Positions 1-30,712 of a DNA stretch of 30,712 bases are shown piece after piece. The notes below the pieces were generated by a model, which searched no databases, was not told where the DNA came from, and saw only the letters and a list, made by a program, of their open reading frames with translations. Where the stretch lies: positions 1 through 30,712 of the IMG/VR virus record IMGVR_UViG_3300022707_002195, one strand, 5' to 3'. The stretch comes from a virus. How positions within the stretch are numbered: the first letter of the stretch is position 1; every line of letters begins with the position of its first letter. Position numbers and translations under genes: made by a program.

Positions 1-74
1 AATGTAATTTTTGCGCCCCAAGGCTCGCCGAATCTACGTGTGTTATATTCATCAAATTGATATTTAAAGTTCAT
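1..74 (-). CDS. Start of an unidentified gene, cut by the left edge
   Basis: An ATG at 74-72 opens a frame with no stop to the left edge, giving 24 residues that begin MNFKYQFDEYNTRRFGEPWG. An AAAAGGATC ribosome binding site lies about 6 bases upstream, and a sigma70-type promoter (123-150) lies about 50 bases further up, so this is a genuine gene start. The peptide is too short to assign a function. The motif RRFGEPWGAKI is a plausible start of a small phage protein but I do not recognise the family. Confidence 0.6.
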   Translation of the reverse strand, partial: MNFKYQFDEYNTRRFGEPWGAKIT

Positions 75-117
75 TTTCTTGATCCTTTTAAGTTTAGTTG
101 CTATTGCGTTGTTGTTA

Positions 118-150
118 AAGTAATTATAACAGGTAGCGCGCAACTGTAAA
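118..150 (-). promoter_or_regulatory. Sigma70-type promoter P1 with GCGCGC palindrome
   Basis: Read on the minus strand, a TTTACA -35 box (150-145) and a perfect TATAAT -10 box (128-123) are separated by 16 bases. The spacer contains GTTGCGCGCTAC (144-133), a 12-base palindrome with one mismatched pair, which could be an operator. It points at the gene starting at 74. The same arrangement recurs at 656-690. Promoter assignment is by match to consensus; repressor binding is inference. Confidence 0.75.
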
Positions 151-175
151 GTAAATAATCACAAAAGGGGTGAAT

Positions 176-619
176 TTATGTGAAAGTCTTTGCGTCTTTT
201 AGTATTTTACGCATTAGATCTCTCTCAATAGGATCGATCCGTGCGCTATCAGCATGATCTAGTTTCGTAAGCGTGTCCTCGCTCAATTTACGCACTTCAG
301 ACACCGCGTAGAGTACTACTTTGCGCACCCCGCTTATCAATGAGAGGCCTGAGGGTAGGTGGGTTAGTGTTTTCATTTTCTTGCCCGTAACGCTGTCGTG
401 ATATGCAAACATGCTATTTATTTTAGTCGCGATTACTGTTACTTTTTTGCCGTCGTGCTGTCGAACTAATTCCAGTTTTATTTTATCCTTTCCTTTGAGC
501 TTATGCCCCAGTCGATCAAGCTCAAACTTTTTGATAAGCTCACCTAATGCCGTGGCCAAGCCTTCCTCTCCACCTGAGAGTAAGCTTTTTACTTGTTGTA
601 ACTGCGTGTCTGTAATCAT
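176..619 (-). CDS. Hypothetical phage protein, 147 residues
   Basis: The ATG at 619 is chosen because an AAGG site lies 9 bases upstream; the in-frame GTG at 628 overlaps that site. The product is basic and lysine-rich, begins MITDTQLQQVKSLLSGG, and has a helical C-terminal half (SEVRKLSEDTLTKLDHADSARIDPIERDLMRKIL). No signal peptide, membrane segment or recognised catalytic motif is visible. It is a separate transcription unit: promoter P2 (661-688) lies directly upstream and P1 lies after its stop. This suggests early or regulated expression apart from the upstream genes. Function unknown. Confidence 0.75.
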   Translation of the reverse strand: MITDTQLQQVKSLLSGGEEGLATALGELIKKFELDRLGHKLKGKDKIKLELVRQHDGKKVTVIATKINSMFAYHDSVTGKKMKTLTHLPSGLSLISGVRKVVLYAVSEVRKLSEDTLTKLDHADSARIDPIERDLMRKILKDAKTFT

Positions 620-655
620 TATCGTCACCCTTATGTTTGCGTTTGCTTGATGTTG

Positions 656-690
656 TAGTAATTATAGCAGGTTGCGCGCTACTGTAAAGT
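656..690 (-). promoter_or_regulatory. Sigma70-type promoter P2, near copy of P1
   Basis: On the minus strand, TTTACA (688-683) and TATAAT (666-661) are separated by 16 bases, the same geometry as P1. The spacer carries GTAGCGCGCAAC (682-671), the exact reverse complement of the P1 spacer palindrome. Similarity to P1 extends for roughly 45-50 bases including the region upstream of the -35 box. It drives the gene starting at 619. Confidence 0.75.
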
Positions 691-710
691 AAATAATCAC
701 GAAATGGGAA

Positions 711-959
711 TTATTTATAAATAAAGGGATCCTCAATATCGGGGCATGGCATCCATGCAACCAAATCGGATCGTTCGAACATAAGGTTTACCCACCAGCC
801 GTCTAACTCATGCCAATACGTTTCACAAAACCCAACTTCTGCCGCATATTTACTGTCAATCTTGTGCCTACCAAACCCAATTATCCGTGTCCCATCTTTC
901 GGCGCTGTCTTAATGTCTTGTAATATACTACGTGGTATATGACCATCATCTCCGAACAT
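711..959 (-). CDS. Small phage protein resembling DUF551-type proteins, 82 residues
   Basis: The ATG at 959 has an AAGGGG site about 8 bases upstream. The product has the pattern ILQDIKTAPKDGTRIIGFG near the N-terminus and a later Trp-rich stretch ending LVAWMPCPD. This layout (I-x-TAPKDG-x-R-I-I-G, then W, then WMP-x-P) is typical of a widespread family of short phage proteins of unknown function related to DUF551. It follows the nuclease-like gene (stop at 970) by only 10 bases, so it is probably in the same transcript. Family placement is by motif memory and is moderate. Confidence 0.7.
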   Translation of the reverse strand: MFGDDGHIPRSILQDIKTAPKDGTRIIGFGRHKIDSKYAAEVGFCETYWHELDGWWVNLMFERSDLVAWMPCPDIEDPFIYK

Positions 960-969
960 AAGCTGCCCC

Positions 970-1419
970 TTAATCCGTTATCAATTTTAAAAACTCATTT
1001 AGATCAAATGTTTTCTTTGTCCAAACTTTGTCACAAAGTGACTTTTTTAGTTCTGTATAATTTACACACCCCACTTCGCAAACCACCTTGTGATTAAATA
1101 ACATCAGCTCCCCGCCAAGATTTAAAAACAAAAAACAGTGGCCCCCCATTTTACCGTTACTTGATAACCATTCTTTCTGACCTGCTGTAAAATGAGGTAC
1201 TTTTATAATACGTTTATTTAAATCATGGCAATTTAATATGTTCTGCACTTTTAGTTCGATCCAACCGTGACCACCAACACCGTCTACTTTATCTGACCAG
1301 CTAAATCTCAGGTCAGGGGTGGAGAGGCTCGCCTTATTTTCTACGCGCTCAAATTTAAACCCAACGGCACAGGTCAATTGCCCTCTTAACCACTGCCAAA
1401 GTTTCGCTTCAGGCCCCAT
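970..1419 (-). CDS. Putative PD-(D/E)XK nuclease, 149 residues
   Basis: The ATG at 1419 sits one base after the TGA of the upstream gene (1423-1421), so translation is probably coupled. A longer open frame reaches 1572 but overlaps a convincing zinc-knuckle gene and is rejected. The product begins MGPEAKLWQWLRGQL and contains FERVENKASLSTPDLRFSW followed by GHGWIELKVQ. This is the catalytic arrangement of VRR-NUC/Holliday-resolvase-like enzymes: E, then PD, then E-x-K with about 20 residues between. Such nucleases act in phage recombination or DNA processing. The motif is seen directly; the exact activity is inferred. Confidence 0.7.
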   Translation of the reverse strand: MGPEAKLWQWLRGQLTCAVGFKFERVENKASLSTPDLRFSWSDKVDGVGGHGWIELKVQNILNCHDLNKRIIKVPHFTAGQKEWLSSNGKMGGHCFLFLNLGGELMLFNHKVVCEVGCVNYTELKKSLCDKVWTKKTFDLNEFLKLITD

Positions 1420-1420
1420 C

Positions 1421-1693
1421 TCAGTTAAATGCCATTTCCCAAAGGGTTTTTTGACGCCCATCGGGATGGTAGTGATATGGGTTTTGTTTTGCGAATTCCA
1501 ATTTCCATTTTTTAATAGCTCGTTTGCGTTCATCGACGGTTGCTCCGTTTGAAATATCGGGAGGTGGCACATGCACTAATTCCATTTTGACCTCGACAGG
1601 TTGTAAAAATTCAATGCATTTAGCGATGCGCTTTCCCGGCCACCAGACAGGGCAGCTTCGGTCTCGCTTAACGCATTTGCTACACAGATTCAT
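1421..1693 (-). CDS. Small zinc-knuckle protein, 90 residues
   Basis: The product begins MNLCSKCVKRDRSCPVWW, with cysteines at residues 4, 7, 14 and 26, a plausible zinc knuckle. A basic helical C-terminal half follows (DERKRAIKKWKLEFAKQNP). The start overlaps the 3' end of the upstream gene by 14 bases, and the stop is one base before the nuclease-like gene, so the three are one operon. No catalytic motif is visible. A DNA- or protein-binding accessory role is possible but not shown. Confidence 0.7.
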   Translation of the reverse strand: MNLCSKCVKRDRSCPVWWPGKRIAKCIEFLQPVEVKMELVHVPPPDISNGATVDERKRAIKKWKLEFAKQNPYHYHPDGRQKTLWEMAFN

Positions 1694-1988
1694 CTTCTAG
1701 CAACTCGTTGTATTTTGTATCTAGTTCTTTGTAAGCATCTTCTAATGCAGAATTTTGGTTTTTCAAATCATCATTCTCCGTTTCTAATTTTTCATAGTCT
1801 TCCTTAGCATAGTCTTCCTTAGCCACCCGCACCATTTCCTCCCTGGCATCTTCAGAGTCCTGGAGCTCGTTTTTTATTTCTTCAAAGTCCCGTAGCCGCT
1901 CTAACAACACCTTTACCTCAGTACCAGGGTTGTCAACATAACATATCAGTTCATCATTAGTTAAATTTCTTAATTGCGCCGTATTCAT
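1680..1988 (-). CDS. Coiled-coil phage protein, 102 residues
   Basis: The ATG at 1988 has a TAGGAGA site 6 bases upstream and overlaps the upstream stop as ATGA; a longer frame to 2024 is not needed. The N-terminus MNTAQLRNLTNDELICYVDNPGTEVKVLLERL resembles short phage proteins in which an ‘LRNLTDDEL’ helix precedes a coiled coil. Residues 35-100 are strongly charged and heptad-like (KNELQDSEDAREE, YEKLETENDDLKNQNSALEDAYKEL). A VAKEDYAKEDYEKL stretch contains a small internal repeat. It is probably a structural or adaptor protein; no function is assigned. Confidence 0.75.
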   Translation of the reverse strand: MNTAQLRNLTNDELICYVDNPGTEVKVLLERLRDFEEIKNELQDSEDAREEMVRVAKEDYAKEDYEKLETENDDLKNQNSALEDAYKELDTKYNELLEDESV

Positions 1989-2194
1989 TTTATGTCTCCT
2001 AAAATTGGTCTTCCCGCACTGCAACCAAAAGATTCGTACACATGTAAAGACTTACACATATACAATTCAAAATTTGTCATCCCTAATAGTTTTGGGAGCA
2101 CTTTGCATTGACCACCTAATTGATCACTCTCATCAGGGCAAATTGATTTATGCCACTTCCCTCGCTCAAAGTATTTACAATTTCTGCATCGCAT
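1985..2194 (-). CDS. Cysteine-rich small protein, 69 residues
   Basis: The product begins MRCRNCKYFERGKWHKSICPD, with cysteines at 3, 6, 19 and 30 and two more near the C-terminus (YMCKSLH, FGCSAGRP), so a zinc or metal site is likely. A TTAGGGGG-type ribosome binding site precedes the ATG at 2194. The stop overlaps the next start as ATGA. No recognised family beyond ‘CRNCKYF’ phage proteins, which are common and of unknown function. Confidence 0.7.
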   Translation of the reverse strand: MRCRNCKYFERGKWHKSICPDESDQLGGQCKVLPKLLGMTNFELYMCKSLHVYESFGCSAGRPILGDIK

Positions 2195-2224
2195 TCCTGC
2201 CCCCTAAAATTGGTATAACTCCTG

Positions 2225-2509
2225 TCATGACTTATCCCAACTATTAATTGACATTGGCTGTACTATTTCGGTACCTAATATCCCATACCCCATTTGCATG
2301 CCCTTAAGCCCCCAGGTCACGGATATAATTTTAACAAGTAGCTGATTACGGTACTTTGGTTTGTCAGATAGCACATCCAACTTAATTAATCTGATTTCCT
2401 CCCCAACCATATATTGTTTATCAAATCCCGTGAATATAAAGTTCTTCTCCCTAGATTTTAATCTGTCAAACTCAAATTCATATATTATCAACTCATGCCT
2501 TTTAGTCAT
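2225..2509 (-). CDS. ASCH/DUF3850-like protein, 94 residues
   Basis: The ATG at 2509 has a TAGGGGG site 7 bases upstream, so it is preferred over the frame start at 2548. The product runs MTKRHELIIYEFEFDRLKS, then FDKQYMVGEEIRLIKLDV, then LLVKIISVTWG and GYGILGTEI. This matches the layout of DUF3850 proteins: HEL near the start, a ‘D-x-x-Y-x-VGD’ segment, an ‘I-x-x-V’ strand, then ‘GY-x-I-L’. These have an ASCH/PUA-like RNA-binding fold and are frequent in phages. The start overlaps the upstream membrane-protein gene by 8 bases. Assignment is by pattern and moderate. Confidence 0.65.
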   Translation of the reverse strand: MTKRHELIIYEFEFDRLKSREKNFIFTGFDKQYMVGEEIRLIKLDVLSDKPKYRNQLLVKIISVTWGLKGMQMGYGILGTEIVQPMSINSWDKS

Positions 2510-2660
2510 AAAACCCCCTAGATTTCTTTTTCCATTCCTGCCCAACAATTAATTTTTTCCTTCTTCGCTCATCTAAAAGGTCTTTCAACCATGTCCCCAC
2601 AAAGAAAAACCCAAGTACAAAAACCCCAATATAAAACCCAAAAACCAATGCTTCATTCAT
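2502..2660 (-). CDS. Small single-pass membrane protein, 52 residues
   Basis: This gene lies in a stretch that would otherwise look empty. ATG at 2660, with GAGG 9 bases upstream, reads MNEALVFGFYIGVFVLGFFF and then VGTWLKDLLDERRRKK, ending FYD before TAA at 2502-2504. One hydrophobic helix (about residues 4-24) is followed by a basic, probably cytoplasmic tail. It overlaps the end of the lipoprotein gene by 4 bases (ATGA) and the next start by 8 bases, so coding density supports it. Function unknown. Confidence 0.7.
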   Translation of the reverse strand: MNEALVFGFYIGVFVLGFFFVGTWLKDLLDERRRKKLIVGQEWKKKSRGFYD

Positions 2661-3064
2661 TTCATCATCCTCATTTCACCATCAATCTCCGGCCCCACTG
2701 TCCAGATATCGATATCTAGATTAGTGTACTTGATAACGGCTTGGAGCCTTAGCAAATATCTAACGTCGGAGGGCTTTTTGTAAATCAGTACTATGCCGGG
2801 CTTCCTGCCGGTAAGCATTGAGTACTCTAGTGATTGAGTAAATGCCTCCCGGTATTTCTTTGCCCAATCATATTCAATGGCATGTGTGCTGGTTAAGCAA
2901 TCCACCCGCATACGGTTTTTTAATGTGACTTCCCTTTGCGAATCTATCGGGCAATGCACCGCTTGGTAATGTTTTTCGTGGTATTTGCTTTTTGATTCTA
3001 CGGATTCGCACGCGGTTAGTATAAATGCAATTAAGATTAGCTGTATTAAGTTTAAATGTATCAT
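2657..3064 (-). CDS. Predicted lipoprotein of a phage family, 135 residues
   Basis: The N-terminus MIHLNLIQLILIAFILTACES is a signal sequence with a lipobox (LTAC, Cys at residue 19), so the mature protein is probably membrane-anchored. The rest contains RVDCLTSTHAIEYDWAKKY, a helix with SLEYSMLTGRKPGIVLIY, and RYLLRLQAVI. This ‘DCLT…AIE-x-D…PGI-x-LI’ layout recurs in proteins with a nuclease-like fold and no assigned function; catalytic activity is not demonstrated. An AAGGGGT site precedes the ATG. The 5' third overlaps another open frame (2874-3227). Not Rz1-like: no proline-rich tail and no nested partner downstream. Confidence 0.75.
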   Translation of the reverse strand: MIHLNLIQLILIAFILTACESVESKSKYHEKHYQAVHCPIDSQREVTLKNRMRVDCLTSTHAIEYDWAKKYREAFTQSLEYSMLTGRKPGIVLIYKKPSDVRYLLRLQAVIKYTNLDIDIWTVGPEIDGEMRMMK

Positions 3065-3227
3065 GTTTTTCTACCCCTTTATTTCTGTCACTTTCTTTAT
3101 CTTGTTTTTTAATTCTACGTTCTATTTTAGCTAACTCTACTTCGTTACTATCTATTATTGATTTCCATTCTTTTGACATCTGTTTTAAAATAATTTTACA
3201 TTCATCTGGCAAGAATCCCTTTGTCAT
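2874..3227 (-). CDS. Possible overlapping gene, 117 residues (uncertain)
   Basis: The ATG at 3227 has a GGGGAA site 5-6 bases upstream and starts MTKGFLPDECKIILKQMSK. The first ~60 residues are charged and helical (EVELAKIERRIKKQDKESDRNKG) and fill the otherwise empty 3065-3239 interval. The last ~60 residues overlap the lipoprotein gene in another frame and look like shadow sequence (low complexity, basic). It could be a real gene whose 3' part overlaps the lipoprotein gene by 191 bases, or a gene that lost its proper end. The initiation signals are good; the length is doubtful. Confidence 0.45.
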   Translation of the reverse strand: MTKGFLPDECKIILKQMSKEWKSIIDSNEVELAKIERRIKKQDKESDRNKGVEKHDTFKLNTANLNCIYTNRVRIRRIKKQIPRKTLPSGALPDRFAKGSHIKKPYAGGLLNQHTCH

Positions 3228-3258
3228 GTTTTTCCCCAATTAAAAGAATATATTGTCA

Positions 3259-3537
3259 CTAGGAATCTGAAACTATACCCTCACAGCATTCACATACATT
3301 TTCTAACTCAAAGTGTTCTGCGTCGCAATCAATACAGATCCCAGTAACGCCGTCTTTGAAAATAGGATTCCGGAATACCTCTTTTACTCTCGAAATAATT
3401 TCCTCCTTTGTACCACCAATAGCCCCAGTACAAAACCAATCGGGGGCTAGTCCTTCATCAGATCCTTCAAAATAAACATCGGCTTGCCAAAACCCCTTTT
3501 CATGGGGGGAAACAATACACTCCAAATTACTGTCCAT
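3259..3537 (-). CDS. Acidic cysteine-containing protein, 92 residues
   Basis: The product begins MDSNLECIVSPHEKGFWQADVYFEG. Its C-terminal third has four clustered cysteines (GICIDCDAEHFE, VCECCEGIV), a possible metal-binding site. It is strongly acidic. The ribosome binding site is weak (GGA about 10 bases upstream). A 62-base AT-rich gap separates it from the upstream gene. No family recognised. Confidence 0.65.
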   Translation of the reverse strand: MDSNLECIVSPHEKGFWQADVYFEGSDEGLAPDWFCTGAIGGTKEEIISRVKEVFRNPIFKDGVTGICIDCDAEHFELENVCECCEGIVSDS

Positions 3538-3599
3538 ATTAATAATCCATGTAAAAAACTAAAAAATTAAATGCTTCATGTTTTTATCAATCATTACAT

Positions 3600-3974
3600 T
3601 CACGGGTAGTTATTAAATTTTCGTATACGTTCTATTTGTTCTTTGAGCTCTTTAATTTCTTCAACCATATCTTGATTTAAGTCCTTGATAATATCGTCTC
3701 TGTATTCTTTTAACATAGATTGTCTTATCTTCTTAAAATCATAATCTCCGTGTTCCCCCTCCCTGTTGCTATAATTCGTCAAACCATCCATCAACTCATC
3801 TTTCATATTTGTCCACGCGTCAGATTCGATATAACGAGAGATATTGACATAAAGACTACCTATTGCATCATTAGCGCACTCAATTAACTCTTTTTTGAAA
3901 GAGTTAATCAGCACCTGTGCGTCTATCTCGCCAGCTTCTGTTAATGTCGGAAATAACGGATATTCTTTACTCAT
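3600..3974 (-). CDS. Hypothetical phage protein, 124 residues
   Basis: An AGAGGTG site precedes the ATG at 3974. The sequence starts MSKEYPLFPTLTEAGEIDAQVLINSFKKEL and is predicted to be almost entirely helical, with a coiled-coil C-terminus (NQDMVEEIKELKEQIERIRKF). The opening ‘YPLFP-x-LTE-x-G-x-x-DAQ’ is reminiscent of small phage proteins found near replication genes; no function is known to me. It is the next gene downstream of the SSB-like gene, about 50 bases away. Confidence 0.7.
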   Translation of the reverse strand: MSKEYPLFPTLTEAGEIDAQVLINSFKKELIECANDAIGSLYVNISRYIESDAWTNMKDELMDGLTNYSNREGEHGDYDFKKIRQSMLKEYRDDIIKDLNQDMVEEIKELKEQIERIRKFNNYP

Positions 3975-4026
3975 CTTGCACCTCTTTATTGTCTCTAATT
4001 AGTTTAGTTCTTTCGTATATCAATTT

Positions 4027-4323
4027 TTAAAACGGTATATCTTCATCAAAATCGGCAGTTCGCTCTACTTTCTCCCCCGACCCATTTGGCTTGGTAGACT
4101 CTGGTAACTCAGTAGCAGCTGCCACCTCCTCGTATTCCACGGGATTGCCCAGTGATAGGGATAAAAATTTCTTTCCGTCTTTACTTGTTTTAACCCAAGC
4201 CGATAGCCAACGCTCCTTACCATCGATATCTATCTTGCCAGTATAGTCTGGGTGATTATCCTTTGATTTACGCCCGTTAATAAATAAAACGCCTCTGTTG
4301 GTGTTATCGTATTGTTGTGGCAT
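4027..4323 (-). CDS. SSB-like small DNA-binding protein with acidic DEDIPF tail, 98 residues
   Basis: The ATG at 4323 has a consensus AAGGAGG site 7 bases upstream; the longer frame to 4488 overlaps the upstream gene and is rejected. The product begins MPQQYDNTNRGVLFINGRKS, continues with HPDYTGKIDIDGKERWLSAW and KDGKKFLSLSLG, and ends ADFDEDIPF. The body resembles short single OB-fold proteins of the DUF736-like type. The C-terminal DEDIPF is the acidic tip by which bacterial SSB recruits DNA-repair partners. It sits beside DNA polymerase and helicase genes. Tail and context are seen; DNA binding is inferred. Confidence 0.7.
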   Translation of the reverse strand: MPQQYDNTNRGVLFINGRKSKDNHPDYTGKIDIDGKERWLSAWVKTSKDGKKFLSLSLGNPVEYEEVAAATELPESTKPNGSGEKVERTADFDEDIPF

Positions 4324-4325
4324 GG

Positions 4326-4556
4326 TTATCCTCCTTTGTTTTCCGAAAACGAAATCGTTACATCTTCTCCAAGGGCTAAACTTAAAGATTTTTCTAGATG
4401 TTCCCTTGCTGCCCGATTCAAATCTACAAGATCCTTTAAAAGTCCTTTCACAAGATAAGATAAAACATATACTTGTGGATTTGAGCAATCTACATAATCT
4501 AGTAGCTCCGGTACCATCATTTTGGCCATTTTTGCTTTTTCTAATTCTTCTATCAT
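4326..4556 (-). CDS. Small helical protein, tandem paralogue (copy 2), 76 residues
   Basis: ATG at 4556, AAGGA 7 bases upstream. The product begins MIEELEKAKMAKMMVPELLDYVDCSN and contains PQVYVLSYLVKGLLKDLVDL and LEKSLSLALGEDVTISF. It is very similar along its length to the upstream gene at 4567-4824, so the two are a tandem duplication. All-helical, no signal peptide, no known motif. Its stop is 2 bases before the SSB-like start. Function unknown. Confidence 0.75.
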   Translation of the reverse strand: MIEELEKAKMAKMMVPELLDYVDCSNPQVYVLSYLVKGLLKDLVDLNRAAREHLEKSLSLALGEDVTISFSENKGG

Positions 4557-4790
4557 TATATAATCCTTATTTATCGGGGAAACTAATCGTTACATCTTCT
4601 TCAAGGGCTAAACTTAAAGACTTTTCTAGCTGTTCCTTTGATGCCAGATACAACTTTTCAAGATCTTTTACTAGCCCTTTCACAAGATATGATAAAACAT
4701 ATACTTGTGGATTTGAGCAATCTACATAATCTAGTAGCTCAGGTATCTTCATTTTGGCCATTTTTGCTTTTTCTACTTCAGCTATTTTTG
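4339..4790. repeat. Tandem duplication of a ~232-bp unit
   Basis: The two genes at 4326-4556 and 4567-4824 match at DNA level with an offset of 232 bases. The longest identical stretch covers about 50 bases (around 4459-4508 and 4691-4740), spanning the codons for the DYVDCSNPQVYVLS region. The high identity indicates a recent duplication. Confidence 0.8.
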
Positions 4791-4824
4791 CTTTTTGTAA
4801 TTCAGACATTCCTTTTTCATCCAT
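4567..4824 (-). CDS. Small helical protein, tandem paralogue (copy 1), 85 residues
   Basis: ATG at 4824 with GGGG about 7 bases upstream. Compared with its neighbour it has an extended N-terminus, in which the AKIAEVEKAKMAKM segment looks like a small internal duplication of the (E)KAKMAKM unit. The shared core is PELLDYVDCSNPQVYVLSYL, followed by KGLVKDLEKL and LEKSLSLALEEDVTISF. The copies differ mainly in the region after KGL(V/L)KDL. No known family. Confidence 0.75.
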   Translation of the reverse strand: MDEKGMSELQKAKIAEVEKAKMAKMKIPELLDYVDCSNPQVYVLSYLVKGLVKDLEKLYLASKEQLEKSLSLALEEDVTISFPDK

Positions 4825-4827
4825 ACA

Positions 4828-5001
4828 TTACCCCGTAGTTTCAAATTTAACACAAGCCCTGAAATCCTCGCTTGGCGTTATAGTTATATTAATAGCTTTA
4901 AAGAGCAATATTATAACTGCCACTAAAGCTATACCCTTGCAAATGATCCAGAAATACCAACAACTTATCTTAATCCACTTCGAAATATAATCCTCAACCA
5001 T
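4828..5001 (-). CDS. Small membrane protein, 57 residues
   Basis: ATG at 5001, AGGAG 8 bases upstream. Product MVEDYISKWIKISCWYFWII continues CKGIALVAVIILLFKAIN and ends FRACVKFETTG before TAA at 4828-4830. Residues ~14-37 form a long hydrophobic helix; the short C-terminal tail ITPSEDFRACVKFE follows. It fits exactly between the flanking genes: the ribosome binding site is inside the end of the upstream gene (AAGGAGTAA), and its stop is 4 bases before the next ATG. No recognised family. Confidence 0.7.
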   Translation of the reverse strand: MVEDYISKWIKISCWYFWIICKGIALVAVIILLFKAINITITPSEDFRACVKFETTG

Positions 5002-5007
5002 CACATC

Positions 5008-5175
5008 TTACTCCTTGGTAACATTATCCGTTGCCTCTTTAACATCTTTGACCATCTCTTCCGCAACCTCTGCCACTGGCTTTGTTACAGCATGCGTTAA
5101 ATCAAGAGCAATCTCGACGGGTGCCGCTACCACTTTTGCAACATCTGTTACTATTCCAAATAAACTTTTAAACAT
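5008..5175 (-). CDS. Small amphipathic protein, 55 residues
   Basis: ATG at 5175 with CGGAG 9 bases upstream. The product starts MFKSLFGIVTDVAKVVAAPV and continues EIALDLTHAVTKPVAEVAEEM, ending VTKE. It is an amphipathic, valine/alanine-rich helix followed by a charged tail. Short proteins beginning ‘MF-x-SLFG’ with ‘APVEIALDLT’ are frequent in phages and have no assigned function. The last codons AAG GAG plus TAA serve as the ribosome binding site for the next gene. Confidence 0.7.
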   Translation of the reverse strand: MFKSLFGIVTDVAKVVAAPVEIALDLTHAVTKPVAEVAEEMVKDVKEATDNVTKE

Positions 5176-5181
5176 AATAAT

Positions 5182-5484
5182 TTACTCCGTAAGTTTCTTT
5201 GCACTGTGAGTGGTTCCGATATCTATTTCCACATCCAAACTGATCTCATAAAGTTTCCCTTCGACATATATTCGTCTTGATATCGGTGTTTCATTCCAGT
5301 TAGCTATTTTGGTTGCTAACTCTTTTTCAAACGCAATATTTGCATATTGATTGGCCGCAAAATAAGTTGTTGCTGCATAGACATAAAAACATTGTCCCTT
5401 ATCAATTATTTCAACTCTTTTGCACGGGCACTCCACTATAAGTTTATCATTACCACATTTATAACATTTATACTCCTTTGACAT
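5182..5484 (-). CDS. Zinc-ribbon-like small protein, 100 residues
   Basis: ATG at 5484, AAGGAG 7 bases upstream, located in the last codons of the polymerase gene. The N-terminus MSKEYKCYKCGNDKLIVECPC has CxxC and CxC pairs, a probable zinc ribbon. The rest is mixed helix/strand (FAANQYANIAFEKELATKIANWNE) without a known motif. It ends KLTE, again supplying the CGGAG site of the next gene. Directly downstream of DNA polymerase, so probably co-expressed with replication genes. Confidence 0.7.
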   Translation of the reverse strand: MSKEYKCYKCGNDKLIVECPCKRVEIIDKGQCFYVYAATTYFAANQYANIAFEKELATKIANWNETPISRRIYVEGKLYEISLDVEIDIGTTHSAKKLTE

Positions 5485-5487
5485 ACC

Positions 5488-7392
5488 TTACTCCTTAGTC
5501 ACTATCTCAGCTTCAGTGGCTGCCCACCAATGCTCGCTCGGTTTACTAAAATCAATGGATATTGGCACCCTTAATTGAGGCCAATCCCAGGCTAAGCGCT
5601 TTAGATCCTTTAGTATCTTTAGTGATCGCGCTGGATCAGGATCTAAACTAAAACTAGTTTCATCGTGGATATTTAATAACATTCTGCAATCGGGGGCTTC
5701 AGATTTAAAATATTCGCCGAACCTTATTATCAGCTCTTTATTTACATCAGCTGCTGAGCCTTGAAAAATAAGTGATGCGGCCTTTCGGCAATTATACGCG
5801 CCAGGAAATCGGATATGTCTGCCCAAAAGTGTCCTGACATACCCCCGGGTCCTGGCAATTGATTTGGCTTTGGCAGTAATCTCCCGGACCCCTGGGATCA
5901 TCTGATGATAGTTTTCAACGATTTCCTCAATTTCTGGCCCGGCTTTTTGAAATCTAATTGTCTTACCTCGCTCATCTTTAAACTCATCCCATTCCCAAGG
6001 CAATCCAAACATATCCGCCAGGTGCCCATGGCCAATAGAAAATACCATCGACAAATTAACTTGCTTAGCATTTGCCATTGATCCGCCTAATGCAAACGCA
6101 TCTTTTGGGGATCTGGGTAAGCCGGTTAAGTCCGCCACTTTTTGGTGAAAATCTAGGTATGGATCATCTTTATATCCTGCAATTACAGAGGGCACATTTG
6201 CATAATGCACAAACATTCTAAAATCTATTTGGTCTAAATCCCCGTAACTCCAAAGCTGGCCCGGGTCGGGTAAAAAGCAGGGGCGGCATATGCTAGCAAT
6301 CTCTTTGTTACGGGCTGGAATTGTTTGCAGGGCGGGATCGGTGTAAGAAAATCTACCTGATATAGTACCTTCAACCGCGCCATCCTTATCGCTTTTTGTT
6401 TGATTAATGTTTGGGTGTACGTAGCTAGTGCCATCCTCCCGGATCCTAGCGAAGCCTAATATTTGATTTTGTAAAAAAGCATTTTTACATTTTGCTAACT
6501 GCCTTCCCCTGATAATTAATTCTGCTGCAGGGTGCTTCATTTTTTTAAGGGCAGTTGCATCAATACAAGCCTTACCCGTTCCGGTTTGCTCTAGCGGGGT
6601 ACCATCGATAGCAATCCAAACCCCTTCTTTATTTCTCTTTGGATTAAATAATTTATGTATACTACCACTGGGATTCATGTTGACGTCAAAGCCCGCAACC
6701 TTATTTAATTCGCCCTGGATGTATTTCACCCTACCCTCTAATCGCACTATTGCCATTTCGGCTTCAGCTACATCTATCCTGATACCTCTGTGCTCCATGT
6801 CATAAATGTGCGGGAAAAGGCGGCGCTCAAAATCACAAATACCTCGGAGCTCTTGCTTTTCAATTTCTTCCTCTTGCCACTGCCAGAGTTTCAATGCCAC
6901 CATGGAATCGCCCTTTGCATAATGTGCCACTAGATCAACCGGCGCGCGGTGTAGGTTTGGCATTTGTGCTGCACGGGTTGGTTTACCGCCAAATAGAGCA
7001 GATAATTTTTCGTATATGTCGTCCACCTTTCGGACATCTAAATACTCTTTTGCCACACTGTCTAAGTTATAGCTCATAAGATGCTCATTGATTAGCGCCG
7101 AACGGATCATAGTGCAATCGACTTTGTAAGGGTCCATCTTAACACCGGCCTCTCTTAACATGTGCAGATCAAATTTAATGTTGTGGTTAACTATCAACGG
7201 GCAATCGGATTTTTTTAGCTGGTCATTTAACCAATTTATCGTCTGAGGGTGTTGTCTTATATCCCAGTAGTAATCCTTGCCGTCTGGCGTTGAGCAAGAG
7301 ATACCAAACACCTTGTCCTGCCACCATTTCAGACCGGTGGTCTCGGTGTCTATTGCTACAACGTAAAAGTTAGATAGGTTGGGGTAATACAT
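5488..7392 (-). CDS. polA: Family A DNA polymerase with 3'-5' exonuclease, 634 residues
   Basis: Replicative polymerase of the phage. ATG at 7392 has a TAGGAGA site. Exonuclease motifs: D15-x-E17 (AIDTETTGL), D75 (NHNIKFD) and Y158/D162. There is no N-terminal 5' nuclease domain. Polymerase motifs: GRFSYTDPALQTIPAR (346-361), motif A GDLDQIDFR (384-392, catalytic D385), O-helix NAKQVNLSMVFSIG (441-454, K443) and motif C IHDE (575-578). Compared with E. coli Pol I, several active-site positions differ: R754 is M439, F762 is L447, Y766 is F451, E710 is D390 and Y706 is L386. Leu at position 762 is the type frequent in virus communities of seawater. Polymerase identity is certain; the effect of the substitutions is inferred. 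Confidence 0.95.
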   Translation of the reverse strand: MYYPNLSNFYVVAIDTETTGLKWWQDKVFGISCSTPDGKDYYWDIRQHPQTINWLNDQLKKSDCPLIVNHNIKFDLHMLREAGVKMDPYKVDCTMIRSALINEHLMSYNLDSVAKEYLDVRKVDDIYEKLSALFGGKPTRAAQMPNLHRAPVDLVAHYAKGDSMVALKLWQWQEEEIEKQELRGICDFERRLFPHIYDMEHRGIRIDVAEAEMAIVRLEGRVKYIQGELNKVAGFDVNMNPSGSIHKLFNPKRNKEGVWIAIDGTPLEQTGTGKACIDATALKKMKHPAAELIIRGRQLAKCKNAFLQNQILGFARIREDGTSYVHPNINQTKSDKDGAVEGTISGRFSYTDPALQTIPARNKEIASICRPCFLPDPGQLWSYGDLDQIDFRMFVHYANVPSVIAGYKDDPYLDFHQKVADLTGLPRSPKDAFALGGSMANAKQVNLSMVFSIGHGHLADMFGLPWEWDEFKDERGKTIRFQKAGPEIEEIVENYHQMIPGVREITAKAKSIARTRGYVRTLLGRHIRFPGAYNCRKAASLIFQGSAADVNKELIIRFGEYFKSEAPDCRMLLNIHDETSFSLDPDPARSLKILKDLKRLAWDWPQLRVPISIDFSKPSEHWWAATEAEIVTKE

Positions 7393-7400
7393 TATTTCTC

Positions 7401-7517
7401 CTATTTTGTATTAGCTGGTATCTCGCCATCCAGGAGTTCTTTGCCCACTTGTTTAGCAAGTTGGTAGTCCTCTGCACACATTGTCTTGGCTCTGCTCCAC
7501 TTTTCCTGTTCCAACAT
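7401..7517 (-). CDS. Small ORF, or the C-terminal part of the upstream gene in the -1 frame
   Basis: The minus strand is open from 7578 to the TAG at 7401. It reads QQDAKRQLREFATENPETF, then ARMLEQEKWSRAKTM and CAEDYQLAKQVGKELL, ending DGEIPANTK: a convincing charged helical protein. The only in-frame ATG is at 7517 (38 residues) and has no ribosome binding site. A -1 shift in the AAAA run at 7568-7565 would join it to the zinc-binding gene at 7556-7768, giving about 122 residues. The stop lies inside the polymerase's TAGGAG ribosome binding site, as in genuine neighbours here. Confidence 0.5.
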   Translation of the reverse strand: MLEQEKWSRAKTMCAEDYQLAKQVGKELLDGEIPANTK

Positions 7518-7555
7518 TCGAGCAAACGTTTCGGGGTTTTCTGTTGCAAATTCCC

Positions 7556-7768
7556 TTAGTTGCCTTTTAGCATCTTGTTGTCACTGAACCGTGCTTCCAT
7601 TGCAGGTGGTGGGCGTACGTTAATTAATTTATGCCAACACGCCTCACCGCAAACACAAGGTAGAACCGGTCTACCTTGGCAACCGCAATCAAATTCATTA
7701 CAGCAAATCTTATATTCAAAGCCTTCAACAAAATCCCCGCATTGCTCGCAGTGTTCACCCTTATTCAT
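7556..7768 (-). CDS. Cysteine-rich zinc-binding protein, 70 residues (possibly frameshifted)
   Basis: ATG at 7768 overlaps the helicase stop (TGATG). The product begins MNKGEHCEQCGDFVEGFEYK and has nine cysteines: CEQC (7, 10), CC (22, 23), CGC (28, 30), CVC (38, 40) and C44, with H47 near the last. This suggests one or two zinc sites. It ends abruptly DNKMLKGN. The downstream reading frame looks coding but lacks a start, so the native protein may continue after a -1 shift at MLK (see findings). Function unknown. Confidence 0.7.
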   Translation of the reverse strand: MNKGEHCEQCGDFVEGFEYKICCNEFDCGCQGRPVLPCVCGEACWHKLINVRPPPAMEARFSDNKMLKGN

Positions 7769-9228
7769 CACAACACCCCCAGGGCATTTGGCCCATATAA
7801 AATATCTAATTGTTTTTTAGCCCTGGTGATCCCCACATAAAAGGTTCTATACTCGGAATCTGGATTACTAATCATTGATTCACAAGATCTCTGTGACATA
7901 CCATTGATTAAAACTACCCTGTTGGCCTCTCTACCTTTGGACCCATGTATTGTCGATAAGTGTATAGTGGACTTAACTCGCAGGCTACCGTGCTTAAGTA
8001 TGATTTGGTTAAAATAATAAAGTTCTTTTTTTGTTGCATTGACCACTTGCCACCAGGGGTAATCTTTTATTGACTCAAAATTTCCGGTTTCTATTTTTAA
8101 ACCAATTTGGGGTTTAACGTTTCTTATTAATTTATTTATTTTAGATTTTTCAAGCAGCATTTCCCCGCATCCTTTATAATTCTGCATGCCTATATTCCAA
8201 TCCATAATTGCACGGGACAATTGCGACTGTAATAATCCAGGTTTTCCGGAATCTGTCACGTAGGGCAAACATAACTCAATTAACCTAGCTTCAATATCTT
8301 CTCTAAGGGAGTGATTACGATATAAAATTAAAGTGTCTTCAGTGGGCTCAAAGGTAAGCGAGTTAGCATCTGTAAAATATCTTATCTCACCTTCCTCATC
8401 CCGGGGGTGGTAAGCCTTATCTACTCTATCTGATACATTGCCAATAACCTTTTGTGATAAACGATGTATACTTTTTGGTATGCGATATGATTTGTCTAGT
8501 ACTGTGCGTTGGGCATCCCATTCTTTTTCAAATTTTGACATGCCCTGTGGGTCAGCACCGCCCCAGACATAGATTGCTTGGTCATCGTCACCAGCTACGT
8601 GGACTTCGGGTATTGCAATACACCAGTGATAAATTAATCGCCATTGTAAAGGGGATAGGTCTTGGGCTTCATCGATAAATAAAACGTCTACTTCCGGGGA
8701 TTTGGCTTCTTTGCTCGCCAACTTTATCATATCGTTGTAATCGATATAGCCGTTTTCCTTTTTAAAATCATCCATGCCAAAACAAAAAGCTTGGAACCCG
8801 CTGGCCGTACCTGGTCTATTCGAATCTGAATAAGTACCTGCATAAAAGTTGCCTTTTTTTCGAGCCCCATGCAACTGATACAGTGCTAAGTATTCATCCC
8901 CTTCACAGAGATAATCGGCATCATCTGGATTTGCAGCAGATATTTCAAAGCCTGAAATTTTAGAAAATTCTTTAAGTTTTGATCGGTCGATCACTTGGTC
9001 TTTTGTACATCCCGCAAGTTTAAAAGCTAACGAGTGTATGGTACTGCAAACACCAAAGTCATTAGCAACACCAACCCTGTTAGCTAGCTCTCTAGCTGCA
9101 GCTTTAGTAAATGACACAAAGCCAATGCGCTCAGGGGGTATACCTTCATCGAGGCTAGTACGCATCCTTGACACGAGCTCTGTTGTTTTGCCGGTGCCAG
9201 GTGGTCCGTAAATTACGTTGTAATCCAT
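7768..9228 (-). CDS. UvrD/Rep-like superfamily 1 DNA helicase, 486 residues
   Basis: ATP-driven DNA unwinding, probably at the phage fork or in recombination. The ATG at 9228 is chosen because the Walker A motif YGPPGTGKTT (residues 7-16) starts immediately, as in shorter family members; a frame start at 9270 lies within a terminator hairpin. Other motifs are FVSFTKAAARELANR (Ia), FIDEAQDLSPLQW (II, about 184-196), GDDDQAIYVWGGADP (III), TIHGSKGREANRVVL (V) and YVGITRAKKQL (VI). The length is shorter than UvrD (about 720), with reduced 1B/2B domains. It lies between polymerase and ssDNA-binding genes. Confidence 0.93.
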   Translation of the reverse strand: MDYNVIYGPPGTGKTTELVSRMRTSLDEGIPPERIGFVSFTKAAARELANRVGVANDFGVCSTIHSLAFKLAGCTKDQVIDRSKLKEFSKISGFEISAANPDDADYLCEGDEYLALYQLHGARKKGNFYAGTYSDSNRPGTASGFQAFCFGMDDFKKENGYIDYNDMIKLASKEAKSPEVDVLFIDEAQDLSPLQWRLIYHWCIAIPEVHVAGDDDQAIYVWGGADPQGMSKFEKEWDAQRTVLDKSYRIPKSIHRLSQKVIGNVSDRVDKAYHPRDEEGEIRYFTDANSLTFEPTEDTLILYRNHSLREDIEARLIELCLPYVTDSGKPGLLQSQLSRAIMDWNIGMQNYKGCGEMLLEKSKINKLIRNVKPQIGLKIETGNFESIKDYPWWQVVNATKKELYYFNQIILKHGSLRVKSTIHLSTIHGSKGREANRVVLINGMSQRSCESMISNPDSEYRTFYVGITRAKKQLDILYGPNALGVL

Positions 9229-9245
9229 AGCTCTAATCTCTTGTA

Positions 9246-9268
9246 AAAATGACCCCCGTAAGGGGGTC
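9246..9268 (-). terminator. Rho-independent terminator-like hairpin (copy 1)
   Basis: Read on the minus strand, GACCCCCTTACGGGGGTC is a perfect 7-bp stem with a TTAC loop, followed by ATTTTT. It lies between the stop of the 163-residue gene and the helicase start. A second copy is at 9801-9823. As all genes run the same way, it probably attenuates rather than ends transcription. Confidence 0.75.
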
Positions 9269-9289
9269 AAGGGGGCGGTAATCGTTATC

Positions 9290-9781
9290 TTAACTCTCGG
9301 GGCCGCTTGGAAAAGCGCCGCCTAATCTTTCATCACTTTTTACAAACTCAACTGCTTTAACCCCAACTAATTTCCAACGCATAGAGTTTAACCACAGCCA
9401 ATCTGGTAATTTACTGTCTCTGGCCTCTGGAGCCACTCCGTATTGCAACTCTCCATCATAGTATCGAGCCTTAACCATCACTATACCTTCGATACCAGTT
9501 ACTATATCTTTTAGTTTGTCGCCATAATCAAATCTAAAAGCTGCCGTTTTAGTTTGTATTATCGCAAAATAAACTTCTTTCTGTGAAAGTAATTCAAACC
9601 GGTTTGAATCCAACCACTGCCAAGCTGGTGCCTTCCCATCATGTAATGGCGGGGCAATAGCATAATGTATGCACCCCGTTGAGTATTCACAAGCCACCAT
9701 CACTATACCTTCCAAGCCCGTGACTTTATCCCTTAGCTTATCCCCGCAGTTGTATTCAAATGTTACTGTGTTTTCGCTCAT
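9290..9781 (-). CDS. Protein with two tandem copies of a small phage domain, 163 residues
   Basis: ATG at 9781 with CGGAG 7 bases upstream. Residues ~8-65 (FEYNCGDKLRDKVTGLEGIV, WQWLDSNRFELL) and ~82-140 (FRFDYGDKLKDIVTGIEGIV, WLWLNSMRWKLV) are clearly two copies of the same unit. The pattern ‘GD-x-L-x-D-x-VTG-x-EGIVM-x-x-x-Y’ then ‘Y-x-x-x-P…W…W-x-x-x-R-x-x-L’ is a widespread small phage protein, usually present once, with a KOW/SH3-like beta-barrel look. No function is established. The gene is bracketed by two copies of the same terminator hairpin. Confidence 0.8.
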   Translation of the reverse strand: MSENTVTFEYNCGDKLRDKVTGLEGIVMVACEYSTGCIHYAIAPPLHDGKAPAWQWLDSNRFELLSQKEVYFAIIQTKTAAFRFDYGDKLKDIVTGIEGIVMVKARYYDGELQYGVAPEARDSKLPDWLWLNSMRWKLVGVKAVEFVKSDERLGGAFPSGPES

Positions 9782-9800
9782 GTTATTACTCCGTTGTTTA

Positions 9801-9823
9801 AAAATGACCCCCTTACGGGGGTC
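9801..9823 (-). terminator. Rho-independent terminator-like hairpin (copy 2)
   Basis: On the minus strand, GACCCCCGTAAGGGGGTC (7-bp stem, GTAA loop) followed by ATTTTTAAA. The flanking bases CCGTCCCCCTA are shared with the copy at 9246-9268 (CCGCCCCCTTG), so a unit of about 35 bases is duplicated. The loop sequence is the reverse complement of that in the other copy. Confidence 0.75.
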
Positions 9824-9841
9824 TAGGGGGACGGTAATTGT

Positions 9842-10582
9842 TTAAAACTCTTTTGCGGTTGTTACTTCTTCGGCTTCATTCACACTGCGGTCTAATGTGG
9901 CGGCCCCGCACTCGATAGATGTATATAACATCTCAGCAACTTCTAATAGTTCGGATTCGTCTGCGGATATTTCCGCGAGGTTTGAAATTTTAAAGTTGTA
10001 ATATTCATCACCTTTTTTATTCGTTTCCAAAACCACCTCAAGTGTATATTTTCGGCTGAATCTATCGCCCCCATTTAATCGTATTAGACTATTCCAATTT
10101 TTGGAAATTTTCCTTTTAGTTTTTGACATTGGTATCACTGCTTCTTCTAGCGCGCCATTAGCCTTCACTAAAACACAAAGTTGCTGCGGGGTTTCTGTTG
10201 CCTCTACCATATCGGGTCGATCTAATGTATCTTTTTCAAATTCCGCATTTATTAAAGTTGGAAACGCGCCATGAAATCCGCCACCGCCGTCATCTCGATC
10301 CCTCCAAAGTAAATATTCTTTTTTAAATTTAACCGGTACCACGGTTATTGATATACCATATATTTCACGGGTGACATTATTATACATCTGCCCTTCTTCT
10401 ATGCCTTTAATAAATGCCGAATTACTTTTCTTTTTGCAATCTGACATGGCTTGGCATATTTCCAGTCTGGGAATCACCATATCTTCTAAGCCCACATCCT
10501 CAGAGCCCCTGCAAGTTTCCATTTTAGCTAATGTCACCGGCATTTTATTCTCTGTTTTAGTTTCTACTATTTGCTTACCCAT
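9842..10582 (-). CDS. Probable ssDNA-binding/recombination accessory protein of phages, 246 residues
   Basis: ATG at 10582 with GGAG 8 bases upstream. The architecture matches a common phage family encoded beside polymerase, helicase and primase: an IPRLEICQAMS segment, FIKGIEEGQMYNNVT, ISITVVPVKFKKEYLLWRDRD, and VIPMSKTKRKISKNWNSLI. An acidic C-terminal region follows (NLAEISADESELLEVAEML). Members are often suspected to have an OB fold and bind single-stranded DNA. Domain order and context support this; no direct DNA-binding evidence can be read from sequence. It is followed by the terminator-like hairpin at 9801-9823. Confidence 0.6.
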   Translation of the reverse strand: MGKQIVETKTENKMPVTLAKMETCRGSEDVGLEDMVIPRLEICQAMSDCKKKSNSAFIKGIEEGQMYNNVTREIYGISITVVPVKFKKEYLLWRDRDDGGGGFHGAFPTLINAEFEKDTLDRPDMVEATETPQQLCVLVKANGALEEAVIPMSKTKRKISKNWNSLIRLNGGDRFSRKYTLEVVLETNKKGDEYYNFKISNLAEISADESELLEVAEMLYTSIECGAATLDRSVNEAEEVTTAKEF

Positions 10583-10672
10583 TTTATTTCTCCAATATTA
10601 ATTTTCAGTTTGTGCTGTTACGACAGCTACCCGGATTTTTTTAGTGAGTGGAATCTACCACTCTTTGTTCTT

Positions 10673-10750
10673 TTAAACATTCGTCCAATTCTTTATCAAA
10701 AAACCATCTTCTATCACATCTACTAAACAATTTTCTACCGTACCGCTCAT
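10673..10750 (-). CDS. Possible 25-residue peptide in a 179-bp gap
   Basis: The interval 10583-10761 has no long gene. An ATG at 10750 with GGGGG 6 bases upstream reads MSGTVENCLVDVIEDGFLIK and stops at 10673. A second frame over the same DNA (stop 10641) reads RKLFSRCDRRWFFDKELDEC and ends VVDSTH; it looks more protein-like but lacks an ATG (TTG at 10730 possible). One may be a remnant of the other through a frameshift. Low confidence in either. Confidence 0.3.
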   Translation of the reverse strand: MSGTVENCLVDVIEDGFLIKNWTNV

Positions 10751-10761
10751 ATTAAACCCCC

Positions 10762-11271
10762 TTAACTCTTAGTAATCGAAGCCCTTGTAAATGGAGACAC
10801 CTTAAACAAGCCCTCTGGCAACGGGTCGTTGTCCCGTATCTTTACCTTTGCCAAAGCCTTTAAACTTTGTGCATTGACGGTCTCTTTAATTAAATCGTGA
10901 CCTTGGTCCGATAGCCACTGAAAAGCGGCATTCTTATTCTCTGTGGGGATTGTGGCATGTACATCTGCAGTTAGTTTTATACGTCCAACATCTATGATAG
11001 ACAAACCACCCTCGTATCCTTCAGCATCCATTTTCTCTGGTAGTACATTGATTCGTAGGTGGTCAAATATTTTATATAAAACAGCTTTTATATCTTTGGC
11101 CCGTTGATCCAACTCTTGCACTTGCTTTTGCAAGATTGCAATTTCTTTAATTGAGCAATGTTCTAATCCCCTAGAAAAATTTTCAACATTTAAATAATCA
11201 CAACGATCTTGGGCATCAAATAGCGAATCACTTACATCCACTAGCAATCCTACTCTTTCTTGTTGGTCCAT
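10762..11271 (-). CDS. Phage accessory protein with coiled coil, 169 residues
   Basis: ATG at 11271 with AAGGAGG 7 bases upstream. Residues ~30-75 form a coiled coil (CSIKEIAILQKQVQELDQRA, KDIKAVLYKIFDHLR). The C-terminal part has IDVGRIKLTADVHATIPTEN, AFQWLSDQGHDLIKETVN, LKALAKVKIRD and PLPEGLFKVSPFTRASI. This is a common phage family found upstream of the previous gene in many replication regions, with no demonstrated activity. A Gp157-like coiled-coil relationship is possible but not claimed. Confidence 0.75.
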   Translation of the reverse strand: MDQQERVGLLVDVSDSLFDAQDRCDYLNVENFSRGLEHCSIKEIAILQKQVQELDQRAKDIKAVLYKIFDHLRINVLPEKMDAEGYEGGLSIIDVGRIKLTADVHATIPTENKNAAFQWLSDQGHDLIKETVNAQSLKALAKVKIRDNDPLPEGLFKVSPFTRASITKS

Positions 11272-11303
11272 TTATACCCTCCTTAATCTCTGATCTCTAA
11301 AAA

Positions 11304-11636
11304 CTAAATGTCTTTAATACCTATCTCAAAAGCTATTTTGTCATACTGTTTATTATAACCATTCCACTTTAAAAGATTTATTGTTCCATCCAAATGTCTA
11401 ATCGCAATTAAATAATATGCAAAGCACATAATGATTGGTGATCCCGACAATAATAAATAATCTTCTTTTAAATTAAACACTGCTAGCTTTTCTGAAACTA
11501 CTTTTCGGGTTTGTTTATTGTGTAAACTGTTAGGACTGGCGCTGTATTCCCTAGCAGTTAAAAAAACTATCTCTCCAAAACGTTCAGCATCAGAATAATT
11601 TAATTTTAAATTTTCTTGCGTTACAAATACGGTCAT
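11304..11636 (-). CDS. Hypothetical protein, 110 residues
   Basis: The ATG at 11636 has GAGAG about 6 bases upstream, better than the frame start at 11648. Product MTVFVTQENLKLNYSDAERF continues with GEIVFLTAREYSASPNSL, a hydrophobic stretch LLLSGSPIIMCFAYYLIAI (about 65-84, perhaps buried or membrane-associated), and LLKWNGYNKQYDKIAFEIG. No known family. The 50-base gap to the helicase gene upstream is AT-rich. Confidence 0.65.
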   Translation of the reverse strand: MTVFVTQENLKLNYSDAERFGEIVFLTAREYSASPNSLHNKQTRKVVSEKLAVFNLKEDYLLLSGSPIIMCFAYYLIAIRHLDGTINLLKWNGYNKQYDKIAFEIGIKDI

Positions 11637-11698
11637 AATATCTCTCATCTCTAATTCAGATTAATTATAATATATTTTCTAGAAATTGGCAATTGTTT

Positions 11699-13465
11699 TT
11701 ACCGTTTTTTTGCTAAAGAATTTCTAACAAAATCAGCCATATTTTGTTTGTTATTTATTGCTGTCTTAATATCATTATCAATGGTATTTTCCGCTAAAAT
11801 ATCTATGTATAAAACCTTATTCGTTTGGCCAATTCTGTGGTTTCTATCCTCAGATTGTTTACGATGTACGTAATTAAAATTGTTACTCATATAAATTGAT
11901 AAGCTGGCAACATTTAAAGTTAATCCAACACCGCCCGTTGCTTGATTTGAAACAAAGAATCTTTTTTCTTTTGTCTTAAAAGCTTTTTCATTAATATCTC
12001 TACTCTCACTTGACACGCCGCCGTGATATTCCGCAACACATCCGATGCCATATTTAGTTTCCAAAGCCTCTACTATATTTGCAATTTCTTTTCTAAACCT
12101 GGACCAAATTATCACTGGCTTATCTTTATGCTCGTCTAATATTGCCAATAACTCTTTTATTTTAGGGTTTGTAACGCCCTTAACTATCTCAACTAACCTA
12201 CGTTCCTTTTGACCCTCCTGTGTATAAGTTACAAAACCGCTTACTATCTGTTGCAGTGCTAGATGCATCACTAGTATATTATCTGCTACAAGTTTTTCAT
12301 TCGACCCATCAGGATTTAGTACCGGTAAATCAGCCATTCGATCTTTTTTAATTTTTACATAAATATCTTTCTGCTCTTTCGTCAATTGCACTTTTCTCAA
12401 AGAGTATACTTTATCTGGTAAGTCTGGCAGGGCCTCTTTTTTAGTGCATTGAAACACCCAGGGCCTGATTAAATCCATCAGCTCTGGTATATTGTCATAC
12501 CCTGTAATCTGTTTTCCTTCAAAGCCACCCATCACTGCATAACGATTTCGAAAGCTATAATAATCACCAATGCCAATTATATCCGGGTTCAAAAACTCAA
12601 ACTGCATGTATAGGTCCATGATGGAGTTTGACACCTCTGTGCCAGTTGCTATCATGCGTTTCTTTGCTAGCAGCCCCAGGGACACTGCATTACGGGATCG
12701 GTTTTTATCATGATTTTTAATTTGATGCGCTTCGTCAATGACCATCATCGGGTTGTGACAGAGCATAAATTTCTCTACCAAATCCCAGGCTTTACCGGTG
12801 GGTCTTTTAGTTCTCTTGTCGATTCTTGATATCGATTCCGTGCCCACAATAAACACTTTTAACTTAGTTTGATCCCTGTGATAAATAAATTTATCTATCT
12901 CCCTTTCTTGTTTCTTAGTTTTTGGATTGCAAACTATAATGTCGTAATCTATCGGTGCATGTTCTTCAAATTGCTCAACCCAGTTAGATCTGATAGACAC
13001 CTGACACAGAATAACCAATGCATTGATAGTATGCGCTTTAAAATAGGCGCATGCAGTATCTATAATCACCTTTGATTTGCCGGTACCCATCTCCATATAC
13101 AACGCAAATTGGTCGAGGTCGTAAGCCTCGTGCAGTGCCGTCGTCTGGTGACTATACGGATCAGACCCAATCTTAAATTTGTAATCTTTTGGAAACCCCT
13201 GCTTGTTAACCATGCTAATATTGTTTTTTATGTTTAATATTACTTCAGCACATCCTGGCCCTAAGTTTATTACCCCTGCATCATTTAATTTAGTTATCTG
13301 CTCAGCATTACGAGATAGTGCCGGAGCTACCCATAGATCTTTCTTTTTGTAATATCTCCGATTTGGTAAACTCCGTACTGCAGTATTTAATTCAAACGAA
13401 ATTGGACATGCAAGATGGAATTTATTTGTTTTTGGTATGTAAGTTACTTCGATTTTAGAAGTCAT
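11699..13465 (-). CDS. SNF2-family superfamily 2 helicase/ATPase, 588 residues
   Basis: The ATG at 13465 overlaps the primase gene end by 11 bases, with GGAG upstream. Motifs: Walker A MEMGTGKS (about 124-131), motif II VIDEAHQIKNHDKNRS (DEAH about 244-247), motif III MIATGTEVSN, then C-terminal VIIWSRFRKEI, NQATGGVGLTLNVAS and motif VI SEDRNHRIGQTNKV. The DEAH box and QxxDRxHRIGQ signature place it in the SNF2/Rad54-like group. Many phages use such a protein as replicative or remodelling helicase beside a primase. The first ~100 residues look like an accessory domain (HARP-like features possible). Family certain, fork role inferred. Confidence 0.92.
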   Translation of the reverse strand: MTSKIEVTYIPKTNKFHLACPISFELNTAVRSLPNRRYYKKKDLWVAPALSRNAEQITKLNDAGVINLGPGCAEVILNIKNNISMVNKQGFPKDYKFKIGSDPYSHQTTALHEAYDLDQFALYMEMGTGKSKVIIDTACAYFKAHTINALVILCQVSIRSNWVEQFEEHAPIDYDIIVCNPKTKKQEREIDKFIYHRDQTKLKVFIVGTESISRIDKRTKRPTGKAWDLVEKFMLCHNPMMVIDEAHQIKNHDKNRSRNAVSLGLLAKKRMIATGTEVSNSIMDLYMQFEFLNPDIIGIGDYYSFRNRYAVMGGFEGKQITGYDNIPELMDLIRPWVFQCTKKEALPDLPDKVYSLRKVQLTKEQKDIYVKIKKDRMADLPVLNPDGSNEKLVADNILVMHLALQQIVSGFVTYTQEGQKERRLVEIVKGVTNPKIKELLAILDEHKDKPVIIWSRFRKEIANIVEALETKYGIGCVAEYHGGVSSESRDINEKAFKTKEKRFFVSNQATGGVGLTLNVASLSIYMSNNFNYVHRKQSEDRNHRIGQTNKVLYIDILAENTIDNDIKTAINNKQNMADFVRNSLAKKR

Positions 13466-15008
13466 TGGGTATCTCCACTTTGGGAATGTCAATATTATTA
13501 ACCTCTGTCAGTAACACATACCAAACCTCAATTGATTGTTTGTTATTTATGTATAACCTTGTATGTTGTACCCCAGTATTACGCATCACCACCCAAAGAT
13601 TTGCACCTTTGATATCTGAGCATTTACTCTTTTGCAAAAATTCAACAAAATCTTCACCGCGAAAATAAACCACCTTCCCGTTTATCTCGTCTTCTTTTCG
13701 ATACTGTACAACCGGAGCTCCCCGAGTCAGTGCCTCCCTGTCTTTTATCTGCAACCCATCTGTTTCTAGATCTGCTTTTTGTAAAAAAGTATTTAACTTA
13801 GCTCTCAGTATGCCAGATGTTGATGCAGTGTCTGGGGCCTCTATCACAGTTGCTGTATCCATCAGTGGGTAAAGTATTACTTGCCACTGTGTGTTCTTCA
13901 TAGGGGCCACCAACTTTGTCAACCGGTCTGCAATAGCTTCTCTAACTTTCCGATAATCTAATAGCTCAACTGAGGTTAGTGTGATATCCATTTCATCGAC
14001 TTCTAGTAACCACTTGACTGGGTCCGTTGTTATCTTTCTTAAGTTCCTAAATTTAGGGGGCTTACCCAGGGTCATCTCATTATTTTCATCCTCGGAGATT
14101 CCATATTTACGTGTCACGCAAACTTTGCTGTTACAGAGGCTCTTGCATGGTTCCTCGCTGCACTTGTATCTGTATGTCCTCCTAGCAACACTGTTGATAG
14201 TTTTTTCTGCTTCCGAATGTAAGATTGGAGAATCAAAAACCTTTGAATTTAAATCATATGCTTTGCCTTTCCAGGTTTCCGGAAACGCTTGTTTTACATA
14301 AACACTTAAATTAAACAATGCTATGTTTCTTTGGCCCTCTTGCACACCTTGGCTTATCATTTTTTGTATGCAAGGGGGTGCTCCGTTATGTTGAGTATCT
14401 GATTTCTCAACTAAAATTGACCCTGTCACTTTCCTAGATTCTGCGAGATCTAGGAAATAATCTAAGGGTATCTGCTTACCACCCTCTACTGAGTATCTTT
14501 TTGTGTTTTCAACATTAAAATAGCATAAATTTAACCAAGTGCCTCGTGACCTACTGCCATCCTCTTCGAGAACTAGTTGACCTTGCTTTGGGAAAATCTC
14601 ACACCCCCCATGACCAAGTAGCTCCGCCCATTTAGATAAGGCCGTACGGACTAAGGGTGCTTTTAATGGCTCCGCACCAAACAAATATAAATGAGCCCCT
14701 CCAGAATTAGTGCGACAAACAGACAGAGGTAAATCATTTTCCCGTACTTTCTTTTCTAGCGCCACCAAATCAATATCCGGCAAATCCCCATGCGCATCAA
14801 TATCAATAGCTCCAAAGTAACAAGTGCCATCGTCCATAATAGGCACAATTCCAACACCCATCTCACCACTCAAATGTTTTATAAACTCTTGTTCTCCCGG
14901 GACAATGTCGGATTTTGTAAACCTTCTGTCTGTTGGGGTACATTGTCCGTACGATCTCTCATTGCCCCTAAACAAAGACATAAATCTATTTGTTATTTCA
15001 TTACTCAT
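13455..15008 (-). CDS. Archaeo-eukaryotic-type primase (TOTE-like AEP domain), full length, 517 residues
   Basis: Synthesises primers for DNA replication. ATG at 15008 with GAGGTAGG upstream. N-terminal AEP domain: FRGNERSYG, catalytic D69-x-D71 in FGAIDIDAHGD, SGGAHLYLF (H106) and EIFPKQ (E137). Such D-x-D, S-x-x-x-H and E signatures, with the leading ‘LFRGNERSYG’, match the primase domain of TOTE-type systems. Residues ~205-300 contain a helical PriCT-like part and a zinc knuckle C283, C288, C292, C297. The last ~200 residues end in a winged-helix-like ‘LWVVMRNTGVQHTRLYI’ segment. A paralogue with only the first domain lies upstream. Followed by SNF2 helicase with overlapping codons. Confidence 0.88.
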   Translation of the reverse strand: MSNEITNRFMSLFRGNERSYGQCTPTDRRFTKSDIVPGEQEFIKHLSGEMGVGIVPIMDDGTCYFGAIDIDAHGDLPDIDLVALEKKVRENDLPLSVCRTNSGGAHLYLFGAEPLKAPLVRTALSKWAELLGHGGCEIFPKQGQLVLEEDGSRSRGTWLNLCYFNVENTKRYSVEGGKQIPLDYFLDLAESRKVTGSILVEKSDTQHNGAPPCIQKMISQGVQEGQRNIALFNLSVYVKQAFPETWKGKAYDLNSKVFDSPILHSEAEKTINSVARRTYRYKCSEEPCKSLCNSKVCVTRKYGISEDENNEMTLGKPPKFRNLRKITTDPVKWLLEVDEMDITLTSVELLDYRKVREAIADRLTKLVAPMKNTQWQVILYPLMDTATVIEAPDTASTSGILRAKLNTFLQKADLETDGLQIKDREALTRGAPVVQYRKEDEINGKVVYFRGEDFVEFLQKSKCSDIKGANLWVVMRNTGVQHTRLYINNKQSIEVWYVLLTEVNNIDIPKVEIPNDF

Positions 15009-15725
15009 GTACCTACCTCAAATCAAAATATCTCTAAACTCTGGTGTTAACTTTACATCTGTTTTTTAACCAGCGCTCCCCCTGTTATCTTTCTAGATTC
15101 CGCCAGATCAACAAAATAATCTAAGGGTATCTGCTTACCACCCTCTACTGAGTACCGTTTTGTTTTCTCGGTATCGAAATAGCACAAGTTTATCCAATTT
15201 CCAAATGCCCTAGTACCATCGTTACTAGTAAATAACGTACGTTGCGTTGGGAAAATCTCGCAGCCGCCGTACCCAAGTACCTGAGCCCACTTAGATAATG
15301 CTGTACGGACTAGCGATGCTTTCAGTGGTTCAGCACAAAATAAATATAAGTGAGCACCTCCGGATTTAGATCGACAAACAGATAGCGGTAAATCATTTTC
15401 TCTTACCCGTTTTTCTAAATCTGATAAATCAATGTCGGGTAAATCCCCGTGAGCATCAATATCGATAGCGCCAAAATAACACATGTCATCATCCATCACC
15501 GGCACGACACCAATACCTTGTTTGCCAGTCAGGTGTAATTCAAAATCGGATACTGTTGGTACCTGGTCCTTTACAGTTTCCATTTTATTATTAAGGTAAT
15601 ATCTACCGTATGATCTCTCATTGCCCCGAAACAAAGACATAAATCTTTTTGTTATCTCACTCATGCACCTACCTCAAATCAAAATATCTCTAAACTCTGG
15701 GGTTAACTCTACATCCGTTTTTTAA
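15006..15725. repeat. Tandem duplication, period ~656 bp (64-bp leaders at both ends)
   Basis: Bases 15006-15069 and 15662-15725 are direct repeats with 60 of 64 identical positions. Each holds the GAGGTAGG ribosome binding site and the ATG of a primase gene. The unit between them is the truncated primase copy. The leader is more conserved than the coding parts, which suggests that this sequence is functional or was recently exchanged. Confidence 0.85.
15053..15664 (-). CDS. Truncated primase paralogue: AEP domain only, 203 residues
   Basis: Second copy of the primase catalytic domain. ATG at 15664, GAGGTAGG upstream. It matches the first ~200 residues of the downstream primase at roughly 70% identity and keeps the catalytic D68-x-D70, H105 and E136; the FPKQ lysine is Thr. 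It ends at KKQM, where the sequence runs directly into a copy of the shared leader. The zinc knuckle, PriCT-like and winged-helix parts are absent. Intact frame, own ribosome binding site and retained catalytic residues argue against a dead remnant; it may be a separate polymerase/primase or regulator of the full-length protein. Confidence 0.85.
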   Translation of the reverse strand: MSEITKRFMSLFRGNERSYGRYYLNNKMETVKDQVPTVSDFELHLTGKQGIGVVPVMDDDMCYFGAIDIDAHGDLPDIDLSDLEKRVRENDLPLSVCRSKSGGAHLYLFCAEPLKASLVRTALSKWAQVLGYGGCEIFPTQRTLFTSNDGTRAFGNWINLCYFDTEKTKRYSVEGGKQIPLDYFVDLAESRKITGGALVKKQM

Positions 15726-15734
15726 AAACGTCAA
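15706..15734 (-). promoter_or_regulatory. Candidate promoter of the replication operon
   Basis: On the minus strand, TTGACG (15734-15729; five of six consensus positions) and TAGAGT (15711-15706; four of six) are separated by 17 bases. It lies about 40 bases upstream of the first primase gene, and the -10 part is inside the duplicated leader. The second primase copy keeps the -10 part only. Consensus match is moderate. Confidence 0.4.
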
Positions 15735-16082
15735 ATATTTTTTGAAAAAATATTAAAATTTACAACGCTATATATAAAGGAATAATTATTGTGTGTAGTG
15801 CAAAAGAAAAAACTTAGAAAATGATGGAATGAAGGAATAAGTATAGGAGAGGTAATAGATACGGTAGTTTAGACATTCGGGGATGGTGGAATAACAGTGG
15901 GATACTAATGGAATAAACACATTGCATAGGTCTCTGAATATTTTTTGTAACGTAACTAAAAAATATTTCCTTTATATATAGAAAATAATTTAATTAAAAA
16001 ACTGAAGTTGTGTTTACTTTTATTGAGGTAAGTTTTACTTTTTTAGAAGTGTGTTTTGAATATGTTATATTGGTGATAGGGC
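15726..16082. other. Non-coding AT-rich region; candidate replication origin
   Basis: This ~357-bp stretch has no gene. It contains: an inverted repeat with 10-bp arms AATATTTTTT and AAAAAATATT around one base (15733-15753); the same arms again around GTAACGTAACT (15938-15968); CTATATATAAAGGA (15769-15782) and its exact complement (15968-15981); and GGAATAA words at 15779, 15834, 15888 and 15910 plus GGAATGA at 15826. AT-rich DNA with inverted repeats and iteron-like words upstream of primase genes is typical of origins or regulatory regions. The origin role is inferred. Confidence 0.45.
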
Positions 16083-16520
16083 TTACGTGCCTAATGCAAT
16101 CTTCCCCATTTTTTCGATTGCTTGTACCATTATTTTTAGGTGACTTAGCTGGATGGTATTTTGTCGCTCGATTAGTGTCCATGCTACTACTGCCAACGGT
16201 GCTGAAATAGTCAGTGCTAATTGCCATATTTTGTTTGCAGAAAAAGACACTACCGCAACCTTGGCTTCTAAGTCCGGCAATATTTCCGTACCTATCGACA
16301 CCAACCGGGTATTAGTGTCGTTAAGTGTTTTAGTGATACCATCTATCCTTCCGTTAACTGCGTTAAATCTTTCCTCATTGACGCTACTTTGGATAGCGAT
16401 CTTGTTAACTGCTTTGGCCATATTACCAACTTCCAGAGCCAGGGTTTCCATCGTCTTTGATAGGCTCTGATTTTCCGCGCGCACTATTTCTTGCACGTGC
16501 TCTCTCGTAAGTTCGCTCAT
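16083..16520 (-). CDS. Coiled-coil membrane protein, probably part of the lysis cassette, 145 residues
   Basis: ATG at 16520 with AAGGGG 6 bases upstream. Residues 1-90 are a long amphipathic coiled coil (VQEIVRAENQSLSKTMETLA, FNAVNGRIDGITKTLNDTN). Then one membrane helix (IWQLALTISAPLAVVAWTLI, about 97-117) and a short helical tail follow. This layout resembles phage spanin- or haemolysin XhlA-like membrane proteins. It is the last gene of the late transcript and lies downstream of endolysin and holin-like genes. A lysis function is inferred from context. Confidence 0.65.
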   Translation of the reverse strand: MSELTREHVQEIVRAENQSLSKTMETLALEVGNMAKAVNKIAIQSSVNEERFNAVNGRIDGITKTLNDTNTRLVSIGTEILPDLEAKVAVVSFSANKIWQLALTISAPLAVVAWTLIERQNTIQLSHLKIMVQAIEKMGKIALGT

Positions 16521-16602
16521 ACAATCCCCTTAGTGTGAGCTTTAGTACCGCCCAGAGGCAGATCACGGCTAATATCCAGCCACAAATCATTGCAATGTCC
16601 AT
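16423..16602 (-). CDS. Small membrane protein overlapping two neighbours, 59 residues
   Basis: The ATG at 16602 starts MDIAMICGWILAVICLWAVL, a membrane helix, followed by a basic, helical tail RGLYERTYERARARNSARGK. A TTG start at 16617 is possible. It overlaps the end of the holin-like gene by 86 bases and the start of the coiled-coil gene by 98 bases in another frame. Either it is a genuine overlapping lysis gene (as with Rz/Rz1 or lambda-type embedded genes) or a chance frame. The long hydrophobic helix and position favour the first. Confidence 0.5.
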   Translation of the reverse strand: MDIAMICGWILAVICLWAVLKLTLRGLYERTYERARARNSARGKSEPIKDDGNPGSGSW

Positions 16603-16948
16603 TAGCAGTGCATCCAAGTTGTACTAAAAAGATAGTAGCCATGATATACGCATAACTGTTATAAATTACCGTTTGATTTGAGGGAAATTCCCCTATTGAA
16701 AATATACATAATACTATCATGCAAGCGTAACCAATCATCACACCGGGTGATTTAGACAATGCACAGAAAGCAAGTAAATAAATACATAAGAAAGGGTACC
16801 ACATCGCACCTAAAAAGGCAGTAAGACCCAAACTAGCCGCACCGGTGCTACCAAAAAACATCATGCAGAGCAATACCGCCTCTCTGCGCTTAGTAAATAT
16901 CGACAATCCCAATGCTGCACTTATTAGTATTATGTCTAATTCGATCAT
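16517..16948 (-). CDS. Multi-pass membrane protein, candidate holin, 143 residues
   Basis: ATG at 16948 overlaps the previous stop (TAATG), with AAGAGGAAGG upstream. About five hydrophobic helices: LDIILISAALGLSIF, AVLLCMMFFGSTGAASLGL, YPFLCIYLLAFCALS, GVMIGYACMIVLCIFSI and YIMATIFLVQLGC. A hydrophilic C-terminus follows. It lies one short peptide gene downstream of the endolysin, which suggests a holin or other lysis membrane protein. No sequence family recognised; holin role inferred. Confidence 0.6.
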   Translation of the reverse strand: MIELDIILISAALGLSIFTKRREAVLLCMMFFGSTGAASLGLTAFLGAMWYPFLCIYLLAFCALSKSPGVMIGYACMIVLCIFSIGEFPSNQTVIYNSYAYIMATIFLVQLGCTANGHCNDLWLDISRDLPLGGTKAHTKGIV

Positions 16949-17010
16949 TATTTAGGCCTTCCTCTTGGTTTTCGGATTTTAGGTTTTTTTGGTGGTTGTT
17001 GTGTGCTCAT
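16948..17010 (-). CDS. 20-residue basic peptide with AT-hook-like motif
   Basis: ATG at 17010 with GAGG 10 bases upstream and TAA at 16948-16950, overlapping the next start as TAATG. The peptide is proline-rich and very basic and ends RKPRGRPK, the core PRGRPK of an AT-hook (minor-groove binding at A/T-rich DNA). The initiation signals and exact stop/start overlap support translation. It may be functional or only a coupling leader for the holin-like gene. Confidence 0.5.
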   Translation of the reverse strand: MSTQQPPKKPKIRKPRGRPK

Positions 17011-17011
17011 A

Positions 17012-17518
17012 TTATTTATTCCTCGCATATTCAATATGCGGGAGATCGTGAAAGTTCTGGTCTAACATATTTCCATCGCTATTCCAATCCCCGCCCCATG
17101 TTAGACTATGCCCTTTGGCAAAGCCAATACCTAAAATTACACCTGCCATGTGACTAAATGCCTTAAACACATACTCACGGACCCTGCCCTGTGATTCTTT
17201 TATGGATTCACCTTGCATTATTACCTTTTCAGCAATGCTTATGATTTGCTCAGGGGATCCGGACAAGGCACCCCACTTAGTATATGGCCACACGTCGACT
17301 GCATCAGACCAGGGCCGGGCTGCCGTGATGTTGTGCTTGGAATTTGGCCACACGAGGGTTGAGGTACCATCTACCACGGCTTGGTTTTGTGTTTGCTTAT
17401 CCCTTGCGCCGCAGATCGCCGAGAAATCTATCTTTTGGATAGCAAGATACAATGTCTCTTGCAATGGTAGACAACAAGTAGCTACATTAACAAATGAGGC
17501 CTGACCGAAAGATGGCAT
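17012..17518 (-). CDS. M15 family peptidoglycan endopeptidase (endolysin), 168 residues
   Basis: Cuts the peptide stem of the host cell wall at lysis. ATG at 17518 overlaps the tail fibre stop (TAATG). The zinc site of M15 enzymes (VanY/CwlK/phage L-Ala-D-Glu endopeptidase) is visible: SKHN with H62, SDAVDVWPY with D75, and HDLPHIEY with H161. The leading segment ICGARDKQTQNQAVVDGTS matches the conserved ‘GyRs-x-x-x-Q…G-x-S’ loop. No signal peptide, so export would need the holin-like neighbour. Family is certain from the metal ligands. Confidence 0.92.
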   Translation of the reverse strand: MPSFGQASFVNVATCCLPLQETLYLAIQKIDFSAICGARDKQTQNQAVVDGTSTLVWPNSKHNITAARPWSDAVDVWPYTKWGALSGSPEQIISIAEKVIMQGESIKESQGRVREYVFKAFSHMAGVILGIGFAKGHSLTWGGDWNSDGNMLDQNFHDLPHIEYARNK

Positions 17519-18417
17519 TATGGTCCCATAAATCCTTTTAGTCGGATTTCCACTTGTGCCGTGGCAGTATTTGCGTTTTCCCACCGGATATCAAATCTAA
17601 AAGATGGGTCTAACGGCAATAAAACTTGGGTGTGAGTACTGTAGGTGCCAATTTTATCATCCGTAGGTGCCCGGAGCTCGGCAATTTCGGTGGAATCGTC
17701 ATTGGTTGCGGAGCTTCCTGTTTGTCGCACAAATGCCCTGAGCTCGCTGTTTGTATCAATAGCTGATGCGGTAAAATCCAAATCTATTTGCACAATTGCT
17801 ATAGTTGCGCCCGCTGGTAAATCATCAAGTGCAGTCCAAAGATTTGATGCACCCGCTCCGGTTGGGCCAACGGATTCCCAAGAATTTACGGTAACTTCGG
17901 TAGACACAACGAAAGCAGTACTATTGGCCCCGTCTACATGTAAATATGTTTTAATAGCAGACACATAATTTGACACTGTGGTGGTTGAGGGGATGGGAAC
18001 AATTTCGTAATTGTCTGCACCAAGTCGATATTTTAAAAGTATTCTTTGCCCCGCTGTTAATTCTCCTCCATTACTTGTATTAACTATGTTTTTAACCCCC
18101 AAAGTTTCTTGATTGACAGTCGATGATGTCGTATTTGTAGTACCGACTATAAATTCCGCTGTCATCCCATCAACTAATCGAGGTGGGGATTGCTTACTGC
18201 CGATAGAGGTTAAAACATATGCATTTGCCCCCCCGCTATCGGTGTAAAAATTACCGTTTGACACATACTCAGCGACGCCCTTACCTGCTTGATTTAAATC
18301 GGCATTAGTTAACGATTGCCCAGTCGCCTCAATAATATTTTGCAATTCGCTAGCCGGTTGATTCCAATCTACTGCTAATAAAGTACCACCAGTGATTTTG
18401 TCATTCAAGTCTTCCAT
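17518..18417 (-). CDS. Tail fibre-like protein, 299 residues
   Basis: ATG at 18417 with AGAGGTT 8 bases upstream. The N-terminus MEDLNDKITGGTLLAVDWNQP, then NIIEATGQSLTNADLNQAGK, FYTDSGGANAYVLTSIGSKQ and VDGMTAEFIVGTTNTTSSTVN, is the typical order of phage tail fibre/tail fibre adhesin N-terminal regions, which attach to the baseplate. The rest is beta-rich, Ser/Thr-rich and could bind the host surface. It directly follows the gp48-like gene, as Mu gp49 does. Host specificity cannot be read from sequence. Confidence 0.85.
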   Translation of the reverse strand: MEDLNDKITGGTLLAVDWNQPASELQNIIEATGQSLTNADLNQAGKGVAEYVSNGNFYTDSGGANAYVLTSIGSKQSPPRLVDGMTAEFIVGTTNTTSSTVNQETLGVKNIVNTSNGGELTAGQRILLKYRLGADNYEIVPIPSTTTVSNYVSAIKTYLHVDGANSTAFVVSTEVTVNSWESVGPTGAGASNLWTALDDLPAGATIAIVQIDLDFTASAIDTNSELRAFVRQTGSSATNDDSTEIAELRAPTDDKIGTYSTHTQVLLPLDPSFRFDIRWENANTATAQVEIRLKGFMGP

Positions 18418-18428
18418 CTTAAAAACCT

Positions 18429-19031
18429 CTATATTTGTCTAAAAATTACATTGCAGTTTGCTGGCTTTAATTTGCTAAACAAACATTCTAAAATCCCAGT
18501 TTCGGCCGACCCAAAAATGAACGGAAAAGTATACGGGAACGTTTCGGCAATCGGAGTTGTGAAAATAACAACAATAGTAAACCTGGCATCCTTAATCGTG
18601 TTAAACATTGGGACTGGGAAAGTAAGCGGAAATGTAATGCTCTCAATCCCAGTTTGTATGTCAATAGCCACCCCAAACAAGGCGGCTAAATCAATAAAGT
18701 CCTGTTGCGTTTGTATGCCAGAAGACGCTAACTTAACTAAAACATCCCGACGCCTTTCATCTAAAGTTCCGGTTCCGGAAAAACAACTGTCTGGAATTCC
18801 TACCGCAGATTCCCACTCACTAATAAACTTAACCGTTTCATCTGGTAAGATTTGTTCACAGTATTCTTTGAGCAAACCGTTAGCTCTAAAGTGCTCTCCC
18901 GCTAAGCCCTTTAGTAAATTTCTAAAGGTACTATCATTTACGCCTTTTGACGCAAACAAACAATCGCCAGGTAGGTAACGCGCTAATCTATCGGTAAATT
19001 GATCGATGTCTCTTGTAGTAATCTCAGCCAT
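18429..19031 (-). CDS. Baseplate protein, Mu gp48/YmfQ (DUF2313) family, 200 residues
   Basis: ATG at 19031 overlaps the previous stop (TAATG). Contains the family pattern RYLPGDCLFA near the start, KGLAGEHFRANGLLKEYCEQ, DERRRDVLVKLASSGIQTQQ and a C-terminal part ending LFSKLKPANCNVIF. Mu gp48 works at the tail tip/baseplate wedge. Position after baseplate J and before the tail fibre supports it. Confidence 0.88.
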   Translation of the reverse strand: MAEITTRDIDQFTDRLARYLPGDCLFASKGVNDSTFRNLLKGLAGEHFRANGLLKEYCEQILPDETVKFISEWESAVGIPDSCFSGTGTLDERRRDVLVKLASSGIQTQQDFIDLAALFGVAIDIQTGIESITFPLTFPVPMFNTIKDARFTIVVIFTTPIAETFPYTFPFIFGSAETGILECLFSKLKPANCNVIFRQI

Positions 19032-20605
19032 TAGCTAAACACCGCATTTCCACGGGTTCCAATTTCCCCCGAATTAATTGTAATATCTCCGGACGGTGCA
19101 CTAAGCTCAAAGCTCTTAACCACGTCCCCAGTTTCGGTATCTACTGTATTAAATATTGCCGCACGGTAGGAATCCTCGTCAATATCAGTACCGATAAAAG
19201 TACTCTCTGCATAAAACACATCTAAGCTGGCAATGACCGCAGTTTGCATTGTTGGAGTATTTGGATCTAAAGCAGTAAATGTGTAATCCGTGGCCACTGC
19301 GGTAGGTGCTAGCACCGATAAATCTAAATTCCCGTCCGTATTAGCCGGGTTTATTTCCAAGATTTTATTTTTAACCGTAGTGACTTCTGAGCCGGATGGT
19401 ATAGGGTTGTCATCATTGTCTCTCATAAAAAATACGCGCAAAGTACCTAGTGCTATCGACACACTGGATGTAATGGTGCCTGTCGCAGGGGTGGACGGTG
19501 TACCTGTCACCAAGTAGTGAAAAATAGTGGGGCTTTGAACCAAAATTGCCCCTTCAGTTACATTATATTCTGACTCACCAGCACCTAAGATTGTCACTAG
19601 TTGACCACTACTAAAATCCTGCGCAACTGTTAGGGTGACGGTGGCAATATTGTTTGATCGGGTGATTGAAGTAACCGCTGCAGTGCCAATATTTGTACCT
19701 GCTTCTTCAACAAAAACCCGCGTAACTCCGGCCACTTCTTTTGCTTTTGCTGTAATGTCAGATACATTAAAATGAGCCACCGGATTTTGAATTCTATCGA
19801 GCATTCTGTCTTCTAAACTAGCATCTGTTTCCTGATCCGTACCGCCTCCAATGTCTCCAAAATCAACGGTAAAAGTATCATCTACGCCAGATATTGGGCT
19901 TTGTAAACCAAGCTCCGTGCCGGTATCTAAGTTTAATGATGTCACGCCATCCGCAGCAAATGCGCCAAAAGTATCGGACTGAATAGGCACACTGGCAGAC
20001 GTAAACGCCGCCAAAATAGTACCTGTTGCCGGTGTTGAGGGTGAGCCAGATACTTGATATTGGAATGTATTTAAGCCTGTGACAGTAATAGCTACAGCCG
20101 ATAAATTGTAATCAGTTTCAACGGCCTCGGAGATTGTGACAGGTACATTGTTAGCTAGATTATGATTGCTTGCAGTGGTCGCTGTTGCGGTTGTTCCGGA
20201 GCGTACAATGCCCGTCACACTAATAGATTGCGCGGAAATAGTTGCTGAACCGGTTGACGTATAAGTGTTGCCGGATATTATCAAGGTTGTACCGCTAGGG
20301 ATAACAGTTGTCGCCGTTCCGGTCGCTGCACAGTTGCCATTGGCTTGGGTTGCGGACAATCTTTGTATGCCAAAAATAGCGGCCCATCGCTCCAAAAAAA
20401 CGCCCGTGGCCGTGTCCGGAAAATTCTGTTTTATTGCTTCGTTTAGTTGCAAATAAAAATCAAAAATTGCATTGGAATCTGCTGTTGCCAATGCCAATAA
20501 CCAACTATTTTTGAGCCTTGGATTTGAGGTAGGTAACTCCCTCTGAATATCTGTCAGTGCTCGGTTTATAACTTGTTCCGCAGTTTCTGGGATTTCTAAA
20601 GCCAT
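19031..20605 (-). CDS. Baseplate J-like wedge protein (Mu gp47), 524 residues
   Basis: Baseplate wedge component. ATG at 20605 overlaps the gp46 stop (TAATG); the longer frame to 20629 is not needed. N-terminus: PETAEQVINRALTDIQREL, FLERWAAIFGIQRL. The core contains GGTDQETDASLEDRMLDRIQNP and DITAKAKEVAGVTRVFVEE, typical of Baseplate_J. The protein is longer than Mu gp47 because of two similar beta-rich inserts (see findings), each ending in a ‘Y-x-VxG(S/T)PSTPATGTI’ motif. Confidence 0.9.
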   Translation of the reverse strand: MALEIPETAEQVINRALTDIQRELPTSNPRLKNSWLLALATADSNAIFDFYLQLNEAIKQNFPDTATGVFLERWAAIFGIQRLSATQANGNCAATGTATTVIPSGTTLIISGNTYTSTGSATISAQSISVTGIVRSGTTATATTASNHNLANNVPVTISEAVETDYNLSAVAITVTGLNTFQYQVSGSPSTPATGTILAAFTSASVPIQSDTFGAFAADGVTSLNLDTGTELGLQSPISGVDDTFTVDFGDIGGGTDQETDASLEDRMLDRIQNPVAHFNVSDITAKAKEVAGVTRVFVEEAGTNIGTAAVTSITRSNNIATVTLTVAQDFSSGQLVTILGAGESEYNVTEGAILVQSPTIFHYLVTGTPSTPATGTITSSVSIALGTLRVFFMRDNDDNPIPSGSEVTTVKNKILEINPANTDGNLDLSVLAPTAVATDYTFTALDPNTPTMQTAVIASLDVFYAESTFIGTDIDEDSYRAAIFNTVDTETGDVVKSFELSAPSGDITINSGEIGTRGNAVFS

Positions 20606-21072
20606 TATCTTGTACCTGTATTTTCCCAAAGATCGAAAAATCTACGCTCTACTTTGTCTAAACTTCTTTTAATATCCAATGCCAGTATCAATTTATTTTT
20701 ACTGGTATCTATTGTCACACTTGCAACTTTTATCGATACAGCAAAGCCATCGTCTACTAAGTTTTGTTGTCCTTTTCTGGCCTCGTCTGCTATGCGGGCG
20801 AAATTAGAAACTGTAAATCTAGAATTTTCGAACAGCCAAAGCTTGGAACCATTCTCAAAATCCCGGCCCTCATTGCCAATCCAACCACGTCGATATCTAG
20901 CATCCAACACTTCTTCTTTGCTTGCACGTCGCTCCCCATATACCCCATATAATATTGAGGTATCAAAAAAATCAGCTGTTTCTATATCGCCATTGGCATC
21001 AATATTAATATCGTAAAGGCCTGTAGTAGGATCTATTGTCAATACTGCATCTGTTACTTTTCCAATTGTCAT
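20605..21072 (-). CDS. Mu gp46-like baseplate protein (GP46 family), 155 residues
   Basis: ATG at 21072 overlaps the gp45-like stop (ATGA). Contains ETADFFDTSILYGVYGERRA, DARYRRGWIGNEGRDFENGS, KLWLFENSRFTVSNFARIAD and EARKGQQNLVDDGFAVSIKV. These are the conserved ‘RRGWWGD…GSKLWLL…’ blocks of Mu gp46, a baseplate protein of contractile tails. Confidence 0.9.
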   Translation of the reverse strand: MTIGKVTDAVLTIDPTTGLYDINIDANGDIETADFFDTSILYGVYGERRASKEEVLDARYRRGWIGNEGRDFENGSKLWLFENSRFTVSNFARIADEARKGQQNLVDDGFAVSIKVASVTIDTSKNKLILALDIKRSLDKVERRFFDLWENTGTR

Positions 21073-21725
21073 GGTACGGGAGTCCCTACTTTAACTTGCG
21101 TATCTCCGTTGGAATCCACTCCCTGGTTGTGCCTATGGGTTCCTCCAATTCCGACACCTCCACTAGTAACTGTTGGCCCCAATGTTGTGGTACCGGTCAC
21201 TACTAAATTACCTGTGATAGTAGTCAAGGCTGAAATTATTTCAACATCTGAAGCCGTGATTGAAACGTCATCTGATGTTACGGTTATGTCACCGGAATCA
21301 ATTGTTATGTTTCCAGACTTAATGTTTATTGCTGCCGTGCCACTACCTCCAGTTTCAATATCGAGATCGCCGCCTTTGCGCCAAATTATAAAAGCATCTG
21401 TTGAAGGATGATAAAAAGCAACTTCACCAGACTCTAATTGGGGTCGATCTTTCGGTTCCCAGACCATCGATAATCTATTTTCTGGATTGTTTTGGATCGA
21501 AAATGCTACTCCAAAAGAACCTGCCGGAGCATTGCTATGAAATCCGTATTGCTCCATCACCAAAGTGTCTGCATCTTTACCTAAATATGTGACTTGCTGG
21601 GTATGCAATTTACTTGTGTCATCTGCTCCGGCACTAGTAACCGACACATATCGCATTTGATTTTTCAAATCGCGCATTTGATTTTGTAGTTGGGTTATTT
21701 GAGCTTGCAGCATTTCTACACTCAC
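21069..21725 (-). CDS. Baseplate spike/assembly protein (Mu gp45, gpV-like), 218 residues
   Basis: Central spike at the baseplate that pierces the host envelope. Residues 1-25 form a coiled coil (MLQAQITQLQNQMRDLKNQM). A gp45 domain follows (TLVMEQYGFHSNAPAGSFGV). The C-terminal half is a beta-helix/repeat region (NIKSGNITIDSGDITVTSDD), ending with GGTHRHNQG, an HxH motif like the metal-binding apex of other spike proteins. ATGA overlap with gp44. Confidence 0.88.
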   Translation of the reverse strand: MSVEMLQAQITQLQNQMRDLKNQMRYVSVTSAGADDTSKLHTQQVTYLGKDADTLVMEQYGFHSNAPAGSFGVAFSIQNNPENRLSMVWEPKDRPQLESGEVAFYHPSTDAFIIWRKGGDLDIETGGSGTAAINIKSGNITIDSGDITVTSDDVSITASDVEIISALTTITGNLVVTGTTTLGPTVTSGGVGIGGTHRHNQGVDSNGDTQVKVGTPVP

Positions 21726-22834
21726 AACAAATCCCCCAATAAATCATCTGCTACTGAGCTAGTACTGGGTTTAGTTAAATCCAAAGCGTACGTAGTTTCA
21801 TCCAAAAAACCCAAAGATGTTTGTTGGCCCCCAGACGAATCTAGGGTGTATGTTACGGAATTACACAACATCTGTTCTCGTTTTCCTAAAAAATCATCTA
21901 CAATTTGATATAATTTATTTGTTTGCCACAGGGCACTTTTTGGATCAGTTAAATCTACTCTGTACCCCGGCACAGTTGCTGCATATGCCAAACCCCGTGC
22001 CCTGGCAATGTTTAATTGCCATTTAGCGCGGGCAATATTTTGGTCATTGGAATAAGGGGCCTCAGCAACTAAAAATAGTTGACGCCCAATCCGTATATCA
22101 GGATCTGAGGCCCCACCCGTTTGGTTTACTGCCGTCGCGAGGTCAGTCTCTCCGGCAAATTCCAGCGGGATGGGGTTAAGTTGAGACACAAATTTATATT
22201 GGTTGTATCTCCCGGTTGTATCAAAACTAAAACTAGCTGCCAATACGTTGTTGTCAGACGCTCCAATCACATGTTGTACTGCACCAGGGGCCGTTTCCCC
22301 TGAGTTTTTAGCAATTACAACATTACCATCCGCGTCACTGGTTAATAAAACTTGTCTTTTCTTACTGTATTTTTCGATAAAACTAAATGCATTTTCGCCA
22401 GGTTCTGGGGAGGCAACATCTTCAGCCTCGTTAAAAGGTGCTGGATTTGCTAAATCAATAACATCAATCTTTAACTTTATATCTTTTAGCACGATTTCAA
22501 TTAGCTTTTTAAGTGTTGTAGCGGCCTCTCTAATATCGGCAATTGGCCCCAAGGAACTATCTAATAAATCTCCCGTTCTATCTCGGCCTTGAATAAGGAT
22601 ACTGTGTAATTTAGCATCGTAACTTACGTCAACCACTTCAATACTACCCGTCAATACCAATTCACCATCCACTATAATTTTACAGGCTTCTCCACCCTTA
22701 AAAGGTAACGGCTCACCTTCAGCAGCAGCCGCTTCAAAGCTAAACGTGCTAGATAAAGCGTCAAGCCGAATTTCACAACTTGCATTTATAAAGTTTTCAT
22801 ACTGCGCGCCATTTACTTCAAGTTTCATAGTCAT
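21722..22834 (-). CDS. Baseplate hub protein (Mu gp44 / gpP-like), 370 residues
   Basis: Hub of the baseplate, comparable to T4 gp27 and P2 gpD. ATG at 22834 overlaps the gp43 stop (ATGA). Contains LEVNGAQYENFINASCEIRL, FKGGEACKIIVDGELVLTGS, LIQGRDRTGDLLDSS and PGENAFSFIEKYSKKRQVLL. The block order matches Mu gp44-like proteins, with a GRDRTGDLLD signature. Confidence 0.88.
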   Translation of the reverse strand: MTMKLEVNGAQYENFINASCEIRLDALSSTFSFEAAAAEGEPLPFKGGEACKIIVDGELVLTGSIEVVDVSYDAKLHSILIQGRDRTGDLLDSSLGPIADIREAATTLKKLIEIVLKDIKLKIDVIDLANPAPFNEAEDVASPEPGENAFSFIEKYSKKRQVLLTSDADGNVVIAKNSGETAPGAVQHVIGASDNNVLAASFSFDTTGRYNQYKFVSQLNPIPLEFAGETDLATAVNQTGGASDPDIRIGRQLFLVAEAPYSNDQNIARAKWQLNIARARGLAYAATVPGYRVDLTDPKSALWQTNKLYQIVDDFLGKREQMLCNSVTYTLDSSGGQQTSLGFLDETTYALDLTKPSTSSVADDLLGDLL

Positions 22835-24084
22835 GCTGTTAAAATATCCACATCACCTGACACAAAAGACACCTCTGAAATAGCATTTAGAGCTATAATT
22901 TCATCCGCAGATTCTGAATTTCCGTAATATTGAAAGCTCAATAATCTAGCAGATGTCTCGGGAGTAAAAACGGATATCACTTGCTTTGCCGATATCCTCT
23001 GAGCATCAAAAAAGGATTGGACAACCACCCTCATATCTGTCAGAGAGTCATTAACAGCCTGGCTGGTTGACACGTTGGTGGTTACGCTATCAGTAATTGA
23101 GTTATCTACTATCTCTGAGTACTGCACGTTAAGCGCGGCTTCAGCGGCCTCTATTTCTGCAACCGTTTCAAACTCAATTTGTGATACAGCAACATAAGCA
23201 TACCCCAAAGCTTGAGCATTAATGGCTCGATTTAGCACCCCTCGATTTTGTTTTCTCTCGGTTAGTCCTGCGGTGGTTGTATTAACATCGTCTTCATCGC
23301 CCCCACCAAATCCAAACATGCCCTGGAAGGCTTTTGCCGTGTTTTCGGTTGTTGAAAATAAGCCATTTATGTTACTAAATAAGTTGCTTACGTTTTGGGC
23401 CAATGCTTGCGGGTCTACAACTAAAGAGTTTATGTTTGCTGTTGTTTGCCCGATAAAACTATTAAACTCGTTAATTTCATCCGCCGCAGCCCCTATAAAT
23501 GATGTAGCCTCTACTGCGGTATCGATAACCTCAGTAACTTTATCTTTAGCATCTTGGAAATTATTTAAGAATTTAGTGGTCACTGAATAATTATCTGTTA
23601 TCGATTTAGTCACTGCCGCAACAACATTAGCTCGCTCTTGACTGAGCTGGGAAATATCAGTGACCGTTAATACCGGTATCCCCGTTGAGTCATTGACCTC
23701 AAAAGACACTGACAGTATTGATTCGCCGAAAGCTGAGAAATTTTCATTGATAGATAAGGTAGTGGCTACTACATTTTCTATTCGTCCGTACAGGGGGTGT
23801 ATCAACACCCCTGGGCCTTTGGCCTCAATGGCCGCTAGCAATTTATCCCGGTATTGAAAATAATCTTCTTTTGGGGTTAGGTTATCTGGCGTTTTCCCTC
23901 TATCAGAAATAATGATTTCTAATTGGTAAGATCGTGGCTGTAATCCTAAATCCTCAATGGTTTGAGTGTCCCGATTTGGAAATTCTTTCTTAACAAACTT
24001 GCGCCCACCCGTGACACTACCCGACCGGATTCGAATAGGGATCTCTTTAAAAGAACCAACTAATATTTTACTTTCGTCAGTCAT
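22831..24084 (-). CDS. Tail/DNA circularisation-family protein (Mu gp43, DNA_circ_N), 417 residues
   Basis: ATG at 24084 overlaps the tape measure stop (TAATG). The N-terminal domain has GSFKEIPIRIRSGSVTGGRK and the sequence KKEFPNRDTQTIEDLGLQPR, the conserved ‘GGRK…EFP-x-RD…EDLG’ signature of DNA_circ_N. A helical C-terminal half follows. In Mu-type tails this protein lies between tape measure and hub; the ‘DNA circularisation’ name is historical and its tail role is more likely. Confidence 0.87.
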   Translation of the reverse strand: MTDESKILVGSFKEIPIRIRSGSVTGGRKFVKKEFPNRDTQTIEDLGLQPRSYQLEIIISDRGKTPDNLTPKEDYFQYRDKLLAAIEAKGPGVLIHPLYGRIENVVATTLSINENFSAFGESILSVSFEVNDSTGIPVLTVTDISQLSQERANVVAAVTKSITDNYSVTTKFLNNFQDAKDKVTEVIDTAVEATSFIGAAADEINEFNSFIGQTTANINSLVVDPQALAQNVSNLFSNINGLFSTTENTAKAFQGMFGFGGGDEDDVNTTTAGLTERKQNRGVLNRAINAQALGYAYVAVSQIEFETVAEIEAAEAALNVQYSEIVDNSITDSVTTNVSTSQAVNDSLTDMRVVVQSFFDAQRISAKQVISVFTPETSARLLSFQYYGNSESADEIIALNAISEVSFVSGDVDILTA

Positions 24085-25583
24085 TAGGTAGCACCTGGTA
24101 GTAAGTTCAACCCAAAGTTTAAACTTTTACTTTGGGTTTTTATTTTTGATGAAATAACTTCTGTTCCGGGCGAGGCTTTAAGGACAATTTCACCTTTAAT
24201 AGTTGCAGAGCCTCCAGATTGGGCTGCTGAAACTAGATTTTCCTGTGAAGCTGCTCGGCGAGAATTAATTTCCTCCCTTATATTCTGAGTTCTTAATTCT
24301 GCATTCCTTAAATTTATATCTCGGCCTCCAATATGCCCGACAAGTCCAGCCAAAGCCTCCCCTGAAAATCTACCAATTACATTAATACCCTTGGCAACCA
24401 ACGCAAGTGCTTTACCTAATAAACCAAAGGTATTGGCTAAAAGACTTAGGACAGAAGCTAAACTTTCAATATCTTTTTCACTGAACGATTCAATCCATTT
24501 ACCAAAAGCTTCCCCTTGTTTAAGTAATGCTGGCTCTAATTTATTAAAAGTTTTTATTACTGATTCATTAAGAGTAACCCCCAACTTTCTCATTTTAGCG
24601 TTGAAAGTTCCTAGTCTTATCGAGGCTTGTTCTTGGGCGACGTTTGTTCCAGTAAGTTCCTTGGTAAACTGACGAATTAAAGGTATATTTTTACGTAATA
24701 TTAAAATGGATCTTAAATTTTCAAGCCCAAATTCCTTAATTACTTGGACATTGGACAACCCTAATTTTTCTATCATTTCTAAACTTTTAATTATTCCTAC
24801 TTTAGAGGGGGCCAATCTCCCTTTCATAAAGCCTTCTAATTTAGATAAAGTACCTCTCAGGGCCGTTCCGGCTTCAGCCCCTTTTATTTCATTTTTTGCC
24901 AACGTTTGAATTAAAGCATTTGTTTCTTCAAAAGAAACATTAAATTGGGCCGCTACGGAACCTACATTTTTTAATGCTTCTGCAGTCTCCCCAACTAACG
25001 AAGAGCCAATTTTAGCGCCTGCTGCAATGACATTTACAAATCTGGCAGCTTGGTCAGCCCCCTTATTAAACTGATTCAATGCCCCTACTGAGGCCCTTAC
25101 AGCATCAGGTACTGCAATCCCTGCGGCATTAGCAAGCAATAAAACCTGCTCGGTAACAATCGATAATCCCTTTGGATCTTTTAACAATTCAGATTTCGCA
25201 GAGGCAATTTGAGTAAAAGCCCCCGCAACTTTTACTTGGGAAATAGATGCTGCTCTTGATAACCTAAATGTTTCAGTTGTAAGTTTTTTCAGTGCATCTC
25301 CGGATGCTCCCGTTATTGCGGATAAATCGGCTATTGAATCTTGAAAAGCTGCACCAGAAGTAATTATTTTCCTAAATGCTAGAGTGGCAGAAGCTGTAAT
25401 AGCTAAAAAAGCACCTGTGGCTACAGACCTTAATTTTTTAAATGATGCCGCAAGTTTAGTTTTAATAAGCAAAGCGGCTTTAGTAGCGTTAGTACCAAAG
25501 CTAACCATTTGACGATTTATTTTTTTAGCTGCACGAGAAAATCTATTTTGCAACTCAATAATAAAACTAATTTTATTTGCCAT
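24084..25583 (-). CDS. Tail tape measure protein (TP901-type core), 499 residues
   Basis: Sets tail length. ATG at 25583. The N-terminal core contains FQDSIADLSAITGASGDALK, FRLSRAASISQVKVAGAFTQ and IQTLAKNEIKGAEAGTALRG, typical of the TP901/lambda-type tape measure family. A hydrophobic helical region follows (LASVLSLLANTFGLLGKALA). At roughly 0.15 nm per residue the tail would be about 75 nm; that is an estimate. It follows the chaperone gene with a short gap. Confidence 0.92.
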   Translation of the reverse strand: MANKISFIIELQNRFSRAAKKINRQMVSFGTNATKAALLIKTKLAASFKKLRSVATGAFLAITASATLAFRKIITSGAAFQDSIADLSAITGASGDALKKLTTETFRLSRAASISQVKVAGAFTQIASAKSELLKDPKGLSIVTEQVLLLANAAGIAVPDAVRASVGALNQFNKGADQAARFVNVIAAGAKIGSSLVGETAEALKNVGSVAAQFNVSFEETNALIQTLAKNEIKGAEAGTALRGTLSKLEGFMKGRLAPSKVGIIKSLEMIEKLGLSNVQVIKEFGLENLRSILILRKNIPLIRQFTKELTGTNVAQEQASIRLGTFNAKMRKLGVTLNESVIKTFNKLEPALLKQGEAFGKWIESFSEKDIESLASVLSLLANTFGLLGKALALVAKGINVIGRFSGEALAGLVGHIGGRDINLRNAELRTQNIREEINSRRAASQENLVSAAQSGGSATIKGEIVLKASPGTEVISSKIKTQSKSLNFGLNLLPGAT

Positions 25584-25594
25584 TTCCAGGAAAC

Positions 25595-25792
25595 CTATTG
25601 TTTTTCCGCGACTTTAATACACAAATCAAATATATCAAAAAATTTAACCAGGGGGATTGACTCTAACCATTTGATTCCATACCCCCCTTTAGATATACAC
25701 ATTATAAGTAGTGCAAATTGTGACATTTCTTTCTCGGTGTATGCTCGAAGTTGACCTTTATCACTGGCGACTGATCGATTCAAGCTAGAATA
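25595..25792 (-). CDS. Frameshift extension of the tail assembly chaperone, about 65 residues
   Basis: This frame has no ATG of its own (TTG at 25783 is the earliest alternative). It lies in the -1 frame of the preceding gene and is open from the A-AAT-TTT slippery site (25798-25792). It continues LNRSVASDKGQLRAYTEKEM, then SQFALLIMCISKGGYGIKWL, ending CIKVAEKQ. P2 E/E', lambda G/GT and Mu gp41/gp42 show the same organisation: a short protein and a frameshifted extension that binds the tape measure. The tape measure gene follows 12 bases later. Confidence 0.75.
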   Translation of the reverse strand, partial: YSSLNRSVASDKGQLRAYTEKEMSQFALLIMCISKGGYGIKWLESIPLVKFFDIFDLCIKVAEKQ

Positions 25793-26241
25793 AAATTTAC
25801 AATGTACTCCCCAGTTAAATTTTGGAAATCATCTATTGTCATCTTCTCCATTAACGGATACGTTAGTTTGTGCTCCCCATCCACTTGAGCTAATCCGGAT
25901 TTAAATATTTCTTTCGCATAGCCAAAAATAACATTGGCGTCGATACTTGCGCTGCTGAATATAAGGGCTAAAATTAATTCCGGAGTTAATTCCCCAGAAT
26001 CATCAGTACCCCCAGTACCCTCAGTATCGGTTGCTTTTTTGGGATTGGTTTCTAGAACTTCAGCATAATCAAGCTGATCTTTTCTCAACATATGCATTAT
26101 GGACTGCTTTAATTGAGACGCCAAATGATGTTCTTTCATCGTAGGGGGCTGAATAGAAATAAAACTAGCGTCCCGTTTCTCGCCTTTGAAAGCATAATTG
26201 AAGGGGGTTTGTAAATTAAAGACAAAATTCTGTGTTTCCAT
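25780..26241 (-). CDS. Tail assembly chaperone (Mu gp41-like), 153 residues
   Basis: ATG at 26241, with an AGGT-type site. Contains NFVFNLQTPFNYAFKGEKRD and ISIQPPTMKEHHLASQLKQS, followed by an acidic Gly/Asp-rich linker (DTEGTGGTDDSGELTPELIL). It occupies the position between tube and tape measure. Near its end are two possible slippery heptamers, A-AAT-TTA (25822-25816) and A-AAT-TTT (25798-25792), leading to the downstream -1 frame. Confidence 0.85.
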   Translation of the reverse strand: METQNFVFNLQTPFNYAFKGEKRDASFISIQPPTMKEHHLASQLKQSIMHMLRKDQLDYAEVLETNPKKATDTEGTGGTDDSGELTPELILALIFSSASIDANVIFGYAKEIFKSGLAQVDGEHKLTYPLMEKMTIDDFQNLTGEYIVNFILA

Positions 26242-26269
26242 GTTGACCTCGCTATTTTGGATTTAAAAA

Positions 26270-26659
26270 TTATGTTGCTGGGTTTGAACTAAATTCTATT
26301 CCAATATCTCCATCGGTTGCTGCACTTGATTCTGGGTCTTCAAGAATCGCGGCCAAAGTAAATACCCGCGTAAATGTTGAGCCAGATGGACCAACTAGCT
26401 CAACAACATTGTTATTCAAGTTGGTTTTCCAAGCCCTTTTAAAGGCTTCATTTTCTTCAGTTGTGGGCATTGAAAATTTAACATTTCCCATTTTAGATGC
26501 CAAATCTTGGGAAAATACTTGCTCTGTTTGGCCCCCTCCTACAACTGCATTTCGGATTGAGTAATCACCAAAACCATCTTTCCAAGTTAGGCTATCTGCG
26601 GTATATGCAATTACATCATCATTCACGATTATCGTGATATCATTCATTTGGGTGGCCAT
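26270..26659 (-). CDS. Tail tube protein (Mu gp40-like), 129 residues
   Basis: Forms the inner tail tube. ATG at 26659 with AAGGAGG 8 bases upstream. Product MATQMNDITIIVNDDVIAYT, then VKFSMPTTEENEAFKRAW and a C-terminal FSSNPAT; size and place right after the sheath match the Mu tail tube family (about 118 residues). Confidence 0.85.
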   Translation of the reverse strand: MATQMNDITIIVNDDVIAYTADSLTWKDGFGDYSIRNAVVGGGQTEQVFSQDLASKMGNVKFSMPTTEENEAFKRAWKTNLNNNVVELVGPSGSTFTRVFTLAAILEDPESSAATDGDIGIEFSSNPAT

Positions 26660-26686
26660 TTATTGCCCTCCTTAGTTAAATTAAAA

Positions 26687-28240
26687 TTATGCCGCAGTAT
26701 CGAAAGCAATTTTCATTGTTGCTGCAATTTCTCGGAGCTGTGTCACAATTGGTACGGTCATTTGTATTGTGGCTTTACCAAGTGCTTTATCAATAATAAT
26801 TACTAAATTATCGTTGAAAAATACTAATGCCGTTTCGCCAGCTTCCAATAACACAAAATTTACACCCGTAAGATCCTGGAATAATCGTTTTGAGAAACTG
26901 CGAATCACTTGTGAGTTAGCCATATCATGGCCCTTGACCACATCCCCGGTTGTTAATCTAGATTGTGCAAATCGCTTAACGTAATTGTTTGCAAAATATT
27001 CCCTTGACTGGCTAGCGGTATCCACAAAATTCAAAAATGTAAATGAAGGATCTGGATTCCCTGCGGAATCAGTTTTATATGTGGTAACAAGCTCCCCTGT
27101 GATCACTGTATTACCAGCTTTATTATTTCCGATTACTGAAATACCATCATCTTTCAAATCTTCAATTTCGGTATCAGTAAAACCTCGCCCATTTCTGATT
27201 GGCAATAGGTCCGCAAACGGAACATTAAAATAAGGTTTTGAGGCTTGGTGAGGGCCACCAAAACTATCTAATGGGCCATTGGCAGTGATCGTAATATCCG
27301 CCACTGAGAAACCATCGGTATCTAATTTCAGGCCTCTGAAACCAGCCCAATAAGATGCAATTGCCAAGGGCATTTCGACTACTGCGGGGCCTGCATAATT
27401 AGTTTCAGTTTGTTTTTCATCCCCGAAAATTAATAGGCTTTGGCTGTTTAAAGCCGCGCCTAAAGCTTTAAGATTTGCAACCGAATCGGTTAGTGCTGTA
27501 AATGCCACGCCGTCCAACACTGAGCCATCTGCATTAAATCTAGGGTCAAGTAGAGCCCTTACAACAACCGTGTCCTCCGGCCAGCCCCAAACGATTGCTT
27601 GGTATCTTCGGTTGCCAATTACGTCTAGCACCCCGGTTAAAGTTGGATCGGTTGCTCCGGATGCCATGGTTGTTACGGTAGTTGTAATACCTGCTACTGA
27701 GCCAATAACTTCCAGCGGAATACTGTTGCCAAATTTACCGTCATGAATTGCGGTCATGGTCACAGTGCCAGTAGAATTACTTGAGGTAACTGGCACTGTT
27801 AAATCGGCATTGACCACAGTATCTATTGAGGCACCTACCACGGTTGCCGTGTCACCGTTTGACACGGCAACTGAGAATTTGTGATTTCTTTCTGAGCCCG
27901 TGATAACAGTTAAAGTACCTGCCTCCGTCGCGGTGCCTGATACTGCTACCGTGCCGGTTGCTGGTGTGCCACTTGCATCATCTAAACCAATAGCATCGAC
28001 TTGCACTTGCTGATTACGTCTTTTGTTTGCTCGCACCATCATCGCTAGCATGCTATCCGGGCCAAACAGGGTATCTTCAGAGCCGTCATTTGGGATGCTC
28101 TCGGTCAAGGCACCGTCTGCAACAGTTGCAGCAGATGTTATTTGCCCGACAAATAGGATTTTCTGTGCTGTATTACCAACAGTCGTACTAGCGTTGACAA
28201 TATTAACCGTGGTTTTTGGCTGCTTGATAATAGTTGTCAT
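26687..28240 (-). CDS. Tail sheath protein (Mu gpL-like, subtilisin-like sheath domain), 517 residues
   Basis: Contractile sheath subunit, hence a myovirus. ATG at 28240 overlaps the DUF2635 stop. Recognisable segments are PNDGSEDTLFGPDSMLAMMV, GTVTMTAIHDGKFGNSIPLE, VWGWPEDTVVVRALLDPRF, ALGAALNSQSLLIFGDEKQ and PFADLLPIRNGRGFTDTEI, with the C-terminal handshake region ALGKATIQMTVPIVTQLREI. Order DUF2635-sheath-tube matches Mu. Confidence 0.92.
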   Translation of the reverse strand: MTTIIKQPKTTVNIVNASTTVGNTAQKILFVGQITSAATVADGALTESIPNDGSEDTLFGPDSMLAMMVRANKRRNQQVQVDAIGLDDASGTPATGTVAVSGTATEAGTLTVITGSERNHKFSVAVSNGDTATVVGASIDTVVNADLTVPVTSSNSTGTVTMTAIHDGKFGNSIPLEVIGSVAGITTTVTTMASGATDPTLTGVLDVIGNRRYQAIVWGWPEDTVVVRALLDPRFNADGSVLDGVAFTALTDSVANLKALGAALNSQSLLIFGDEKQTETNYAGPAVVEMPLAIASYWAGFRGLKLDTDGFSVADITITANGPLDSFGGPHQASKPYFNVPFADLLPIRNGRGFTDTEIEDLKDDGISVIGNNKAGNTVITGELVTTYKTDSAGNPDPSFTFLNFVDTASQSREYFANNYVKRFAQSRLTTGDVVKGHDMANSQVIRSFSKRLFQDLTGVNFVLLEAGETALVFFNDNLVIIIDKALGKATIQMTVPIVTQLREIAATMKIAFDTAA

Positions 28241-28455
28241 TTAGACGACTCCTGTTTTGATTTGGTTTTCTTTGCGGGCTTGGCTTGCTTGTTCGGTTGG
28301 TCAATTTCTATGCAATTGTCTGTTTTGGCATCTCTAAATCGGCGACGCCAATGTAAATCCAGGGGGGTGCCTTCTTTGTCTGTTTCAACCACCACGGTTT
28401 GGTCTTTTTGCCACCCGGGAATGTTTTTCAGTACTTTTACCTTTACTTCGGACAT
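28237..28455 (-). CDS. DUF2635 protein (Mu gp38-like), 72 residues
   Basis: Small protein immediately upstream of sheath genes in Mu-like tails. ATG at 28455. Contains VKVKVLKNIPGWQKDQTVVV and LDLHWRRRFRDAKTDNCIEI; the WRRR-x-x-DA-D core is the family signature. The C-terminus is lysine-rich. Function unknown. ATGA overlap with the sheath gene. Confidence 0.85.
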   Translation of the reverse strand: MSEVKVKVLKNIPGWQKDQTVVVETDKEGTPLDLHWRRRFRDAKTDNCIEIDQPNKQAKPAKKTKSKQESSK

Positions 28456-28477
28456 AAAATTACCTCTGATTTTGGTA

Positions 28478-28520
28478 ATTATACTATGGTTGGACCAAGT
28501 TAGTAAGTACTTACCAACTT
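28478..28520 (-). promoter_or_regulatory. Candidate late promoter with 24-bp palindrome
   Basis: In the 73-bp gap before the tail operon, a perfect TATAAT (28483-28478, minus strand) lies about 23 bases upstream of the DUF2635 ATG. Upstream is a 24-base palindrome (28497-28520; arms AAGTTAGTAAG with one mismatch), a possible operator or activator site overlapping the -35 region. No good -35 hexamer is seen, which suits an activator-dependent late promoter. Confidence 0.45.
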
Positions 28521-28528
28521 AGATAGTT

Positions 28529-28798
28529 CTATATCGTTGATTCAGGGGTCCAGTCACTGGGTTTTTGTTCATATCGGGTAAATCCTGGCTCTATTACTGC
28601 ATCAATATCAGTATCTGAGCACAATCGCTCTGGCGTATGCGCAAAGCCCCATTCATCCTGAGCATCTGATTTAGAGACTACTGCCCAGGTTTGCATCACA
28701 TAACCGTTTTCCAAGTTGATCGGGCAACCTAAAAAGGTATTAACGGCGGACAAAGAATCCTCTGCATCTTGTTGATTGTCCCAAGTAATCCAGCACAT
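28529..28798 (-). CDS. Small protein of the GCPI/WGF pair (copy 2), 89 residues
   Basis: The ATG at 28798 has CGGAG 7 bases upstream, in the last codons of the upstream gene. Product MCWITWDNQQDAEDSLSAVN, then LGCPINLENGYVMQTWAVVS and WGFAHTPERL. It shares the pattern GCPI-x-L-x-NGY-x-M…WGF-x-x-P with the upstream gene. Such short proteins follow tail surface proteins in phages; a role as their chaperone or accessory is plausible. Function unknown. Confidence 0.75.
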   Translation of the reverse strand: MCWITWDNQQDAEDSLSAVNTFLGCPINLENGYVMQTWAVVSKSDAQDEWGFAHTPERLCSDTDIDAVIEPGFTRYEQKPSDWTPESTI

Positions 28799-28800
28799 TT

Positions 28801-29094
28801 TTATACTCCGTTGATTGTTAAAACTCTTGGTTGCTTTCGCCAATTTCTAGGTCTTTTGGAAAGAACTGAAAAATTACCTCTGATTCGACCCATAACAAAT
28901 TGCCCCGTTTTTCCCAATCTAGTTTTCGGTTTTGTGAAACCCCATTTGATTTCCCCATTTGATTTTTCTTTTGGTACAACAAAGGCTCTCATTTCATATC
29001 CATTGGGTAATTTGATTGGACACCCGTATGCATTATTTACTTCTTCTATTGCAGCTAAATAATCTTCTTCTGAATCAAAAATTAAAAAAGTCAT
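28801..29094 (-). CDS. Small protein of the GCPI/WGF pair (copy 1), 97 residues
   Basis: ATG at 29094 overlaps the upstream stop (ATGA). Product MTFLIFDSEEDYLAAIEEVN, then YGCPIKLPNGYEMRAFVVPK and IKWGFTKPKTRLGKTGQF, with a basic C-terminus. Paralogue of the gene at 28529-28798, though more diverged than the lectin-like pair. Function unknown. Confidence 0.75.
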   Translation of the reverse strand: MTFLIFDSEEDYLAAIEEVNNAYGCPIKLPNGYEMRAFVVPKEKSNGEIKWGFTKPKTRLGKTGQFVMGRIRGNFSVLSKRPRNWRKQPRVLTINGV

Positions 29095-29876
29095 ATTGAA
29101 TACTTCGCTAGTAAATGTTGTTCCAATTCTATGCGTTCGGAATCAAACCAAGTTCTATTTGATACAACAAGTTCCGAAATGCTGCCACCATAAAGTCTTT
29201 CCGTGCCATTTGTCTGTGCGCCAATTTCATAGGTTTCGGAGGAAGTAGTTAAGCTTGTGGGACTCCCAATAGTTAGACCCCCTACAAATATAGCAATCAC
29301 ACCATTCATATAAATTGATATGTCGGTGGGTACTAAAGTAGGACTTGGGTCAAACACAACAGTTATCAAAACAGGTGTATTGACAGATAATAATAAAAAA
29401 GCAACTTTAGCGATAAAATCATTTTGAGATGATCCCGCCGTGACGATAATGCCGTCTCCACTTTGATAAAATTGAATTCTGCTTCCAGCTCCATCTTCCC
29501 AAACAGAAAATAATATAAACTCCCCCACCACAACATTGGGTTCAAAAACACAGGCTATTGAAAATCTCCCCGTTGATAGATCTAAAATACCCCCTTTCAA
29601 ATAATGATCTACGCCATCAAAATCAATTGCAGGCTGGTCATTGATTGTTTCTGTATTTGCTAACGGTTGATCCAATCCAACAGTTTGTAATGCATCATTT
29701 CGATTCAGACTTTTATCTTTCCAATTTGACACATCGTTACTTGATTCTACAACTGATCCTTTATCAGTTGCATCTACCCAAATTTGAGTACCTAAAATGT
29801 CTATTGGTTCAAAAATAGGGATTACTGATTGAATGGGGGCTTTAATTAAATTACTTACCATTTTTTTAATTAACAT
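29091..29876 (-). CDS. Concanavalin/LamG-like surface protein (copy), 261 residues
   Basis: Starts MLIKKMVSNLIKAPIQSVIP, then QIWVDATDKGSVVESSNDVS, NWKDKSLNRNDALQTV, DQPAIDFDGVDHYLKGGILD and a C-terminal GGSISELVVSNRTWFDSERI. The ‘W-x-DA-x-D…W-x-D-x-S-x-x-x-x-x-A…FDG-x-x-x-x-L’ pattern with a C-terminal ‘I-x-E-x-x-V-x-x-R’ strand is that of LamG/concanavalin A-like domains on phage tails and capsids. It binds glycans in many such proteins; here only the fold is inferred. Paralogue of the next gene upstream. Confidence 0.75.
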   Translation of the reverse strand: MLIKKMVSNLIKAPIQSVIPIFEPIDILGTQIWVDATDKGSVVESSNDVSNWKDKSLNRNDALQTVGLDQPLANTETINDQPAIDFDGVDHYLKGGILDLSTGRFSIACVFEPNVVVGEFILFSVWEDGAGSRIQFYQSGDGIIVTAGSSQNDFIAKVAFLLLSVNTPVLITVVFDPSPTLVPTDISIYMNGVIAIFVGGLTIGSPTSLTTSSETYEIGAQTNGTERLYGGSISELVVSNRTWFDSERIELEQHLLAKYSI

Positions 29877-29883
29877 AGCCTTT

Positions 29884-30660
29884 TCACATCCCTACTAAAG
29901 GTATTGCCCATTTATCCGAAAGGTTATTATGTACAGAACTCAATTCATCAGTGTTTAAAGATCTGTCATAGACAAGGACTTCCATAATTTCACCATTATA
30001 AAAAGTCTTCGGTACACTTAAGTTAAATCGGGCCCCAATAAAAAAATTTAATACGTCAAAATTTCCGGTACTCGCTACAGAGGTACCTGGGAAACCATCT
30101 ATAAAAATTGTATGGAACGACCCGTCAAACATTCCGGTCGAGATATAAGGGTCATTGAGCGCAGGTAAAGGTAATTGAGATAAAGTAGCATTTCGAAAAG
30201 TCCTTAAAGTACCACTTAAATGATAAAAGCAAATACAAGACCCAATATTATCAGAATCTTTTGTGGCCCCGTCTGCAACTGCACTCAAAGTTGTTGTTGT
30301 GTTTACATTCACACTGCGACGAGTAACAACAAAATAAGTACACTGTGTACCTGTAAGTTTTGTTAACAAAGTACTTTGTAAAAAGTCATTTACGCCATCA
30401 TAAGCAAACGTATTTAAACCATTTTGTGTAGTAGTCCCTGTCAATGGCTGATCGGATCCAATTGCTTGCACAGCGTGGTTTCCCAGGCCACTTTTATCAT
30501 CTAGTTGAGACACAAAACCACTAACCTCTGTAATTGTGTCCTCATCGGCAGTGTCTAGCCAGAGTATATTATTAGCTATATTTGTTGCATCAAAAGCACC
30601 TGTAATTAGGGGCCTAATCAAATCTCTCGTTACACTACTAATTAATTTTTTGACTAACAC
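29884..30660 (-). CDS. Concanavalin/LamG-like surface protein (copy), 258 residues
   Basis: GTG start at 30660 with AAAGG 7-8 bases upstream. Product begins MLVKKLISSVTRDLIRPLIT, then ILWLDTADEDTITEVSGFVS, LDDKSGLGNHAVQAIGSDQP, FAYDGVNDFLQSTLL and a C-terminal FYNGEIMEVLVYDRSLNTDE. It is a clear paralogue of the 29091-29876 gene: same N-terminal (V/I)KK leader, W-x-DA/TA-D, DKS-x-x-x-N, SDQPL and the C-terminal SELVVSNR/MEVLVYDR strand. Likely tail or virion decoration. Confidence 0.78.
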   Translation of the reverse strand: MLVKKLISSVTRDLIRPLITGAFDATNIANNILWLDTADEDTITEVSGFVSQLDDKSGLGNHAVQAIGSDQPLTGTTTQNGLNTFAYDGVNDFLQSTLLTKLTGTQCTYFVVTRRSVNVNTTTTLSAVADGATKDSDNIGSCICFYHLSGTLRTFRNATLSQLPLPALNDPYISTGMFDGSFHTIFIDGFPGTSVASTGNFDVLNFFIGARFNLSVPKTFYNGEIMEVLVYDRSLNTDELSSVHNNLSDKWAIPLVGM

Positions 30661-30672
30661 AAGTCTGCCTTT

Positions 30673-30712
30673 TTATGTTAATGGAATCTGGTATTTGTTA
30701 GATAAAAAAACT
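30673..30712 (-). CDS. 3' end of a third lectin-like paralogue, cut by the right edge
   Basis: In frame with TAA at 30673-30675, the last codons at the edge read VFLSNKYQIPLT. This resembles the end of the adjacent 258-residue protein (NLSDKWAIPLVGM) and of the 261-residue one (HLLAKYSI), so a third member of the family seems to end here, 12 bases before the next start. Only 12 residues are visible. Confidence 0.5.
   Translation of the reverse strand, partial: VFLSNKYQIPLT

Follow-up and report, generated by a model that had tools for sequence, protein, structure and literature searches.

We have found two promoters of the sigma70 type at one end of a viral genome fragment, each carrying a palindromic candidate operator within its spacer. 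The same palindrome occupies the same promoter position in other phages, and in three of them the promoter leads into a tightly coupled gene pair, orfA-orfB. On balance, we judge it probable that each of the two sites is a strong early promoter whose spacer contains a repressor operator, and that they represent a class of autorepressed early operons using OrfB. The sequences thereby suggest that early phage genes are governed by a self-limiting switch that had escaped notice.

Results

The DNA analyzed here (the window) is a complete record, a linear viral fragment of 30,712 bases. Its genes with family matches lie on the minus strand and include a contractile-tail sheath and a replication module; the DNA polymerase is nearest to those of Acinetobacter phages (52-53% identical). 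The window has the look of a mosaic, in which contractile-tail genes with remote relatives in Bordetella and Vibrio (25-30% identity for the sheath) are joined to an Acinetobacter-phage-like replication module. Use of the tail sheath as a route to relatives yielded one contig of 4,500 bases (L058) that was uninformative on the promoter. The twin promoters lie at the left end of the window, which is downstream in transcription order.

Other repeats were observed elsewhere in the window. A tandem partial gene duplication at 13455-15664 comprises a second, shorter copy of the primase N-terminus (203 aa) upstream of the complete primase gene; the copies are 75-93% identical in nucleotide sequence and spaced about 659 bases apart. 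A 227-nt repeat with 86% identity makes two small adjoining genes at 4326-4824 look like a tandem duplication. On either side of a 163-aa ORF lie terminator-like hairpins (GACCCCC; 9251-9269 and 9805-9823), each with a T-run behind it, which are mutually 100% complementary. Neighboring ORFs of 261 and 258 aa at 29091-30660 have similar N-termini (MLIKK and MLVKK) and, judged by eye, are possibly paralogous.

Table 1. Promoters, candidate operators and genes at the left end of the window
Feature	Position	Strand	Details
Promoter 1	661..688	-	-35 TTTACA (688-683), spacer 16, -10 TATAAT (666-661)
Promoter 2	123..150	-	-35 TTTACA (150-145), spacer 16, -10 TATAAT (128-123)
Candidate operator 1	671..682		GTTGCGCGCTAC on + strand; imperfect palindrome directly after -35
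Candidate operator 2	133..144		GTAGCGCGCAAC on + strand; reverse complement of operator 1
Conserved 62-nt promoter block, copy 1	647..708	-	includes upstream GTGATTATTTAC
Conserved 62-nt promoter block, copy 2	109..170	-	
Gene under promoter 1	176..628	-	unknown family; mechanical ORF from GTG 628, 150 aa
Gene under promoter 2, start	1..74	-	ATG 74, 24 codons, cut by record end

The original prediction described a pair of direct repeats that each form TTTACA-16-TATAAT on the minus strand, with a spacer palindrome in opposite orientations and conservation reaching beyond the boxes, and each of these points was borne out (Table 1). The repeats are 87% identical and 538 bases apart from start to start, and both copies match the two boxes with no mismatch. 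With 11 of 12 consensus matches and a spacer of 16 in each copy, they have the near-consensus boxes and the spacing (16-18) by which sigma70 promoters were defined, and promoter 1 also has TGC ahead of its -10 box (extended -10). Transcription would be expected to start near 654 from promoter 1 and near 116 from promoter 2. Both spacers open with GT(A/T)GCGCGC(T/A)AC directly after the -35 box, and the two 12-mers are exact reverse complements of each other. Identity between the copies takes in GTGATTATTTAC upstream of the -35 box, the two boxes with the spacer between them and a few bases beyond the -10 box, and is at background level in the genes; because it extends from GTGATTATTTAC, the conserved upstream block is slightly longer than had been noted earlier.

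In simulations of the window (first-order Markov, 300 runs), exact TTTACA-16-TATAAT occurred 0.013 times per simulated window and GTWGCGCGCWAC 0.003 times, versus two copies seen of each; the window copies may stem from one duplication and would then not be independent events, so that the stronger test of chance lies in other phages with the palindrome arms left free. When up to two mismatches were allowed in the boxes, the window held 10 sites, which is not above chance (mean 9.28), and only the two exact sites stand out. Further copies had been anticipated in the rest of the record, and these did not materialize: no third copy of the full motif was found in all 30,712 bases. A lack of further copies and of conservation in relatives had been named as grounds for abandoning the prediction; such copies are indeed absent from the record, but the same palindrome in the same position does occur in other phages.

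Promoter 1 faces a gene for which an ATG at 619 behind AAGGG is, from its sequence, the more likely start. The proposal that two genes are placed under the same control fits the ATG codons at 619 and 74, with both promoters standing as candidates. No homologue of the 150-aa ORF was found in viral contigs, phage records, Pfam, PHROGs or NCBIfam, and the 24 aa of the promoter-2 gene had no match. The single-sequence fold of the 150-aa ORF was poor (mean pLDDT 43.5), and the product of the promoter-1 gene, with a pI of 9.67, is basic where the orfA proteins described below are acidic.

To look beyond the window, 2.9 million viral contigs of IMG/VR were scanned with the pattern TTKACA-N3-GCGCGC-N7-TATAAT, which leaves the palindrome arms free. 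Two contigs were recovered, L004 and L009, and both carry the complete palindrome GTTGCGCGCAAC (arms GTT and AAC) at the same position; the 16-base spacer of L009 differs from that of the window copy at 150-123 in one position. Applied to 84,980 bacterial and archaeal species, the pattern yielded 47 loci, none of which (0/47) had GTN/NAC arms. As a separate observation, two promoter-like sites that are nearly identical and contain GCGCGC in their spacers occur in the marine gammaproteobacterium HTCC2143 (L051 115-142 and L055 5608-5635); these are without the GTT/AAC arms and perhaps come from a duplicated operon.

Among the viral contigs, GTTGCGCGCAAC followed after two to seven bases by TATAAT was found in L004 and L009 only, both times at four bases. 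TTGACA followed after zero to four bases by GTTGCGCGCAAC gave four matches, and the three without a gap (L009, L064 and L066) are promoter-like, with a -10 box of TACGAT in L064 and of GATGAT, at spacing 17, in L066. The match with a gap, L065, was set aside since it reads by eye as coding. An initial scan, for the palindrome together with the TTTACA box, had given six loci, of which L004 alone is promoter-like; the sites in L003, L005, L006 and L007 were rejected because they are covered by ORFs of at least 163 aa, and L008 because a -10 box is missing and the site falls at the end of its stretch. L064 may be a chance match, since matches of this length occur in so large a collection and it has no other support. 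Blastn of the promoter against named phages and plasmids gave only short off-centre or weak pieces, and no match of the palindrome core that covered the promoter. In the literature, GTTGCGCGCAAC was not found among the matches listed for forms of the palindrome, and no listed title concerned a regulator of the site. Because the same palindrome stands at the same promoter position in other phages, its recurrence by chance is, on sequence grounds, very unlikely.

An all-against-all comparison of ORFs of at least 40 aa took in the window and L004, the contigs of L009 and L066, and 38,955 bases from that of L064. These five phages have few families in common. The window and L004 share a helicase, and the L009 and L066 contigs share two other families; of the protein families found, orfB alone occurs in three of the five (L004, L009 and L066). 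The palindrome promoter leads into a tightly coupled orfA-orfB pair in three of the four other phages, with orfB as the second gene each time. In L004 the TAA stop of orfA is followed at once by ATG, in L066 the two genes overlap in TAATG, and in L009 the orfB start lies within the end of orfA. A later IMG/VR scan with the orfB alignment gave three relatives among 19 pattern matches, and these were exactly the L004, L009 and L066 contigs; because the scan needs short conserved peptides from the same three contigs, it misses remoter relatives. OrfB has three members here, of 52-55 aa, the other two being 46 and 56% identical to the first, and despite this divergence the 12-bp site is identical in all three phages. 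OrfB is basic (pI 10.1), and the three orfA products are small and acidic (pI 4.05-4.54). The orfA proteins did not match one another across phages at E 1e-3, and neither Pfam nor NCBIfam suggested a function for them; no PHROG match was significant. No orfB was found in the window fragment or in L064, whose whole contig was scanned, including the remaining 18,000 bases; directly behind the L064 promoter there is only a 34-aa ORF. Tblastn of OrfB against phages and plasmids returned nothing at E up to 1, and none of 369 genomes of one class had a match at E 1e-4.

The AlphaFold model of OrfB, built on three sequences (mean pLDDT 79.1, pTM 0.43), comprises a helix (5-18), two strands (21-24 and 27-30) and a second helix (31-47). 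OrfB had no Pfam or NCBIfam match and matched no helix-turn-helix (HTH) model, and comparison with the PDB by sequence or fold gave no credible match (0/51 chains with Z of at least 2). When predicted viral structures were searched, the top match was a 56-aa protein without a name (E 0.019, probability 1.00). Sub-threshold PHROG matches include two annotated as transcriptional regulator (phrog_11187, E 0.037; phrog_536, E 0.056), the others being a tail protein and unknowns. Distant relatives were found in 6/398 genomes of one phylum at a cut-off of E 0.01 (E 1.1e-4 to 0.0087), all six matching within OrfB positions 2-32. They share a basic helix and a KEMRGYLSPEA-type strand and run about 45 residues further, in what looks by eye like the two helices of a ribbon-helix-helix protein; the GTTGCGCGCAAC palindrome was found upstream of none of the six. 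The two that were scanned against families had weak UrfF matches (E 0.0012 and 0.017), and one also matched RepB-RCR_reg (E 0.085), all below curated cut-offs and among other weak matches; for one of the two, solved structures were searched, with no match. Together, the PHROG, relative and plasmid-family matches, none of which is a membership result, point to OrfB as a small DNA-binding protein. Our reading of the model is that OrfB is a candidate repressor, non-HTH and ribbon-helix-like; it has a single C-terminal helix, where a ribbon-helix-helix protein would have a strand followed by two.

Discussion

We infer promoter activity, OrfB binding, repression and a role for orfA from the arrangement described above, in the following way. 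Host RNA polymerase would fire the twin promoters at once on phage entry. OrfB, encoded by the phage, would be made from an operon of the same promoter class, and an OrfB dimer would bind the palindrome GTTGCGCGCAAC, cover the -35/-10 region and shut the early genes off. The orfA gene and the two window genes would then be early host-takeover or anti-defense genes, as in acr-aca operons. Counting against this reading, the window operators are imperfect palindromes, the promoter-1 gene product is basic, no orfB is present in the window and none is present in L064. The small number of orfB members also weighs against it, as do the lack of a family match or credible solved-structure match for OrfB and its single C-terminal helix. 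Since the second window gene is cut at the contig end and no orfB is visible, the regulator of the window is one that we infer, and the phage would be expected to carry orfB beyond the left end (position 1). The repressor that had been predicted to bind the palindrome thus gains from the recurrence of the site and from the small candidate regulator gene beside it in three phages, and loses from the absence of that gene in the window. The early regulon predicted at the same time has its two promoters in the window, but in this fragment it has no others.

A different reader of the palindrome would be a host transcription factor, whose operator was adopted by phages of related hosts, so that the state of the host sets early expression and orfB is a passenger. 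This would suit a site common to otherwise largely unrelated phages, and it would suit L064 and the window, which carry the promoter without a visible orfB; because L064 does so, its site could be read by a host factor or by a different phage factor, if it is not a chance match. However, the site with consensus boxes is absent from the 84,980 species (0/47 pattern matches with the arms) and the whole promoter, at up to three mismatches, from 369 genomes of one class, searches that covered those forms and leave room for host operators with weaker boxes. The site is also present in all three orfB contigs, and we regard a host regulator as unlikely. It is also conceivable that the spacer itself matters and no protein is involved, its GC-rich 16 bp setting the melting, supercoiling or methylation sensitivity of a strong promoter. 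GCGCGC is rigid and alternating and contains GCGC/CGCG methylation motifs, and these properties and the short spacer agree with such a role. Spacer mechanics do not require, however, that the GTT/AAC arms be kept as exactly as the core and symmetrically, and the arms are unrelated in the 47 bacterial promoters that also have GCGCGC at this position, which leaves this explanation very improbable.

The small coupled operon, with one acidic and one basic product and a palindrome in its promoter, also resembles a toxin-antitoxin-like pair, for which the palindrome would be the usual autoregulatory operator. A toxin and its antitoxin normally change together, whereas the orfA proteins are mutually unrelated while orfB is conserved, and no toxin family was matched; we consider such a pair highly improbable. 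Finally, the matches in other phages could be chance, with one of the window promoters a recent duplicate of the other. The two window copies can indeed be a duplication, some single matches (L003, L005-L008 and L065) are chance or coding, and L064 could be chance. Both free-arm IMG/VR matches, however, have all six arm bases right, at roughly 4^-6 each with equal base use, and orfB is linked to the site in three phages, so that this combination is extremely improbable. We retain the autorepressed early operon as the preferred reading.

A bolder form of that reading, which we regard as doubtful, is that OrfB founds a new class of non-HTH, Aca-like autorepressors reading GTTGCGCGCAAC within the promoter spacer, that the palindrome is a DNA tag for anti-defense genes, and that the orfA genes and both window genes encode inhibitors of bacterial immunity that are new. 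If the operon reading is right, the 28-base promoter signature and the 55-aa marker protein could be used to fish unknown early phage genes from metagenomes as anti-defense candidates, much as aca genes served to find anti-CRISPRs, and it would follow that acr-aca-like operons can have regulators other than HTH proteins.

Plasmid copy-control repressors (RSF1010 protein F, or UrfF, and IncFII CopB, or RepB-RCR_reg) are small and act at promoter palindromes. Two distant bacterial relatives of OrfB weakly match UrfF and one matches RepB-RCR_reg, but OrfB itself has no such match, is shorter, is without a second C-terminal helix and occurs in a phage rather than a plasmid context. In acr-aca operons, as described in the relevant part of PMC9410906, consensus promoters with an inverted repeat in the core promoter give an early burst that is then shut off. 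At the sites reported here, too, an inverted repeat lies within the -35/-10 core of a strong sigma70-like promoter, in a phage or mobile-element context. The gene layout, with variable small genes first and a conserved small candidate DNA-binding gene behind, is seen in L004, L009 and L066 and can be made out in neither the window nor L064. The 12 accepted Aca families (Aca1-Aca12), in the account given by PMC9765179, are all HTH, whereas the OrfB model is a helix, a strand pair and a helix, and the operators printed for Aca1, Aca2 and Aca10 in PMC9410881 differ from GTTGCGCGCAAC. With a non-HTH OrfB and operators unlike the published ones, the orfA-orfB system is therefore acr-aca-like in layout and not a member. 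In archaeal rudiviruses, according to the section of PMC11065993 that deals with them, one conserved early regulatory sequence, that of the Aca8 anti-defense regulon, marks unrelated anti-defense genes and has served to find them. The likeness lies in a single conserved promoter-plus-regulatory block ahead of unrelated small early genes; the rudivirus promoters differ in being archaeal (TATA/BRE), and Aca8 is predicted there to be a winged HTH protein. Taken as an analogy, the rudivirus block is the closest conceptual parallel to the twin promoters of the window.

Follow-up and report, generated by a model that had tools for sequence, protein, structure and literature searches.

Partial tandem duplication of a phage primase gene adds a predicted stand-alone Prim-Pol core, likely a redundant copy under relaxed constraint

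Why should a phage that encodes a full-length primase carry, just upstream of it, a second gene for the catalytic domain alone, and is this extra gene a retained component of replication or a leftover of recombination? The locus lies in the window (the whole stretch of DNA analyzed, a viral contig of 30.7 kb), a fragment of a contractile-tailed phage as judged from its tail sheath gene, in which the minus strand carries every gene treated here. Nearest to the primase pair lie an SNF2-type helicase gene (Table 1) and a tail/lysis module. The full primase is composed of a Prim-Pol core (residues 1–203), followed by PriCT-1 and a C-terminal alpha/beta region; among the PriCT-1 cysteines (C283, C288, C292, and C297), C283 and C297 are invariant and C292 is almost invariant. 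Residues 7–515 cover the whole PHROG 21866 profile of ~510–540 residues (E 2e-169). The AF2 model of the full primase (pLDDT 88.5) shows a confidence dip at residues 201–210, between the core and the helical region, which places the truncation point of the short copy at a domain boundary.

Two further features of this neighborhood were observed in comparison with the nearest relative, locus L001. The frames of primase and helicase overlap in the window, whereas L001 carries a 78-aa ORF between the two genes (L001:7192–7428). Upstream of the primase genes, a gap of ~420 bp contains an inverted repeat with 23-nt arms (15768–15790 and 15959–15981, 168 nt apart), which is a candidate regulatory or origin element; a similar pair (TATAAAGGAAA and TTTCCTTTATA) is found in the same place in L001.

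Table 1. Positions of the features of the primase locus in the window.
Feature	Position	Strand	Basis
Full-length phage primase, 517 aa	13455..15008	-	AEP-TOTE + PriCT_1 (Pfam), PHROG 21866 E 2e-169
Prim-Pol core of the full gene (duplicated portion)	14400..15008	-	direct-repeat comparison, AF2 model
Short copy, 203-aa stand-alone Prim-Pol (AEP) catalytic core	15053..15664	-	ORF; Pfam AEP-TOTE E 5.7e-14; PHROG 21866 E 2e-71
Leader copy 1, Shine-Dalgarno-like GAGGTAGG, before the short copy	15665..15728	-	repeat alignment
Leader copy 2, same Shine-Dalgarno-like element, before the full gene; holds the end of the short ORF	15009..15072	-	repeat alignment
Novel junction, short copy into leader 2 (AAAAAACAGATGTAA)	15053..15072	-	sequence, comparison with L001
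Full-gene segment (nt 63–498) departing from the duplication pattern	14511..14946	-	two-breakpoint scan; short copy pairs with L001
Codon 140 of the short copy, Thr for near-invariant Lys (FPKQ motif)	15245..15247	-	Lys in 116/117 homologues
Codon 101 of the full gene, Asn for near-invariant Lys (SKSGGAH motif)	14706..14708	-	Lys in 115/117 homologues, Arg in 1
Weak promoter-like TTGACG-17-TAGAGT before leader 1	15706..15734	-	hexamers also in L001; scan counts not above shuffles
SNF2-type helicase downstream, conserved neighbor of the primase	11699..13492	-	Pfam; primase-to-helicase order in annotated phages

An earlier note on this DNA had proposed that the leader and the catalytic domain were duplicated in tandem, and the ORFs and direct repeats support this view. 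Both ORFs were recovered with exactly the boundaries listed in Table 1, and the short one repeats the first ~200 residues of the primase, the N-terminal domains being 71% identical at the amino acid and 72% at the DNA level. Direct repeats with a spacing of 656–659 link 14421–15069 with 15080–15725, and the leader copies are identical at 60 of 64 aligned positions (57 of 61 over the part used in the mosaic comparison), in agreement with the duplicated 64-bp leader and ~656-bp unit described in the note. Residues 1–199 of the short protein are homologous to the full primase, while the last four (KKQM) derive from the second leader; the terminal KKQM* is encoded by AAAAAACAGATGTAA, with which that leader begins, confirming that the short copy runs into it. 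The likeness that the note had seen between the junction and the full gene, where GAGAAATCAGATAC resembles AAAAACAGATG, is real and short, and L001 has GAGCGATCTGATACA at that position, so that recombination at microhomology is plausible rather than proven. Against the PHROG 21866 profile, the short copy covers positions 5–213 of 538 only and does not qualify as a full-length member.

Tandem gene duplications are not unusual in this genome, since a second one lies at 4326–4824 (minus strand), where an 85-aa ORF (4567–4824), whose product has no PHROG match, is repeated as a 76-aa ORF (~4326–4556); these duplicates are 86% identical over 227 nt and lie directly upstream of the gene for a single-strand DNA binding protein. 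The window also contains a 62-bp direct repeat (87%; 109–170 and 647–708, minus strand) that flanks an ORF at 176–628 and includes, by eye, TTTACA-16-TATAAT on the minus strand, possibly a repeated promoter, as well as near-identical hairpin-like intergenic repeats (GACCCCC...GGGGGTC, 91%; 9244–9275 and 9799–9830), possibly terminators.

Each primase copy has GAGGTAGG before its own ATG as a ribosome-binding site. The -35 part of the promoter-like site is absent before leader 2, and no terminator was detected between the two copies in our scan. Because promoter counts did not exceed those of shuffled sequences, we can only infer that one transcript, started at the ancestral primase promoter before the short copy, probably covers both the short and full genes.

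The stand-alone gene is confined to this phage among the relatives that we examined. No second core ORF was found in the 143 primase loci scanned, setting aside two loci cut from the window itself (the ~140 loci overlap, some contigs having been fetched twice, e.g., L004/L041 and L006/L045, so the distinct contigs are fewer), and no second primase place was found in 24 phage records; the short copy is thus absent from all relatives examined rather than conserved among them. Most core-only matches on genome contigs fall inside ORFs of 418–927 aa, one match in a 231-aa ORF is weak and partial, and none of these matches adjoins a second core ORF. Relatives were recovered by searches with alignments A2 and A1, while searches with a single peptide, either the full primase or the helicase, returned none; an additional alignment search revealed no relative closer than L001, near-identical phages possibly falling outside the records searched. 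L001 is syntenic, carries a single primase, and shares ~76% DNA identity with the window on both sides of the duplication (75.7% and 76.2%); it is the only place outside the window where the leader pattern occurs. L002 is also single-copy. A literature search for duplicated phage primases yielded nothing relevant.

The identity of ~70% between the copies, quoted in the earlier note, holds as an average, underneath which lies a mosaic of segments that are 68.5–93% identical, and this mosaic means that the average does not date the duplication. Between the short and full copies, identity reaches 93% in the leader and 93% in codons 1–20, falls to 68.5% in codons 21–165, and rises to 78% in codons 166–205, where they are again the closest pair, whereas the short copy and L001 share 82% of the leader and 81% of codons 21–165. 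Site counts in codons 16–165, summed over ten 15-codon bins, group the short copy with L001 at 82 sites, the short with the full copy at 29, and the full copy with L001 at 33. Among silent codons, the short copy agrees with L001 in 27 and with the full copy in 8 cases in the middle, compared to 5 and 12, respectively, at the ends (Fisher p 0.002). A two-breakpoint scan fitted best with breaks in the full gene at nt 63 and nt 498 (p 0.003 from 300 permutations). Under a codon model with separate omegas for each copy, RELL support in the middle was 0.87 for short+L001 vs. 0.009 for short+full, and at the ends 0.69 for short+full. The protein tree of the whole core joins the short copy with L001 (98/89), and the AU test on the protein did not reject the short and full copies as sisters (p 0.08 for the whole core; 0.38 for the middle).

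In its C half, the full gene groups with L001 as sister (100/100) on equal branches, so that outside the middle segment it looks native. The leader and the ends of the duplicates are alike, and the duplication therefore looks younger than the split from L001. A duplication after that split followed by uniform divergence was considered and rejected for codons 21–166, where silent sites differ more between the short and full copies than between the short copy and L001. Since no donor of the middle segment was found, we infer, rather than observe, that codons ~21–166 of the full gene were probably replaced from a diverged relative.

According to its AF2 model (pLDDT 96.5, alignment of 55 sequences), which matches the CAPP core 7nqf_B with a Z of 21.6 and an rmsd of 2.5 over 190 residues, the short protein has an entire Prim-Pol core fold and looks autonomous. 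The catalytic D-x-D, H, and E residues that the earlier note had recognized are indeed present in it, namely D68/D70 (motif I), H105 (motif II), and E136 (the acidic residue of motif III), corresponding to D69/D71, H106, and E137 retained in the full copy. A review describes the CAPP core by itself as an efficient primase in vitro (PMC10345425), and as the whole core is predicted here, primase activity of the short protein is possible by analogy. Each copy has, on the other hand, lost a different lysine that is near-invariant among 117 distinct homologues (Table 1), the two columns having been picked because they deviated. A column of 97.5%-conservation grade is broken in 11 of 89 (~12%) single-copy homologues, so K140T together with K101N is only mildly unusual; the loss of a different lysine by each copy is a suggestive, not decisive, sign of degeneration in the sequences. 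In one single-copy relative (L029:3620–5137), FPVQ is found in place of FPKQ, with CQSKSGGAHC in motif II, and K140T thus need not kill activity. We found no role for the FPKQ or SKSGGAH lysines in the literature, where the passages on PolDom and NrS-1 treat other residues.

The claim that selection has kept both copies finds no support, given the mosaic, the raised dN/dS, the lysine losses, and the lack of any relative with the gene. In codons 21–165 of six taxa, omega was 0.40 for the short copy, 0.39 for the full copy, and 0.04 for the rest (p 7e-6 vs. one omega); with the short copy alone set apart, it was 0.48, indistinguishable from 1 (p 0.61), compared to 0.055 for L001. Across fits, the omega of the short branch ranged from 0.34 to 0.48 (p 0.5–0.6 vs. 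1), significantly above background, with values near 0.1 disfavored, so dN/dS near 1, the outcome that would speak against retention by selection, was largely found, on a branch that mixes time before and after the duplication. A four-taxon fit again raised the short branch (0.36–0.38) and the full branch less (0.195); the middle of the full gene may have evolved mostly in another phage. In the C half of the full gene, omega was 0.11 and not significantly raised (p 0.09). These estimates involve large synonymous distances to the outgroups and a region chosen after the mosaic was seen, and polarized N/S counts for the short copy vs. L001 were only suggestive (Fisher p 0.07–0.10). The raised omega in both cores suggests relaxed constraint, positive selection also being able to raise it. 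An intact frame as proof of selection was considered and rejected: the 4 differences among 61 leader positions correspond to ~3% change per copy, at which a neutral frame of 203 codons would escape a stop with a probability of ~0.4, so the intact short frame is unsurprising.

We therefore lean toward a lineage-specific partial tandem duplicate that can be expressed, is redundant, and drifts under relaxed constraint; the extra core looks like a by-product of recombination carried as a redundant spare, not an established helper enzyme. The unit of ~656 bp (the 64-bp leader and the first ~200 codons) is duplicated, an event that probably took place in an ancestor of this phage once it had separated from L001, with the new junction forming near a short AAAnCAGAT-like match, presumably through microhomology. 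The break may have fallen at the linker after the Prim-Pol core by luck or tolerance, leaving a truncated gene that, judging from sequence and model, encodes a foldable core and has its own ribosome-binding site. Codons ~21–166 of the full gene would then have been exchanged by recombination with a diverged relative, as the mosaic suggests. The two genes, partly redundant, probably share one transcript, and the raised dN/dS and one lost lysine in each core may be read as relaxed constraint. The short protein, if functional, would most likely be an extra, partly active, dispensable Prim-Pol core, not a dedicated helper, length regulator, or decoy. Against a spare copy stand the D-x-D, H, and E residues, the frame, the ribosome-binding site, and the clean domain boundary, all of which the short gene keeps as a kept gene would, as well as an omega estimate below 1, the mixed branch, the AU test, and N/S counts that are only suggestive.

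Several other explanations account for part of these observations. The two genes could form a subfunctionalized pair, both needed, in which a K140T core and a K101N core make up for each other's defect within a mixed oligomer or split initiation and extension. The loss of different near-invariant lysines, an omega raised similarly in both cores and not significantly in the C half, and the adjacency of two genes with a ribosome-binding site each would all fit such a pair, as would the self-association of the homologous MpCAPP; however, the latter occurs mainly via the TPR and CTD (PMC8211822), absent from the short copy, and similarly conserved columns are broken in about one in eight single-copy homologues, so we regard this explanation as unlikely. 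Its strongest form, in which a one-polypeptide primase has become an obligate two-component enzyme whose free core and full-length partner cover each other's active-site defects, is distinctly improbable; if true, it would represent a duplication-degeneration-complementation intermediate in a viral primase and a natural split primase. Selection for a helper or regulator, with a free core that extends primers, limits primer length, or serves as a decoy, would fit the complete core with its catalytic residues and the efficient priming of the isolated CAPP core in vitro (PMC10345425), but the absence of the short gene from all relatives examined, the raised omega, and the loss of the FPKQ lysine make it quite unlikely.

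An older duplication, preceding the split from L001, lost in L001, and followed in this phage by gene conversion that homogenized the leader and both ends, would explain without an outside donor why the middle of the full gene branches so deeply. It requires both the loss in L001 and conversion at two ends, and L002 and every other relative are single-copy, so we give it little credence. An assembly artifact joining two related strains has to be considered for a metagenomic contig in which the duplication occurs in one record only and is known from assembly alone; nevertheless, both flanks match L001 about equally, the copies differ by 28%, the junction lacks a long shared word usable by an assembler, and the full gene has a native-looking C half, all of which render it very improbable.

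The locus offers a snapshot of a phage duplicating the catalytic half of a replication enzyme, in which the ends still record the event, a stretch of the intact copy appears to have been exchanged by recombination, and the duplicated domain shows a raised dN/dS. A further lesson is that tandem phage paralogues of low identity are not necessarily old or kept by selection. The significance is modest, as the case comes from the sequence of one contig and lacks conservation in relatives.

Partial tandem gene duplication and mosaic recombination occur in phage genomes, and the present locus shares with such cases the direct repeat including the leader, the mosaic divergence, and the raised dN/dS. 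What sets it apart from phage partial duplications generally is that the truncation fell at a domain boundary and left the shorter copy with an entire catalytic core. Compared to the PHROG 21866 phages, whose named members include Acinetobacter phages JeffCo and DMU1, Klebsiella phage K21lambda1, Salmonella phage PMBT28, and Providencia phage Kokobel2, the full gene is an ordinary member of comparable length, matched end to end, and in those phages the primase likewise follows tail genes and precedes a helicase-type gene; the separate core gene occurs in the window only, each of 24/24 matched records having one primase place. Both copies score above the family cut-off of Pfam AEP-TOTE (PF22548). 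In contrast to AEP-TOTE systems, the gene here belongs to phage replication, and neither ORF contains further TOTE-type domains, since Pfam adds only PriCT_1, in the full gene, and no multi-domain conflict system of the TOTE type was recognized from the two primase ORFs. The closest structural parallel discussed here is the CAPP Prim-Pol of Marinitoga sp. 1137 (7nqd/7nqe/7nqf/7p9j/7qaz), with which the short protein shares the core fold over its whole length at only 22% identity and with Thr in place of the FPKQ lysine. No link to CRISPR was noticed among the nearest neighbors of the primase pair, and whereas in CAPP the core normally sits within a TPR-core-CTD protein, the short copy stands alone.
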